From Microcoleus vaginatus WJT46-NPBG5 (GTDB taxonomy: Bacteria > Cyanobacteriota > Cyanobacteriia > Cyanobacteriales > Oscillatoriaceae): a stretch of 64,000 nucleotides of DNA. The stretch lies in contig JAHHHM010000028.1 in NCBI GenBank assembly GCA_019359355.1, positions 1 through 64,000 of the forward strand, written 5' to 3'. The position numbers and the translations under genes are program-made. Positions 1 through 64,000 of this stretch are shown here, in pieces; within the stretch, counting starts at the first letter, position 1; the number at the start of each line of letters is the position of its first letter. The notes under the pieces are model-generated. The model searched no databases. It saw only the letters and a list, made by a program, of their open reading frames with translations, and was not told the DNA's origin.

Positions 1-203
<203 letters not shown>

Positions 204-221
204 GTACATCTACAATCGCTC

Positions 222-2492
222 TCATCCAACAGAAATGATGCGAGCTAGGAAGAATGCCCATGTCGTGACAATTCCTCCCAAGAGGTAGTGAGCTACCCCT
301 ACAGCGCGACCGTGAATGATGCTCAGAGCGCGGGGTTGAATTGCTGGGGCGACTTTGAGCTTGTTGTGTGCCCAAACGATCGACTCAATCAGTTCTTGCC
401 AGTAGCCGCGACCGCTGAACAGGAACATTAGACTGAATGCCCAGACAAAGTGAGCGCCTAGGAACAGCAAGCCGTATGCAGAGAGTGCCGTTCCGTAAGA
501 CTGAATCACCTGAGAAGCTTGCGCCCAGAGGAAGTCACGCAACCACCCATTGATGGTGATTGCACTCTGTGCAAAGTTGCCGCCGGTGATATGCGAGATG
601 CTGCCATCTGGATCAACGGTGCCCCATACATCTGATTGCATCTTCCAGCTGAAGTGGAAAATTACAATAGAGATGGAGTTGTACATCCAGAACAGACCTA
701 GGAAGACATGGTCCCAACCAGAAACTTGGCAGGTGCCACCCCGTCCGGGTCCATCACAGGGGAAGCGGAAGCCCAAATTCGCCTTGTCAGGAATTAGGCG
801 GGAGCTACGCGCAAACAACACACCCTTCAGCAGAATCAGAACTGTAACGTGAATGGTGAACGCATGGATATGGTGCACCATGAAATCAGCAGTTCCCAGA
901 GCAATGGGCATCATTGCGACTTTACCGGCAACTGCCATCACGCCACCACCGAAAGCATAGCTAGCGGGTTCCAGTGCGTTCGGGGCGGTATTGCCAGGAG
1001 CCAAGGTGTGGATATTTTGTACCCACTGGGCAAACACCGGCTGCAGTTGAATTGCGGTATCGGAGAACATATCTTGAGGACGACCGAAAGCCCGCATGGT
1101 GTCGTTATGAACGTACAACCCGAAGCTGTGGAAGCCCAAGAACATGCACACCCAGTTAAGGTGAGAGATGATCGCATCCCGGTGACGGATCACCCGATCA
1201 ATCAAATTATTGACATTTTTGGCTGGGTCATAGTCACGCACCATAAAGATGGCACCGTGAGCTGCGCCCCCAACAATACAGAACCCACCAATCCACATAT
1301 GATGTGTGAATATGGACAGCTGGGTCGCATAGTCAGTTGCGATGTAAGGGTAGGGCGGCATCGAATACATGTGATGCGCCACGATGATGCTCAGAGAACC
1401 CAACATTGCCAAGTTAATGGCTAGTTGAGCGTGCCAAGAGCTGGTCAGGACTTCATAGAGACCTTTGTGGCCTTCTCCAGTGAAGGGGCCTTTGTGGTTT
1501 TCTAGGATTTCCTTCATGCTGTGACCAATGCCCCAGTTAGTCCGGTACTGATGGCCAGCAATAATGAACAGCACTGCCAGTGCCAGGTGATGGTGCGCCG
1601 AATCCGACAGCCACAAACCGCCAGTGACAGGGTTTAAACCGCCCTTGAAGGTTAGGAAGTCTGTATATGCGCCCCAGTTCAGGGTAAAGAAGGGAATCAC
1701 ACCCTTGAAGAAACCCCAATCCACGCTGGGATACAGCTCTGTCATCAAGCTAGGGTTCAAGATGAACTCTTGAGGCAGGGGAATCTGATTGGGATCTACT
1801 CCAGCATCAAGCAGCTTGTTGATTGGCAGAGCGACGTGAATCTGGTGACCAGCCCAAGACAGGCAGCCCAGACCCAGCAAGCCGGCTAAGTGGTGGTTCA
1901 TCATCGACTCCACATTCTGGAACCATTCCAGTTTGGGAGCGCGTTTGTGATAGTGGAACCAACCGGCGAACAACATCAGCGCAGCCATTACTAGACCGCC
2001 GATAGCGGTGCAGTAAAGCTGAAATGTGTTAGTAATGCCGGCAGCCCGCCAAATTTGGAACAAGCCGGATGTAATTTGAATCCCGTGGAAGCCACCTCCC
2101 ACGTCAGCGTTCAAAATTTCTTGACCGACGATTGGCCAAACCACTTGGGCGCTCGGCCTAATGCCGGTCGGGTTAGTCAGCCAAGCCTCATAGTTGGAGA
2201 AACGAGCGCCGTGAAAATAAGCACCGCTTAACCAAATAAAGATGATAGCCAAGTGACCGAAGTGGGCACTAAATATCTTGCGGGATACGTCTTCTAAGTC
2301 ACTGGTATGACTGTCGAAATCGTGGGCGAGGGCGTGTAGATTCCAAATCCAGGTTGTGGTTTTGGGTCCTCTAGCCAAGGTGCGATCGAAGTGACCGGGT
2401 TTTCCCCATCGCTCAAAGGATGTAGGAACTGGGTCTTTATCGACAACAACTTTGACTTTTTTTGCCTCTCGCTCCGGAGGACTGATTGTCAT
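222..2492 (-). CDS. psaA: Photosystem I P700 apoprotein A1 (PsaA)
   Basis: PsaA is one half of the photosystem I reaction-centre heterodimer. It binds P700, the A0/A1 acceptors and, with PsaB, the [4Fe-4S] cluster FX. The 756-residue length matches the family (about 750). The sequence is strongly hydrophobic with about eleven membrane segments and many His ligands. It contains the FX-binding loop [19 protein letters not shown] in its C-terminal third, with two conserved cysteines. The start is ATG at 2492, preceded by an AGGAG ribosome-binding site on the coding strand. It is the first gene of the psaAB operon, and a gap of about 1.1 kb upstream leaves room for the long light-responsive leader typical of psaA. 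Nothing is truncated. Confidence 0.99.
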
Positions 2493-3622
2493 GGAGACTC
2501 TCCTCTCTGTAGACAGGGAACGAGCAATACACCACCAGAAGCGTTACCTACCGGCAACGGTTTCCCTCTCTGTTGAGCTGTCGGTGGCAGACATTTGGAA
2601 GACGATGCTCTTATGAAACTCATGTTGAGCTTCTGAACTTTTTATAGTTTAGTGCAACCTTCAAACGTCAGAGAGGGAACCCCCTTAGTAAACCAGCTTT
2701 TGGCTGGCTGCGTTTTTGAAACCGCATTGGTGGGGTACTGTTGGTGAATTATAGGTCTTGTAGCCGACTGTGTTTCAGAGTGCTTAACAATAATTCAAAA
2801 AGGCAAAGTGTTTGTGTACCTTGAGTTGCAACTCCTAAGTCCTTGAAAAAAGTCAAGGGGGTTTACAGCAAGTTCACAAAACTAAACAATTTGTTCAGTT
2901 AGCCCCCCTCAAACTAAATAAGTTTTGGTACTTAAGTATCTGCGTCCTCCACAGAGATGGCACATTTTATAAAAAGCCAAAACCCTTGTCAGTTAAGCTT
3001 TTTGAGCTGTCCGCCCCCGCAATGTCAAGAGTCCTATTACCCCAGCTAACCCAACTAGGAAGAACAAGCCCACTCCCTAGGTGTATACTTTGATAGATGT
3101 TTCCGCTATAATTGCCGGCCCCTAGTTCAATGGTCGGATGTGGCTGACTTAACAAAACAAAATTGTCGAGTGAAAGTATCTGTGCCACAAGATGATCAGA
3201 TAACCCTGCAATCATTAGAAAACTCTATATAGAGACTGGATAGAGACATAAAGACTGGAAGTTTATGATTTGAACTTCCTGGCAAATGGGCCGGCAGCCC
3301 ATCTGATGAGCGCTCGAACTTTCTAAACCTCTTCGTGGGAAAGATCATGCACTCACCGGCAACGCAATGAAAAGAAGTTTCCCTCGAACACGAAGCAAGT
3401 GACGGATGCCGATGATATACATCATGCTGCTAGCATCTAGACAAAAACCAGCCACAGTCCAGAATTCATGTAGAGTGATCTGGAGAACTTTGACGCAGCC
3501 TTTAAGAGTGAAAATCTCTGGAGAATTTGCCGCTATCCCGTAAGAGAACGGCGGAGAGCGTCAGTAAAATCTTCTATGGTAGTCATTAAATAACTGAATT
3601 GATCGCTTAGGAGTTAGCTTGC
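2493..3622. other. Long psaA upstream intergenic region
   Basis: This 1.1-kb gap lies between divergent psaA and a lipoprotein gene. It should contain the psaA promoter and leader. A small stem (CCAGC/GCTGG) followed by T residues lies near 2692-2717. On the minus strand near 3000-3065 there is a very short hydrophobic reading frame (FFLVGLAGVIGLLTL) that could encode a one-helix peptide, but its start is unclear because a stop lies just upstream. A longer open frame at 2967-3215 minus has no recognisable protein features. I see no tRNA or insertion sequence here. Confidence 0.4.
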
Positions 3623-4804
3623 GTGTTAGGCATGAACTGGCGAGGAACTGCTGCAAAAGTGCTACTAACGTCACTAATGGCAGCCGCTTTGGTATTAAAT
3701 TTAATGAGCTGTAGCGCTCGGATCGAGCAGCCAAAAGAATTGGGCGCTAAAACTGCGCCCACCCAGTTGGCGCAGAACATCTCAGAAGTTTCCCCACCGG
3801 CAGTCATTCAAGAACTGCGTGACAGCTTAAAAATCTACCGACCTCAAGTGGCGATTTTAAGCCCCCAGCCAGATGAAGTGTTGCAAGACACCACTGTTAA
3901 CGTGCGCTTTCAGGTGCAGGATCTGCCCATCTTCAAAAACCCAGACTTAGGGCTAGGGCCGCATTTGCACGTCATCCTAGACAACCAACCCTATATCGCA
4001 GTTTATGACCTCAATGAGCCACTAACATTCAAGGATTTAGCCCCTGGAACCCATACCCTGCGGGTCTTTGCCTCCCGCCCTTGGCACGAAAGTTTCAAAA
4101 ATGAAGGTGCCTATACCCAAACCACCTTTCACTTGTTCACCAAAACTCAAGACAACAAGCCCGATCCAGCCCTGCCGCTGTTAACCTATAGCCGGCCCAT
4201 CGGCACCTACGGGGCAGAACCCATCATGCTGGACTTCTACCTCACCAACGCCCCACTTCACCTTGTTGCCCAACAAAACTCAGAAGACGAGATTGCCGAC
4301 TGGAGAATTCGCGTCACCATCGACGGCGAAAGCTTTGTCATTGATCGTTGGGAGCCAATTTATCTCAAAGGCTTCAAACCGGGCAAGAACTGGGTGCAGC
4401 TAGAATTTCTTGATGAACTCGGTAACCCGGTTAAAAACGCCTTCAATAATACAGTGCGCCTGATTACTTACGAACCCAAAGGAAAAGATACCCTTTCCAA
4501 GCTCATTCGCGGTGAACTGTCTGCTACAGTCGCTCGTGGTATTGTCGAGCAAAACTACAGCGCCCAGCAGCCTGTAGCTTCACCAGAACCGGCAACGACT
4601 CCAGAAGTGACCCCACCGGCAGAAGTTCTTCCTCAACCGGCAGCGACTCCAGAAGCGCTACCACCGACAGAAGTTCTTCCCGAACCGGCAGCACCCTCAG
4701 ACCTACTCTCGCCGGTAGAACTGCTGCCGGCACCCTCAGACGAAACACCCGCACCCCAGCTTAACCAGGAAGAAGCACCCACCTCCGATCCAGAACGTAC
4801 CTAA
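3623..4804 (+). CDS. Conserved cyanobacterial lipoprotein with Pro/Glu-rich tail
   Basis: The function is unknown. The N-terminus is a lipoprotein signal: a charged start, a hydrophobic stretch, and the lipobox LMSC with Cys30 as the probable lipid-modified residue, so the mature protein is likely membrane-anchored outside the cytoplasm. Residues about 70-300 form a beta-rich region with two copies of an Ig-like pattern (GPHLHVILDNQPY, then GTHTLRVFASRPW; later a second VTIDGE unit). The last 90 residues are low-complexity, with repeated PEV/PATTPE/EVLPEPA units. The start may be GTG at 3623 (GGAG ten bases upstream) or ATG at 3632; both keep the signal. It stands alone, divergent from psaA and followed by an inverted repeat. 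A role at the cell envelope is inference only. Confidence 0.8.
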   Translation: MLGMNWRGTAAKVLLTSLMAAALVLNLMSCSARIEQPKELGAKTAPTQLAQNISEVSPPAVIQELRDSLKIYRPQVAILSPQPDEVLQDTTVNVRFQVQDLPIFKNPDLGLGPHLHVILDNQPYIAVYDLNEPLTFKDLAPGTHTLRVFASRPWHESFKNEGAYTQTTFHLFTKTQDNKPDPALPLLTYSRPIGTYGAEPIMLDFYLTNAPLHLVAQQNSEDEIADWRIRVTIDGESFVIDRWEPIYLKGFKPGKNWVQLEFLDELGNPVKNAFNNTVRLITYEPKGKDTLSKLIRGELSATVARGIVEQNYSAQQPVASPEPATTPEVTPPAEVLPQPAATPEALPPTEVLPEPAAPSDLLSPVELLPAPSDETPAPQLNQEEAPTSDPERT

Positions 4805-4811
4805 CCGGCTG

Positions 4812-4931
4812 GCATCGGTGGGAACCCCTCCAAATATCACCCCGTCAGGTGAGTAGACCGAATGAAGCGCTCTCAAACTGGCAAATTAAAGTTTCAGGGA
4901 TGATATTTAGATGGAGGGGTGCCTGCGATGC
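4812..4931. repeat. Long imperfect inverted repeat
   Basis: The left arm (4812-4844) and right arm (4897-4931) share, in inverted orientation, the blocks GCATCG, ACCCCTCC and AAATATCA, separated by small gaps. The spacer is about 52 bases. It follows the lipoprotein gene and its right arm contains the ribosome-binding site and start of the small reading frame at 4928. It could be a transcript hairpin or the remnant of a small palindromic element. Confidence 0.5.
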
Positions 4932-5095
4932 TGGAAAAACTACGACAAGCTACTATCATCACACTTTTGCTTAACCTGTTGATGGCCTTATCTTCGCCTT
5001 CCGCCACCCACACAGCCCCAGTGTCCAAATGGCGCGAAAATATAGTGCCTATCCTGAGTCAGCCAGCTCCAATTTCTCCGGGACGCGATTCTTAA
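4928..5095 (+). CDS. Possible small secreted peptide (55 aa)
   Basis: This is an ATG-initiated 55-codon frame with a strong GGAGGGG ribosome-binding site about ten bases upstream. The N-terminus has charged residues (MLEKLRQ), then a hydrophobic core (TIITLLLNLLMALSS) and small residues at SPSATHTA, which looks like a cleavable signal peptide. The remaining 30 residues are polar with several prolines. I do not recognise a family. It sits 123 bases after the lipoprotein gene on the same strand, and its start overlaps the right arm of an inverted repeat, so its translation could be controlled by that hairpin. It may also be a chance frame. Confidence 0.4.
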   Translation: MLEKLRQATIITLLLNLLMALSSPSATHTAPVSKWRENIVPILSQPAPISPGRDS

Positions 5096-5166
5096 GGTTA
5101 ACGGACCGCCACAGTATTAAACTTAAACCGCGGCCATAGTATTTGGAATCTTAGATTTTAGATACA

Positions 5167-5841
5167 ATGCAAACTCTTAAATCTAAAATTCTGAGCGTGT
5201 CTTACCGATATTTGCTGTTTTACAAACCCTACAATGTTTTATGCCAGTTCACAGATACCGAAACCTGTGATACCGACCGGCTGACACTTAAAAATTACGT
5301 GCCGGTGCCTTCGGTTTACCCTGCAGGTCGTCTGGATCTTGACAGCGAAGGATTGCTGTTACTGACTAATGACGGGCAATTGCAACACCGGCTGCTTGAG
5401 CCTCAGTTTGGCCATCCACGCACCTACTGGGTGCAAGTAGAGCGTATCCCGGACGCTACAGCACTTAAACAGCTAAGCCAAGGGGTGAAAATTCAGGATT
5501 ATCGCACCCGACCGGCATCAGTCAAGTTATTGCCGGTTGAACCTTCTCTACCGCCGCGCAATCCACCGATTCGATTCCGTAAAAATGTCCCGACGGCATG
5601 GTTAGAAATAACACTTACAGAAGGTCGTAACCGTCAGGTTAGGCGGATGACAGCAGCCGTGGGGTTTCCGACATTGCGGCTAGTTCGTGCTGCCATTGGC
5701 CCTCTGCGCTTACAGGACTTAGAACCGGGCCAGTGGCGAGATTTAACTTCTGATGAACTGCAAGCACTACATCAGCTCAACAAAACTTCAAGTCGGCGCT
5801 CTCTTAACCCAAATATTAAAAATCACAAGATCAGGCATTAG
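5167..5841 (+). CDS. rluE: rRNA pseudouridine synthase, RsuA/RluE type
   Basis: The protein isomerises uridine to pseudouridine in ribosomal RNA, probably 23S rRNA if the RluE assignment holds. The RsuA-family catalytic motif [18 protein letters not shown] is present, with Asp57 the expected nucleophile. The family FYKPY start and the later [19 protein letters not shown] block are also intact. At 224 residues it lacks an N-terminal S4 domain, which matches RluE rather than RsuA or RluB. The first 11 codons are weakly supported; a GTG within the first 12 codons would give a start closer to the family norm. The C-terminal 15 residues are basic and unstructured. Flanked by intergenic DNA, it looks monocistronic. 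The family is certain; the exact rRNA target is inferred. Confidence 0.85.
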
Positions 5842-6173
5842 GAACAAACGAAAACTTATCACACCTGAGCACATTCATTAACTGGAAACGCCTGATAATC
5901 CCCATATTAAAGGTAGCAAATTTATATACAGCCGTTTTCCACTTGTGGCAATCTGTAAACCCCTATTATAAAAATTGCCGATATTGTGGAAGCTACCGTG
6001 ATTCTTTTGTAGAGGAAACACGAGTAATCGATAAGCATCGCTTTCAGGGAGCGCGTTGGTATTGAAAGAAATAAGAAGTGTATCTGATCACCAGATTTTT
6101 TGAGCTAGATCACTAGCGAGCTGCTCAACCCCTGATAATATCATTAATATCTTATTAGTGACAACATTTTCCA

Positions 6174-6992
6174 ATGCTATTGTTGACTATTGCCATAACC
6201 GGAGCAACAGCCATACTGGTTTCCTGGTTGATTTGCCAAAAACGCCCATCTAGCTCATCTTTTAGAGTTGTTCTTTTTCACGCATTTTCCAGCTTTGCAT
6301 TTATTTGGAGTCTGCTTTTATGGGGACATCCAGATACTATCGGGCGTTCATTATCCTTCCTTATGATGCTTTTAAATTTTATACTCTTTTGCGTGTGGTA
6401 CACAAGGTTTAATGCTTTTAATCAGTTAATTTTTGAAAATCTTACCAAGAGAAAAAATAGGAAATGGGCAAAATTCTCTAGTTTTTTAGCTGCTATTGGA
6501 CTTTCTGCTATTTTCTGTTTCCCTTCTTTTTGGTATTTTGACGCTAATTACTCCAAATTACGCCAAACAAAAGGAGCTTACTACGAGCTTAGACACCTGA
6601 CTATGTATATAGGATTTTACTATCAAGAATATTCTTATTTTCCAAATTCTTTAGAAGAACTTTTCAAGGAACGGGGTTCTGTTGTTCCCAAATCGATATC
6701 CCAGAGTCCATACAGCTACGAAATGAATTCTACAACTACTCAATCTATAATTCACGCCTTGCCACCACAAACGGAAATGAAAAGTTATATTTCTGGGGTA
6801 TTTGCTTCTCAAAGCCCCCACCAAGACAACAAACAAAAATCTGAAAAAGTAAAATATGAGGAATTACCTAATATTATCTGCATTTCTAAATCCTCTTCAG
6901 GAGGGCGTCTATCTGAACCAAAATTGAAAGCAAAAAAGCCATCGTGCGGTGATGATAGTATAGAGTTTGAACCTAAATTTATTGATGATTAA
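6174..6992 (+). CDS. Uncharacterised AT-rich membrane protein with pseudopilin-like segment
   Basis: This 272-residue protein has about four hydrophobic helices in residues 1-125: an N-terminal one, then AFSSFAFIWSLLLWG, FLMMLLNFILFCVWY and FLAAIGLSAIFCFPSFWYF. A soluble part of about 145 residues follows. Just after the last helix, the pattern of a long helix then YYQEYSYFPNSLEELF resembles the helix-to-YP-S-LeeL transition of type II secretion pseudopilins, although no prepilin peptidase site is visible. The C-terminus is polar and Lys/Ser-rich. Base composition is clearly more AT-rich than neighbouring genes, and the surrounding gaps are long, so recent acquisition is possible. The ribosome-binding site is weak. 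I do not recognise the family and assign no function. Confidence 0.6.
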   Translation: MLLLTIAITGATAILVSWLICQKRPSSSSFRVVLFHAFSSFAFIWSLLLWGHPDTIGRSLSFLMMLLNFILFCVWYTRFNAFNQLIFENLTKRKNRKWAKFSSFLAAIGLSAIFCFPSFWYFDANYSKLRQTKGAYYELRHLTMYIGFYYQEYSYFPNSLEELFKERGSVVPKSISQSPYSYEMNSTTTQSIIHALPPQTEMKSYISGVFASQSPHQDNKQKSEKVKYEELPNIICISKSSSGGRLSEPKLKAKKPSCGDDSIEFEPKFIDD

Positions 6993-7894
6993 TGTGCTTG
7001 CAGAATAATCACAAATAATTAAGAAGCAGCGATTATAATTGCTAGATTCATACCAACAAAAGCTCGGCTAATTATGATTAGCCAAAGGCGCAACCATTGC
7101 CCAAAGTAGGCAAGATTCTTTCATGAAATTGGTACTTAGATGTGGATAAAAGCGATCTCGTTCCAAATTTTCACCACTTCTCCGTATACAAATGCCGGCA
7201 CTCCGTATCTGATGCTCCTCGCCATAGGATACCAGGAACTTCTTAGCGATAATTACGATTATCCTCTAAAAATAAAGCATTGATAAAATTTTAACCACAA
7301 AATGGAGTATGATTTTTATTTTGTTCCTAAAATGTTGAATTAAGGCGATTTTTAGTTATGATAATTTTCCGACAATTTGAGGTTCTGCACGGATACAGCA
7401 AGCTTTTATGGATAAACCAATCGACCTTATTTTCACTAAAAGTAAGATATTTTGTACTTGTATACTTAAATTTAATCTATAAACTAATAATTTTATTATC
7501 TACTTACTTCACACACCGGCTTAGCAAAGGCTTAGCTCCAAAACCGGCAATCTGAATCATCGCTTTCAAGCCAAAGCAAGGGCTTGTCCTATCTTAGATG
7601 ACAATGGAATTACCCTCACCGGCTTGGGTATGAAACTGCTCTCAGCAGAGTATTAAGCATTTATTTCAATTAATTTTTATTGAATTAATTACATTTTGTG
7701 TGAAAATTGTAAATTTCTTATTTAATTATGGAATCCTGAAATCTAGAAGCAATCGCTTGGGGCGTCTAGGCCGGCCAAGATAATCGCAGAGCCAAAGATG
7801 GGTGCACTCTTTGATGAATAACCCTAGAAACTAGCAAGCAATTGAATTCCTTACTTAACCACATACAAACTCATTGGAGGGTAGGAGTTGACCT
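6993..7894. other. AT-rich intergenic region
   Basis: No supported gene lies in these 900 bases. An open frame at 7358-7555 is AT-rich and lacks a ribosome-binding site. A short frame ending near 7656 reads ACPILDDNGITLTGLGM before a stop and looks protein-like, perhaps a gene remnant, but it is too short to identify. The promoter of the large kinase presumably lies in the last 100 bases. Confidence 0.3.
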
Positions 7895-10800
7895 ATGACC
7901 CCCAACTTCCCATTTATTAAATACCGCCACGCTCAAGATGAAGCGCCAGCTCTACCCGTTGAGCCGGCACAAGAGAATGCAAAGATTCGGCAAATGGAAG
8001 AAGCACTACACAGCGCAAACATACAACTAGAGTGGTATCGCACCCTCTACGAAAATAGTCCTGTCATCTACTTCACCTTAAACTCAGCCGATGCCAAGGT
8101 GCTGGCAGTCAACCATAGTGGCGCAGCCCTCCTGGGATATAGCGTTGAAGAATTAAAGTGTAACTCGCTTTTTGAGCTGGTTCACGCCCAAGACTTAGCC
8201 GTGCTGCAATCAGCCTTTGCCACTTGGGTGCAATTGCCTGTTACTGAGGGTAAATGGGAATTTAGGCTAATGCGTCAAGATGGCAGCATCTTATGGGTTA
8301 GAACCTCAATCCAGCTAAATATTAACGAGCAATTTCATGAAAACTACCATTGTTTAGAGCCGCTTTGTGCTGACTGTAAGCTTGGGTTGCATCTGTCAAA
8401 ACATCAACCTCACAATGCGTTTGCTACAAACCTCTGCTCATTGCCACAGGTAGAAAGTGAGCCTCTCAGTTCGATCTCAAACTCGCAGATCAACCTCCCC
8501 ACAGCCATCGTGTTAGTTTGTGAAGACATAACTGCCAGCAAGCAAGCAGAGGCAGCACTCGCAGAAGAGCGCCAATTTGTTTTTACGCTCCTCGATACCC
8601 TCGATGTTGCCGGCATCCCCATCACCTACGAAAACCAACCGGCAACCCAAGTAGTGCTGCACGACATCACCGGACGCAAGCGCTCAGAAGCCGAAAAAAC
8701 TCATTTAATTGCCTCTTTACAAGAACACGCCCGCCAGCAAGCCGCTGTTGCTCAATTAGGTCAGTTAGCCTTAGCCGGCATCCCTTTAGACAAGCTGCTA
8801 GACGAAGCGGTTGCCCTAGTGGCGCAAATATTAGAAGTAGAGTCTTGCAAAATTTTAGAATTACAAGCCGATGGTAAAGCCTTGCTACTGAAAGCCGGTG
8901 TCGGATCGCAGGAAGAACCCGGAGAGTCTATCGGCAGCCAGCTTTCAAGTGAGCCAGTGATGGAAACCTTGTGTGCAGAAACGCGATTCAGTGCACTCCC
9001 CTTGCTTCACCGCTACAGCACAGTCAGCGGGATTCGTGTAATTGCCGGCAGCAATCAGAATTGGGGCAAACAAGTCAAGTTAGGTCAAGAAGATGAAACT
9101 CCTCACTTAATACCGCAACTCTTACAAAACTTACCAGGAGGTTTGGAAGCACAGACTAACCAACGGCGCACCTTCACCCAAAATGACACTCACTTTCTGC
9201 AAGCAATCTCGAATGTGTTAGCCACTGCGATCGAACGTCATCGATCAGAGGCACATCGGCACTTGCTAGAACGGGCAATCACCGCCAGCAGTAATGGCAT
9301 CATCATCACCGATCCCACGCAACCAGATAACCCGATTATTTATGCCAATCCTGGTTTTGAACGCATAACCGGCTACAAACTGACTGAAATTATCGGTCGT
9401 AATTGCCGGTTCTTGCAGGGAAGCAATCGAGATCAGGCAGCCCTCCAGCCCTTGCGGCGAGCGATGGCAGAACAACGAGAGTGTCACGCCATCCTGCAAA
9501 ATTACCGTAAAGATGGCACATTATTTTGGAATGAATTATACATTTCGCCTGTAAGGGATGCTGCCGGTCGAGTGGTTAACTTTGTGGGCATCCAGAAAGA
9601 CATAACTGAGCGCAAACGAGCCGAAAAAGAGCGTGATCGCTTCTTCACCCTTTCCCTGGATATGTTGTGCATCGCCGGCTTTGATGGCTACTTCAAACGA
9701 TTGAATCCCGCCTGGGAAAAAGTTTTAGGCTGGAGAAAAGAAGAACTGCAAGCCAAACCCTTTATCGAATTTGTCCATCCAGACGATCGCAGCGCCACCT
9801 TAGCGGAAATGTCAAAATTAGCCGGTGGAACAGATACCCTCGCCTTTGAGAATCGCTATCGCTGCGCGGATGGCTCCTATAAGTGGCTGTGGTGGAATTC
9901 CACCGTCTGTTTGGAAGAAAACATTATTTATGCAGTCGCTCACGATGTAACTGAGCGAAAACAAGCCGAACAAGAATTGCGACGCTCTCACCGGCAAACC
10001 ATTAACATCCTGGAAAGCATCACCGACGCCTTTTTTGCAGTGGATCATCAGTTCCGCTTCACCTACCTCAATCAGGAAGCCGAACAGTTGCTGCGTCAAC
10101 AGCGCGAATCACTGATCGGTGAGCGGTTGTGGGATAAGTTTCCCGAAACAGTCGGCTCAACCTTTTATGTCGAATACCATAAAGCGTTGAGCGAACAAGT
10201 CCCCGTAAAATTTGAAGAATTCTATCCGCCTCTAGATGCCTGGTTTGCCGTTCACGCTTACCCAACTGCCGATGGACTTGCGGTTTACTTTACTGAAATT
10301 ACAGAACGCAAGCAAACAGAAGAAGGACTGCGACATCGTTTTGGACTTGAAGAGGCACTGGCACAGGTTTCAAGATTGTTTGTCTCCATCGGCGACACCG
10401 ATTTCAATTTAGTCCTGCAAGTGTTAGGAAAAGCGTTGGGAGCCAATCGCGCCTATATTTTCCAACTTCGAGAAAACAGGAGCAAAATTGATAATACCTG
10501 CGAGTGGTGTGACGAACGGACACAACCGCAGATCGACAACCTCCAAAATCAGGATACTGTCTTATTTCCCTGGCTAATGAGCCAGCTAGTGAGCGATCAA
10601 ACGATACAGATATCCGATGTGGAGACTTTACCGGCTCTCGCCGGCTCAGAAAAAGCAATTCTGCAAGCCCAAAGCATTCGCTCGCAGCTCATCGTTCCTA
10701 TAAAATTCGATAACGGTGAACTGTTTGGATTTATTGGGTTTGACGATACAGAAAAATGCCGGCAGTGGTCCGGTGAAGACGTTCGTGTGCTGCGCGTCAT

Positions 10801-13093
10801 TGCAGAAATGATTTCCAGCCACTTCGCCCGCCGGCAAGCCGAAAACGCACTGCGGGAAAGTGAAGCGCGATATCGCCGGATCGTGGAAACCACCACTGAA
10901 GGCGTTTGGGTACTGGATGCCCAAGGAAATACCAATTTTGTCAACCCTCAGATGGCTCAAATGCTGGGCTATCGCGTAGGCGAAATGTTAGGGCAGCCAT
11001 TCCTATCATTTGTAGACGCCTCAAGTCGCGCCAGCGCCCAAAATTATTTAGAGAACCGCCGACAAGGAATCGAAGAACGGCATGATCTTAAACTGCGCCG
11101 CAAAGATGACTCAGAACTGTGGGCGCTTATTTCTGCCAACCCCATCTTCGATGCAGCAGGACAATATGCCGGTGCCTTGAAGATGATTACGGATATCACA
11201 GATCGTAAAGCCGCTGAAGTCGCATTGCAATATCAAAGCGAACGCGAGCGACTAATGGGACAGGTGCAAACGCGCATTCGGCAATCGCTGAACCTGAATG
11301 CAATTCTCAACACCACCGTTGCAGAAGTGCGGCAATTTTTGGCAACCGAACGAGTGCTGATTTACCGCTTTGAGCCAAACTGGAGTGGAGTGGTTGAGGT
11401 AGAGTCCGTTGATGAGCGCTACACACCGCTACTGGGAACTATTATTTCCGACCCCTGCTTTGCCACAACTTATGTGGAGCGATATAAACAAGGTCGTGTC
11501 CGCACTATAGAGGATTTGGCTACTTCAGATTTGCAACAGTGTCACATCGATTTACTCAGTCAGTTTCAGGTAAAAGCCAATTTAGTCGTGCCGATTTTAC
11601 AGGGCGAAAATTTGTGGGGATTACTGATCGCTCACCATTGTTGTGCGCCACGCCGGTGGCAGACGTTGGAAATCGATCTGCTCAAGTCTCTAGCGATACA
11701 GGTGGGAATTGCCATCCAGCAATCAGAACTGTACCAGCAGGTGCAGTTGCTTAACACTCAGCTTAAGGGTCAAATCGAGGAACGCACCAGCGAACTGCAA
11801 GAGTCGCTGAACTTTGCCCAAGTGCTGAAGCGAATTACTGAACGGGTGCGCGAAAGTTTGGATGAAGGGCAGATTTTGCAAACCGCTGTCCAAGAAGTTG
11901 CGAGTGTGTTCAAAGTGGATTACTGTTGTGCGGCTTTGTACAACAGTGAGCGTACTACTGCCAGCATTAGTTATGAGTACACCCAAGCGTCTTTAGGTTC
12001 AGCTTTAGGGCAGATCATCCCAATGGTAGATGCGCCGGCAGTGTATGAAAAGCTAATAGACGGACAGCACTTTGCCGCCTGTGAATCTGGACGTTATCAG
12101 TTGTTTCAAGGCATTGAGTTAGGCGATCTCGCCTGTCCCGATCTGGCTCAGCCCCTATCGGCAAAACTGCTGTGTCCGATCTTTGATGATTGCGGTGTAA
12201 TTGGTCACTTGGCTGTTTTAAACACAGCCAGCCGGGTTTTTAGCAACACAGAAATTCTCTTAGTGCAGCAGGTGGCAAATCAATGCGCTATCGCACTACG
12301 TCAAGCCCGACTGTATCAAGCAGCGCAAGCCCAGGTGGAGGAACTACAAAAACTTAGCCGGCTCAAAGATGAGTTTCTCAGCACGGTTTCCCATGAATTG
12401 CGAACGCCCATGTCTAACATGAAAATGGCGATTCAGATGCTGGAGATTGCTGGAGGCTGCAAACTTTCAGCCTTCAAAACCGGCAACCCAGTCGTAAGTC
12501 CCTCACCGACCAATTTTTGCAACGACAAAACCGCTCGTTACCTCCAAATCTTGCATGACGAGTGCGAACGAGAAATTAGTTTAATTAATGATTTGCTGGA
12601 TTTGCAGCGACTTGATGCCGGTGTGCAGCCGTTGGCATTAGAAACGATTGAGATTCAAGCGTGGATTCCTCAACTCGTGCGACCTTTTCTAGAGAGATCT
12701 CGCAATCGGCATCAAGGGTTGCAGGTTCATGTAGAAGCGAACTTACCCCCGTTAATGTCTGATGCTTCCAGTCTGGAGCGCATTCTGGCAGAATTGTTAA
12801 ACAATGCCTGCAAGTATACTCCGCCCCACGAACAAATCACACTCAGTGCCAGCGTGGAAAGCGGAAAAATGCAGTTCAAGGTTACCAATTCCGGAACGGA
12901 AATTCCTGCTTCTGAACAGCCCCATATTTTTGAGAAGTTTTATCGGATTCCGAGTGCAGACCCTTGGAAACAGGGCGGCACCGGCTTGGGTTTAGCGCTG
13001 GTGCGGAAACTGATCGATCATTTGGAGGGCACGATTCACGTAGAAAGTGCTGCCGGTCAAACTTGCTTTACGGTAGAACTGCCCCTAACCTAA
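7895..13093 (+). CDS. Giant multi-PAS/GAF sensor histidine kinase with cyanobacteriochrome-like GAF
   Basis: This 1732-residue cytoplasmic kinase has no membrane segment and no receiver domain. Approximate order: coiled coil 25-40; PAS 40-235, with an inserted loop; a collapsed PAS remnant 235-270; GAF 285-455; three PAS domains at 460-575, 579-700 and 700-810; GAF 818-980; PAS 989-1115; GAF 1130-1280; GAF 1304-1470; HisKA from 1491, with phospho-acceptor His1500 in SHELRTP; HATPase to 1732 with LNNACKYTP, EKFYRI and GGTGLGLAL. The third GAF carries DPCF (Cys1188) and, 28 residues later, Cys1216-His1217 in QQCHIDLL followed by VKANLVVPI. This matches the two-cysteine arrangement of DXCF cyanobacteriochromes, so a bilin light sensor is likely. 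ATG at 7895 follows a GGAGG/AGGAG region. No partner response regulator lies next to it. Kinase identity is certain; photosensing is inferred. Confidence 0.95.
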   Translation: MTPNFPFIKYRHAQDEAPALPVEPAQENAKIRQMEEALHSANIQLEWYRTLYENSPVIYFTLNSADAKVLAVNHSGAALLGYSVEELKCNSLFELVHAQDLAVLQSAFATWVQLPVTEGKWEFRLMRQDGSILWVRTSIQLNINEQFHENYHCLEPLCADCKLGLHLSKHQPHNAFATNLCSLPQVESEPLSSISNSQINLPTAIVLVCEDITASKQAEAALAEERQFVFTLLDTLDVAGIPITYENQPATQVVLHDITGRKRSEAEKTHLIASLQEHARQQAAVAQLGQLALAGIPLDKLLDEAVALVAQILEVESCKILELQADGKALLLKAGVGSQEEPGESIGSQLSSEPVMETLCAETRFSALPLLHRYSTVSGIRVIAGSNQNWGKQVKLGQEDETPHLIPQLLQNLPGGLEAQTNQRRTFTQNDTHFLQAISNVLATAIERHRSEAHRHLLERAITASSNGIIITDPTQPDNPIIYANPGFERITGYKLTEIIGRNCRFLQGSNRDQAALQPLRRAMAEQRECHAILQNYRKDGTLFWNELYISPVRDAAGRVVNFVGIQKDITERKRAEKERDRFFTLSLDMLCIAGFDGYFKRLNPAWEKVLGWRKEELQAKPFIEFVHPDDRSATLAEMSKLAGGTDTLAFENRYRCADGSYKWLWWNSTVCLEENIIYAVAHDVTERKQAEQELRRSHRQTINILESITDAFFAVDHQFRFTYLNQEAEQLLRQQRESLIGERLWDKFPETVGSTFYVEYHKALSEQVPVKFEEFYPPLDAWFAVHAYPTADGLAVYFTEITERKQTEEGLRHRFGLEEALAQVSRLFVSIGDTDFNLVLQVLGKALGANRAYIFQLRENRSKIDNTCEWCDERTQPQIDNLQNQDTVLFPWLMSQLVSDQTIQISDVETLPALAGSEKAILQAQSIRSQLIVPIKFDNGELFGFIGFDDTEKCRQWSGEDVRVLRVIAEMISSHFARRQAENALRESEARYRRIVETTTEGVWVLDAQGNTNFVNPQMAQMLGYRVGEMLGQPFLSFVDASSRASAQNYLENRRQGIEERHDLKLRRKDDSELWALISANPIFDAAGQYAGALKMITDITDRKAAEVALQYQSERERLMGQVQTRIRQSLNLNAILNTTVAEVRQFLATERVLIYRFEPNWSGVVEVESVDERYTPLLGTIISDPCFATTYVERYKQGRVRTIEDLATSDLQQCHIDLLSQFQVKANLVVPILQGENLWGLLIAHHCCAPRRWQTLEIDLLKSLAIQVGIAIQQSELYQQVQLLNTQLKGQIEERTSELQESLNFAQVLKRITERVRESLDEGQILQTAVQEVASVFKVDYCCAALYNSERTTASISYEYTQASLGSALGQIIPMVDAPAVYEKLIDGQHFAACESGRYQLFQGIELGDLACPDLAQPLSAKLLCPIFDDCGVIGHLAVLNTASRVFSNTEILLVQQVANQCAIALRQARLYQAAQAQVEELQKLSRLKDEFLSTVSHELRTPMSNMKMAIQMLEIAGGCKLSAFKTGNPVVSPSPTNFCNDKTARYLQILHDECEREISLINDLLDLQRLDAGVQPLALETIEIQAWIPQLVRPFLERSRNRHQGLQVHVEANLPPLMSDASSLERILAELLNNACKYTPPHEQITLSASVESGKMQFKVTNSGTEIPASEQPHIFEKFYRIPSADPWKQGGTGLGLALVRKLIDHLEGTIHVESAAGQTCFTVELPLT

Positions 13094-13539
13094 AATCCTC
13101 AGAAAATAGCCAAAGAAGGCGAGGGGGATTTTCATCCTTTGCTTTTGGTTTTCATCCAATCAGGGTTTATCTAGAAAATTGGGAGATTTTATCATTTTTG
13201 ATAGATATTTTCTCTTAAACCTTTAGCTAAGTTGCTGGATCAAAACCAGTTTGGCGTTTCATTCAATCGGCCTGTGTCTGGAACATCAGGAGACTGTATC
13301 ACTTGGGATGGATTTTTTCTTAGGTTCCTCTCATCCACCCGAAACTTCCGTCTGCAATGTGTTTTTGGCGATTTTTTGAGAATTTTTGAGAAACTTGAGC
13401 ATGAAAAGTTGCAAACTCATCCGTGCGTGAATTTTGAATTACACTCATAACTCAAAACTGATTACAGGCGGGTTTCACTAAAATGTCGGTGGAACCCTTG
13501 ATACTGAACAGTAAAGCCCCTATCAACTCATAACTCACC
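13094..13539. other. Intergenic region between kinase and phosphatase genes
   Basis: About 445 bases without a supported gene. Short frames here are continuations or shadows without a ribosome-binding site. The last 60 bases should hold the leader of the PP2C gene. No clear terminator hairpin was seen. Confidence 0.3.
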
Positions 13540-15753
13540 ATGCTTGTCTGTCCCCAATGTCAGTTTGAAAATCCGAATACAAACAAGTTTTGTCAAAAAT
13601 GCGGCACTTCCCTGAGTTACAAGAATTGTTCTCAGTGCCAAAGTCAGGTTGCTTTAAGTGCCCAAAACTGCCCGAATTGCGGTGCAGAGGCAGGAACGGT
13701 GTGGTTGGCTATTATCTCAACAGAGGCGGGTAGACCGGCAACGCAGACTTCTGCACCCATTGCAAGTTCAACCCCCATCGGTGCCGAAACCAGTCCTCTA
13801 GCGGCAAGCCAAGCGCCCGGAAGTTTTGTCATCGGTAGCGATCCACAACCAACATTGGCAACTGATGCCGGTATTGATGAATGGGAAAGTGAAATACCGA
13901 TGAACGACATCGAGGAAAATGAAATCTTTCCTGCTTCATCATTTCCAGATCCAGCAACCGAGTCAAGCCCGACACCCACCGTCCAAGAAGCAGTGCCTGA
14001 GCCGGTGAATTCAATCAATCCTACGCCCGAAACCGCCAGCGCTGATACAGCAGAAGTGCTGCCACTCAATCCCCTGCAAGAAGCCGCTGATCCAATGCTG
14101 GAAGAGGACTCAGAGGCAAGCACGCTCGTTCTCTCCTCGGAATATTTAGATCCTCAACAACGTTACAAACTCCTAAAATCTCTCCCGCAAATCCAGGCCG
14201 GCACCGCTGAAACGGTGGTAAAAGTTCTAGACTGTCAGCCTTTCCAGATGTCGCCTTTGGCTGCCCTCGTTCGATCAGGTGATGCAGTTCAATCGCGACC
14301 GGCAGCAGCCCCACCAGCGCCCACTAGCGACACTCTCCCCATTACCCCAACCCTGGCCGACTTAGCCGTTCCCGTGCCAGCTCAGCCTTATTTGGCCCTA
14401 CAGACGCAGTTTGACCTCAACTTGCCAGCCATTCACGATGCTTGGCAGCAAAACGGCCAGACTGTAATGCTGCTGGAAGATCGTTCGGATTTACCTTTGC
14501 TGCTAGCGGAGTGGGGCAATGATGAAATTCTTCCCCTCCAGTTGTTGCATTGGCTATACGAAATGACGGAACTGTGGGCGGCATTGGAACCTTGGCACTG
14601 CCAGCGAAGCCTGCTAGAGGTGACAAATCTCCGGGTGAATGAGGATCGCAATCTCTGTTTGCAACGTTTGTATTGTGAAAAATCTGAGGTTTCCTTACCG
14701 CTGTCAGATTTAGGCGACTTGTGGCAGATGTTATTTTCTCAATCCCAGCGCACTCAATTGGGATCGATCACCCAGTTGCTGGTAGATTGCAAGGAAGGTG
14801 TGATCCAGACGGTTGAAGAGTTGCGCGGTCGTTTAGTTGCGATCGCCGAGGAAATGGAAATATCATCTGCACCTGTGCCGGTGGATGCCGATGACGACGA
14901 TGAAGATATGCCTACGGTGGTTTTGCCTATGCAATTGGTCAATCTCCAAAGTGCCGGTGCTACAGATGTAGGCCGGCAACGCGCTCACAATGAAGACTGC
15001 TACGGGATTGTAACGAACATCTCGACGATAGAAAGCCCTTTAGGCCGCGCAGTTCGCGCCCGATGCCTTTATATTCTCTGTGATGGAATGGGGGGACACG
15101 CCGGCGGTGAGGTTGCTAGCGCCCAAGCAGTTGAAACTCTGCGGCAATATTTTCAAACTCACTGGCAAGACCAACTCCCCAACGAAGCGACTATCCGTGA
15201 GGCGGTGTTGCTGGCAAACCAAGCTATTTTTGATGTCAATCAAAAAGAAGTCCGTTCTGGCAGTGGCCGGATGGGCACCACTTTAGTATTGGTGTTAGTG
15301 CAAGATAACCAAGTTGCGGTTGCCCATGTGGGAGATAGCCGGCTTTACCGTCTCAGCCGCCGGCAGGGACTGAGGCAAGTTACCGTCGATCACGAAGTCG
15401 GTCAGCGGGAAATTAAACGGGGTATTGATCCTGAAACTGCTTACTCTCGCCCTGACGCTTATCAACTCACCCAAGCCCTAGGGCCACGAGATGAGGATTT
15501 TGTTCATCCTGATGTGCAGTTTTTGGAACTCAACGAAGACACGTTGCTGATCCTAGCATCAGACGGACTTACGGATAATGACTTGCTGGAAACCCACGGA
15601 CCCACTCATCTACAACCCCTGCTTAGTCATGAGGCTAGTTTGGAACAGGGCGTTAGTGAACTGATCAATCTTGCTAATCAGTACAATGGTCACGACAATA
15701 TCACTGCTATCCTGATTCGGGCGCTGGTGCAACCAAGCAAGCGGGAATTGTAA
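13540..15753 (+). CDS. PP2C-family Ser/Thr phosphatase with N-terminal double zinc ribbon
   Basis: The protein removes phosphate from Ser/Thr residues using two metal ions. Residues 1-50 hold four CxxC pairs (CPQC, CQKC, CSQC, CPNC), a double zinc ribbon. Residues 55-280 are Pro/Ala/Glu-rich and disordered. Residues about 285-460 form a conserved helical region with weak similarity to a protein-kinase C-lobe (LLEVTNLRVNEDRNLCLQRL), perhaps a pseudokinase. The PP2C domain runs from about 475 to 730, with RAHNEDCYG, LCDGMGGHAGGEVAS, GMGTTLV, AHVGDSRLYR, LASDGLTDND and HDNITA; the metal-binding Asp residues are all present. It is followed 350 bases later by an FHA-Ser/Thr kinase on the same strand, suggesting that the two act on shared targets. 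ATG at 13540 is the only sensible start before the zinc ribbon. Confidence 0.93.
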   Translation: MLVCPQCQFENPNTNKFCQKCGTSLSYKNCSQCQSQVALSAQNCPNCGAEAGTVWLAIISTEAGRPATQTSAPIASSTPIGAETSPLAASQAPGSFVIGSDPQPTLATDAGIDEWESEIPMNDIEENEIFPASSFPDPATESSPTPTVQEAVPEPVNSINPTPETASADTAEVLPLNPLQEAADPMLEEDSEASTLVLSSEYLDPQQRYKLLKSLPQIQAGTAETVVKVLDCQPFQMSPLAALVRSGDAVQSRPAAAPPAPTSDTLPITPTLADLAVPVPAQPYLALQTQFDLNLPAIHDAWQQNGQTVMLLEDRSDLPLLLAEWGNDEILPLQLLHWLYEMTELWAALEPWHCQRSLLEVTNLRVNEDRNLCLQRLYCEKSEVSLPLSDLGDLWQMLFSQSQRTQLGSITQLLVDCKEGVIQTVEELRGRLVAIAEEMEISSAPVPVDADDDDEDMPTVVLPMQLVNLQSAGATDVGRQRAHNEDCYGIVTNISTIESPLGRAVRARCLYILCDGMGGHAGGEVASAQAVETLRQYFQTHWQDQLPNEATIREAVLLANQAIFDVNQKEVRSGSGRMGTTLVLVLVQDNQVAVAHVGDSRLYRLSRRQGLRQVTVDHEVGQREIKRGIDPETAYSRPDAYQLTQALGPRDEDFVHPDVQFLELNEDTLLILASDGLTDNDLLETHGPTHLQPLLSHEASLEQGVSELINLANQYNGHDNITAILIRALVQPSKREL

Positions 15754-16104
15754 CTGACTCAAAAAAAGGGTGAAGGGTAAACTGAACACACTTCACTCTT
15801 CCCCTGTGTCCAACCCAGCCCAATGTTTCAGGTTTCCCGTTCTTCCTGAAGTTAAAGGAGATTTGCTATTTTTCAGATGGAAATTAGATGAACTGAGTCG
15901 CACCTCAGGTCATACCGGCCAGTGTTACAGCGCTTAGTTTTCTTATATTTCAAGCAGCGAACGACCCATCCAAAATTAAAAATTGAAAATCTAAAATGGT
16001 ACAGGGCATCTGTGAGAAGCCATTCATTCTCCTATGGGTCAAAAGAATTCACATCTGATAACCGGCTTCATCTAGGGGATGCAGTGGTTCAGATATGAAA
16101 AAGA
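15754..16104. other. Intergenic region upstream of FHA-kinase
   Basis: About 350 bases. Near 15766-15806 a weak stem (GGTGAAG pairing with CTTCAC) could end phosphatase transcription. An A/T repeat of the AAAATTTAAA type lies at about 15970-16000. No gene was seen. Confidence 0.3.
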
Positions 16105-17355
16105 TTGAGAAAGTTTATTGAGTCTAGGACTATAGCGTTGTTAACTCTCACCCTTTTACATCCCGAAAAACACACTCCACTGCAACAGTGGCAGTTTGAG
16201 AACGAGACGGTTATCCGCATTGGCCGATCTCCTGACAATCAGGTGATTCTGCACGATCTGCTGGTCTCCAGACTGCATTTGGAACTTCGTCTAGGTGCCG
16301 GTGGTAAGTGGGTACTGGTCAATAAGGGTACGAATGGCACCTTTGTTGATGGCACTTTAATGTCGCAAGGGCTGGTTTCAGATGGGTCGCTAATCCAGCT
16401 GGCTACGGGCGGCCCTCGGCTGAAGTTGGAAGTTCAAAACGAAACGGTAGTACAGGAGGGAACGCCCTCACCGGCAGCAGCTACGTCTGCAAAAAATTGT
16501 ACTCATGCCGGTAATCCAGTCGGTAACTTGTTCTGTATCCACTGCGGTCAACCGATTAAAGTTGAATGGACAATTCACCAGTATCAGGTCTTGCGTACGC
16601 TGGGAAAAGGGGGGATGGGCACAACTTATTTAGCGTGCCAGGAAACAGTTAACTCCGCCCGCCCACCCCAACTTTTGGTACTCAAAGAAATGAATGCGGA
16701 TATGGCAAAAGTCGCGAAAGCCCGCGAACTCTTTGAACGGGAAGCGCGTATTCTCCAAGGACTTAACCATCCGGGAATTCCGCAATTTTTTGATTTTTTT
16801 GTTGAAGGCAATAAAAAATACCTGGCAATGGAATTGATCCACGGTCAGGATTTAGAGAAGCGGGTTTACCAGCGCGGCCCTGTGACGCCGGCACAAGCAG
16901 TTGACTGGATGATTCAAACCTGCGACATTTTAGACTACATTCACAGCCAAAGTCCTCCCATTATTCACCGGGATATTAAACCAGCAAATTTGATGGTTCG
17001 CCATGTAGACAACCGCGTTGTGGTTTTAGACTTTGGTGCTGTTAAAGAAATCGGTACGCCTTTGGGTACTCGCATCGGTGCCCCAGATTACAGTGCCCCC
17101 GAACAAAACCGGGGTCAGCCGCTAACCCAGTCCGACCTCTATGCAATTGGCCCGACTCTGATCTTTCTGCTGACCGGCGAAAGCCCTCACAGGTTTTTTA
17201 GCCGGCAAGGCAATGACTATCGATTTAATGTTGAAACTGTGCCTACCATCACGCCAAAATTACGCATGGTGATTGAGCGGGTAACAGAACCTAAACCCAG
17301 TCATCGCTACCAAAACGCTGGAGAACTTACTCAAGCGTTGGCCAGTTGTCTATAA
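16105..17355 (+). CDS. FHA domain-containing Ser/Thr protein kinase
   Basis: This cytoplasmic kinase phosphorylates Ser/Thr residues, with an FHA domain for binding phosphothreonine peptides. FHA spans about residues 15-110 (IRIGRSPDNQVILHD, SRLHLELR, NGTFVDG). A short Cys motif (CTHAG to CIHCG, about 132-150) looks like a reduced zinc ribbon. The kinase domain covers 155-416: glycine loop LGKGGMGTTYLA, Lys in LLVLKEMN, HRDIKPANL, DFGAVKE and SAPEQ, all catalytic residues present. There is no membrane segment. The start is uncertain: TTG at 16105 gives the full frame, but similar proteins begin near the MLTLTLLHP stretch, so TTG at about 16138 is also plausible. It lies downstream of the PP2C phosphatase, a common kinase/phosphatase pairing. 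Confidence 0.92.
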   Translation: MRKFIESRTIALLTLTLLHPEKHTPLQQWQFENETVIRIGRSPDNQVILHDLLVSRLHLELRLGAGGKWVLVNKGTNGTFVDGTLMSQGLVSDGSLIQLATGGPRLKLEVQNETVVQEGTPSPAAATSAKNCTHAGNPVGNLFCIHCGQPIKVEWTIHQYQVLRTLGKGGMGTTYLACQETVNSARPPQLLVLKEMNADMAKVAKARELFEREARILQGLNHPGIPQFFDFFVEGNKKYLAMELIHGQDLEKRVYQRGPVTPAQAVDWMIQTCDILDYIHSQSPPIIHRDIKPANLMVRHVDNRVVVLDFGAVKEIGTPLGTRIGAPDYSAPEQNRGQPLTQSDLYAIGPTLIFLLTGESPHRFFSRQGNDYRFNVETVPTITPKLRMVIERVTEPKPSHRYQNAGELTQALASCL

Positions 17356-17389
17356 GATCCGCCCGCCTACCATAGAGCCGGAAATCGCT

Positions 17390-17611
17390 CTAGGCTTCTT
17401 CTTCCCAAGTTTCCACTGCTAGCAACTCGCTCACGGGGTCTTGCATGGAAAACTCAAATTCCTGCAATTCCTTTTTCCAGTAAGGCCATTCGTCGCCATA
17501 AAGCAAGGAAATCTTCCAGAGGCTATCTGTCGGCTTGATAATCTTTGAGTCCACAAGAGAACGCACCTGACGCTGAAACTTCTCCATCGGGTGAATAACC
17601 TGCTGGTTCAT
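17390..17611 (-). CDS. Small conserved cyanobacterial protein (73 aa)
   Basis: The sequence MNQQVIHPMEKFQRQVRSLV is followed by a tryptophan- and acidic-rich C-terminus (LLYGDEWPYWKKEL, MQDPVSELLAVETWEEE). This is the look of a short, soluble, conserved cyanobacterial protein of unknown function, and I assign no role. The start is taken as ATG at 17611, because AAAGG lies six bases upstream on the coding strand; a longer frame begins at 17641 but adds only ten poorly conserved residues. It converges with the upstream kinase gene, with only 34 bases between their ends, and its own promoter would lie in the roughly 500-base gap to 18121. Confidence 0.75.
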   Translation of the reverse strand: MNQQVIHPMEKFQRQVRSLVDSKIIKPTDSLWKISLLYGDEWPYWKKELQEFEFSMQDPVSELLAVETWEEEA

Positions 17612-18120
17612 ACAACCTTTTACCATGATTGAATTTTGCAAATACTTGTCTAATGATGCTTGTCAGTACAAATTTCTTCCCTGTGCGTAGATTTCAAGGG
17701 GGTCTGCAATGTACCTTCTAATCTTTTATCGTACCACACCTGGTTTTGGCAAGTCGTTTTTGGGTGGGTAACCCGTACTCGCATAAAAAATCGCACAATG
17801 CACCGATTGCTGAGCGATCGATAACCTTACCTTGCCTAGCCGATGATTATAGCTATCCTAACGCACAGAGAAGATTTTTGGGCAAAGCAGTGTTCATCTG
17901 AATTTCAACCAACCGAGTGAACTCCTCAACAGTCTGCGCCTGAGGCTGCTATGTTATTAGCGTACCAAAGCTGAGCAGTTGATAGTTGAATTTAGAGTTC
18001 AATTTCTAAAGATACCTTATGCTGGCAGTTAGTGTGTTCTACCCTTAGTATCATTCTGAACTGAGGTTCTCGGTTCGGTATGATCAGGAGGGTCTTAATA
18101 TTGCGCCTCCGGAGTTGCCT
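17612..18120. other. Divergent promoter region
   Basis: About 500 bases between two divergent small genes. It presumably holds both promoters. A GCGATCG word, part of the HIP1 octamer, occurs near 17815. No RNA gene or repeat was recognised. Confidence 0.3.
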
Positions 18121-18468
18121 ATGGCTCGCTACACTGGTTTATTTATTGTTGCAGTTCCGATTGATCGTCTCCGGCAATTACTGATTGACGTTCTAGAATC
18201 CTGCAGTTGTGAAATTATCTACGACACCGGGGATTATATAATGGCCCGCGAAGTGCTCGGTCAAGTCTCCTATCCCAAATTAGTGAGAGTGGAAGTCCTC
18301 ATTGATCGCCCGAGTGAGGAGAATGACGAAATTCGGATGAACTTTGTGATCAAAAATGAAGAACTGCCTCTCCACGCTGACAACCATTGCCGGCAAACGT
18401 TTAATCAGATCCAACAAGCCATTGAACAAAACCGTCAGTGGCACGTTGTCGAAAGTACCATCAGCTAA
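18121..18468 (+). CDS. Conserved hypothetical cyanobacterial protein (115 aa)
   Basis: This soluble protein of about 115 residues begins MARYTGLFIVAVPIDRLRQL and shows alternating beta/alpha character (CEIIYDTGDYIMARE, RVEVLIDRP, EIRMNFVIKNEELPL). It has no signal peptide or membrane helix. I recognise it as the kind of short protein conserved in cyanobacteria but cannot name a function. ATG at 18121 is chosen because GGAG lies six to nine bases upstream; a TTG two codons earlier is less likely. It appears monocistronic, followed by a strong hairpin at 18699-18721 in the gap before the convergent copper-ATPase gene. Confidence 0.8.
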   Translation: MARYTGLFIVAVPIDRLRQLLIDVLESCSCEIIYDTGDYIMAREVLGQVSYPKLVRVEVLIDRPSEENDEIRMNFVIKNEELPLHADNHCRQTFNQIQQAIEQNRQWHVVESTIS

Positions 18469-18698
18469 TGCTCTTAGATTTACTAGAGCTAACCCCGGTC
18501 AAAAACTCTTTTTATAAGTTGGCTTTTTAAAGAGATCATTCACTCAAAATCAGCAGCTTATGAGGGTTGTCACTGAAATACTGAAAGGTAATAAAGAAGA
18601 CGGCTCTCCCGGATTTTGTTAAATTTCTTCATTCAGTATCTTCGGCGGGTGCGCTTAGAAAAGGGAGAAAAATGCAAACCGAAAGTAGCTAGCTGGTT

Positions 18699-18721
18699 GC
18701 CCCCTGAAAGATGCAGGGGGC
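18699..18721. terminator. GC-rich hairpin between convergent genes
   Basis: A perfect 8-bp stem GCCCCCTG / CAGGGGGC with a 7-base loop lies in the gap between the conserved hypothetical gene (ending 18468) and the copper ATPase (ending 18784 on the minus strand). A T-run is lacking, so it may work as a bidirectional transcription barrier. Confidence 0.5.
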
Positions 18722-18783
18722 TGAAATTATCAGCAAAGTTGAACTATAGGTGTGACGGCTGAGTGTGGGCACCGGCAGCCGTA

Positions 18784-21273
18784 TCAGCCATCGAACCGGG
18801 AGAAAGTGCGCCGCAAAAGTAGAGAATTTCCGACCACGCTAACCGAGCTGAACGCCATCAGCGCACCGGCAGCCGCCGGGCTAAGCACAATGCCAAAGCC
18901 AGGTAGCAGGGCACCGGCTGCAACTGGAATACCTAGGGTATTGTAAGCAAACGCCCAGAACAAATTCTGACGGATTTTGAGAAGGGTGCCCCGGCTTAGC
19001 TCAATTGATTTGACTGTATCCATCAAATGATTGTGCATCAGCACAATGCCAGCAGTTTCCACAGCCACATCCGTGCCTGAGTGCAAGGCGATCCCGACGT
19101 CTGCTTGCGCTAGGGCGGGTGCGTCATTAATCCCGTCTCCTACCATTGCCACCCGATGCCCCTGAGCCTGTAGGTGGGCGATGGCAGTGGCTTTGCCATC
19201 CGGACGAACCCCGGCGATCACATCTGCCCCTGTCAGCCCCAGTTGTTGGGCAATGGCGTCAGCCGCTTCTTGGCGATCGCCGGTGAGCAGGATTACTCGC
19301 AGCCCCATCTGCCGCAAGCGATCTAAGGTTGCTTTCGCCTCAGATCGCAAGGTGTCACGACAGGCAATTAGCCCCACTAAAACATCGGCAGCCGCCACGT
19401 AAACCACTGTTTTGCCGGCAGAGGCCAACTCCAAACCGCGAGATCTCTCGGCCTCAGTAATGGAGAGTCCCTGCTGTATCAGCCACTCATCCGTGCCTAA
19501 AACTACCCTCAAGCCATTAATTGAGGCGCGAACTCCCAGCCCCGGTTCGGTGTAAAAATCCTGTCCACTCAGCAACGGCAATTCAAGCCGGTGGGCTTCC
19601 TCGACAATCGCTACTGCGAGGGGATGGCTGGCCCCACTTTCCACAGTGGCGGCTAGCTGTAGAAGAAAATTTTCCGGTTGATGATTTGAATTTTTAATGA
19701 AATTAGAATTTAACATTAAAAATTTGGAATCTTCAAAAATTGGCAGGCAATCAGTCACCGCAGGATGACCCGTTGTTAAAGTGCCGGTTTTATCAAATAC
19801 GACGGTATTTAACTGGTGGACTTTTTCTAAAACGTCGCCGCCACGAATTAAAAGTCCGCGTTCTGCGCCGATGCCGGTGCCGACGAGGATAGCAGTTGGG
19901 GTGGCAAGTCCCAAGGCGCAGGGACAGGCAATCACTAACACCGCGATGGTTAACTTCAAACTCAGCAGGAGTGCTAAGTGCTGAGTGCTGAGTGCCGAAT
20001 CAGGGTAAATGACCGGCATTTCATGATGCCCAGAGGCAATATGTTGCGCTTGAGGCAGCGTTTCTAAAGGCCACAGGTGCGTGCCGGCAAAATACCAGAA
20101 GATAAAGGTGAGCGCGGCAATTGTCATCACCCCATAAGTGAAGTAACCAGCCACCGTATCGGCCAGCTTTTGTACGGGTGCCTTACGGGTTTGGGCATCT
20201 TCGACTAAGGTGACAATCTGAGCCAAGGTCGTGTCCTTGCCGGTGCGTGTTGCCCGCACAACGATTGCGCCTGACTGATTCAGAGTGCCGGCGGCAACGA
20301 GTGAAGCGGGTTGTTTAATCACCGGCACCGCTTCGCCGGTCAGCATTGATTCATCTACGGTTGTGGTGCCGGCTACCACTTCCCCATCGACGGGAATTTT
20401 CTCACCCGGAAGCACCTGTAACCATTCCCCAACTCGGACTTGAGCAACTGGGATTTCTACGCCTGTAGTGGTGCTGCTATTCTTCGCTGGATCGGCAACT
20501 AAACGAGCGGTGGCCGGCTGTAAGCTAATCAGAGCTTCGAGCGCATTGGCAGCGCGGCCTCTGGCTAGCTGTTCCAGCGTCCGCCCTAGTAGGATAAAGC
20601 CTAACAACATTACCGGCTCATCGAAGAAACACTCCCATCCCAGTTGCGGGAATAGGAGGGCCACACAGCTAGCCAGGTAGGCGCTGATGGCTCCTAATCC
20701 GACAAGGGTGTTCATATTGGGAGCATTGCGCCGCAACCCACGCCAGCCATCGATAAAAATCGATCTTCCCGGCCCGAGCAGAGCGATTGTCGCTAACCCC
20801 CAGTGGAACCAAATCGTGCTGAGGAAGGGAAGGTCTGCCCAACCCATTTGTCCTAAATGGCCAATTCCGGAGAGCAGAATCAGAATGCCGGCGAGGGCAA
20901 CGCGCCACAATTGCTGCTGAAAAGACTGCTGGCGTCGCTCAGCGGTGGAGAGCGAGCCGGTTGTTTCCAGGTTGGTTGCCATTTCACTTTGGCGGTTGCG
21001 CGGCTGAGTGGGAAAGCCGGCTAAAGTCAACTGATTGGCTAAGGCATCTGGGTCTACAATGCCGGTTTCACAGGCCACACTTGCCACCTCAGTGGCCAGA
21101 TTCACACAAGCTGAAATTACGCCGGGATGCTGGATCAGCTGCCGTTCCACAACCGTCACGCAGCCAGCACATTTCATGCCTGCGACATCCAAGGTAATCA
21201 TTTCTTGGGCGGTGGCCATCTTCCCGGCATTGCCTTCGTGATTGGTGTGCGCTGTGTTTGGAGAAACTTGCAT
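18784..21273 (-). CDS. Copper-translocating P1B-type ATPase (CtaA/PacS/CopA family)
   Basis: The protein couples ATP hydrolysis to Cu(I) transport across the cytoplasmic or thylakoid membrane, in cyanobacteria feeding copper to plastocyanin and cytochrome oxidase. An N-terminal HMA domain has GMKCAGC. About eight membrane helices follow, with the CPC motif (VIACPCALGLATPTA) in helix 6, DKTGTLT (phosphorylated Asp), a SHPLA motif, GDGINDAPALAQAD, and the helix-8 copper motif AFSSVSVVGNS. The open frame reaches GTG at 21300, but ATG at 21273 is preferred because the extra codons lie in an inverted repeat; ATGs at 21219 or 21201 are also possible. Two oddities: heptamer repeats in the helix 5-6 loop and an AT-rich insertion before the SHP region. 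Whether it is CtaA or PacS cannot be told. Confidence 0.93.
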   Translation of the reverse strand: MQVSPNTAHTNHEGNAGKMATAQEMITLDVAGMKCAGCVTVVERQLIQHPGVISACVNLATEVASVACETGIVDPDALANQLTLAGFPTQPRNRQSEMATNLETTGSLSTAERRQQSFQQQLWRVALAGILILLSGIGHLGQMGWADLPFLSTIWFHWGLATIALLGPGRSIFIDGWRGLRRNAPNMNTLVGLGAISAYLASCVALLFPQLGWECFFDEPVMLLGFILLGRTLEQLARGRAANALEALISLQPATARLVADPAKNSSTTTGVEIPVAQVRVGEWLQVLPGEKIPVDGEVVAGTTTVDESMLTGEAVPVIKQPASLVAAGTLNQSGAIVVRATRTGKDTTLAQIVTLVEDAQTRKAPVQKLADTVAGYFTYGVMTIAALTFIFWYFAGTHLWPLETLPQAQHIASGHHEMPVIYPDSALSTQHLALLLSLKLTIAVLVIACPCALGLATPTAILVGTGIGAERGLLIRGGDVLEKVHQLNTVVFDKTGTLTTGHPAVTDCLPIFEDSKFLMLNSNFIKNSNHQPENFLLQLAATVESGASHPLAVAIVEEAHRLELPLLSGQDFYTEPGLGVRASINGLRVVLGTDEWLIQQGLSITEAERSRGLELASAGKTVVYVAAADVLVGLIACRDTLRSEAKATLDRLRQMGLRVILLTGDRQEAADAIAQQLGLTGADVIAGVRPDGKATAIAHLQAQGHRVAMVGDGINDAPALAQADVGIALHSGTDVAVETAGIVLMHNHLMDTVKSIELSRGTLLKIRQNLFWAFAYNTLGIPVAAGALLPGFGIVLSPAAAGALMAFSSVSVVGNSLLLRRTFSRFDG
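19680..19743 (-). repeat. AT-rich insertion inside the copper ATPase gene
   Basis: A very AT-rich stretch, unlike the surrounding GC-richer coding DNA, encodes an Asn/Phe/Leu/Lys-rich segment (FLMLNSNFIKNSNHQP) between DKTGT and SHPLA. It keeps the frame. It looks like an intergenic-type AT repeat captured in a surface loop. Confidence 0.55.
19971..19998 (-). repeat. Heptamer tandem repeat (GTGCTGA x4) within a coding region
   Basis: Four consecutive heptamers read GTGCTAA, GTGCTGA, GTGCTGA, GTGCCGA on the plus strand. This is the style of short tandemly repeated repetitive sequences common between cyanobacterial genes. Here it lies inside the copper ATPase, encoding SALSTQHLA in the loop before the CPC helix. 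Confidence 0.75.
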
Positions 21274-21277
21274 AGAA

Positions 21278-21377
21278 AATCTCGGAATTGACGAGAACAC
21301 CTCAACGCCGGAGAAACACCAGCTTTTGCGTTTCTCAACAGCGTCTCTACTTCGAGGGTAGGCGAAATTCCGAGATT
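21278..21377. repeat. 12-bp inverted repeat around the copper ATPase start
   Basis: AATCTCGGAATT at 21278-21289 and its exact inverse AATTCCGAGATT at 21366-21377 are separated by 76 bases. They bracket the upstream end of the longest possible reading frame. The element may form a leader hairpin or be the ends of a small repeat. Confidence 0.5.
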
Positions 21378-21422
21378 CGGCTCAAGATTTACTAAGTTTT
21401 TTTAAGTTTTATTATTTCATTT

Positions 21423-21594
21423 AATTGAGAGTGTGGAATTTTTGATGCTGAGTCAAAAACTTCACTCAGAACTTAGAACTCCACACTCTGCACTGGGCAC
21501 GAATAACTAATTGAGAGTATGGAGTTTTTGATACTGAGTTAAAAACTTCACTCAGAACTCAGAACTCCACACTCAGAACTGGGCACTAAACTTT
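21423..21594. repeat. Two tandem 86-bp repeats, each internally palindromic
   Basis: Copy 1 (21423-21508) and copy 2 (21509-21594) are nearly identical over 86 bases, both starting AATTGAGAGT. Within each, GAGTGTGGA-type sequence near the start is inverted near the end as TCCACACTC, so each can fold into a hairpin. They sit between the prk stop and the copper ATPase start, and copy 2 runs over the prk stop codon. They probably terminate prk transcripts. Confidence 0.75.
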
Positions 21595-22590
21595 CGCAGC
21601 CATCTTAGCTTCGCCGGCTGTTAAGCGCTCATAGGTTGCCCGCATTTTCAGGCCGGTTAGCACTTGGAACAAGCCGGTGCCATTGTTGGAACCCGGATAT
21701 TCTTTGTGTTGAAGTAGTAGATGAGTCAGCTCACCGTAGTATTTAGTCGAGGTATTGCTGAGGTGGCCTTCAATATAGATCACCTCTTCGAGATTGTCGA
21801 ATTGACCGTCTACTTCTAGGACGGAGACTTCGTGGCCGTAGTAAGTATCTGGGCCATAGAACATTCTGATGCCAGGATAAGAGCAGGTGAGTTTTCGGCC
21901 ACAGGGCGTCCAATTAATCGTGGAGCCTTCATCAAACAGGTAGGCCGGCTCAAAGCCTTCTACGCCAAAGCGCTGGAGTAAGCGGACTCGCAGCACCTTG
22001 CGTTCTTTGTCCTCTTTGATTAATTCTGTCGGCAACACCTGGATCACGACATCGGCAAATTCTTTTTGCGGTTCGATGTAGGCGCTAAAGTCTGGCCGGC
22101 GGGCGTTGATGGCAGCGATGACATCTTCATAGCGATGACCACGCTCTGCCATATCTCGCTGAATTTTCCAAGCAATTTTGACATCATCGCTGATGTCGAG
22201 GTAAACGCTGAAGTCCAGCAGTGAGCGCACCCGTTCGTCATACAGGGGGTGAAGCCCTTCTACCACAATGATGTGATTGGGATCAACCCGTTCCGGTGGG
22301 TCAATCATGCCGGTTTCGTGATTGTAGATAGGCTTGTCGATTGCTTGACCATTCTTGAGCGCTTTGATTTGCTCATACATCAGGTCAAAGTTATTAGCCT
22401 TAGGGTTAAGCGCCGTAATTCCTGTTTCTTTACGCTGCTTGCGATCTAAGCTGTGGTAGTCGTCTAGACAGATCACGGTAACAAAATCTTCCCCGAATAA
22501 ATCTGTCAAGCGGCGCAAAAATGTGGACTTACCGCATCCGGAGTCTCCGGCGACGCCAATTAAAACCACGCGATCCGGCTTACTGGTCAT
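21586..22590 (-). CDS. prk: Phosphoribulokinase
   Basis: The enzyme phosphorylates ribulose-5-phosphate to ribulose-1,5-bisphosphate in the Calvin cycle, in the cytoplasm. The P-loop GVAGDSGCGKST holds Cys19, and Cys41 lies in VICLDDYH; these are the redox pair controlled by thioredoxin. A second C-terminal pair lies in TPCGRKLTCSYPG, the region that binds CP12/GAPDH in photosynthetic forms. At 334 residues it matches cyanobacterial PRK. ATG at 22590 is clear. It is divergent from petH, with a 420-base shared upstream region. Its last codon touches an 86-bp tandem repeat that likely ends transcription. Confidence 0.98.
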   Translation of the reverse strand: MTSKPDRVVLIGVAGDSGCGKSTFLRRLTDLFGEDFVTVICLDDYHSLDRKQRKETGITALNPKANNFDLMYEQIKALKNGQAIDKPIYNHETGMIDPPERVDPNHIIVVEGLHPLYDERVRSLLDFSVYLDISDDVKIAWKIQRDMAERGHRYEDVIAAINARRPDFSAYIEPQKEFADVVIQVLPTELIKEDKERKVLRVRLLQRFGVEGFEPAYLFDEGSTINWTPCGRKLTCSYPGIRMFYGPDTYYGHEVSVLEVDGQFDNLEEVIYIEGHLSNTSTKYYGELTHLLLQHKEYPGSNNGTGLFQVLTGLKMRATYERLTAGEAKMAAKV

Positions 22591-24262
<1,672 letters not shown>

Positions 24263-24293
24263 GCTCAGTTGCTCTGCATCTAATTTGCATTAT

Positions 24294-24320
24294 GTGGGAC
24301 GGGCAAAATGCCCATCTCAC
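24294..24320 (+). terminator. Hairpin after petH
   Basis: GTGGGACGGGCA pairs with TGCCCATCTCAC around an AAA loop, with a C/A mismatch and one G-T pair, about 30 bases after the petH stop. It resembles a GGGCA/TGCCC hairpin at 26415-26431 downstream of hom. Confidence 0.5.
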
Positions 24321-24393
24321 AAAAATGAGAAAATCAAATATTGCAAATTAGGCTATTTTCAGATTTTTGGTAACTTTTTAATATCAAATGTGA

Positions 24394-24424
24394 GGGCGAG
24401 GTATCAATAGATGCCTCGCCTTTG
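24394..24424 (+). terminator. Rho-independent terminator downstream of petH
   Basis: A GGCGAGG / CCTCGCC stem with a GATAC-like inner extension and small loop is followed by TTT. It is the stronger of two hairpins after petH. Confidence 0.6.
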
Positions 24425-24474
24425 CTGTTGGGGGGAATGAGGGATGCCGGTGTGATAATAATTTTAGAGATTAA

Positions 24475-24938
24475 AAGGAGCCGGTCACATGGCAGATAAG
24501 CAAGTCGCAATTTGAGCGTAGCCAGCCACTTAATTCGAGGCGCTCTGGGTCATAAACATAGTATTATTCAACTGCATAACGCTCGTAAAACTTAAATTTT
24601 TGGAGCATTTTAATAAGCGTATTGCAAGTAGAAAACACATCAAACACAACTTGAGGAGGACTGTTATTTTCTTGCCATTGCTAATAAGAAACTTGATCAA
24701 CTTTATGCCGGCCAAATACTATCATGACATTTGACGCTTTTTTAAGCGTGTTCTGCCCTTTTATCGGCTACCACCATAAGCCACCGGCAAAAACATCAGC
24801 CTCATCAGCAAAAAATAATTCCAGTGCCAGCTTGATGTAAACAATCCAGTTAAACTGTTTTCTATGCTCTGCCATTTGCTGATTGTCAGTGTCTAGGTAG
24901 ATAATCGCTTCCTGGGAAGTTTTTCGTGCAGTTACCAT
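24475..24938 (-). pseudogene. Uma2-family (DUF820) PDDEXK-fold gene disrupted by three stop codons
   Basis: Reading one minus-strand frame from ATG at 24938 (GGAGG ribosome-binding site just upstream) gives a recognisable Uma2 protein: MVTARKTSQEAIIYLD, then IVYIKLALELFFADEADVFAGGLWW, stop at 24768-24770, then PIKGQNTLKKASNVMIVFG, stop at 24681-24683, then QWQENNSPPQVVFDVFS and FKFYERYAVE, stop at 24564-24566, then YYVYDPERLELSGW. Each piece aligns in order with the intact paralogue at 56818-57534 (WYPVQG, SYKQW, VEEYYIYDP). All stops are single-base changes in one frame, so the gene has decayed by point mutation and not by insertion. The end is weakly conserved after the SGW block. The family is proposed to be nucleases; in this copy function is lost. 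Confidence 0.9.
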
Positions 24939-25043
24939 TGAGCGCCTCCACCAAATAGATCGAATTGTTCTAAGCTTAACCTTTAGGCGCGGGTAACTGT
25001 CACAATAGTTTTGGCAAGAATTTAGTCAATACGGATTGAAATC

Positions 25044-26360
25044 GTGGCTTTCAAAGTAGGTTTGTTGGGATTAGGCACAGTTGGCACCGGCACGGCGGAG
25101 ATTTTACTCTCTCCAGAGGGGCGTCACCCGCTGTTGCAAGAATTGGAAATCTATAAAATTGGAGTGCGTTCCCTTGATAAAGGTCGCACTTTACAAATAG
25201 ACAAAAATGTGTTTACAACAGACCTCGAATCAATCGTCACTGATCCGGCTGTTGACATTGTGGTAGAGGTGATTGGGGGACTCGAACCGGCACGCAGCCT
25301 AATTCTTAAAGCGATTGCCGGCGGCAAACACGTCGTCACCGCTAACAAAGCAGTTATCGCTCGCTACGGCGACGAAATCTTCACCGCCGCTAATGAAAAG
25401 GGCGTATACGTCCTTCTAGAAGCCGCTGTTGGCGGTGGCATCCCCGTCATTCAACCGCTTAAACAATCCTTGGGTGCGAACCGCATTCAAAGCGTCACCG
25501 GCATCGTTAACGGCACCACCAACTACATCCTCACCCGGATGGCAACTGAAGGGGCGGATTTTGCCGATGTGCTCGCCGATGCCCAAAAACTCGGTTATGC
25601 GGAAGCCGATCCCACAGCAGATGTTGATGGTTTTGACGCTGCCGATAAAATCGCAATTCTGGCAAGTTTAGCCTTTAACGGACGCATCAAACTCGAACAA
25701 ATTTACCGTGAAGGCATTCGGCAGATCAGTGCAGCGGATATCGCCTATGCCGAAAGATTAGATTTTGTCATTAAGTTGCTGGCAATTGCCAAGCGTGAAG
25801 TGACAACCTCTGCAAATTCACAACCTTCAACTCAAGACAATTTGCAACTGAGAGTGCATCCAACCTTAGTACCAAAAACGCATCCGCTCGCTAATATTAA
25901 CGGCGTTTACAATGCAATTTTGATAGAAGGAGAACCCCTCGGACAGGTGATGTTTTATGGACGGGGGGCCGGTGCCGGCCCCACTGCGAGTGCGGTTGTC
26001 GCAGATATTATGAATATTGCGGCGGTTCTAAAAACCGAAACTGAACCCCTACCGCATCCCTTAATTAGTTGCTCTCACCAGCATTACTGCACCATCGCCC
26101 CAATGGAAGAAGTGGTGAGCCGGTTTTATGCTCGTTTTCTCACACGAGATCAACCCGGTGTGATTGGCAAATTAGGCACCAGTTTTGGCAACTACGGGGT
26201 TAGCTTAGAATCTATTGTTCAAACAGGAATGCGCGATCATTTAGCAGAAATTGTCGTCGTTACGCACGATGTTCGGGAAGGGAATTTCCGACAGGCTTTA
26301 GAAGAAATTCGCACGCTAGATGCTGTAGATAGCATTCCCAGTATTTTGCGTGTGCTTTAA
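25044..26360 (+). CDS. hom: Homoserine dehydrogenase
   Basis: The enzyme reduces aspartate semialdehyde to homoserine with NAD(P)H, the branch point to threonine and methionine. The N-terminal Rossmann motif is GLLGLGTVGTGTAEIL. VVTANKAVIA, GIVNGTTNYILT, and the catalytic region YAEADPTADVDGFDAADK follow. Residues about 355-438 form a C-terminal ACT domain (ARFLTRDQPGVIGKLG), which usually gives threonine feedback inhibition. The 438-residue length is normal for the monofunctional enzyme, with no fused aspartokinase. The start is GTG at 25044, directly encoding the family MAFKVGLLG N-terminus. It converges on gatC with a strong hairpin between. Confidence 0.97.
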   Translation: MAFKVGLLGLGTVGTGTAEILLSPEGRHPLLQELEIYKIGVRSLDKGRTLQIDKNVFTTDLESIVTDPAVDIVVEVIGGLEPARSLILKAIAGGKHVVTANKAVIARYGDEIFTAANEKGVYVLLEAAVGGGIPVIQPLKQSLGANRIQSVTGIVNGTTNYILTRMATEGADFADVLADAQKLGYAEADPTADVDGFDAADKIAILASLAFNGRIKLEQIYREGIRQISAADIAYAERLDFVIKLLAIAKREVTTSANSQPSTQDNLQLRVHPTLVPKTHPLANINGVYNAILIEGEPLGQVMFYGRGAGAGPTASAVVADIMNIAAVLKTETEPLPHPLISCSHQHYCTIAPMEEVVSRFYARFLTRDQPGVIGKLGTSFGNYGVSLESIVQTGMRDHLAEIVVVTHDVREGNFRQALEEIRTLDAVDSIPSILRVL

Positions 26361-26414
26361 CCGACAATACTAGGTTTTCAAGATGGGAGCATCCTATTTT
26401 TGTAAACTTGTCGT

Positions 26415-26431
26415 GCGGGCATCTTGCCCGC
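26415..26431. repeat. GCGGGCA/TGCCCGC hairpin
   Basis: A 7-bp perfect stem with a 3-base loop, about 55 bases after hom. It resembles the hairpin at 24294-24320 and may be a copy of a small dispersed palindrome. Confidence 0.45.
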
Positions 26432-26605
26432 TTCTCGTCCTCTGTGGAATTAAGATAATCCCACTTCAATATTTTGGGCAATCTAAGATGCTCGTTTCAA
26501 GATAGGCTGCCGGCAAAAACCTGAAAAGCACACCATTAAGCGCTATCTACCCCTTAACCTTATCTGCGGTTTTTCATCCCAAAAACTAAATATTTCCAAC
26601 ACGTC

Positions 26606-26659
26606 AAAATGGGAGAAGAACAAACCTCACATTTTCGAGTTTTGTTCCTCTCCCATTTT
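26606..26659. terminator. Bidirectional terminator between hom and gatC
   Basis: The arms 26606-26624 and 26640-26659 form a stem of about 19 bp (AAAATGGGAGAAGAACAAA and its near-inverse) with A-runs on one side and T-runs on the other. It lies between two converging genes and fits termination in both directions. Confidence 0.8.
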
Positions 26660-26694
26660 GGTAATTACTAGCCAATTATTTTTGCCAGCAATCG

Positions 26695-26985
26695 TTAACT
26701 TTCGCCAAGAATTTTCGGCACTTTGAAAAATTCACCCTCTTGATCAGGGGCGCAGTTAAGGATTTCTTCGCGATAAGGATAGGGCTGAAGATCATCCGGT
26801 CGCGTTATATTGCTAACATCAATAACTCGCGTTGTCGGAGGCACATTCTCGGTGTTGAGTTCGCTCAGTTGCTCAAAATAATCCAGAATGCTACCGAGTT
26901 GAGTGGTAAATTGCTCCTCTTCCTCGGCTGTGAGTTCTAATCTTGCCAGATGAGCGACTTTGCGGACTTGATCGCGATCAATCAT
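26695..26985 (-). CDS. gatC: Asp-tRNA(Asn)/Glu-tRNA(Gln) amidotransferase subunit C
   Basis: GatC stabilises the GatCAB complex that converts misacylated Glu-tRNA(Gln) to Gln-tRNA(Gln). The 96-residue protein starts [19 protein letters not shown], has the [20 protein letters not shown] helix, and ends with REDE-like [17 protein letters not shown], all typical of GatC. gatA and gatB are not nearby, which is usual in cyanobacteria. It lies 89 bases downstream of ycf3 on the same strand, so the two may be cotranscribed, and a bidirectional terminator follows. ATG at 26985 is unambiguous. Confidence 0.95.
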
Positions 26986-27074
26986 GTGAATCTTAAAGGT
27001 TGAATTTTGACTTTTAATCAGCTAGATTGCACAGGAATGGGGAATGGGTAATAATCGGAACAATTTCCAATTCC

Positions 27075-27596
27075 CTAGAAATACACGTCCATCGTAGATC
27101 GCCCAGTTGTCTTCAGCCAGTTTTGAGCTTCGATGTAGTTATTGGGTGCGATGCGAATTGCCCGCATCCAATACTCAGCAGCTTTCTGGTACATTTCTTC
27201 GGCTTCCTCATCTTGGCCTCCTTCCTTCGCTTTATCGCCGCGATAGTGATAAATCACAGCAATATTGTTTAGGGCCTGGGGCAAGCGAGGGTTGAGTTCA
27301 AGGGCTTCGAGATAGTATTCCATTGCTTTATCCTGTTCACCGTTGCTGGTATGGATCAGCCCGATGTTGTAGAGGATATAGCTGCGATCATAGGGATCTT
27401 CTTCCAGCTTCAGCGCTTCCAAGTAGTTTTCTAAAGCTTCTGCATATTCCCCATCCGCCTGGGCAGACATCCCATCGCGGTAGTACGCGAAAGCTTCTTT
27501 CGCTTTTTGGTTGGTAGGCAGGATCTTCAGGATGATATCTGCCATCACCGTGAAGCTTTTGTCGATGAAGTTGTCGTTCCGTTGAGTTCTGGGCAT
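27075..27596 (-). CDS. ycf3: Photosystem I assembly protein Ycf3
   Basis: Ycf3 is a TPR chaperone on the stromal side of the thylakoid that helps to assemble PsaA and PsaB. The 173-residue length and the start [20 protein letters not shown] are typical. Three TPR units cover about residues 35-150 ([55 protein letters not shown]). The conserved end [17 protein letters not shown] is present. It is upstream of gatC on the same strand. psaAB, whose products it assembles, lies 25 kb away in the same window. Confidence 0.97.
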
Positions 27597-27914
27597 AGGT
27601 TTGGGGCTACTAGCTCACATTAGCCTGTTAGGTGGTGCCGGCAATCACGCCTTTTAATGTAGCTTAGCGCCGATCTGTGGTTCTTGAGCGTTTTCGTTAC
27701 ATTCCCAGACGGTTGCCGGGTGCTTCTGCCAGATGGCCATTGCGATCGGCATCACCTAGAGGGCAGCTTGTCGTCACACACTCTTTATCTTGAAATCACT
27801 GGTCTGTTAAAAACTTATCACATTCTTTAAAGCCTGAAATCACTGAATATGATAGGTCAATCGTTCATACTGATAGTTAGGAAAAGGTACAAGACTGAAT
27901 TGAGGAAACCCCCC

Positions 27915-28049
27915 ATGTTTTACACCCACACCGCCAAAAAAAGCTCTTTCTTGAAAATTGTCTACTCTAAGATTAAAGTCAACGGAAGAGAAGAGTTGGT
28001 GCCAATGGAGTTATATACAGATGGTTCTGTCAAACGCTGCGAATTCTAA
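27915..28049 (+). CDS. Small hypothetical protein (44 aa)
   Basis: A short basic protein, MFYTHTAKKSSFLKIVYSK to the end VKRCEF. ATG at 27915 has GAGGAAA about nine bases upstream, better than an earlier start at 27849. The frame is followed by a textbook terminator at 28143-28182, supporting a real, separately transcribed small gene. It has no signal or membrane segment, and I do not recognise a family. Confidence 0.5.
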   Translation: MFYTHTAKKSSFLKIVYSKIKVNGREELVPMELYTDGSVKRCEF

Positions 28050-28142
28050 GGATTAAAATTTAGAAAATGCAAAAAACGCAAAAATTTGCCTCCTTCCATT
28101 GGGGCGGGAGGATTAATCGCCCTCTAACCCTAAAATATCTGA

Positions 28143-28182
28143 AAAAATCATCCCCCGGTATAACTATCGGGGGATGATTTTT
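28143..28182 (+). terminator. Strong Rho-independent terminator
   Basis: A perfect 15-bp stem, AAAAATCATCCCCCG and its exact inverse, encloses a 10-base loop, with the T-run built into the right arm. It lies downstream of the small gene at 27915 and upstream of the metallophosphoesterase. Confidence 0.85.
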
Positions 28183-28264
28183 AGGGTGAATAAAATTAAT
28201 ATACGCTCGACCTTATTTTAGAATAAACCCAGTAGATGGACTCCATAAGCTAGGAGTTGGTGGA

Positions 28265-30073
28265 ATGCGCTGGAATTCTGTTTATGGGAAATTGCTTAAA
28301 TTTAAAAGGAGCAACCGGCACATAACAGGCACCATTGCCGGTTGCGCTATCCTTCTCTCACTTGTCTGGATTTTTAGCACATATCAGGTATTGCTTTCTA
28401 TGACAACTCCTTCTCAACTGCTAACTGATCCATTTTTACAAATGCCGGCTGAAAATTCGGTACGAGTCGTTTGGTTTACTGAATTTGCCGGTTCCCGCCA
28501 TACGGTTATTTATGGCAAAGATTTAAATAAAGAAGTGATCGCGACAACAACCCAGTTAAGCCGCACTCGTGAAGATAGCCGGTCACAAGTGAAAGGTCAA
28601 ACTAAAGATAATCTTATTTTTACGCAGCCAACAATACGAAAAATCTGGCGGCATGAAGTAAAAGTTGAGAATTTAATTCTTGGTGAACGGCTGCCGTATT
28701 ATGTCGCTAGTGTTCGAGAAGATGGGGAGAAAATTGATAGTGCGGTCTTTACCTTAAGATCAGCACCTTCTGAGAAACAAGCTTTAAAAATATTATTAAC
28801 TTCCGATCACCAATTGATGCCAATGACGGCGGCTAATCTTGAGAAAGTTGTCGAAACTGTTGGTAAGGTAGACGCCATTTTTCACGCCGGCGATTTAGTA
28901 AATATTCCTGATCGTGCTTCAGAATGGTTTGATGATGATCGAGGTGGCGCGTTTTTTCCTTGTCTTCAAGGTCGCGCTCGCTATGAATTAGAAAAAAATG
29001 ACGTTAAAACTGTTTATAAAGGCGGCGAATTAATTCAACACGCCCCACTATTTACAACAATTGGAAATCATGAAGTTATGGGACGCTTTTCGATGGAGAG
29101 CAGTCTCAATGAGCAGTTGTATGATGCTTATCCTCGCACAGCCGCTCAACAACTCTACCCAACTGAAGATGAAACAGGGTTGAAAAATAATTCTTTTAAT
29201 ACGGATACTTACGAAGAGATTTTTACACTACCGGAAAGTCATAAGGGTAGAAAAAAATATTATGCTGTTACGTTTGGAGATGTGCGGTTGGTGGTTCCTT
29301 TTATCACGAATGTCTGGCGAATTGAAAGCCTAAATGCTGATGCGAAGGGAAGATATCGAGAACGAGAGCAAGATTTAAATAATCCGGCTGCTTGGGGATA
29401 TGGACAGCATATTCCTGAGCCAATTGTCAAGGGAAGTGTTCAATATAATTGGTTAGAAAAAGAGCTGAATAGTCCGGAGTTTAAGCAGGCAAAATACAAG
29501 ATTGTGATGTTTCACCATCCGCCGCATACGCTTGGGGGAAATATCGTGCCGGCATATACAGATCCCGTGCAGATTATTGAGCGTAATGCGGATGGAAATA
29601 TTCAGGCAATCCGCTATGAATATCCGAAGGAGGCTGATTATATTATTCGGGATGTTGTACCGTTGCTAGAGGCTGCCGGCGTGCAGTTGGTATTTTATGG
29701 ACACTCGCATTTATGGAATCGTTTTATTAATTCTCAGGGAATGCACTTTTTAGAAACCTCAAATGTCGGGAATTCTTACGGCGCGGCAGTTGCAGAAAAG
29801 CCGCGAAAAGTACCCGCCGGCTATCAGGAAGACTATGCAGCAACCGGCAATCCCAATGGGTTAGAGCCGGTGATGCCAACAATTGCGCCAATTTTAGATG
29901 AAAATGGGCAGCCGGTGCCTTACATTGCCAGTAATGATCTAACAGTTTTTAGTATTTTAGAGACGGGTGCCGGTGTAGTGAGCAGTTATTACTTTGATAC
30001 GCGCTTGCCGCAATCCCAAGTGGTGAAATTTGATGAATTTAAGCTTAAGGTGCCGGCTATAACTCAACAATAG
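28265..30073 (+). CDS. Membrane-anchored metallophosphoesterase (purple acid phosphatase-like)
   Basis: This is likely a two-metal phosphatase acting outside the cytoplasm, perhaps scavenging phosphate (inference). Residues 20-45 are a single hydrophobic helix (GTIAGCAILLSLVWIF), a signal-anchor or uncleaved signal. A fibronectin-III-like region (about 55-170) precedes the calcineurin-type domain, as in purple acid phosphatases. Metal motifs in order: SDHQ near 180, AGDLVN near 207, GNHE near 267, FHHPPH near 416 and GHSHLW near 478. The first motif reads SDHQ where the family usually has D-x-H/Q, so metal binding is probably kept. ATG at 28265 follows AGGAG. It has its own promoter region after a strong terminator. 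Substrate unknown. Confidence 0.88.
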   Translation: MRWNSVYGKLLKFKRSNRHITGTIAGCAILLSLVWIFSTYQVLLSMTTPSQLLTDPFLQMPAENSVRVVWFTEFAGSRHTVIYGKDLNKEVIATTTQLSRTREDSRSQVKGQTKDNLIFTQPTIRKIWRHEVKVENLILGERLPYYVASVREDGEKIDSAVFTLRSAPSEKQALKILLTSDHQLMPMTAANLEKVVETVGKVDAIFHAGDLVNIPDRASEWFDDDRGGAFFPCLQGRARYELEKNDVKTVYKGGELIQHAPLFTTIGNHEVMGRFSMESSLNEQLYDAYPRTAAQQLYPTEDETGLKNNSFNTDTYEEIFTLPESHKGRKKYYAVTFGDVRLVVPFITNVWRIESLNADAKGRYREREQDLNNPAAWGYGQHIPEPIVKGSVQYNWLEKELNSPEFKQAKYKIVMFHHPPHTLGGNIVPAYTDPVQIIERNADGNIQAIRYEYPKEADYIIRDVVPLLEAAGVQLVFYGHSHLWNRFINSQGMHFLETSNVGNSYGAAVAEKPRKVPAGYQEDYAATGNPNGLEPVMPTIAPILDENGQPVPYIASNDLTVFSILETGAGVVSSYYFDTRLPQSQVVKFDEFKLKVPAITQQ

Positions 30074-30196
30074 GGAAAATAAAGGAATGAGGGGAAGCTT
30101 TTATAATGACTTCGGGTGATTTGAGAAAATATAAGTGTGAAAGCAGTGCCGGTTAAAATTAATCAATTGCAAGCTTATGATTTCACTAGGCAAATT

Positions 30197-31201
30197 TTAT
30201 GAATTAATAAATTCGCCTTCAGAAAGCAAGTCTTCTAGATTACTTAAATCTTCTTTTTCCCAAGTAGAATTTAAGGTAGTATTAAAGTATTCTCCCCCAT
30301 GATTCTGCTCAACTCGCGGAGCTTCTTTAGAATAAGTTTTCGCCTCAGAAGTCCCGCGCTGAGCTTGGTAGTAGGTATAAGCTTCAGCATTAATACACAT
30401 GACGTGATAAAAATCTTTATTCGCCCCAGGTTCATCTCCCAATTTATAACGGGCTAACCCTCGATTCATATAAGCTTTGGCATAGGTGGGATCGATCACC
30501 ACCGCTTGATTGTAATCTTCAATTGCTCCGCCGTAATCTCCTAATTTAGCTCGAACACACCCTCGATTGTAGTAAGCATAAACGTTTTTTGGATCAATCA
30601 GCAAAGCTTGATCGTAATCGTTAATCGCTTGTTGATAATCTTTTAAGTGATAATAAGAAAGACCACGATTAATATAAGCTTTGATATATTTTGCATTTAA
30701 ATGCAAAGTTCGCTCGAAATCTGAAATTGCGGCTTGTTTATCTCCCAAAAGATAGTAAGCCCGCCCACGATTGTAATAAAACTTGTAGTTATTGGGATTA
30801 ATGGCTATTGATCGCTCGTAATCTTGAATCGCAGATTCGTATTCCCCTAGATGAGCAAAAGCTAGTCCCCGGTTGTTATAACCGGCCTCCAAATTATAAT
30901 TGTTAGCAATCGCTCGATTAAAATCTTCAATGGCTTGCTGATGCTCGCCCAATTTTCGCCAAGCATTCCCCCGATAAAAATAAGTTTTAGACAGTTTAGC
31001 ATTGAGATACAAGGCTTTATTAAAATCTTCAATCGCCTTTTCATAGTCTTGTAAATAATAATAAGCAAGACCCCGCTGATGGTACGCTCTAACTGCTCCC
31101 GGTTGCAGATCCAGCGTCTGGTTGAAGTCGTCAATGGCTCCCCAGTAGTTGCCCAAACGGGCTTTGTGTAAGCCTTGTTCATACAATTGTTTTGCCGACA
31201 T
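30197..31201 (-). CDS. Tetratricopeptide-repeat protein
   Basis: The protein is almost entirely TPR units: about eight 34-residue repeats from residue 1 to 275, each with the A-Y-N-R-G-L / Y-x-x-A-I-x-D-F-x-x-A-L pattern (for example AYHQRGLAYYYLQDYEKAIED). A 60-residue polar tail follows. No signal peptide is present, so it should be cytoplasmic and act as a protein-binding scaffold. The partner is unknown. The DNA is more AT-rich than most neighbours. The start at 31201 is ATG with GGAGAT upstream on the coding strand. It is divergent from valS with a 380-base gap. Confidence 0.88.
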   Translation of the reverse strand: MSAKQLYEQGLHKARLGNYWGAIDDFNQTLDLQPGAVRAYHQRGLAYYYLQDYEKAIEDFNKALYLNAKLSKTYFYRGNAWRKLGEHQQAIEDFNRAIANNYNLEAGYNNRGLAFAHLGEYESAIQDYERSIAINPNNYKFYYNRGRAYYLLGDKQAAISDFERTLHLNAKYIKAYINRGLSYYHLKDYQQAINDYDQALLIDPKNVYAYYNRGCVRAKLGDYGGAIEDYNQAVVIDPTYAKAYMNRGLARYKLGDEPGANKDFYHVMCINAEAYTYYQAQRGTSEAKTYSKEAPRVEQNHGGEYFNTTLNSTWEKEDLSNLEDLLSEGEFINS

Positions 31202-31580
31202 ACGGATCTCCTCTAATAAGTTTTATCGGTAACAAGATAAATTTTTTATGTTAAACTCTATAAACAATTTTAGCAAAAATTTTTATAGTTCGGGATGAAG
31301 CCTTCCTCAAGAAAATTTTAAAACCTTGCAAAACAAAGCGTTGAATGAAAAAGATTGAGAGCGAGGTTTTCACGAAAAGAAACGGATGACTGACCTTAAG
31401 CGAGTGTTCGGATTGAGTAAAAGATGCCCTGGAAATTGCGGGGCCGGCACAAGAAATTCCAACTTTACCATCCCACGCTTCATCCGCCAGTTGCTCTCAC
31501 TCCCCATCGGCGCGCGAGAGACGCCCTATCCTCAGCCCTATGGCACAATCTTATAAAGAAACCCTGCCCTTTCTCCACTG
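31202..31580. other. Divergent region between TPR gene and valS
   Basis: About 380 bases, AT-rich at the TPR end and GC-richer near valS. It presumably has both promoters. No RNA gene was recognised. Confidence 0.3.
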
Positions 31581-34319
31581 ATGACTCCAACCCTCCCCCC
31601 TCAATACGATCCAGCAACCACAGAAGCCAAGTGGCAAAAATTCTGGGAAGAAAATCAAGTATTCAAAGCTGATCCCAATCATCCGGGCGAACCCTACTGC
31701 ATCATGATTCCGCCGCCAAACGTCACCGGCAGCTTGCACCTGGGCCACACCCTCGGCGATACGATTATGGATATCCTCGTGCGCTACCACCGCATGAAAG
31801 GACGCAATACCCTGTGGCTGCCGGGAACCGATCACGCCAGTATTGCCGTACAAACGATTCTGGAAAAACAGCTCAAGGAAGAAGGTAAAACCCGCTACGA
31901 TTTGGGGCGTGAACAATTCTTAGAACGGGCTTGGGCGTGGAAAGCAAAATCCAAGGGGACAATTGTTGGCCAGCTGCGCCGGCTAGGTGTGTCAGTCGAT
32001 TGGTCACGGGAACGCTTCACAATGGATGAAGGCTTATGCCAAGCTGTTTCACAAGCATTCGTCCAACTCTACGAACAAGGGCTGATCTATCGCGGCAATT
32101 ATCTCGTGAACTGGTGCCCAGAGTCCCAGTCTGCCGTCTCTGATTTGGAAGTGGAAAATAAGGAAGTTAAAGGCAATCTCTGGCACTTCCGCTATCCCCT
32201 CAGCGACGATTCTGGCTACCTAGAAGTAGCGACAACTCGCCCGGAAACGATGCTGGGAGATACTGCTGTTGCTGTTAATCCCAACGATGATCGCTACAAA
32301 CATTTAATCGGAAAAACCCTGACGCTGCCGATTATGGGGCGAGAAATTCCGATTATTGCTGATGAATTAGTCGATCCCGAATTCGGCACCGGCTGCGTCA
32401 AAGTCACGCCGGCACATGACCCCAATGACTTTGAAATGGGCCAGCGCCATCAACTGCCGTTCATCAATATTATGAACAAAGATGGCTCCTTAAACGAGAA
32501 TGCCGGCCCATTCCAAGGACAACCCCGCTTTACTGCCCGAAAAAATGTCGTCAAGCGGCTAGAAGAAGACGGCGTGCTCGTCAAAATCGAGGATTACAAC
32601 CACAGCGTCCCTTACAGTGATCGGGGGAAGGTGCCGGTGGAACCCCTCCTCTCCACCCAGTGGTTTGTCAAAATTCGCCCCCTGGCAGACAAGGCGCTAG
32701 ACTCCCTAGACAACCAAAAGTCCCCAGAATTTGTGCCCCAGCGCTGGACAAAAGTTTACCGCGACTGGCTAGTGAAAATAAAAGATTGGTGCATTTCCCG
32801 GCAGCTGTGGTGGGGACATCAAATCCCCGCCTGGTATGTCGTTAGCGAAACCGGCGGCGAAATCACCGACAGCACCCCCTTTGTCGTGGGACGAAATGAA
32901 GCCGAGGCGCGAGAAAAAGCAACCTCACAATTCGGGGAAAATGTCAAGTTAGAGCAAGACCCTGATGTTCTCGATACTTGGTTTTCTTCCGGACTTTGGC
33001 CCTTTTCAACCTTGGGTTGGCCAGAACAAACCCCTGATCTCGCGGCTTACTATCCCACTGCTACCCTCGTCACGGGCTTTGATATCATCTTTTTCTGGGT
33101 TGCCCGGATGACGATGATGGCAGGACATTTTACCGATCAAATGCCGTTTAAAGACGTTTATATTCACGGCTTAGTGCTGGATGAAAACGGCAAGAAAATG
33201 TCAAAATCGGCCAATAATGGCATTGATCCGCTGTTGCTAATAGATAAATACGGAACCGATGCCTTGCGCTATTCCTTGGTGCGAGAAGTTGCTGGTGCCG
33301 GCCAAGATATCCGGCTGGAATATAATCGCAAAAAACAAGAGTCGGCAACCGTAGAAGCCTCTCGCAACTTCACCAATAAGTTGTGGAATGCCGCTCGGTT
33401 TGTGATGATGAATTTAGATGGGCAAACACCTCAACAATTAGGCCAGCCGGCAACAGATGCTCTAGAATTGTCAGATCGCTGGATTCTGTCTCGCTATCAT
33501 CAAATGGTGCGACAAATCGGCAATTCCATTGAAAATTACGGCATCGGAGAAGCTGCAAAAGCACTCTATGAATTCTTCTGGGGCGATTTCTGCGATTGGT
33601 ATATTGAGCTAGTGAAGTCGCGTTTACAAGGTGAAGATACAGCCTCGCGGCGAGTGGCGCAGCAAACCCTAGCAGTCGTTTTGGAAGGAATTTTAAAACT
33701 GCTGCATCCCTTTATGCCTCACATTACCGAGGAAGTTTGGCACACCTTAACGCAAGTCGGTGAAAATCAAACGCTAGCCTTACAAATCTATCCAGAGGTT
33801 GATGCAACTTTGCTCAATCTAGAGTTAGAGTCAGATTTTGCTCTGCTCATGGAGACAATCCGCACAGTTCGCAATCTTCGCGCTGAAGCGGATATCAAGC
33901 CGGCGGTGAAAGTATCGGCGATTTTACAAAGTGAAAGTGAGCGCGAACGGCATATCCTCACATTAGGGCAATCTTACATTCAAGATTTAGCGAAGGTTGA
34001 AAACTTAACTATCGCTGAAACCATTGATTCCGATTCTCTCCAAAGTCAAGAAGGAGAAGGCGGCTCAATTGCGGGTGTAGTTGGAACCGTTCAAGTTGTC
34101 ATTCCTTTAGCCGGCGTTGTCGATGTTGCGGCACTGCGATCTAAGTTAGAGAAAAGTTTGGGGAAAGTAGAAGCAGAAGCCAAATCTTTAGCCGGTCGCC
34201 TGAGTAATTCCGCATTTGTTGATAATGCTAAACCAGAAGTGGTGCAGGGAGCGCGGGATGCACTAGCAGAAGCCGAGAAACAGGTGGAAATTTTGCAGAG
34301 CCGGCTCAATAACCTCTAG
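31581..34319 (+). CDS. valS: Valyl-tRNA synthetase
   Basis: The enzyme charges tRNA(Val) with valine. The class I signature [13 protein letters not shown] lies near residue 50 and KMSKS ([14 protein letters not shown]) near 538. The editing domain is inserted between them, with [19 protein letters not shown]-terminal coiled coil ([21 protein letters not shown] to the end) is the tRNA-binding arm of ValRS. The 912-residue length is normal. ATG at 31581 has no strong ribosome-binding site but matches the family start. A 9-bp stem hairpin follows at 34363-34403. Nothing unusual. Confidence 0.98.
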
Positions 34320-34362
34320 CAATAGTATCTAGTAGTAGCTCCTGAGAGCTTAAATGTTTTGT

Positions 34363-34403
34363 CAAGGTGCCTCCGCGCAAATCCTGTGCCGGTTGGCACC
34401 TTG
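34363..34403 (+). terminator. Hairpin downstream of valS
   Basis: CAAGGTGCC at 34363-34371 pairs exactly with GGCACCTTG at 34395-34403 around a 23-base loop. It is about 45 bases after the valS stop and lacks a clear T-run. Confidence 0.5.
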
Positions 34404-34480
34404 AAACTTACCAATTTCCTCAAATATAAATGAGCGCTAAGCAAAAAGTTAAAAATATAACCGAGCGAGAGAATTAGTTA

Positions 34481-34945
34481 ATGCTGTATTTAGCTCAGGT
34501 GCAAAGAAAAGGGTTCTTAGGTAAAGCCGGCATCCGACTTTTGGCTCGCCAAAAATCAGAAGACACTTGGGCACTTGTTCCCGGTGAAGACATTATATTT
34601 TTAACAGAACCCAGCGCTTTAACCGATGGTTTCCTTGTTTTGATCGAGCTTTCTCCCACGCGCCAAATTGTCAAAATTCAAGAAGCTGTTCCTTGGATTT
34701 TGGATTTAGTTCAGCAATATCTAAGCAAAGGCTTTTCGCCGGCATTCTTACAGCAAGAAGCTGAGCGAGTTGAACACTGGCGGCAGTCCCTCACCTTACA
34801 AAGTCAGGATCTTGCCCGTCGCACCATAGAACTTGAAGCGCGTCGCGAACAAATTCAAGAGTTAGAAGAACAACTCAAACAGCAAAAACGGACACTGGAA
34901 TTGCTTGCGGCTCAGTTACAAGCGAGAGGAAATTCCGCATCGTGA
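34481..34945 (+). CDS. Conserved hypothetical protein with C-terminal coiled coil
   Basis: This 154-residue soluble protein has a beta-rich first half (MLYLAQVQRKGFLGKAGIRLLARQ, EDIIFLTEP, FLVLIELSPTRQIVKIQEA). Residues 95-148 form a strongly charged coiled coil (LARRTIELEARREQIQEL, then EEQLKQQKRTLELLAAQ). No signal peptide or membrane helix is visible. I recognise it only as the type of protein conserved among cyanobacteria; the coiled coil suggests self-assembly or partner binding. ATG at 34481 is preceded by GAGAGAAT. It has the same orientation as valS but 160 bases and a hairpin lie between, so it is probably separate. Confidence 0.75.
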   Translation: MLYLAQVQRKGFLGKAGIRLLARQKSEDTWALVPGEDIIFLTEPSALTDGFLVLIELSPTRQIVKIQEAVPWILDLVQQYLSKGFSPAFLQQEAERVEHWRQSLTLQSQDLARRTIELEARREQIQELEEQLKQQKRTLELLAAQLQARGNSAS

Positions 34946-35253
34946 GTCTGTCGAGATGAAGCCGGCATTTGAAAATTAGGATTTATTTCTTTCAGCCTTC
35001 AGAAATTTTTATTAACTAATGTGAAATATTTTTACTTAATCTCGATGAATTATATAATATAAAATCGCAAACTCCGTAGACAAAAATATTTAAACAAATA
35101 AACGATTAAAAATTAAATTATGCAGTTATTAAATGCAATCGCGGTAAAAATTGCATAATGTCTGCTTTTTTTATTCTACATTCTTGTCGGTTGCTTTTAG
35201 AGTAAGTGAAATGTCTTATTTTATGAACGGCAAGGATAGGATTTATAGAGCGG

Positions 35254-35520
35254 TTGATTAAAGGGCTGCATGAGTTTCATGCTAACTATGAAGGCACGCC
35301 CCTGTTAAATGTCACGATTCAAGAAAATGTCTTGACTCAAATAGATAATTTGCGAACTTATCCGGTTATTCGTGCTAAACTGCGTGCCCATCAAATCCAG
35401 ATTCACGCTTGGGTTTATAAAATTGAGACGGGAGAAGTTTTTGCTTACAATGCCTTTGATGCTCAGTTTGAGCCGCTTGATAAGCAGTTATCCGGCATCT
35501 TTGAATTGTGCCCGTGCTGA
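35254..35520 (+). pseudogene. C-terminal remnant of a beta-carbonic anhydrase
   Basis: The 88-codon frame matches the C-terminal end of cyanobacterial beta-carbonic anhydrases: YEGTPLLNVTIQENVLTQI, then NLRTYPVIRAKLR, IHAWVYKIETGEVFAYN. The N-terminal two thirds, including the zinc ligands (Cys-x-Asp-x-Arg and His-x-x-Cys), are missing. The frame stays open for about ten codons upstream (GFIERLIKGL) and then hits a stop in AT-rich DNA with no recognisable N-terminal homology. It therefore cannot be a carbonic anhydrase. No insertion sequence is visible at the junction. It is most likely a deletion remnant; a repurposed short peptide cannot be excluded but there is no good start codon. Confidence 0.8.
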
Positions 35521-35788
35521 TATGGCAGCGATGCAGTTAGAATCGATTTCATCGATGTCGCTGAGTTTAACTTAACGAAGATGGCAACAAGTTAGCCAGT
35601 GAGAGAATAGGTTGATATTTTGGTTTTTAACCGTAGATGATAGCGCAGCGTGCCGCAGGCATAAGCAGATAAACGCAGATGAGGCTAACCGGCAAATAAA
35701 TTAAAAGGTAGGCTTTGCATAGTTTGTGCAAAGCCAGTGTTGAAGGTTGTAGAACAAGAAAATGAACAGTTAGCACTGTTGATTTTAG

Positions 35789-37864
35789 TTATTTTGTTCT
35801 TTGAGCCGGCAGAGATAAGGCGCGTTGTTGGCTGCCATTGTGACCATTACTTTTAATCGGTTCTTCGCGTAGTAAAACATCACGAATCAACCGCGCTAAA
35901 GCACGCTGAGCTAAACCGCCGGCAATCTGCTTACCCATCCGCTGAGTTTCTGGCTTGAGGATAAGCTGGGGAAGCACTGAAGCCACCTTTACCGGATCAA
36001 AACCTTTTGTTTCTTGAAGAATTCCCCAAATGCGTTGGAAATGCTCCATATTTTTCTCTTCTGCAGGAGTCATCGCCGGCTTGTTCACCCTTAAACCAAA
36101 CCACTCTCCGACAACAGAAGTCGCGTTTTGAAAACTTTGGCGCGAGAGAGTATCTAAACTCTTAACAATCTCATCAATCAAGTAATCCCGAATGAAATCT
36201 CCCCGTTCGGAGAACAAAAATTCTAATGCTTGATTGAGCGCTTGACTGATATCATAATCATCGCTGCTTTTCGCATTCTTTAATAAATTCTCCAGCCGGT
36301 TCCAGCGGAAACTACCTTCCTTAAACAGCAAATCCCGCAAAGAAGAACGCAGTTCAGGGGATGGATCTGTTAACAGCCGCTTTGCCACATAAGGATAAGC
36401 TTTGCTAAGTACCTTAAAATTGGGATCGACATTAATTGCAATCCCTTCTAAGGTCACTAGCGACCGGATAATCAAAGCGTAGTAAGCCGGCACGCGGAAG
36501 GGATAGTCATACATCACTTGCGATAACTCGTCAGTAATGCTCTTAAAATTCAGCTCTGCAACACTTGCTCCCAAAGCATTACCAAACACGCCGGCTAGAG
36601 CTGGAATAATTGGCGTCAGGTCAGTATCGGGGGTCAAAAACTCTAGCTTCACATAATCGTGAGCCAAACCTTCAAAATCGCGGTTGACAAGGTGAACAAT
36701 GGCCTGAATTAAACCGTAACGCTGATAAGGTTTCACCTCGCTCATCATGCCAAAGTCGAGGTAAGCTAACTGGCCATCTCGCGTTGCCATCAAATTACCC
36801 GGGTGGGGATCGGCATGGAAAAAGCCGTGTTCTAGCAGCTGGCGCAGGGAACACTGAACGCCTAAATCAATTAGGTATGAAGCGTCAATTCCCTGAGCGC
36901 TTAGCGATTCTAAATTGGTTAGTTTGGTGCCATCGATCCACTCCATTGTCAGCACCCGCCGGCCCGTGTAAGGCCAGTAAATTTTAGGCACGTAAATGTC
37001 TTTCAAATGGCCGTATAACTCGGCGAACCGTTCGGCATTATGACCCTCATGGGTGTAGTCCATTTCCTCAAACAAGCGGGCGGCAAACTCATCGGCAATT
37101 GCCACTAAGTCGCTGCGAACTTGTTTCATATTTCTTTGTGCCCAACCAGCCAACCGCCGCAAAATGTAAACATCTAAAGTGATGCTTTCAGCTAAACCGG
37201 GTCGTTGTACCTTCACCGCAACCGTTTCGCCGGTTTTCAGTTTGCCTTTGTAAACTTGCCCAAGGGACGCCGCAGCCACCGGCTCTGGTGAAAGTTCAGC
37301 ATAAATCTCATTAGGGTGAGCGCCAAGTTCTTCTTCAATAAATTGGTAGGCAATTTTGTTGGGGAAGGGAGGCAGTTGATCTTGCAATTTCGCCAACTCT
37401 TCCAAATAACCCGGTGGCACCAAGTCGGGGCGGGTTGATAAAGCTTGCCCAATTTTGATGAAGGCTGGGCCTAACTGAGTCAGCATTTTCCGTAACTGCT
37501 CAGCTCTAGCCGGCTGATTTTTGACCAATCTGCCGGTTTGGCGATCCCACCACAAATTCAGGCCAAAGCTAGCCAGTTTTGACACAATGCTTAGCCTACG
37601 CCTCCACACCGGCAGCGGTCTGGAGCTGTAATATTCGTTAATCGCGACTGCATCGTACTGCAGCGCATCTGAAGAGAAGTTATCTGCCGGCACCGGCACG
37701 ACGATGTCTGTTAGCTCCACCACTCTGGGGATGCGCTCACTCTCAACCGTGATAGTGGCAACTGCCGAGCTTGCCTCCTGGGTTGTGGCTGTAGATATCG
37801 GCTGCTCGGTCATTGTTGCTGAATTCAACTGGGCTGAGGTAGGTGATACCGTCTTGACATCCAT
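35789..37864 (-). CDS. UbiB/ABC1 (AarF) family atypical kinase
   Basis: Members of this family are atypical ATPases/kinases needed for prenylquinone metabolism; in cyanobacteria the likely pathway is plastoquinone or tocopherol homeostasis (inference). Residues 1-75 are a variable N-terminal extension. The family KxGQ motif is in FIKIGQALSTRPDLVP near 138, the Ala-rich loop AAASLGQVY near 198 (instead of a Gly loop), then VAVKVQRPG, DPHPGNLM and LDFGMMSE near 371. The C-terminus from about 500 is helical. The 691-residue length fits the longer cyanobacterial forms. The ATG at 37864 is divergent from recN across 600 bases of structured intergenic DNA. Confidence 0.92.
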   Translation of the reverse strand: MDVKTVSPTSAQLNSATMTEQPISTATTQEASSAVATITVESERIPRVVELTDIVVPVPADNFSSDALQYDAVAINEYYSSRPLPVWRRRLSIVSKLASFGLNLWWDRQTGRLVKNQPARAEQLRKMLTQLGPAFIKIGQALSTRPDLVPPGYLEELAKLQDQLPPFPNKIAYQFIEEELGAHPNEIYAELSPEPVAAASLGQVYKGKLKTGETVAVKVQRPGLAESITLDVYILRRLAGWAQRNMKQVRSDLVAIADEFAARLFEEMDYTHEGHNAERFAELYGHLKDIYVPKIYWPYTGRRVLTMEWIDGTKLTNLESLSAQGIDASYLIDLGVQCSLRQLLEHGFFHADPHPGNLMATRDGQLAYLDFGMMSEVKPYQRYGLIQAIVHLVNRDFEGLAHDYVKLEFLTPDTDLTPIIPALAGVFGNALGASVAELNFKSITDELSQVMYDYPFRVPAYYALIIRSLVTLEGIAINVDPNFKVLSKAYPYVAKRLLTDPSPELRSSLRDLLFKEGSFRWNRLENLLKNAKSSDDYDISQALNQALEFLFSERGDFIRDYLIDEIVKSLDTLSRQSFQNATSVVGEWFGLRVNKPAMTPAEEKNMEHFQRIWGILQETKGFDPVKVASVLPQLILKPETQRMGKQIAGGLAQRALARLIRDVLLREEPIKSNGHNGSQQRALSLPAQRTK

Positions 37865-38468
37865 GAGTTAGGAACCGACTAGAGGTAACGATGTTAAACA
37901 TTGTAACAATTTGCCGGTGGCGCACCATAATTCCCAAGGTAGAATCTCAGTTCAGGAGTGGCTGCCAGCGTAACTGAGTGCCGGTGTGTCAAAAAACAGC
38001 AGCGTGCCAAGTTAAAGTGAAGGGGAAAACGGGCTTGCTATCCCGGGGTTTTCTCCTGTAGGGGCGAACTTTCCCTCACCGAGGCCGAAAAGCAGCAGCC
38101 TCCAGACTAGCTCTGGGTGCGGTCAGAACTCAAGAAAATAAAGCCAAAAAAACTTACTCAACATCTCAGCTTAAACTGAATTCAATCTCAATGTTTAAAA
38201 TTTTAATCACGGAAACTTTAAGAATTTAAGCTTTACCTCCTAAAGTTTTTAGACAAAATTAAGTTTGTGTTAAAGGTTTTATTTTTCTTCAATATGGTTA
38301 TTAATTTGCTTGTTTAAACAAACTTGATAGGAATCAAAATAATTTAAAAAATAACTTGAGTAAAACTCTTGTGTAATATCAAGGAATGCGTGAGCCTCAC
38401 CCCGGCAGATTGAAACAAACCTATTTGCGTGTACCCCGGCATATTGCCTTTAAGCTGAATTTTGCCCC
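37865..38468. other. Structured intergenic region between ubiB-like gene and recN
   Basis: This 600-base divergent gap has a GC-rich core at about 37995-38120 with several stems: GAAAACGGG with CCC/GTTTTC (38024-38055), GAGGC/GCCTC (38081-38102) and CCAGA/TCTGG (38102-38116). GTGAAGGGGAAA near 38018 can also pair with TTTCCCTCAC near 38070, an alternative fold. A structured RNA or a cis-regulatory leader is possible. The remaining part to 38400 is AT-rich. No tRNA, riboswitch or known RNA was recognised. Confidence 0.4.
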
Positions 38469-40307
38469 ATGTTGATATCCTTACGGATTGAAAATTTTGC
38501 CCTGATAGATCGGCTGGAACTAGAATTTGGCACCAGCCTCAACGTCCTCACCGGCGAAACCGGCGCAGGAAAATCAATTATCCTAGACGCCCTTGATGCC
38601 GCCTTGGGCGGCAAAGTCACAAGTCGGGCGATTCGCACCGGCGCAGAACGTGCCTTAGTAGAAGCCACATTTGAGCTTGAGCCAACCGTAGCCGAGTGGG
38701 TGCGCGAGCAGGAAATTGACCTTTTCGATGGCACCTTACTCGTTGCCTGCCGGGAACTGGTGGCCGGTCAAACTAGCCTGCGTAGTCGATCCCGCCTGAA
38801 TGGGGTGCTCGTCAACCGTCAACTGATGGATCAGCTGCGGGAACGGCTGGTGGAAATTACCGCCCAAGGTCAAACCGTGCAACTTGGCCAACCGGCCCGC
38901 CAGCGCGACTGGCTAGATGCCTTTGGGGGAACCGCTATCTGGGAAAGCCGGCAAAAAGTCGCAGCAGCCTTTGCTGTTTCCCAGCAAGCATTACAAGCAC
39001 TTGAACAACGGCGGCAGTCAGAACAGCAACGACTGCAACGACTCGATTTGATCGATTATCAAATTAAAGAACTGAGTGCTGCCGGTTTAGGTGATGCCGA
39101 CGAATTAGAACAATTAGAAGGTGAGCGCAGACGCCTCGGACACGTTGTTGAGCTGCAACAGCAAAGCTATCAAGTTTACCAAGCACTTTATCAAAACGAC
39201 ACCGGCGCAGACGCGGCTGCCGATTTATTGGGACAAGCAGAAGCAAGCCTGACAGATATGGTGCGCTACGACAGCGAGCTGCAATCAGTCCTCGATTTAG
39301 TCAGTAATGCCTTAGCCGATATAATGGAAGCAGGCCGGCAAATATCGACCTACGAGGCGAGTTTGGAGGCCGATCCCCAGCGGCTGCAAGACGTTGAGCA
39401 GCGGATCTTGGAACTTAAACAAATCTGTCGCAAATACGGACCGGGATTAGGTGATGCCATCGCCTATCATGAGCGCATTCAAACCGAGCTAGAGGAACTC
39501 ACCGGCGAAGGTCAGTCCTTAGAAGTCTTGGAGAAAGCTTATCAAGTCGCTCAAAGCCAGCTAACAGAAGCCTGTAGCGCGTTAAACGCGTTGCGCCAGA
39601 CGGCTGCCGGTGAGCTGGAATCTCGGCTCATTAAAGAACTTAAGCCTCTGGCGATGGAGAAAGTGCAGTTTCAAGTCGAAATTGCCCCCTGTCCTCCCAC
39701 CGCCGCCGGTGCAGATCGAATTACCTTTAAATTTAGCCCGAATGCCGGTGAACCCTTACAACCGCTTACAGAAATTGCCTCTGGTGGGGAAATGAGTCGT
39801 TTCCTCTTGGCCTTGAAAGCCTGTTTCGCTCAGGTCGATGATGCCGGCGTGCTCGTTTTTGATGAAATTGATGTGGGGGTTTCCGGACGAGTCGCCCAAG
39901 CCATCGCCCAAAAACTTTACCAACTCAGTCACCGGCACCAAGTCCTTTGTGTCACCCACCAGCCGCTAGTCGCGGCGATGGCGGATCATCATTACCGAGT
40001 GGACAAACAAACCATTGATTGTCCAGAAACAGAAACCCACAACAATCATCAAGACTTCTTGATCCCAGACGTGCGAACCGTGGTTCGAGTCGCAAAGCTC
40101 AACCCTCACCAACGCCGAGAAGAACTGGCCCAGTTAGCCGGGGGGCAGTCCGCTCAACAATCGATCGCATTTGCAGATTCTCTCTTGGTTCAAGCGGCAA
40201 ATCTCCGCGCTAACGAGAACCCGATGCCAGCCGGCACTCAATTGGGGAAAAATTCAACCACAATGCCGGTAAAAACACCATCCCAATCTACTGCAAAAAA
40301 TTCTTAA
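38469..40307 (+). CDS. recN: DNA repair protein RecN
   Basis: RecN is an SMC-like ATPase that acts at double-strand breaks with RecA. The Walker A motif GETGAGKS lies at residues 29-36 after the standard start MLISLRIENFALIDRLELEF. Two coiled-coil arms cover about 160-365, the ABC signature ASGGEMSR is near 437 and Walker B VLVFDEIDVGVSGR near 461. The C-terminal 60 residues add a low-complexity tail after the conserved LAQLAGG, longer than usual. ATG at 38469 has no clear ribosome-binding site, but it matches the family start. Confidence 0.97.
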   Translation: MLISLRIENFALIDRLELEFGTSLNVLTGETGAGKSIILDALDAALGGKVTSRAIRTGAERALVEATFELEPTVAEWVREQEIDLFDGTLLVACRELVAGQTSLRSRSRLNGVLVNRQLMDQLRERLVEITAQGQTVQLGQPARQRDWLDAFGGTAIWESRQKVAAAFAVSQQALQALEQRRQSEQQRLQRLDLIDYQIKELSAAGLGDADELEQLEGERRRLGHVVELQQQSYQVYQALYQNDTGADAAADLLGQAEASLTDMVRYDSELQSVLDLVSNALADIMEAGRQISTYEASLEADPQRLQDVEQRILELKQICRKYGPGLGDAIAYHERIQTELEELTGEGQSLEVLEKAYQVAQSQLTEACSALNALRQTAAGELESRLIKELKPLAMEKVQFQVEIAPCPPTAAGADRITFKFSPNAGEPLQPLTEIASGGEMSRFLLALKACFAQVDDAGVLVFDEIDVGVSGRVAQAIAQKLYQLSHRHQVLCVTHQPLVAAMADHHYRVDKQTIDCPETETHNNHQDFLIPDVRTVVRVAKLNPHQRREELAQLAGGQSAQQSIAFADSLLVQAANLRANENPMPAGTQLGKNSTTMPVKTPSQSTAKNS

Positions 40308-40700
40308 ACTTACGGTGTGATAGATTTGACCAGTCATGGATCGCCGGCCCAAACGTCCCAGTCTTGCAAATGTCCCGTTTAGATATTCCCAAAACTGTCA
40401 TAAAGGAAATACTTGGTAGAAATTAACACACATAATTCCCTTAAGAATGCCAAAATCATGATTGAAAGCCTAATGCGAGTCAGCTTTAGTGTCGAGATCA
40501 CACACTTTTATCTGGCAAAACGTGCTATCACTTTAACAACATCGTCATCTATCATCCAATTCTCAACGACCGAGTAAACTGAGGGAGTAGTCTTGGATCT
40601 GCTTGCTCGGTAAAACCTACCCGTCAGGCGGTATTGGCAGAATACTTACACAGTCAAAGTCGTTCTTTAACTCCAGGCATCTTTTTAAGAGTAAAGAGCT
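40308..40700. other. Intergenic region upstream of the cyclase
   Basis: About 390 bases with no supported gene or strong hairpin. It presumably carries the cyclase promoter. Confidence 0.3.
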
Positions 40701-43346
40701 ATGACAGCTGCATCTCCAAAATCAAATACTTGGGATCATCAAAACGGCGCAGTCATTGATGTCACAGCCCAAGTAGAGGGTAAAAAAAATCCTCCTAATA
40801 AATCCGCATCCCCCGTCAGTGCATCTAGCAGTTCATCTAACACCGCGTCGCAAGGCGGTGCCCTTAGCCGATCGCAAGGAACTTTCACCTCTTACCTTTC
40901 CACTCTCAATCAGGAAAACTTTAAACAAGTTGTCACTGAAGTAGAGGACAAACTCAAGGTTGTCAATCAAACCCTGTCCATGTTGGACAGTATGCTTGAC
41001 AGCCAAGGCTTTGATGCGATTCTAGATGAGATGCTGCGCTCGATTACGTTAAAAACGGGCGAACTTCTGGGTGCGGATCGAACGACTATTTTTTTACTAG
41101 ATGAAGAAAAAAACGAACTTTGGTCGATCGTCGCCAAAGGTGAAGGGGGTGGAACCCTAGAAATCCGGATTCCAGCAGATAAAGGAATCGCCGGCGAATC
41201 GGCTACTTTTAAAAAAGTTGTTAATATTCCTTTCGATTTCTTTGACGATCCGCGCTCCGCTGAATCGAAGAAAACTTACAAAAAAACCGGATACCGCACC
41301 TACACGATGTTATGTCTACCCTTGTTAAGCGAACAAGGAGATATCGTCGCCGTTGTGCAATTGCTCAACAAGCTGAAAAAACTTCACGATCCCGGCGCTC
41401 CCTTAGCTGACAGAATCGATACAAAGGGATTTACGGAGGTTGATGAAGAGGTATTTGCAGACTTTGCCCCTTCAATTCGATTGATTTTGGAGTCGTCCCG
41501 CTCGTTTTATAAAGCCACTCAAAAACAGCGCGCGGCTTCAGCGTTGATCAACGCCACACAATCTCTGAGCCAAAGCAGTTTGGATCTCGAAGATACCCTC
41601 ACCAAAGTGATGGATGAGGCGAAGAAACTGATGAACGCGGATCGCAGCACCTTGTGGCTGTTAGATAAAGAGAAAAACGAGCTGTGGACAAAAATTCCGA
41701 TTAACGGCTCTTTAAAAGAAATGCGGATTCCGAGAACCGCAGGGTTTGCCGGCCAAGTTGCTGAATCGGGAGAACCCCTTTTAATTAGCTTTGACTTGTA
41801 CGATCATCCCGGCGCTGAACAAGCTAAAAAAACAGACCAAACAACTCGATACCGCACTTGCAGTATGTTGTGTATGCCGGTGTACAACGCGGATCACGAG
41901 TTGATCGGAGTCACACAATTAATTAATAAGAAAAAACAAGGAGAGTATCCCCCCTACAATCCCGAAGACTGGCCAAATGCACCGGAGTGCTGGAGGGCAA
42001 GTTTTAATCGCGGCGACATGGAATTCATGCACGCATTTAATATTCAAGCCGGCGTCGCCTTACAAAATGCCTCCCTCTTCGCCACAGTTAAGCAACAAGA
42101 ACAAATGCAGCGAGATATTCTCCGCAGCATTTCTAATGGGATTATTTCCACCGACAGAAGCGGGCACATTATTGCAGCGAATGAAAGTGCCAAGAAACTG
42201 TTGGGCTTACAAGAAAGCGATCGGATTGAAGGTCAATACGTTATTGATGTCGTCAAAATTGAAGAGGCAGACTTCGCCAAGTGGTTCACAGCAGCGTTAG
42301 AAGCCAAAGATGAAAAAGCACGTCAGCAATATTACCCAGAACAAACTTTACTTTCCCAAGGAAAAGAACAACACAGTATTAATCTGACGATTAGTACAAT
42401 GGCAAGTGCAGTGGATGCCACGATTGTCAATGGTGCTTTAGTCGTCATGGACGACATTAGCGATGAAAAACGGCTCAAAAGTACCATGTATCGCTACATG
42501 ACCCAAGAAGTCGCTGAACAGTTGCTGGCAAGTGGCGACACGGGACTCGGTGGCAAACGCAAAGAAGTTTCCGTTTTATTTTCAGATATTCGCAGCTACA
42601 CCACTTTAACCGAAGGCATGGAAGCCGAACAAGTTGTGGCGATGCTTAACGAATATTTTGAATCGATGGTTGATGCCGTTTTTAAATACAAAGGCACCCT
42701 CGATAAATACATCGGTGACGCAATCATGGCAGTGTTTGGATCGCCCTTACCCCTGGCAGATCACGCCTGGTGTGCCGTGCAAACGGCAATTGAGATGCGC
42801 TCGCGGCTGATAAAATTCAATGAGGAACGCGTCGAAAATGGTAAGGCACCGATTAGCATTGGAATTGGCATTCACTCGGATGAAGTGGTGAGTGGCAATA
42901 TCGGTTCGAGCAAGCGGATGGAACTCACCTCGATTGGGGATGGGGTGAACCTGGGATCTCGCTTGGAAGGAACGAGCAAAATGTACGGCACTGATATCGT
43001 CATCAGTGAAAAAACCTATCTGCCTTGTGCCGACCGGCTTTATGTCAGGGAACTGGACTATATTACAGTTAAAGGAAAAAACGAGCCGGTGAAAATCTAT
43101 GAACTCGTGGGACTGCGTTGCGAGGACATTGAACCCAAAAAGCTGGCAATAATGGAACATTACGAACAAGGACGACAGTATTACCGCAGTCGCCGGTTTG
43201 CCCAAGCTTTGGCTGAGTTCGGTCAAGTTCTGGAAATCGATCCGAAAAACAAAGCCGCTGAATTACACATCGAACGTTGCAATCATTTTCTCATCGAACC
43301 ACCCGCCGATAATTGGGATGGTGTCTGGAAACTCACAGAAAAATAG
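40701..43346 (+). CDS. GAF-GAF-PAS class III adenylate/guanylate cyclase
   Basis: The protein makes cyclic AMP (or GMP). In order: a Ser-rich N-terminus, GAF1 (about 110-275), GAF2 (about 295-465), PAS (about 475-590), cyclase domain (about 615-790), and a C-terminal helical TPR-like tail ending DNWDGVWKLTEK. This is the layout of Anabaena CyaB1/CyaB2. GAF1 carries an NKFDE-type motif (NKLKK near 220, then FTEVDEE near 244), the hallmark of GAF domains that bind cyclic nucleotides, so product feedback is likely. GAF2 has a weaker version. The cyclase domain keeps both metal Asp residues (FSDIRSYT; IGDAIMAVFGSP) and SIGDGVNLGSRLE. ATG at 40701 follows AAAGAG. A degenerate paralogue follows 112 bases later. 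Confidence 0.95.
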   Translation: MTAASPKSNTWDHQNGAVIDVTAQVEGKKNPPNKSASPVSASSSSSNTASQGGALSRSQGTFTSYLSTLNQENFKQVVTEVEDKLKVVNQTLSMLDSMLDSQGFDAILDEMLRSITLKTGELLGADRTTIFLLDEEKNELWSIVAKGEGGGTLEIRIPADKGIAGESATFKKVVNIPFDFFDDPRSAESKKTYKKTGYRTYTMLCLPLLSEQGDIVAVVQLLNKLKKLHDPGAPLADRIDTKGFTEVDEEVFADFAPSIRLILESSRSFYKATQKQRAASALINATQSLSQSSLDLEDTLTKVMDEAKKLMNADRSTLWLLDKEKNELWTKIPINGSLKEMRIPRTAGFAGQVAESGEPLLISFDLYDHPGAEQAKKTDQTTRYRTCSMLCMPVYNADHELIGVTQLINKKKQGEYPPYNPEDWPNAPECWRASFNRGDMEFMHAFNIQAGVALQNASLFATVKQQEQMQRDILRSISNGIISTDRSGHIIAANESAKKLLGLQESDRIEGQYVIDVVKIEEADFAKWFTAALEAKDEKARQQYYPEQTLLSQGKEQHSINLTISTMASAVDATIVNGALVVMDDISDEKRLKSTMYRYMTQEVAEQLLASGDTGLGGKRKEVSVLFSDIRSYTTLTEGMEAEQVVAMLNEYFESMVDAVFKYKGTLDKYIGDAIMAVFGSPLPLADHAWCAVQTAIEMRSRLIKFNEERVENGKAPISIGIGIHSDEVVSGNIGSSKRMELTSIGDGVNLGSRLEGTSKMYGTDIVISEKTYLPCADRLYVRELDYITVKGKNEPVKIYELVGLRCEDIEPKKLAIMEHYEQGRQYYRSRRFAQALAEFGQVLEIDPKNKAAELHIERCNHFLIEPPADNWDGVWKLTEK

Positions 43347-43458
43347 TATTCTGGTCGCAGAGAGCGCAGTTAAGGAGCTGAAATCGATCAATCGAAAAAT
43401 TTTGGCTCCAGAATTGTGACTTCTCAGTTTTAAGTAGGTTTACGTTTTTTTATGGAAT

Positions 43459-44388
43459 ATGGAATTAGGTAGTCCGTCTGCCAACTACTCTGACAAAACG
43501 GCTTCTCCCCAGGCGAATTTCGATCCAACCTTGGCAGGCGAAAATTCTATGCCGATTGCACAGGTAACGCCGTCAGAAACCCTTGGCGAACACAAAGATG
43601 TTTCAATTTTATTCTCTGATATTAGCGGCTACTCCAACCTGGCCGGCAGCATAGAGCATGAAGAGATGAGCAGCTTGCTCAACAAATATTTTGAAGCAAT
43701 GGGGGATGCAGTTTTTAAGTACAAGCAAGCCCTTAAGCAACAGATCAATTCAGCCTGCATTGGCAATCGCATTCTCGTTGTCTTTGGATCTCCCCAACCC
43801 TTAGACGATCATGCTTGGTGTGCTGTGCAAACCGCCTTGGATATGAATCAGTATTTGGCCGAATTCAATGCCGGTCGAGAAGCAGTTAACAAGCCTGTCA
43901 TCAAAATTGGCATTGGCATTAATACTGACAAGGTCTTCAGCAGCAACCTTGTGGCCAACCGAGGCATGGATTTTATGGCCATTGGTGCCGGCGTCCATCT
44001 CGGTTATCGCTTGGAAGGCGTTTGCAAGCAATATGGCTGCAGTATTGTCATCAGTGAAAACACTTATCAGCGCTGTACGGAGCGCGTTTGGGTTCGAGAA
44101 CTTGACTCAATTCGCGTCCAAGGAAACCATCGTGCAGTTGCCGTCTATGAACTACTTGGGCTGCGCTCTCAATCCATTTCCGAACAGAAGCAGAAGGTAC
44201 TTGATCACTACTATAAAGGGCGCGAGTATTACCTCAAGCGTAAGTTTGCCATTGCAATGGGCGAATTTGCGACTGTTATGGAAATTGACAGCAGCGACAA
44301 AGCGGCAGCTATCCAGTTAAAGCGCTGCCAGCATTGGATTAAATCACCGCCTCCAGACGACTGGGACGGGGCTTGGACGCTCAGTTAA
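43459..44388 (+). CDS. Degenerate class III cyclase homology-domain protein (probable pseudoenzyme)
   Basis: This 309-residue protein is a shortened paralogue of the upstream cyclase: a short N-terminus, one cyclase domain (about 48-235), and the same C-terminal tail (EYYLKRKFAIAMGEFATV to DDWDGAWTLS). The first metal Asp is kept (FSDISGYS), but the second is changed (IGDAIMAVFG in the parent, IGNRILVVFG here, Asn103). SIGDGVNLGSRLE has become AIGAGVHLGYRLE (Ala177, His180), and the substrate-binding SKRMELT became NRGMDFM. No GAF or PAS domain is present. It is probably not catalytic but may bind and regulate the active cyclase. It is codirectional, 112 bases apart, so cotranscription is likely. 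ATG at 43459 has a weak ribosome-binding site. The tandem-duplication origin is inferred from the shared tail. Confidence 0.85.
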   Translation: MELGSPSANYSDKTASPQANFDPTLAGENSMPIAQVTPSETLGEHKDVSILFSDISGYSNLAGSIEHEEMSSLLNKYFEAMGDAVFKYKQALKQQINSACIGNRILVVFGSPQPLDDHAWCAVQTALDMNQYLAEFNAGREAVNKPVIKIGIGINTDKVFSSNLVANRGMDFMAIGAGVHLGYRLEGVCKQYGCSIVISENTYQRCTERVWVRELDSIRVQGNHRAVAVYELLGLRSQSISEQKQKVLDHYYKGREYYLKRKFAIAMGEFATVMEIDSSDKAAAIQLKRCQHWIKSPPPDDWDGAWTLS

Positions 44389-44655
44389 ACCTTAAATCAA
44401 TGACTGCGCGAAAGACGCAAACAGCGTCAAAAGCGGGTGTTTACGGTCTGTTAGCCACTGCCAGAACACTGTAGTGCCGGCACTGAGGCTAGGATTAAGC
44501 TCAACCAGCCATCCCACCACACCTGTGAAGATTTACTTGAGATTGTTGAGTAGAAGACAGTCCTTCTGCGGTAAATCGTTACAATAAAGCTTAGAGGGTG
44601 CATCGATATCCTCTACGTGAATTTGCTGTAACTGGTTGATAACATTCTTTTGATC

Positions 44656-44841
44656 ATGGACTCAGGTAGTGACCCTGCTAATAGTGCTGACTCGCCTCCT
44701 CATAAGCTGGCAGACTTCGTGGGAACCTTAATTGCTGTGTTAACCCTGACTTTACCCCTATTTATCATTGCCCATTATTCTTCGAGCAAAGCTGAAGTGC
44801 TGCAACCGGCCCCCTATGTGCTGCAAGTATCCCAAGATTGA
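44656..44841 (+). CDS. Small single-helix membrane protein (61 aa)
   Basis: The protein reads MDSGSDPANSADSPPHKLAD, then a hydrophobic helix FVGTLIAVLTLTLPLFIIAHY, then a short polar tail. This is typical of conserved small cyanobacterial thylakoid or plasma membrane proteins, of unknown function. ATG at 44656 is taken rather than the upstream TTG at 44650. It lies in the gap between the cyclase pair and ppa, on the same strand as both. Confidence 0.65.
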   Translation: MDSGSDPANSADSPPHKLADFVGTLIAVLTLTLPLFIIAHYSSSKAEVLQPAPYVLQVSQD

Positions 44842-45019
44842 GCCTCATCCTGCCATCTATCTCGTCCAGCAATATATTTAAGCCGGTTAAGGGGTTTGCA
44901 CACACCGTCTTCCCCTAAAATGCTATTCGGGGGACGGCTGAATGCTCTCGGTGCGACACAGCACCTGAGAATGAGCTTGGAACGGCACCCCTTAGCCGCT
45001 ATTAGCTTGGAGAATTATT

Positions 45020-45532
45020 GTGGATTTATCGCGCATTCCTGCTCAACCAAAACCGGGTCTGATCAACGTTCTGGTTGAGATTCCCGCCGGCAGCAAAAAC
45101 AAGTATGAGTTTGACAAGGACTTGCAAGCCTTTGCCCTAGACCGGGTACTCTATTCTTCGGTTCAGTATCCCTACGACTACGGTTTTGTGCCCAACACCC
45201 TAGCCGATGATGGCGATCCACTCGATGGCATGGTATTAATCGATCAGCCAACCTTTCCGGGATGTATTATTGCAGCGCGGCCCATTGGAATGCTGCTGAT
45301 GATTGACGGCGGAGATCACGACGAAAAAATTCTCTGCGTTCCCGACAAAGATCCGCGCTACGCTCACATCAAAAGCCTTCAAGATGTGGCACCCCACCGT
45401 CTGGATGAAATTGCTGAATTTTTCAAAACCTACAAAAATTTAGAAAAGAAGGTAACGGAAATTCAGGGTTGGCAGGATGTCGATCAAGTAATGCCTCTGG
45501 TAGAGAAATGTATCAAAGCCGCCAGTAAATGA
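45020..45532 (+). CDS. ppa: Inorganic pyrophosphatase (family I)
   Basis: The enzyme hydrolyses pyrophosphate to phosphate, pulling biosynthetic reactions forward. The family I motifs are present: KNKYEFDKD, the catalytic metal site [10 protein letters not shown] and the later [11 protein letters not shown]. The 170-residue length is normal for a bacterial soluble pyrophosphatase. GTG at 45020 is the start, with GGAG about nine bases upstream, and gives the family N-terminus [30 protein letters not shown] hairpin follows at 45542-45562. Confidence 0.97.
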
Positions 45533-45541
45533 GTTTGAATC

Positions 45542-45562
45542 GGGGTGAGGCAACCTCGCCCC
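45542..45562 (+). terminator. Hairpin downstream of ppa
   Basis: GGGGTGAGG and CCTCGCCCC form a nine-base-pair-long stem with one central mismatch around a CAA loop, ten bases after the ppa stop. A short T-containing stretch follows. Confidence 0.6.
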
Positions 45563-46208
45563 TATCAATTTAGCGCACTGGGCCAGACCAGTGCGACCAT
45601 TGCAGAACATTCGGCTGTAGAAACTCGACCTAGGAAAGTCGCCCTTGGCTGAATCTGTAGTAAAAATGGGCAACAACATTGACTGATGCTGCTCAATGTG
45701 GCGGCTCTCTTCAATCCCGTTTCTCTCCCTTTGCTGTGGATTTGCATTTTATTCAAAGTTCCGCAAGCTTTAGAGTCAGTAAACTTGTCAACCAGAAATC
45801 TTGGAGATATAATCTTAAATATTAGTCGCTTTCCAAAAAATTTCCCCTAAAAAAATAGAATGGCTACAAGAATGTGGCTAGTATGTTGTAAATTTTGATA
45901 GAACCCATAAAGACTTATAACAATCTTTGGGAAAAACCAATCGAATCTGCCAATTTTAAAGATGTTGTTTAAAACGTCTTTAGGGGGTGCGAGAACAAAA
46001 CCTGGATATCGAGCGTGCTTTTGAAAACACAAGCGCCGGCAAACCCCACTTTCTAAACCGGCTGTTAGCGTGGGTTCTGGCAAAATCTAGCACTAGCCGC
46101 TGTAGATGGGTTATCTTAGAAAGGAAAGTTTGTGCTTGACAATAAATTTATTTTATGCACGAACGGTAGGGTTGGTTTTTAGCCGAAGGTGACTACTTCG
46201 AGATCATC
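45563..46208. other. Intergenic region between ppa and panD
   Basis: About 650 bases. Several short open frames on the minus strand (45440-45756, 45847-46083) lack ribosome-binding sites and protein-like composition. I see no gene. Confidence 0.3.
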
Positions 46209-46592
46209 ATGCAGCGAACGCTCCTTTTGGCCAAAATTCATCATTGCACACTCACATCTGCCAATTTAGACTACATCGGCAGTATCAGTATCGATCAAAC
46301 TTTATTAGATGCAGCCGGCATTTTACCCTACGAGCAGGTGCAAGTGGTTAACGTGGCCAACGGGGAGCGGCTAATTACTTATGCAATTGCGGCACCGGCT
46401 GATTCAGGGGCGATTGAACTCAATGGGGCGGCGGCGCGTTTGGGGATGAAAGGCGATCGCCTGATTATTATGACCTACGCGCAATTTACCCCAGAACAAC
46501 TCAAAGACCATTCGCCCACAGTGGTGCTAGTGGACGAGCGTAACCGATCTGTAAAAATTAGCCGTTACAATGAACTTCAAATCCAAGGCTAA
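46209..46592 (+). CDS. panD: Aspartate 1-decarboxylase
   Basis: The enzyme makes beta-alanine from aspartate for pantothenate and coenzyme A synthesis. It is made as a proenzyme that cleaves itself: the site is Gly24-Ser25 in YIGSISID, giving a pyruvoyl group from Ser25. [16 protein letters not shown] is the family start, and [20 protein letters not shown] is the conserved core. The 127 residues match the family. ATG at 46209. It is followed 23 bases later by an MBL-fold hydrolase gene, so the two are probably cotranscribed. Confidence 0.96.
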
Positions 46593-46615
46593 CCTAATCT
46601 TAAAGATGCCTGAAG

Positions 46616-47515
46616 ATGCTCGATTTTCATCTGTATCCGCAGCCTTTTGATGGGAAAGCCAGTATGCAAACCAGCCCTTACTCCGATTTTGTAGTCCAGT
46701 TCTGGGGTGTGCGAGGCAGTATTGCCACACCCGGTAAAGAAACGGTTCGTTATGGTGGCAATACCTCCTGTGTGGAAATGCAGGTGGCAGGTAAACGTCT
46801 GATTTTTGATGGCGGCACCGGCTTGCGAGTGTTGGGGAAAACCTTGCTGCCGCAGATGCCGGTTGAGGCTTATATATTTTTTAGCCACTCTCACTGGGAT
46901 CACATTCAAGGATTTCCCTTTTTTATCCCCGCCTTTGTTCCAGGCAATTGCTTCCACATTTACGGCGCAGTCGCCCCCAACGGCGCAACTTTAAAACAGC
47001 GTCTATCTGACCAAATGCTCCATCCCAACTTTCCCATTCCGCTTCAGGGGATGCGCTCAGAAATGAAGTTTTATAACCTTCATCCTGGGGATGTTGTCAC
47101 CCTAGACGATATCACAATTGAGACAGCTCACCTCAACCACCCCAGCACTGCGATTGGGTATCGCGTGACTTGGCAGGGGCACACCGCCGTTTACTGCACC
47201 GATACAGAACATTTTCCAGATCGCTTAGATGAAAATGTTCTGCATTTAGCCCGTGAAGCCGATTATTTTATTTACGATGCCACCTATACAGACGAAGAGT
47301 ATCATCACCCGAAAACACCAAAAGTCGGTTGGGGGCACTCAACATGGCAGGTAGGGGTAGAATTAGCGAAAGCTGCCGGTGTTAAAAATTTGGTGATCTT
47401 TCACCATGATCCGGCTCATGATGATGATTTCTTAGATAATATCGAAGCCGATGTTAAAGAGGCTTTTCCCAAAGGATTTCTTGCCCGTGAAGGGATGATT
47501 CTTCAGGTTATTTAA
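46616..47515 (+). CDS. Metallo-beta-lactamase-fold hydrolase
   Basis: This predicted zinc hydrolase of the RNase Z/phosphodiesterase-like branch has WGVRGSIATPG, RYGGNTSCVEM, FDGGTGLR, the zinc motif SHSHWDHIQGFPFF, HLNHPSTAIGY (third His), YCTDTEHFP and the final HHDPAHDDDF. Similar proteins are annotated as MBL-fold metallohydrolases or cyclic phosphodiesterases; the substrate cannot be told. The 299-residue length includes a 25-residue N-terminal stretch before the conserved FVVQFWG; a start at the internal ATG (MQTSPYSD) is possible. It lies 23 bases after panD, probably in one transcript, and is followed by a strong hairpin. Confidence 0.9.
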   Translation: MLDFHLYPQPFDGKASMQTSPYSDFVVQFWGVRGSIATPGKETVRYGGNTSCVEMQVAGKRLIFDGGTGLRVLGKTLLPQMPVEAYIFFSHSHWDHIQGFPFFIPAFVPGNCFHIYGAVAPNGATLKQRLSDQMLHPNFPIPLQGMRSEMKFYNLHPGDVVTLDDITIETAHLNHPSTAIGYRVTWQGHTAVYCTDTEHFPDRLDENVLHLAREADYFIYDATYTDEEYHHPKTPKVGWGHSTWQVGVELAKAAGVKNLVIFHHDPAHDDDFLDNIEADVKEAFPKGFLAREGMILQVI

Positions 47516-47527
47516 AAAGTCCCCAGA

Positions 47528-47574
47528 GCGGTTGCCCTTTGTCCTTCACTTGGCCGAGGATAAAAGGCAACCGC
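47528..47574. terminator. Terminator hairpin between converging genes
   Basis: GCGGTTGCC at 47528-47536 pairs with GGCAACCGC at 47566-47574, extendable by CTTT/AAA. It lies between the MBL-fold gene end (47515) and the GntR gene end (47593 on the minus strand). Confidence 0.6.
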
Positions 47575-47592
47575 ATTTAGGAAATAATACAC

Positions 47593-48579
47593 TCAACTTA
47601 AACCTAGTTCGCGTTTGAGTAGGCTAATGGATTCTGCCCCGATATAATTCTCACAGGGAACTACTTGGGGTGGGCGAATTAGATCGTCTCTAGCCGCCGT
47701 AATTGCAGTTTTCACCGCACCGGCACTCGCCTGATCGCAAATAATCGTCCGTGCCGTGCGAACCAAAGCATTTAATTTGTAGGCGTCGCCGGTTTGAGCC
47801 GTCATCACCAGTAGATCGTCTCCTCGCAAGCTGTGAATAATGACTTCAGCCGCTCGCAAAATACCGGAACTAAGACTAACAATTCCAAAGCAAGTATCTT
47901 TGGGAAGACTTCTTACCAAGTGAATTTCTTTGGCATAGTTGTAGATATCAATAGGGATAACGCGAACCGATTTAGGAGCCGCCGTAGCTTCTGCTTCGCC
48001 AATAAAATAACGGCTTGTTACCACTGTACCTGAGTGAGCTTGATCCAGGGCATCACTGAGTTGTTCCATTGGCACCAATTGCACAGGTATGCGAAGCGCC
48101 TGCTCCAATTCCTGGGTCATCAACTCTCCCACACCAATATCCTGACCGGGTGCCGTTACCAGCACTCGCGCACTACAGCGCAGCCGCCAGTCAATTTCTG
48201 CAAGAAATAGCTCTCTGGCTTGATTAAGCGAACAACCCTGGTTAAGCAGCTCGTCAAGACCTTTCTGCACAACTTTGTAAGCTTGGGGATGCTGTTCCAA
48301 GATGGGAGATCGCAGACGCGCACCGCTGATTTCGTTACCTTGAGCGCGGACATAAATACCAGAACCGGCTTGAGCGTCAACCAGGCCGATATCTTCTAAT
48401 TGCCGATATACTTTGCTGATGGTGTTGCGGTGGAGGCCGGTCTGCATGGCCAGTGCTCGCGTACTTGGCAGCCGGTGTCCAGGGGGAAACTGCCTTGAGG
48501 CAATCGCAAACCGGATCTGGTTAAATAGCTGAGTTGAGGCGGGAATATCACTGTCTGGTTGAATGTGAAACTGAACCAT
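47593..48579 (-). CDS. GntR-family transcriptional regulator
   Basis: The N-terminal 80 residues are a GntR winged helix: STQLFNQIRFAIASRQFPPG, LPSTRALAMQTGLHRNTISK, VYRQLEDIGLVDAQAGSGIYV. The C-terminal 230 residues are alpha/beta (VLVTAPGQDIGVGELMTQEL, SGTVVTSRYF, DLLVMTAQTGDAYKLNAL) and are neither the FadR, HutC nor MocR type I know; a periplasmic-binding-protein-like fold is possible. It is transcribed away from a dienelactone-hydrolase-family gene with about 190 bases between, so that gene is a candidate target (inference). ATG at 48579 is preceded by GGAGGTTCCGCG on the coding strand. Confidence 0.9.
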   Translation of the reverse strand: MVQFHIQPDSDIPASTQLFNQIRFAIASRQFPPGHRLPSTRALAMQTGLHRNTISKVYRQLEDIGLVDAQAGSGIYVRAQGNEISGARLRSPILEQHPQAYKVVQKGLDELLNQGCSLNQARELFLAEIDWRLRCSARVLVTAPGQDIGVGELMTQELEQALRIPVQLVPMEQLSDALDQAHSGTVVTSRYFIGEAEATAAPKSVRVIPIDIYNYAKEIHLVRSLPKDTCFGIVSLSSGILRAAEVIIHSLRGDDLLVMTAQTGDAYKLNALVRTARTIICDQASAGAVKTAITAARDDLIRPPQVVPCENYIGAESISLLKRELGLS

Positions 48580-48769
48580 CGCGGAACCTCCGAGGCGCTT
48601 AAGGGCAAAAGATTAAGAAAAGAAAGCCGTACATTTCTTTAGATTTTGTAACAAACTAAATTTGTCTAAATGTCTGAGTGGCGATGTTTTTTACGATAAA
48701 CTTTGCCGGTGGACACTAAATGTGACAACCTGGATTGTTGACAGTTCCACAACATCAAAGACAATCACG

Positions 48770-49519
48770 ATGGCAAACTTTGAGATTTCTTGCGAACACG
48801 TTAAAGTTCCTAATGGAGATTTACAAATTTCCTCATATATAGCCTATCCTGTCTGCGAAGGGACTTTCCCAGCAATTGTCATCTTGCAAGAAATATTTGG
48901 GGTGAATGCCCATATTCGAGAAGTCACAGAACGCATTGCATCTGAAGGCTATGTGGCCATTGCACCGGCACTTTACCAGCGTCTTGCTCCAGATTTTGAA
49001 ATCGGTTACACTGCCGAGGACGTAGCACTGGGCCGGCGCTATAAAGAACAAACCCAGGCATCAGAGCTTCTGGGTGATATCCAAGCTGCGATCACCTATC
49101 TCAAAAGCCAATCTTTCGTGAAAGGTGATGCCCTTGGCTGCATTGGCTTCTGCTTTGGGGGTCACGTTGCCTACCTCGCCGCCACTTTGCCAGACATTAA
49201 GGCGACTGCTTCATTTTACGGTGCCGGCATCACGACTTGGACTCCGGGCAGCGGTCAACCTACCCTAGCACGAACTTCTGAGATTGCCGGCACCCTCTAC
49301 GCCTTCTTTGGCAATCAGGATGGCAGTATTCCCGCACCTGCAGTTGAGCAGATCGAGGCAGAACTTCAGAAACATCACATCTCTCATCGCGTCTTCGTTT
49401 ACGACGGCGCTGAACACGGTTTTTTTTGTGATCGCCGCGCTAGCTACAACCCTGCTGCCGCTGCTGATGCCTGGATTCAGGTGAAGCAGCTATTTAGCCA
49501 AGTTCTGCAAGCGGTTTAA
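48770..49519 (+). CDS. Dienelactone hydrolase family protein
   Basis: This alpha/beta hydrolase has nucleophile Cys in GCIGFCFGGHVA, Asp in GNQDGSIP and His in AEHGFFCD, the Cys-Asp-His triad of dienelactone hydrolase-type enzymes. The 249-residue length fits. The start is set to ATG at 48770 (MANFEISCEHVKVPNGDL), where homology begins; the open frame reaches back to 48662 but the extra codons are unlike the family. The physiological substrate in cyanobacteria is unknown. It is divergent from a GntR regulator. Confidence 0.88.
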   Translation: MANFEISCEHVKVPNGDLQISSYIAYPVCEGTFPAIVILQEIFGVNAHIREVTERIASEGYVAIAPALYQRLAPDFEIGYTAEDVALGRRYKEQTQASELLGDIQAAITYLKSQSFVKGDALGCIGFCFGGHVAYLAATLPDIKATASFYGAGITTWTPGSGQPTLARTSEIAGTLYAFFGNQDGSIPAPAVEQIEAELQKHHISHRVFVYDGAEHGFFCDRRASYNPAAAADAWIQVKQLFSQVLQAV

Positions 49520-49952
49520 ATCTGCCGGCTAATCCTGGCGATGGCAGAATCCTAACCTAACTCGCTCGATTTGATTTTGCTTGATTGATGCAATAAATTT
49601 TTGGCCAGTCATTTTTTTGTCCTTCTCTTTTTTAGGCCGGTTTTGATGCAAATTCTTGACATAACTGAGCATTTGGCTAAAATTCTGGCATTTTTGTCTT
49701 CTTTACCCTTTTTCCTTTCTCTCTGCTGCCGGCTTTAATGTGAATGACGGGTAATCATTAGGATTTGATGTCACCCGGTTTCCGCTGTTTGCGGTAACTG
49801 ATGATACAAATTGCTAGAATCTACCCGTATCAGTACCTCCCCGCAGCCGGTTAAGCTCAGGAGGCTTTCTGTTCCGAAAGATCGCTCATTTCTAACACGA
49901 TGCCTCCCGCTACTGTTGAGTAAAAGGGAGGGTGCACCCTAGGAGATAATTC
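49520..49952. other. Intergenic region upstream of the RTX protease
   Basis: About 430 bases, with a T-rich centre (49600-49700) and a GGAGGG region near the end. It presumably has the promoter. No gene was seen. Confidence 0.3.
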
Positions 49953-51905
49953 ATGCCCACAGCTGTTCTGTCACCCGTTGAACCACAGATCACAATCAAT
50001 ATTTTTGATGCGGACTTCTACCGTGCTAACTATTCTGACATCGCCGACTTTAGCGATGAAGCAGCAAGAGAACATTTTGAACAACACGGGTTGGAAGAAG
50101 GACGCAGGTTTTCCCCGTTCTTTGATGTCGAATTTTACCGCAGAACTAACGAAGATTTAGCTAATTTGAGCAACCGGGCATTGGTGGTTCATTTTCAAGA
50201 TATTGGAATTACAGAAGGACGCGATCCGTCCCCATTCTTTAGTTATGAATATTACCAATTTGCTAACCCCGATCTTGTCGAGGCACAGCTAGATGATCAA
50301 GCATTGTTTGAACATTATCTAGAAAATGGCGTTAGGGAAGGACGCGTTGCTTCAACATTATTTGATCCGAATTACTATCGGCAGAATAACCCGGATCTCG
50401 TAGAAGCCGGTTTAAACAATCGAGAACTGCTTTTCCACTATGCTAACTATGGCATAAACGAGGGACGCCGTGCCTCACTGGTATTTGATCCCCAGTATTA
50501 TTTAAATACCAACCAAGACTTGGCAACCCAAAACTTTAACTTCCGGCAGGCATTTGAACACTATGTCCAATACGGGCAAAATGAAAATCGGCAGCCATCG
50601 ATTTTTTTTGATGCCGAGGCAATCGGGGCATTAATTCTGCCGGATGAAAAGTGGGACGTACCCAAGGGTGGCACGCTGACTTACAGTTTTGTGACAACTT
50701 CGAGCGCTTTTCAATATCCAGGCGAAGAAGGGGCTGTAGGAGAAGTCAATGATGCCATTAAAAATAATGTCCGCAAAATCATGCAAGAGTATGATAAAGT
50801 TCTTCCCTTCAATGTTGTTGAGGTGCCAGACCGGCCACCCAATGAGGGTCAGATCCGAATCATGTTTTCGGATGGGGAGGGGGAACCTAATTTTTATGCC
50901 TATGCTTATGGCCCAAATGAAGGAATTGGGGGAGATTTACATTTAAGCCGTGATTTTGAAGGCACACCTGAAGCATTTTCTGCCGGCCCTGGATCGTTTG
51001 GTTACGAAACATTAGTTCATGAACTTGGTCATGCTTTTGGCTTAAAACATCCCAATAATTACGAGGAGTCTGCCCTTAACGCTCCGGAAGAGGATGCAGA
51101 GGGTGAAGAGGTGGAAGAGATGGACGCGGGTCCCTATCTTTCTTTCCCCAAAGATAACAACACCAACACGGTGATGAGTTATAACTTTGCCGGCGCTGGC
51201 GCAAGTACGCCGATGGCTTATGATAGCCGTGCTTTGCAGTTTATCTATGGGATCAGCGATTACAACGCCGGCAATACAACGTATCAGTTTGATAGCAGTA
51301 CGTTTCTTGGTCTGAAACAAAGTATTTGGGATGCCGGCGGCAACGATACGTTTAATTTTTCTGCACTGCCGGCAACGGAAAGCTATTTCATTGACATCAA
51401 TCCGGGAGGGCACAATACAACAACCAGTGCCTTAAACGGTGCAACTTATGTTGCTTCTAGCGATCCTTCTAGGGCGAATTACCCGACTGATGTTTTTGCC
51501 ACCACGATTGCCTATGCCGCCATGATTGAAAATGTGGTGGGTTCCGCAGGCAATGACTTTATTTATGGCAACGAGGTGGGGAATACAATATCCGGAAACG
51601 AAGGCGCTGATCGGCTCACAGGTGCCAGTGGGGCTGATAACCTGACGGGGGGTGCCGGCACGGATACTTTTGTGTTCGCCAGAGGTGACGGCGGTTTGAC
51701 TGCCGGTGCGGCTGACACGCTAATAGATTTCAAAGATGGGGAAGATTTATTAGGTTTAAGTTCGGGGCTGGCTTTTAACAACATTCTGATTGAGGGAGCC
51801 GGTGCTGATACATTTATCCGAGTGGCTCAAGATGGCGAATTTTTGGCAAAGCTGACAGGAATTTCGTTTGAAACAATAACCAGTGCTGATTTCACATTGG
51901 TTTAA
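49953..51905 (+). CDS. RTX-type secreted zinc metalloprotease with N-terminal tandem repeats
   Basis: This is likely an exported calcium-stabilised protease. Residues about 15-220 contain five tandem 35-45 residue units with the pattern F-D-x-x-Y-Y-x-x-N-x-D-L ... H-Y-x-x-x-G-x-x-E-G-R (for example FDPNYYRQNNPDL, YANYGINEGRRAS). The protease domain (about 225-450) has the zinc site LVHELGHAFGLKHP near 355 and the Met-turn TVMSYNF near 407, as in serralysins. Residues 530-580 have RTX nonapeptides (GSAGNDFIYG, GNEGADRLTG, GGAGTDTFVF). There is no N-terminal signal peptide, consistent with a C-terminal type I secretion signal. No type I secretion genes are adjacent. ATG at 49953 follows AGGAGA. 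A terminator lies at 51914-51951. Confidence 0.92.
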   Translation: MPTAVLSPVEPQITINIFDADFYRANYSDIADFSDEAAREHFEQHGLEEGRRFSPFFDVEFYRRTNEDLANLSNRALVVHFQDIGITEGRDPSPFFSYEYYQFANPDLVEAQLDDQALFEHYLENGVREGRVASTLFDPNYYRQNNPDLVEAGLNNRELLFHYANYGINEGRRASLVFDPQYYLNTNQDLATQNFNFRQAFEHYVQYGQNENRQPSIFFDAEAIGALILPDEKWDVPKGGTLTYSFVTTSSAFQYPGEEGAVGEVNDAIKNNVRKIMQEYDKVLPFNVVEVPDRPPNEGQIRIMFSDGEGEPNFYAYAYGPNEGIGGDLHLSRDFEGTPEAFSAGPGSFGYETLVHELGHAFGLKHPNNYEESALNAPEEDAEGEEVEEMDAGPYLSFPKDNNTNTVMSYNFAGAGASTPMAYDSRALQFIYGISDYNAGNTTYQFDSSTFLGLKQSIWDAGGNDTFNFSALPATESYFIDINPGGHNTTTSALNGATYVASSDPSRANYPTDVFATTIAYAAMIENVVGSAGNDFIYGNEVGNTISGNEGADRLTGASGADNLTGGAGTDTFVFARGDGGLTAGAADTLIDFKDGEDLLGLSSGLAFNNILIEGAGADTFIRVAQDGEFLAKLTGISFETITSADFTLV

Positions 51906-51913
51906 CCGGCCAA

Positions 51914-51951
51914 AATTAATAATTAAACATTCAGGCGTTTAATTGTTAATT
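51914..51951 (+). terminator. Terminator hairpin after RTX protease
   Basis: A 15-bp AT-rich stem (AATTAATAATTAAAC with GTTTAATTGTTAATT, one wobble) with an 8-base loop, ending in a T-rich arm, nine bases after the stop codon. Confidence 0.7.
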
Positions 51952-52170
51952 TATGTGCCGGTGTCGCCTCTGTTAGCCCAAGCATTCCCGATGGCGCGAG
52001 TTTTACCTAGATCGCTGCCTATTTTGAATCAGTGGAGAATTGGCTATAGTGAGTAAGCCAAGGTTTGCTCCTAACGTCAGCCGCCGACTTTCCCTTCCCA
52101 AAGGCAACACAGCCGGCACAGTTGGGGTAAGCAACCTCACTTAATCTCTGTTTCCTTGCTTTGAACTGTC

Positions 52171-53106
52171 ATGAATCCAGAATCGCTCCGTTCTCAAGCG
52201 GCAAACGCGTCCTTCTCGATGGACGATTTTGCCAAAGCCCTCGAACAACACGACTACGAGTTTCCAAAGGGAAAGGTGGTACGCGGCAAGCCGTTTGAAT
52301 ACGACCCGGAGGGCGCGTATGTTGATATCGGTGGCAAATCACCGGCATTTCTCCCCATCACAGAGGCTTCCTTGAGACGGGTTACGAATTTGTCTGAAGT
52401 GCTGCCGTTGCAGGAAGAACGGGACTTCCTGATCATCCGAGAGCAAAATTCTGATGGCCAAGTAACGCTTTCTCTGCGGCAGCTTGAACTGCAAAAAGTT
52501 TGGGAAGAGCTGCTTCAGGTGCAGGAAAGTGGCCAATCCGTGCAGGCACGTGTCACCGGCACCAATAAGGGAGGCGTCACAGTGGATGTGCGAGGTTTGC
52601 GGGGGTTTATTCCGCGTTCGCATTTAGTGGCGCGAGACAATTTAGAGGAATTGATTGGGCAACGCCTGACAGCCAACTTTTTAGAAATCAATCAAGACAC
52701 GAATAAATTGGTGCTATCTCAGCGCTTAATAGCTCAAGCAAATCGCGTTAGCCAGTTGTCAGTTGGTGAGCTGGTTGAAGGTGAAATTGTTAGCATTAAG
52801 CCCTTTGGAGTGTTTGTCAGTTTAGATGGCGTTACTGCCTTACTGCACATCAAGCAGGTGAGCCAAACCTATATTTCCTCGCTTCCAGATGTGTTTAAGC
52901 TGGGTCAGCCGATCAAAGCTGTGATCATTGAGCTAGATGAATGGAAAGGCCGAATTTCCCTCTCTACCCGTGTTTTGGAAAATTACCCCGGAGAGATGCT
53001 GGAGAAAATGCCGGAAGTGATGGCAGATGCTGAGCAGCGGGCAAAGAAAGTCGGCAAGAAAGACACTGAGCCGGCAAAGCCGGTGGCCAAGGTTCAAGAA
53101 AGCTAA
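52171..53106 (+). CDS. rps1: 30S ribosomal protein S1 (short cyanobacterial form)
   Basis: S1 binds mRNA on the small ribosomal subunit. The 311-residue protein has three S1 RNA-binding domains (about 30-105, 118-185 and 200-270), as in cyanobacterial and chloroplast S1, against six in Escherichia coli. Motifs GAYVDIGGKSPAFLPI, GVTVDVRGLRGFIPRSH and FGVFVSLDGVTALLHI are visible. The C-terminus is Lys/Pro-rich. Which S1 paralogue this is (rps1A or rps1B type) cannot be fixed. ATG at 52171. Two hairpins follow (53103-53129 and 53145-53186). Confidence 0.93.
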   Translation: MNPESLRSQAANASFSMDDFAKALEQHDYEFPKGKVVRGKPFEYDPEGAYVDIGGKSPAFLPITEASLRRVTNLSEVLPLQEERDFLIIREQNSDGQVTLSLRQLELQKVWEELLQVQESGQSVQARVTGTNKGGVTVDVRGLRGFIPRSHLVARDNLEELIGQRLTANFLEINQDTNKLVLSQRLIAQANRVSQLSVGELVEGEIVSIKPFGVFVSLDGVTALLHIKQVSQTYISSLPDVFKLGQPIKAVIIELDEWKGRISLSTRVLENYPGEMLEKMPEVMADAEQRAKKVGKKDTEPAKPVAKVQES

Positions 53107-53129
53107 TATGCAATTAAACAGCATATTAG
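53103..53129 (+). terminator. Hairpin overlapping the rps1 stop codon
   Basis: CTAATATGC and its exact inverse GCATATTAG form a 9-bp stem with a 9-base loop. The left arm includes the rps1 stop codon. Confidence 0.55.
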
Positions 53130-53144
53130 TCTAGCAAAATCACA

Positions 53145-53186
53145 CAAAGGCAAAAGGCAAACAAATCGTTTGACCTTTGCCTTTTG
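53145..53186 (+). terminator. Second hairpin downstream of rps1
   Basis: A bulged stem between CAAAGGCAAAAGGCAAAC and GTTTGACCTTTGCCTTTTG with an AATC-type loop; the right arm is T-rich. It is the likely transcription terminator of rps1. Confidence 0.6.
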
Positions 53187-53303
53187 AGTGTGGTTTCATT
53201 GGTTTAATTATCCATTAATACAGAGCGAGTGTCGGCTTTATCTTCCAAGTAAAAGATTTTAAAAGCCGTTAAAGTATCGGCATTTATGTTAAGCGTAGTT
53301 AGG

Positions 53304-53534
53304 TTAAATTTTATTACTTATATTACGAGTATCGACCCGAAATAACAGACACACCGACACTAAAACCCAGCCCCAAACCATCCGCTCATTCCCCCAAAGA
53401 TCGCACATAGGCAAGCGTCCCACCGGCGCATATTGAGTAAAACTTAAGTCTTCTACGAAGGTCCTTCCAAAATCTCCTTCGCCTAAGTAATTAATAATTT
53501 TGTAACGTCCGCCTAATGTATTTCTTAGCGTCAA
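53304..53534 (-). pseudogene. N-terminal remnant of a Ser/Thr protein kinase
   Basis: The first 30 codons read MTLRNTLGGRYKIINYLGEG followed by DFGRTFVED, the usual start of cyanobacterial Ser/Thr kinases up to the glycine loop (GGRY-x-I-I-x-x-L-G-x-G-x-F-G-x-T-F). After VED the sequence no longer resembles a kinase (QYAPVGRLPMCDLWGN onward) and ends after 76 codons. The catalytic Lys, HRD and DFG regions are absent. The frame begins with TTG at 53534. It is best read as a truncated relic in the rps1-ispG gap; no insertion sequence borders it. Confidence 0.55.
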
Positions 53535-53742
53535 ATTCAGGCAACCTAGTTGATTCCGCTTGTCGAATCGCGTGTTGATCTCAATCTTGGCCTAAAACTC
53601 TAAGCCGGCTTGGTTCGTGAGAACAACAAAATTTGGAGTAAAATTGCTTACTTCCTGCCTTCACTCAACTTTGTCAACCAAACCGGCACCTTCTGTGGCA
53701 ACCTGATAAACAGAGAGGATCGCCGCAATTAACGATAGCTTT

Positions 53743-54969
53743 ATGCAAACTCTGCCCACTTTAACAACTTCTAACGCCTCTACCAGTCAATTCTCTACCG
53801 ATACCACCATCCACCGACGCAAAACACGCCCTGTTAAGGTGGGCAATGTCACCATCGGCGGCGGCTACCCTGTGGTAGTGCAGTCGATGATTAATGAAGA
53901 CACGCTTGATATTGACGGATCGGTTGCCGGCATTCGGCGCTTGCACGAAATTGGCTGTGAGATCGTGCGCGTTACCGTGCCCAGTATGGCGCACGCCAAA
54001 GCCCTGGCGGAAATTAAGCAAAAACTGATTGAAACTTACCAGCAAGTCCCCCTAGTCGCCGACGTGCATCACAACGGCATGAAGATCGCCTTGGAAGTGG
54101 CAAAGCACGTGGATAAGGTGCGGATCAATCCGGGGCTATATGTGTTTGAAAAGCCCAAAGCTGACAGAACCGAATACAGCCAAACTGAATTTGATGAAAT
54201 AGGGGAAAAAATACGCGAAACGCTAAAACCTTTAGTGGTTTCTCTTCGCGATCAAGGAAAAGCAATGAGAATCGGGGTCAATCACGGTTCTCTGGGTGAA
54301 CGGATGCTGTTTACCTACGGTGATACGCCAGAAGGCATGGTGGAATCTGCTTTAGAATTCATCCGCATCTGTGAGTCGTTAGATTTCCGCAATATCGTGA
54401 TTTCGATGAAGGCGTCGCGGGTGCCGGTGATGTTAGCTGCCTACCGGCTAATGGCACAGCGCATGGATGGCTTGGGTATGGATTATCCCCTGCATTTGGG
54501 CGTTACAGAAGCCGGTGATGGGGAATACGGGCGGATTAAGTCAACTGCCGGCATTGCCACCCTGTTAGCCGATGGCATAGGAGATACGATTCGCGTCTCC
54601 CTCACGGAAGCCCCAGAAAAAGAAATTCCCGTTTGCTACAGCATTCTGCAAGCGCTGGGTTTGCGGAAAACAATGGTGGAGTATGTTGCCTGTCCTTCTT
54701 GTGGTCGCACTTTGTTTAATTTAGAAGAAGTGCTGCATAAAGTGCGCGAAGCAACTAAACATCTCACCGGTCTGGATATTGCAGTCATGGGCTGTATTGT
54801 CAATGGCCCAGGAGAAATGGCGGATGCTGACTATGGCTATGTCGGAAAACAAGCCGGCTACATTTCTTTATATCGCGGGCGGGAAGAAATCAAAAAAGTC
54901 CCAGAAGATCGGGGAGTTGAGGAGTTAATTAATTTAATCAAAACCGATGGCCGTTGGGTTGATCCCTAA
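53743..54969 (+). CDS. ispG: 4-hydroxy-3-methylbut-2-enyl diphosphate synthase
   Basis: The enzyme converts methylerythritol cyclodiphosphate to HMBPP in the MEP isoprenoid pathway, feeding carotenoids, chlorophyll phytol and quinones; in cyanobacteria ferredoxin supplies the electrons. The N-terminal region has [19 protein letters not shown] and VQSMINEDT. The [4Fe-4S] ligands are in [15 protein letters not shown] and [17 protein letters not shown]. The 408-residue length matches the bacterial/plastid form without the large plant insertion. ATG at 53743. Confidence 0.98.
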
Positions 54970-55064
54970 AAATTTCTCCAAAATGACTTAACTGGCGAGG
55001 GTTGACAGATGTGTTGAACACGTCCTCCCATTGCCTGTGTTAGAGTGAGCGAAATGCCATTGCA

Positions 55065-56423
55065 ATGTTTCCTTTCCGGCTCAGCAATCCTATGGAACTA
55101 ACAAGACGTGGACTCGTTGTAGGCGCGACTGTCGTTATGGTTAGCGCGGTCGCAATTACAGGAGCTAGTATTCACCTCAAAGGTCAGGCTTTCTTTCAAG
55201 ATAGTCCTAAAGAACTGGTTGATGAAGTTTGGCAGATAATTGACCGCAACTATGTGGATGCGACCTTCAACCAGGTGGATTGGCAGGCGGTTCGTAGTGA
55301 TTATCTGGGCCGGCCCTATAACAGCAAAGAGGATGCTTACAAAGCTATCCGGGAAATGCTGGAGAAGCTCAACGATCCCTACACCCGGTTTATGGACCCG
55401 CGAGAGTTCCAAAATATGCAAATTGATACGCAGGGGGAACTCACCGGCGTAGGGCTTCAGTTAGCTCAAGATGAGGAAACGAAAAAGCTGATCGTAATTT
55501 CGCCGATAGAAGAAACACCGGCATTCCGTGCAGGGATTTTGGCTAAAGATTTTATCGTCAAAATTGATGGCGCAAGTACCGAAGGCATGGATGTAAATCA
55601 GGCGGTGAACCTGATCCGAGGGCAGGCCGGCACAGAAGTAACCCTCACCATTTTACGCGGGAAAGAACAGTTAGACTTTCGCCTAAAACGTGAGCGGTTT
55701 GAAATTCATCCAGTCCGCCACTCTTTACGCAAAACTCCGACGGGAGATATTGGCTATATTCGCCTGAACCAGTTTAGTTCTAATGCTCCTAAAGAAATGC
55801 GGGATGCAATTCAAGATTTAGAAAAACAGAACGTGACTGGCTATGTTTTGGATCTGCGTTCTAACCCCGGTGGATTGCTTAACGGCAGTATTGATATTGC
55901 CCGGATGTGGCTACAAGATGGCACGATTGTTTCAACCGTAAACCGGCGCGGCGAAATGGATCGTCAGAGTGCGAATAAACGCGCTTTAACCGATAAGCCT
56001 TTGGTGGTTTTGGTAGATGGTGGCTCGGCAAGTGCGAGCGAAATTCTCTCTGGGGCATTACAAGATAATAAACGGGCGGTTTTAATCGGAACTAAAACCT
56101 TCGGTAAAGGTTTGGTGCAATCTGTGCGCGGATTGGGCGATGGTTCAGGATTAGCTGTGACGATTGCCAAGTATCTCACTCCCAGTGGGCGAGATATTAA
56201 TAAGCATGGAATTGATCCAGATGTGGTGCTGGAACTATCGGAAGAGCAGAAGCTCGTGTTGCGTAAAGATATCACGAAAATCGGCTCTCCAGAAGATGCT
56301 CAATATGCCAAAGCGGTAGAAGTGTTAAAGCAAGAAATTGCAGGAAAAGGAGGAAACCGGGCAGAAACAGCGGTGCCGGCGAAGACAACTAAACCTACTA
56401 AAACACCCGCTAAAGCTAAATAG
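55065..56423 (+). CDS. Carboxyl-terminal processing protease (S41 family)
   Basis: This Ser/Lys protease acts outside the cytoplasm. In cyanobacteria CtpA processes the D1 precursor; this one may be CtpB or CtpC, and the paralogue cannot be assigned. An N-terminal hydrophobic segment (GLVVGATVVMVSAVAITG, about 17-35) acts as signal or anchor. The PDZ domain is at about 115-205 (GELTGVGLQL, PAFRAGILAKDFIVKIDG). Catalytic Ser is in GGSASASEILSGAL near 320 and Lys in TFGKGLVQS near 347. The tail is Lys/Pro/Thr-rich. The start may be ATG at 55065 or the internal ATG at MELTRRGLV. A hairpin follows. Confidence 0.93.
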   Translation: MFPFRLSNPMELTRRGLVVGATVVMVSAVAITGASIHLKGQAFFQDSPKELVDEVWQIIDRNYVDATFNQVDWQAVRSDYLGRPYNSKEDAYKAIREMLEKLNDPYTRFMDPREFQNMQIDTQGELTGVGLQLAQDEETKKLIVISPIEETPAFRAGILAKDFIVKIDGASTEGMDVNQAVNLIRGQAGTEVTLTILRGKEQLDFRLKRERFEIHPVRHSLRKTPTGDIGYIRLNQFSSNAPKEMRDAIQDLEKQNVTGYVLDLRSNPGGLLNGSIDIARMWLQDGTIVSTVNRRGEMDRQSANKRALTDKPLVVLVDGGSASASEILSGALQDNKRAVLIGTKTFGKGLVQSVRGLGDGSGLAVTIAKYLTPSGRDINKHGIDPDVVLELSEEQKLVLRKDITKIGSPEDAQYAKAVEVLKQEIAGKGGNRAETAVPAKTTKPTKTPAKAK

Positions 56424-56425
56424 TA

Positions 56426-56456
56426 AAAAGTCCTCAATTCAGGACTCAGGACTTTT
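56426..56456. terminator. Hairpin between converging genes
   Basis: AAAAGTCCT and AGGACTTTT form a 9-bp stem with T and A runs on both sides, just after the protease stop and overlapping the end of the small minus-strand gene at 56455. It is probably bidirectional. Confidence 0.7.
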
Positions 56457-56643
56457 ACTGTGGCTGGCATTTGCCGGCTCTAATTAATCCCACCCGACGA
56501 GCAATGGCTTCATCGAGTGATGTATAGGGACCCCAGCTTTCACCGAGATTGGGGTCTTCTTTTTTTTCAATTTGTTCAGATGGAACTATATCACAGCTTC
56601 CCTGAGGACGTTTGATGATATACCAAGTTTGTAAATTTTCCAT
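56455..56643 (-). CDS. Small conserved hypothetical protein (62 aa)
   Basis: The short soluble protein MENLQTWYIIKRPQGSCDIV to RRVGLIRAGKCQPQ has an acidic central stretch and a WGPYTSLDEAIARR block. A compact alpha/beta fold is possible. I know of no function. ATG at 56643 is chosen because GAGG lies eight bases upstream; longer starts at 56667 and 56751 are less well supported. It lies between the protease (convergent) and the Uma2-family gene (divergent). Confidence 0.6.
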   Translation of the reverse strand: MENLQTWYIIKRPQGSCDIVPSEQIEKKEDPNLGESWGPYTSLDEAIARRVGLIRAGKCQPQ

Positions 56644-56817
56644 AATTGCCTCAAAATTTGTTTCCATAATATCTTTAATTTTCCTCAATAACTGAGTTGT
56701 GAAAATGCTTTTGAATTTGGTATTACTTATCGACGACGCACCCGTCATCAAAATTTAATTCATCTCCCAAAAAGTGAAAACTGATAAACTTAAATTAACC
56801 GAATCGCCCAAAATTCT

Positions 56818-57534
56818 ATGCTGACCCAAAAGCCATCTTCTATATCAGAAAAGATCATCTATCCGGACAGCGACGGCAAACTAATGGCAGACAATACCAA
56901 ACAATTTGAATTAATTGTATATATCAAAGAAAACTTAGAATTGCTGTTTGCCAACGAACCCAATGTATTCGTCGCCGGCGATCTTTTATGGTATCCCGTC
57001 CAAGGTGATAACAAGCTCTGCCAAGCACCCGATGTTATGGTCGCTTTAGGCCGGCCAAAAGGATACCGGGGTTCCTACAAACAATGGGAAGAAGACAACA
57101 TTCCCCCCCAAGTCGCCTTTGAAATTTGGTCGCCGGGAAACCGGCTCTCTCAAATGGCAAAAAAATTTGACTTTTACAGACGCTACGGGGTCGAAGAATA
57201 CTATATCTATGATCCCGACACAGCGGATTTAACCGGCTGGCAGCGTCATAACGATAAATTAGAATTGATTGACGAAATGACCGACTGGGTCAGTCCTAGA
57301 CTTGGTGTGCGCTTTGAGCTATCGCAAGATATTTTGGTAATCTATCGCCCAGATGGTCAGCCATTTCTCAACTTTATAGAACTTGACCGGCAGAGACAAG
57401 AGGCAGAAAACCGCGCTCAACAGGCAGAAAACCGCACTCAACAGGCAGAAGCCCAGCTAGAACAAGAACGCCGGCGAACAGAAGCCTTAGAAGCAAGATT
57501 GCGGGAAATGGGCATTGATCCCAACCAATTGTAA
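56818..57534 (+). CDS. Uma2-family (DUF820) PDDEXK-fold protein
   Basis: This belongs to the very large cyanobacterial Uma2 family, predicted to have a restriction-endonuclease-like PDDEXK fold; true cellular role unknown. The conserved core is NVFVAGDLLWYPVQG, APDVMVALG (Asp near 68), VAFEIWSPGNRLSQ (Glu near 102), FYRRYGVEEYYIYDPD and LTGWQR. Residues 185-238 form a coiled coil with short tandem repeats (RQEAENRAQQAENRTQQAEA). At 238 residues it is longer than the 190-residue core because of this tail. It is the intact relative of the pseudogene at 24475-24938. A terminator follows at 57545-57568. Confidence 0.9.
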   Translation: MLTQKPSSISEKIIYPDSDGKLMADNTKQFELIVYIKENLELLFANEPNVFVAGDLLWYPVQGDNKLCQAPDVMVALGRPKGYRGSYKQWEEDNIPPQVAFEIWSPGNRLSQMAKKFDFYRRYGVEEYYIYDPDTADLTGWQRHNDKLELIDEMTDWVSPRLGVRFELSQDILVIYRPDGQPFLNFIELDRQRQEAENRAQQAENRTQQAEAQLEQERRRTEALEARLREMGIDPNQL

Positions 57535-57544
57535 GCCGTAAAAA

Positions 57545-57568
57545 AAGCCCGTGTGCCGGCACGGGCTT
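57545..57568. terminator. Terminator between Uma2 gene and EF-G-like gene
   Basis: AAGCCCGTG and CACGGGCTT form a 9-bp perfect stem with a 6-base loop, flanked by an A-run on the left. It lies between converging genes. Confidence 0.8.
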
Positions 57569-57601
57569 CATTTATCATGGCCAAATTAACCAGCAGGCAA
57601 A

Positions 57602-59668
57602 TTAGTGATTGTTCTTACCATTCCCATTCCCATTCGCTAGCACCCGCTTCGCCAAAGGTTCTGGCACCTCTTGCAGGTGATCAAACTGCCAGTGGAAGAA
57701 GCCAACCCCCATCGTCAGGGAACGCAACTCCACAATTAAATCTTGCATTTCTGCCTGGGGCAAATAAGCCGAAACCTTATCCCACCCCTTCCAATCAGAG
57801 ATCGCTTCATAGCCTAAAATTTGGCCACGACGCCCGCTAATCAGCTGCATCATCTTAGAGGTAAACTCGCTGGGCGAGCAAATTTCAACGGAGGCGATAG
57901 GTTCCAGCAGTGTAGGCTCACATTTGGCCATCCCCTCTTGCATCGCCAGACGCGCCGCTTGCTTAAACGCCTGTTCCGAACTATCTACCGTGTGGTAAGA
58001 CCCATTCGTAAGGGTTACCGCAATATCCACGACTGGAAATCCTAGTGGGCCATGTTCCAGAAATTCCCGCACGCCGGTTTCTACGCCGGGAATATACTGC
58101 CTCGGCACCGAACCACCCACAATGGTCTCACTGAAATTAAAGCCCTCCCCACGGGACACCGGCTTAATATCGAGATAAACATCCCCAAACTGGCCGTGTC
58201 CGCCACTTTGGTGCTTATAGCGTCCATGTACCGAAGAAATCGGCTTGCGAATCGTTTCCTTATACGGAACGTGCGGCAGATGCGTCACCATCGGCAAATT
58301 ATATTTGCGCCGCAGCCGTTCCAGGGCAACCTTTAGGTGAATCTCACCTTGTCCCCAAAGAATAATTTCGTGAGTGTCTCCATGTTGCTCCCAAGCCAGG
58401 GCGGGATCTTCTTCCAATAACTTGGACAATGCGCCGGTTAGTTTCACTTCATCGTTGCGCTTTTCGGGGGCAATAGCCAGAGCAAACACCGGCTTCAACT
58501 GTTCTGCTTTGGGCAATTCACTCGACGCCTGCCCACTGGTGGTTAACGTATCGCCGGTTTTGATCCCCTCCATCCGCGCCAGCGCCACAACCTCGCCGGC
58601 ATCGGCTGTTTGCAAACCTTGTGTTTGCTGGCCCATCAGCCGGTAAAGGCCGCCGGCACGCACGCCATTGAGCACTATTCCATCCGTAAGCTGACCCTGC
58701 CAAACCCGCACCAGCGACATTTTACCGCCTTGCGGGGTGTAATAGGTTTTTAGCACTTGGGCAAGGGGTTCGGTGCCGTGAAGCGTAATCCCCCGGCGTT
58801 CTGCCGTTGTTTCCGGTGCCGGTGCTTCCCGCAACAGTGCCTCTAACAGCGGGCGCACCCCATAATCTTGCTCAGCGACACCTATAAACACCGGCACAAT
58901 TAAATCCGCCCCCAATTCCATCTTCAGGTCTTGGATAATTTCGTCTTGGGACGGGTTAATTTCCTCTAATAGTTCTTCCAGCAGGTGATCGTCAAAATTG
59001 GCCAACTCTTCTAACATTTGAGTTCGCGCCGCGTGTTCCTGCTCTTTTAAAGATTCTGGCATCGGCACCGGATCTGCCGGCGCACCAGGATGGTAGTGAT
59101 AAGCCTGTTCACTCACCAAATCGATAAAACCGACGACTTGATCCCCTTGGCCAATTGGGTACTGATGCGGCACGATGGGACGAGAAGAAACAGACTTTAG
59201 CGCATTCAGCACTTCTATAAAGTTGGTTGTACAGCGAACCTCGTCTGTACAAACCCGATCCATTTTATTAATGAAAACTAAGTGGGGTATCTCCCAATCA
59301 TCAAGGAATTTAAACAACGGCGCTAAAGTCAGCACCCGCGCTGGATCAGGTTCACAGACAACAACCGCCGCGCCGGCACCGATTAAAGCATTATAAGTTT
59401 CTTGAGCAAATTCTACTGATCCCGGACAGTCGAGAAATGTGAAGCGAACATCGCCGTATTCTGTACTGGCGGCGGTTACTTCCACACTCATCTGCCGGTC
59501 ACGCGCCTCAGCCGAACTGTCTCCGACTGTGTTTCCTTCTTTGACACTGCCTTTACGAGAAATCGTGCCGGTGACGAACAATAAACTTTCGAGTAATGTC
59601 GTTTTTCCACTTAAATACGGGCCAACAATTGCGACGTTACGCAAGCCCGAAACAACTTTTTGGTTCAT
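57602..59668 (-). CDS. EF-G-like translational GTPase (non-canonical G3 motif)
   Basis: The protein has EF-G architecture over 688 residues: a GTPase domain with P-loop GPYLSGKTTL, G4 INKMDRV, domain II, a domain III-V half with RKPISSVHGRYKHQSGGHGQ and SPSEFTSKMMQLISGRRGQI. Two key parts differ from canonical EF-G: the DTPGH motif is DCPGS (Ser84 in place of the catalytic His), and switch I lacks the ERGITI block (RDRQMSVEV instead). So it is not the main EF-G, which would be elsewhere with the str operon; it is one of the EF-G-like paralogues found in cyanobacteria and other bacteria. The function is unclear. It ends in an Asn/Gly-rich tail. ATG at 59668 follows GGGAGGAAG. Confidence 0.9.
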   Translation of the reverse strand: MNQKVVSGLRNVAIVGPYLSGKTTLLESLLFVTGTISRKGSVKEGNTVGDSSAEARDRQMSVEVTAASTEYGDVRFTFLDCPGSVEFAQETYNALIGAGAAVVVCEPDPARVLTLAPLFKFLDDWEIPHLVFINKMDRVCTDEVRCTTNFIEVLNALKSVSSRPIVPHQYPIGQGDQVVGFIDLVSEQAYHYHPGAPADPVPMPESLKEQEHAARTQMLEELANFDDHLLEELLEEINPSQDEIIQDLKMELGADLIVPVFIGVAEQDYGVRPLLEALLREAPAPETTAERRGITLHGTEPLAQVLKTYYTPQGGKMSLVRVWQGQLTDGIVLNGVRAGGLYRLMGQQTQGLQTADAGEVVALARMEGIKTGDTLTTSGQASSELPKAEQLKPVFALAIAPEKRNDEVKLTGALSKLLEEDPALAWEQHGDTHEIILWGQGEIHLKVALERLRRKYNLPMVTHLPHVPYKETIRKPISSVHGRYKHQSGGHGQFGDVYLDIKPVSRGEGFNFSETIVGGSVPRQYIPGVETGVREFLEHGPLGFPVVDIAVTLTNGSYHTVDSSEQAFKQAARLAMQEGMAKCEPTLLEPIASVEICSPSEFTSKMMQLISGRRGQILGYEAISDWKGWDKVSAYLPQAEMQDLIVELRSLTMGVGFFHWQFDHLQEVPEPLAKRVLANGNGNGKNNH

Positions 59669-60304
59669 ACTTCCTCCCGAAAATCCACACGATGCAAGTG
59701 TTTAATAAATTAAGCAACTGGCTGAATGTTCTCCCAAGATTTTTCTGATAACAATCAGTCGAAAAATCAGATCCCTAATTTTCTCAATCCGCTAATTTTC
59801 CTCGCAACAGATGAGGTTGCCGCTGGCGTTAGATATCAGGAAGCCGGTATTTTTTTTGCAAATCCAATCGCCTTAGCCCCTAGACTGAGCGATCCCGGCA
59901 GTTCCTAATAGATTCTTTAACGTTGGCTCTATGTTTTTGAGATTACCTTATTATTACGGCTTTGAAATAAAAACTGTAGGTTCTCTTAAACTTATTTTTT
60001 ATAAAAGTTAAATTATATAAACTATTGCAAATAATTGCTAAAATTTGTGATTCAAATCCGCTGCAATCCCAAAAACTATCAACCAAATGCTACTAAAAAA
60101 GTTCAAACAAGTCGGTGAACAATCCCCACTGACCAGGACTGACAAGTTTTTTTTCCATTACCGGGATCACATTATCACTCTCTCTCACTCCTCCACTCTC
60201 CCCCACTCAGCACTCAAGACTCAGACGCCTTAACATTTAGACAAATAAGAGTTAAAAAAATTAATAGAACTGTATGAACCCAAAAACTGGAGGCAGAAAG
60301 CTGG
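59669..60304. other. Intergenic region upstream of secreted TPR protein
   Basis: About 630 bases, AT-rich at 59940-60060. From about 60177 to 60228 there is a C/T-rich run of short CACTC/CACTCAG-type repeats of the dispersed cyanobacterial kind. No gene was seen; a small open frame at 59726-59908 lacks support. Confidence 0.4.
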
Positions 60305-61225
60305 ATGCAATTACCATTTAAACCCAAGGGCAGAGGTTGGCTGGCTGTAATGCTGTGCGTCGGGTTCGGCACACCGGCAGCCTTAATACCGATGTTTGCC
60401 GTGCCAATCGCTCAAGCTCAGCAAACTGGCAGATCAGCCGGTGAATTGGTTAACCAAGGGCTACAGTTAATTCAGCGTGGCCAAGTTCCCCAAGCAACAA
60501 ATGCTTTCCGGCAGGCAACCGAATTAGATCCTAATTTAGCACCGGCACATTACAATTTAGGACTCGCTTTGCGGCAGCAGGGACAGCTACAAGCCGCTGC
60601 CGATGCCTTTCACAGAGCAACACAAGCCGATCCCCGCTTTGCCCTCGCCTACGCAAATTTGGGGGCAGCGCTTTTAGAAGGCAACAACCTCACCCAAGCG
60701 CGAGAATACTTGCAACGGGCAGTCGAACTTGATCCCCAACTCGGTTTAGCCCGCTATAACCTTGGTTTGGTGCTAGCGCAGCAAGGCTTGCTAGAAGAAG
60801 CCATTGCCTCCCACACACAGGCGATTCAGTACAGCCCCAAAGCACCAGAGCCGGCTTACCATTTGGGCTTAGCTTATCTCCAACAAGGCAATCTCGATAA
60901 AGCCAAAGAGGCTTTCCGCAAAGCAATTAAAATTACCCCTAATTACCCGGAAGCCCACTACAATCTCGGCTCTATCCAATTCACCCAGGGTGATTTAGAA
61001 GAAGCCCTCAAGTCCTTCCGCCGCGCCTCTGAAGCCAACCCTAACTATGGCAATGCCTATTATGGCGCTGGGCTGGTGTTTCTGCGCCAGGGTCGCTACA
61101 GTGAGGCTCAACAAGTTCTGCAATACGCTAAAAGTCTCTATAGCGCTCAAGGTAACGCTCAGTGGGCTGCCAGCGCTGAGGAGCAGTTGCAACGCGCCCG
61201 CAATCCGAATGCCCCGCTTCGCTGA
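60305..61225 (+). CDS. Exported tetratricopeptide-repeat protein
   Basis: Residues 1-38 are a signal peptide: basic start MQLPFKPKGRGW, hydrophobic core, and an AQAQ cleavage region (IAQAQQTGR). Residues 45-295 are about seven TPR units (for example AHYNLGLALRQQGQLQAAAD, YHLGLAYLQQGNLDKAKEAF). It should lie in the periplasm or lumen and act in protein interactions. The partner is unknown. ATG at 60305 has GGAGG about 12 bases upstream. It appears alone in the transcript. Confidence 0.88.
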   Translation: MQLPFKPKGRGWLAVMLCVGFGTPAALIPMFAVPIAQAQQTGRSAGELVNQGLQLIQRGQVPQATNAFRQATELDPNLAPAHYNLGLALRQQGQLQAAADAFHRATQADPRFALAYANLGAALLEGNNLTQAREYLQRAVELDPQLGLARYNLGLVLAQQGLLEEAIASHTQAIQYSPKAPEPAYHLGLAYLQQGNLDKAKEAFRKAIKITPNYPEAHYNLGSIQFTQGDLEEALKSFRRASEANPNYGNAYYGAGLVFLRQGRYSEAQQVLQYAKSLYSAQGNAQWAASAEEQLQRARNPNAPLR

Positions 61226-61755
61226 GTCCGCTCGTCTATAAATTTTTGATCACTTGAAACTCTTGATTTATCAGGGTTCTAAGCGCTATAAAGGAAGAGG
61301 GAAGCCTATTTTTCTCAGCTTATAGGCCAAACCCTCTAGTTTTTTCAGAGCATTTCTGTACAATAAAAGAGGAAGGTAGTTAGTGATTCAGGTCACAAGC
61401 ATGGTGTGGTTTATGTGGAGATTAAAAATACCTTGACGCCAACCAAGCCTGCTGATGAGAACCACCAACAACCAAAGCGTTGCATCCAGCTAACGACTCA
61501 CCCCGGCAGAGCCGGCCTGAAGGCTGAAGTCTTCGGGTAACTGCCCGCTTTATGAACTAAACATTCTGCTTCACCGGCAGCCTAGCATTTTCTAAATTTG
61601 AATTGTAAATATTGGAACCCAGCTTGTGAAATCTGGTGAGCGCAACGAGTTGTTGACTGACTCAAGGCAGGAGTGCAACATGACCGTTCAATAATTTCAG
61701 GGGCATTGCACAGCCAAATTAAGTCTATCCACGTCTAAGCTGCGGGGTTTTACTT
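61226..61755. other. Intergenic region with several small hairpins
   Basis: This 530-base gap holds CCGGC/GCCGG (about 61504-61516), CCTGAAG/CTTCGGG (about 61516-61538) and CGGG/CCCG stems that overlap and could compete. Near 61670 a good ribosome-binding site (GGAGTG) precedes a four-codon frame, ATG-ACC-GTT-CAA-TAA, a possible leader. Nothing else was recognised. Confidence 0.3.
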
Positions 61756-62208
61756 GTGATTGCTATCTCAATTCGTCCCCAGGAACGTACCTTGGGAACT
61801 ATTAGCTTTGCCTCCACACTTTATCTTTGCCCAATTCTAGAATTACTGCTTGCAGAGATTCCCGAACAATGGCAGGCGGAACTCCGCTTAGGTCTTCAAG
61901 AAGCATTAATAAACGCTGCGAAGCATGGGAACAAGCTTGATCCCAGTAAAATGGTTGCCGTCCGTTTCTCTGCGATTGCGGATCAATACTGGTGGACAAT
62001 CACCGATCAAGGCGATGGGTTTACGCCTCCGTCGTGCAATTGCCCAACAGAGTACAACGACCAGCTACCCTGCGAAGAGGGAGAGTGTGGGCGCGGATTG
62101 TTTATCTTATATCAAATTTTTGATCAAGTCCATTGGAACTCCGAAGGGACAGAGCTAAGACTGTGCAAAAAAGTGGGTAGTCGTTCGCGGCTACCCCTTG
62201 TTTCTTAA
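61756..62208 (+). CDS. Anti-sigma factor/RsbW-type ATPase domain protein
   Basis: This 150-residue GHKL-fold protein has the N-box EALINAAKHGN near 49, G1 DQGDGF near 85 and G2 GRGLFILYQIFD near 112, as in RsbW/SpoIIAB-like serine kinases and anti-sigma factors. A Cys-rich loop, CNCPTEYNDQLPCEEGEC, lies between G1 and G2 and could bind a metal or sense redox (inference). No anti-anti-sigma (STAS) or sigma gene is adjacent. The start is GTG at 61756, giving MIAISIRPQERTLG. It converges with the next small gene. Confidence 0.85.
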   Translation: MIAISIRPQERTLGTISFASTLYLCPILELLLAEIPEQWQAELRLGLQEALINAAKHGNKLDPSKMVAVRFSAIADQYWWTITDQGDGFTPPSCNCPTEYNDQLPCEEGECGRGLFILYQIFDQVHWNSEGTELRLCKKVGSRSRLPLVS

Positions 62209-62244
62209 AATTGCCGGCGCTTAACAACCGGCCAAAGACAAACC

Positions 62245-62589
62245 TTATTGTTCCCGCTTGTGGCCATGAGTCGGGCAAGGCGGTGCCGAGATTGAGCGAT
62301 CTAACCAGCCAACCGCTTGTTGGAGCCTTTGAATGGCTTCCTCCGGGTTATCTTTAAGCAGAAATACAAGAGCGGCGGCGGCTTGCTCACGCGCCCGCGC
62401 AGGACGGTTAGACTTTAATCGGTGCCAATCTTTTTCAGTGATGGCCAGCCGCTCTGCCAGTGTTTGGGCTAATTCCAAAGTGCTAAATTCTTGTAAGTTT
62501 CCGGTACGAGGACTCTCTAAACCGGCAGAAACGATGGCGCGAGTGGGCGTAGAGTCAGGCATACTAAAAGCAGCATCCAGGGTTGACAT
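62245..62589 (-). CDS. Conserved hypothetical cyanobacterial protein (114 aa)
   Basis: A soluble, mostly helical protein: FSTLELAQTLAERLAITEKD, WHRLKSNRPARAREQAAAAL, VFLLKDNPEEAIQRLQQAVG. The N-terminal 30 residues are Ser/Thr-rich and the C-terminus ends with Cys/His residues (PPCPTHGHKREQ). I know of no function. It converges on the anti-sigma gene, 36 bases away, and is divergent from the next coiled-coil gene with only 24 bases between starts. Confidence 0.75.
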   Translation of the reverse strand: MSTLDAAFSMPDSTPTRAIVSAGLESPRTGNLQEFSTLELAQTLAERLAITEKDWHRLKSNRPARAREQAAAALVFLLKDNPEEAIQRLQQAVGWLDRSISAPPCPTHGHKREQ

Positions 62590-62613
62590 TTACCTATACT
62601 CTACAATGCCGGC

Positions 62614-63003
62614 ATGAACTCCACTCCAGAACCCTCCCCTAGCGATCCCACTCATCCCGCCTCAAACAACGCAGAGGAGCAAGACTTTGAGCAAGCGCTG
62701 TTAGAAACTGAGAGCTATCTTCAAGCGCTCAAAGAACGTTATCAGCAAATTCAGCAAGATCGCAGCCGGCAGGCAGAACTTCAGCAACAGCAAAAGCAAA
62801 TTAAGAAAGAACTGCGGCAAACGCGCAGCCGGCAACTACAAGCAGACTTGCGCCGAATTCAAGAAGAACTAGAATCCATAGAACTTAATTTAGAAAGCAG
62901 CCTGTTCACTTGGGGTAGCCTTAAAGAACCCTTTTGGCAAGCCGTGCGCTTCGGAGGACTCGGCATTGTTGTAGGCTGGATATTAAAATCTTGTACGGGA
63001 TAG
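62614..63003 (+). CDS. Coiled-coil protein with C-terminal membrane helix
   Basis: Residues 1-20 are a Ser/Pro/Asn-rich start. Residues 22-95 form a Gln/Glu/Arg-rich coiled coil ([20 protein letters not shown]). Residues 100-129 contain an amphipathic region and a hydrophobic helix, [17 protein letters not shown], so it is probably tail-anchored to a membrane. The family is conserved in cyanobacteria but has no known function. ATG at 62614. It has the same orientation as asnS, 75 bases upstream, possibly cotranscribed. Confidence 0.75.
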
Positions 63004-63077
63004 ACGCTAAAAAATTATCCCTTGTCTGCCCTATGCCGGCAGGCAAATCAGCAATCACTCAAAATTTAAAATATTTT

Positions 63078-64000
63078 ATGGTAACGCGACGCATTGCAGA
63101 AATATTGCGAAATGGCCAACCTGATGAGCCGGCAACCATTCAAGGTTGGGTACGCACCAAACGAGAATTGAAAGAATTTACCTTTGTCGAGGTGAATGAT
63201 GGCTCGTCAATGGCCAACCTGCAAGTGGTGCTAAATCCAGATTTGCCGGCTTATGAAGAAAGCCTCAAAAAGCTCAACACCGGCGCATCCGTAGAAGTCA
63301 TCGGCACCTTAGTCGCCTCTCCTGCCAAAGGACAGCGAATTGAGCTAAAAGCCGCAGATATCAAGGTTTATGGCGAAGCCGATCCCGAAACCTATCCCCT
63401 TCAGAAAAAACGCCACTCCTTTGAATTTCTGCGGACAATTGGCCATTTACGCGCCCGCACCAACACTCTAGGCGCAGTTTTCCGAGTCCGCAACGCCTGT
63501 GCCACCGCGATTCACCAGTTTTTTCAAGAACGGGGTTTCTTGTGGGTGCACACGCCTATTATCACCGCCAGCGACTGCGAAGGTGCCGGTGAAATGTTTA
63601 GCGTCACCGGCTTAAACCTCAAGCAGATCCCTCACACCGAGCAACAGGAAGTAGACTATACCCAAGACTTTTTTGGCAAGCCGGCTTATTTAACCGTTAG
63701 TGGACAACTAGAAGCCGAAGTCATGGCAATGGCGTTTAGCGATGTCTACACCTTTGGCCCAACCTTTCGGGCGGAAAACTCCAACACCTCGCGCCACCTC
63801 GCAGAATTTTGGATGGTTGAGCCAGAAATGGCTTTCTGCGATCTCGAAGGAAATATGGATTTAGCCGAGGCGTTCCTGAAGCACATTTTCAAATCCGTAT
63901 TGGAAAACTGCCCTGAAGATATGGAGTTTTTCAACCAGCGAATTGACAATTCGGTTCTCGCCACTGCTGACAATATTATCAATAATCAGTTTGAGCGCAT
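63078..64000 (+). CDS. asnS: Asparaginyl-tRNA synthetase, N-terminal part
   Basis: This class II synthetase charges tRNA(Asn). The visible 307 residues contain the OB-fold anticodon-binding domain ([20 protein letters not shown]) and class II motif 1/2 ([42 protein letters not shown]). The linker [21 protein letters not shown] is typical of AsnRS. The gene runs off the end of the window, so the C-terminal motif 3 is not seen. ATG at 63078 starts [14 protein letters not shown]. The window also has gatC, which is needed for Gln-tRNA; Asn-tRNA here is made directly. Confidence 0.96.

Follow-up and report, generated by a model that had tools for sequence, protein, structure and literature searches.

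The window analysed here, a stretch of 64,000 nucleotides from Microcoleus vaginatus WJT46-NPBG5, probably encodes (at a probability of roughly 0.7) a soluble sensor histidine kinase that senses light through two domains, a flavin-binding LOV domain and a bilin-binding cyanobacteriochrome GAF domain (GAF3), as predicted from its sequence. Since the protein combines a LOV domain carrying the putative adduct cysteine Cys504 with a GAF3 of the DXCF type, it seems to hold a flavin as well as a bilin sensor and may compare light conditions instead of sensing a single colour. The novelty lies in this pairing and not in the DXCF GAF, which taken alone is a further ordinary member of a well-studied family.

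Domain organisation and genomic context of the kinase

The kinase gene and its predicted domains occupy the following positions of the window:

7895..13093, + strand: open reading frame of a multi-domain sensor histidine kinase, 1732 aa, start codon ATG (the ortholog from genome G020 aligned from the same Met)
8012..8569, + strand: N-terminal PAS region, aa 40-225 (Pfam)
8606..8695, + strand: PAS remnant, C-terminal end only, about aa 238-267 (alignment with the G020 ortholog)
8732..9244, + strand: GAF1 region, aa 280-450, with no sign of bilin binding
9254..9631, + strand: LOV domain, aa 454-579 (PDB matches)
9395..9421, + strand: GRNCRFLQG motif, aa 501-509, with the putative flavin-adduct Cys504 at 9404-9406
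9632..10369, + strand: two PAS domains, aa 580-825 (Pfam)
10370..10849, + strand: GAF2, aa 826-985 (Pfam), with no bilin signature
10850..11224, + strand: PAS domain, aa 986-1110 (Pfam)
11228..11740, + strand: GAF3, putative DXCF-type cyanobacteriochrome GAF, aa 1112-1282 (PDB matches, alignment)
11450..11461, + strand: DPCF motif, aa 1186-1189, with the second cysteine Cys1188 at 11456-11458
11534..11557, + strand: QQCHIDLL motif from aa 1214, with the canonical bilin cysteine Cys1216 at 11540-11542 and His1217
11798..12322, + strand: GAF4, aa 1302-1476, without the canonical cysteine in the alignment
12362..13090, + strand: HisKA and HATPase_c kinase core, aa 1490-1732, with a HELRTP motif containing His1500 (Pfam, motif)

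An earlier note on this DNA had described a histidine kinase of 1732 residues. This is borne out by the reading frame and by the Pfam scores of its HisKA (52.3 bits, cut-off 26.9) and HATPase_c domains (87 bits, cut-off 26.4), which identify a sensor histidine kinase. Besides these domains, Pfam detected GAF in four stretches, and any one PAS family matched at up to five places. No membrane-type hydrophobic segment was found in the kinase, the highest mean over 19 residues being 1.39.

The source genome comprises 6,457,322 bases in 44 contigs. The genes near the kinase gene include psaB and genes for a phosphoribulokinase and a CpcD-domain reductase, which mark the host as a cyanobacterium. 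No response-regulator domain was detected in the nine neighbouring open reading frames that were scanned, which counts against the two-sensor reading.

An ortholog of 1993 aa is encoded at the syntenic place in G020, a genome of the same genus. Compared with this protein, 258 aa are absent in frame from the kinase near position 8606 (L122). The missing stretch covers one PAS domain and most of the next one, of which the C-terminal remnant is left.

Assignment of the predicted bilin and flavin domains

According to a search against the PDB the best match for GAF3 was 6oap (E 2.5e-57), followed by miRFP670nano (6mgh, E 1.1e-48), whereas the other GAF domains of the same protein, used as controls, reached E 1.1e-6 (GAF4) and E 0.62 (GAF2) at best and, for GAF1, proteins of the GAF type were absent from the matches up to E 1. 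On the basis of this difference and of the alignment, the reading of GAF3 as an ordinary non-bilin GAF domain was rejected. The DPCF motif with Cys1188, the QQCHIDLL motif with Cys1216 and His1217 28 residues further on, and VKANLVVPI (aa 1226) were all found where the earlier note had placed them. The domain that it had located at 11300-11760 was likewise recovered, but its limits are to be shifted slightly upstream (11228-11740).

The best dual-cysteine match among the domains checked residue by residue was the GAF domain of TePixJ (3vv4, E 3e-35; also 4glq), a typical blue/green DXCF domain, which shares with GAF3 the DPCF motif, the canonical Cys-His pair, the identical spacing of 28 residues and the Asp, Tyr and Arg positions. 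In the alignment Cys1188 corresponds to Cys494 of TePixJ and Cys1216 to Cys522, so that both the second and the canonical cysteine are in place. Both domains share 59 of the 151 aligned residues. Within a set of 42 TePixJ positions chosen by us, 23 are identical in GAF3, among them D492, C494, F495, Y463, R507, C522 and H523. The remaining 19 differ, including W499, which is replaced by Tyr1193, and this counts against the two-sensor reading. The same applies to the residue next to the bilin cysteine, which is His1217 here and Tyr in the G020 ortholog, and to the two closest solved GAF domains, which lack the second cysteine (DQYF in 6oap, DRYF in 6mgh), so that the nearest solved relatives are single-cysteine domains.

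In a tree of 82 GAF domains GAF3 pairs with its G020 ortholog (support 100/99), and its close relatives are all of the cyanobacteriochrome type. Its deeper placement is weak, being unstarred in this tree (93/78 with L149_1101 and L024) and different in a tree of 73 GAF domains (87/85 with L175 and L189). The motif WxDxxL marks the red/green (XRG) lineage according to the accessible part of PMC11284453. It is absent from GAF3, which has ISDPCF instead, and the five WxDxxL rows of the 82-GAF tree form a separate clade (100/94) with GAF3 outside. The possibility of an XRG domain which has re-gained a cysteine was rejected on these grounds, although the deeper tree is weak. Aligning the domain with characterised cyanobacteriochromes, which the earlier note had proposed as a check, thus revealed DXCF features and strong similarity to solved bilin-binding GAF domains; a grouping with non-bilin GAF domains and a lack of pocket residues, both named there as speaking against a bilin sensor, were looked for and not observed. 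The assignment of GAF3 as a DXCF cyanobacteriochrome is therefore supported, and violet/blue sensing would be expected from its family.

A single bilin reductase was detected in the genome, for which NCBIfam gave PcyA at 337.6 bits against a cut-off of 206. As one heme oxygenase is encoded as well, a supply of phycocyanobilin is to be expected. The genome furthermore contains a rich set of cyanobacteriochromes, with 56 pieces that tblastn matched to GAF3 at E ≤0.001. In one GAF domain of this genome (L003/L022, contig C10, 82700-83206) DPCF is accompanied by a Pro at the place of the canonical cysteine (NQPHIDLL), leaving the second cysteine only. In another (L010, contig C33, 87368-87862) SECIP replaces the DXCF motif, yet Cys-His is found at the canonical place; this domain resembles the DXCIP type, which is described without the canonical cysteine (PMC6628166).

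The earlier note had regarded five or so PAS domains and three other GAF domains as further inputs of the kinase. These counts agree with the Pfam results, but one of the PAS domains, at 9254-9631, is by its matches and motifs a LOV domain and would hence be a second photosensory domain that was missing from that account. The best PDB match of aa 454-579 reached E 3.4e-37, and the best 60 of its 163 PDB matches include the LOV domain 5dkk, aureochromes, phototropins, YtvA (2pr5) and a blue-light-activated kinase, others bearing generic names such as sensory box protein. The score against the NCBIfam YtvA family was 176 bits, which is below the cut-off of 250 set for the whole protein. The LOV motifs are intact, namely GRNCRFLQG with Cys504, which we take to be the flavin-adduct site in its established role, and NYRKDG (536), FWNELY (544) and FVGIQ (563), presumably the motifs with the Asn, Asn and Gln in contact with the flavin.

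Sequence constraint, proposed mechanism and alternative readings

The dN/dS ratio was determined for ten domains of the kinase in comparison with the G020 ortholog, with bootstrap ranges. Both photosensory domains are kept (LOV 0.080, range 0.024-0.160; GAF3 0.099, range 0.049-0.168) while GAF1 (0.436, range 0.275-0.693), GAF2 (0.325) and the N-terminal PAS (0.393) drift; PAS5 (0.083), PAS4 (0.093) and GAF4 (0.110) are kept too, and PAS3 and the kinase core have values of 0.156 and 0.241. Since PAS4, PAS5 and GAF4 are equally constrained, the low ratios argue only against a decay of LOV and GAF3, and we dropped constraint as a proof of photosensing. A further genome of the genus (G069, L208) holds at the same locus a GAF3 that is 95% identical. 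The gene copy is broken there, with matches in different frames, a stop in the GAF4 part and aa 433-506 absent, and is thus dispensable in this genome. The absent stretch corresponds to half of the LOV domain including Cys504, which counts against the two-sensor reading.

In the scheme that we infer for chromophore binding, colours, coupling and output, the LOV domain (aa 454-579) would bind a flavin and, in blue light, join it to Cys504 in an adduct that is lost again in darkness. GAF3 would hold phycocyanobilin via Cys1216, probably converting it to phycoviolobilin, and Cys1188 would add to C10 in the dark state to give violet/blue absorption, as ligation to C10 and conversion of PCB to PVB are described for DXCF domains in the accessible part of PMC11284453. 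Light would release Cys1188, yielding a longer-wavelength, probably green, photoproduct which longer-wavelength light would drive back. Our alignment has Val in GAF3 at column 1166 and Phe in the WxDxxL rows; if, as we assign it, this column is the position that the trapped-twist scheme gives to the beta-2 Phe, a green and not a teal photoproduct would be expected. The signal of GAF3 would persist until longer-wavelength light or slow reversion while that of the LOV domain would fade in the dark, and both would run along the serial PAS/GAF signalling helices to His1500 of the HisKA domain. As blue light would excite both sensors and longer wavelengths would reset the GAF domain only, the output of the kinase could reflect both blue light and the spectral balance.

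Alternatively, the bilin GAF may control the kinase alone, with a LOV domain that binds flavin but has no influence because four PAS/GAF domains follow it and leave it at too great a distance upstream, or that acts only as a scaffold or redox sensor. Several frames of the same genome that pair a GAF3-like with a GAF4-like GAF domain (L002, L008/L024, L011/L025, L016) would fit this reading, as no LOV motif was found in these stretches including flanks of 1.5 kb. The same holds for the matching open reading frames of 51 named GAF3 relatives, some of them ending at contig ends, in which no LOV motif was found either, and for the loss of half of the LOV domain in G069. However, the whole gene is broken in G069, so the loss there was not selective for the LOV domain. 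Taking furthermore into account that the LOV domain has the lowest dN of the ten domains (0.024) and that its adduct cysteine and motifs are intact, control by the bilin GAF alone seems unlikely.

A plain blue-light LOV kinase, with GAF3 either lacking a chromophore or reduced to a relic that binds bilin without switching, appears quite improbable. Bilin binding in GAF3 is a prediction from the sequence, and engineered DXCF motifs can photocycle poorly according to the accessible part of PMC5240096; conservation nevertheless extends to both cysteines, to Asp1186 and His1217 and to the pattern of the family, GAF3 is strongly constrained and its close tree relatives are of the type noted above. 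Finally, neither domain might sense light, the protein being an ordinary multi-PAS/GAF kinase in which both respond to a ligand or to redox state. Although most PAS and GAF domains are in general not photosensors, this is made extremely improbable by the presence of the cofactor genes and by the fact that one protein carries the complete diagnostic motifs of two distinct photosensor families.

LOV domains paired with DXCF domains in other cyanobacteria, and comparison with known receptors

Should the kinase indeed integrate a flavin and a bilin sensor, it would allow a test of how light signals of different lifetime sum in a single two-component kinase, and such a soluble kinase with relatives in several families would be a possible source of optogenetic parts. 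LOV matches at E ≤1e-25 were obtained in 249 of the 388 genomes of the order. From the listed matches closest to the LOV domain of this kinase, often lying in long frames, 80 regions were taken, five of them from its own genome. This non-random sample contained 62 distinct LOV open reading frames with the adduct cysteine, the gene of this kinase not being among them. Fourteen of the 62 also hold a GAF domain reaching at least 120 bits with a cyanobacteriochrome profile, and 11 of the 62 combine the LOV domain with a dual-cysteine GAF domain (DxCF, and the canonical cysteine followed by His or Tyr); three of the 14 (L131-L133) have neither DxCF nor the canonical cysteine. The 11 frames derive from eight genomes (G020, G039, G062, G065, G081, G115, G147, G169) of four families, and the strict kinase motif was detected in seven of them.

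On a tree built from 63 LOV domains, the 12 that are paired with such a GAF domain, this kinase included, need six state changes, at least three of which are forced by well-supported branches, and in the 73-GAF tree the pairing with LOV needs four, again with at least three forced. These changes may be gains or losses. We tentatively propose that proteins joining LOV with a dual-cysteine cyanobacteriochrome represent a recurrent, so far undescribed class of flavin-bilin hybrid receptors in this order, which arose by more than one assembly event. Their blue sensor with thermal decay and their photochromic blue/green sensor would share one output and form a colour-gated detector of blue dose. 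Domain shuffling without a functional link would also yield recurrence. A preferential pairing of LOV with DXCF over red/green GAF domains was considered and no claim is made, because the count was DXCF by definition, the 68 GAF domains used to train the profile were rich in DXCF members and the own genome is DXCF-rich.

The flavin-binding motif set of the LOV domain is common to YtvA, phototropins, aureochromes and LOV kinases, none of which, to our knowledge, contains a bilin GAF. The output of TePixJ is a methyl-accepting protein, in contrast to the kinase with a LOV domain described here. The closest solved sequence to GAF3, 6oap, is named as a dual sensor histidine kinase and is presumably PPHK, a single kinase with a phytochrome and a cyanobacteriochrome, both binding bilin and none flavin. 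The second closest, miRFP670nano (6mgh; DRYF and C-Y, a single cysteine), was engineered from NpR3784. Few natural receptors are known to us in which two kinds of chromophore chemistry are combined, namely neochromes, which combine a phytochrome with LOV, and Ppr. These resemble the present kinase in having two chromophore types per polypeptide, though neither contains a cyanobacteriochrome GAF. Neochromes, Ppr and arrays of cyanobacteriochrome GAF domains are named as multi-sensor receptors in the accessible part of PMC9614035, and Ppr is described as a combination of PYP and a bacteriophytochrome in that of PMC5812497.

A pairing of LOV with a cyanobacteriochrome is not mentioned in the accessible parts of PMC9614035, PMC6798134, PMC5812497, PMC8846402 and PMC4469895. 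The partly accessible literature that was searched yielded no description of both domains in one natural protein, which is a weak negative, most subscription papers lying outside the search. Existing surveys probably list LOV-plus-GAF architectures in general.

The kinase of G169 (L149, 1734 aa), from another family of the same order of cyanobacteria, contains LOV, DXCF GAF, GAF4 and kinase in identical order. It is 55% identical over the C-terminal 807 columns and about 31% in the N-terminal half, with fewer domains between LOV and GAF3. Another DXCF GAF, encoded on the opposite strand, adjoins this kinase gene. In L131, L132 and L133, which are open reading frames of 1870-1871 aa, the LOV domain is directly followed by a cyanobacteriochrome-like GAF domain with an insertion, in which EQPH or EQAH takes the place of the canonical cysteine.
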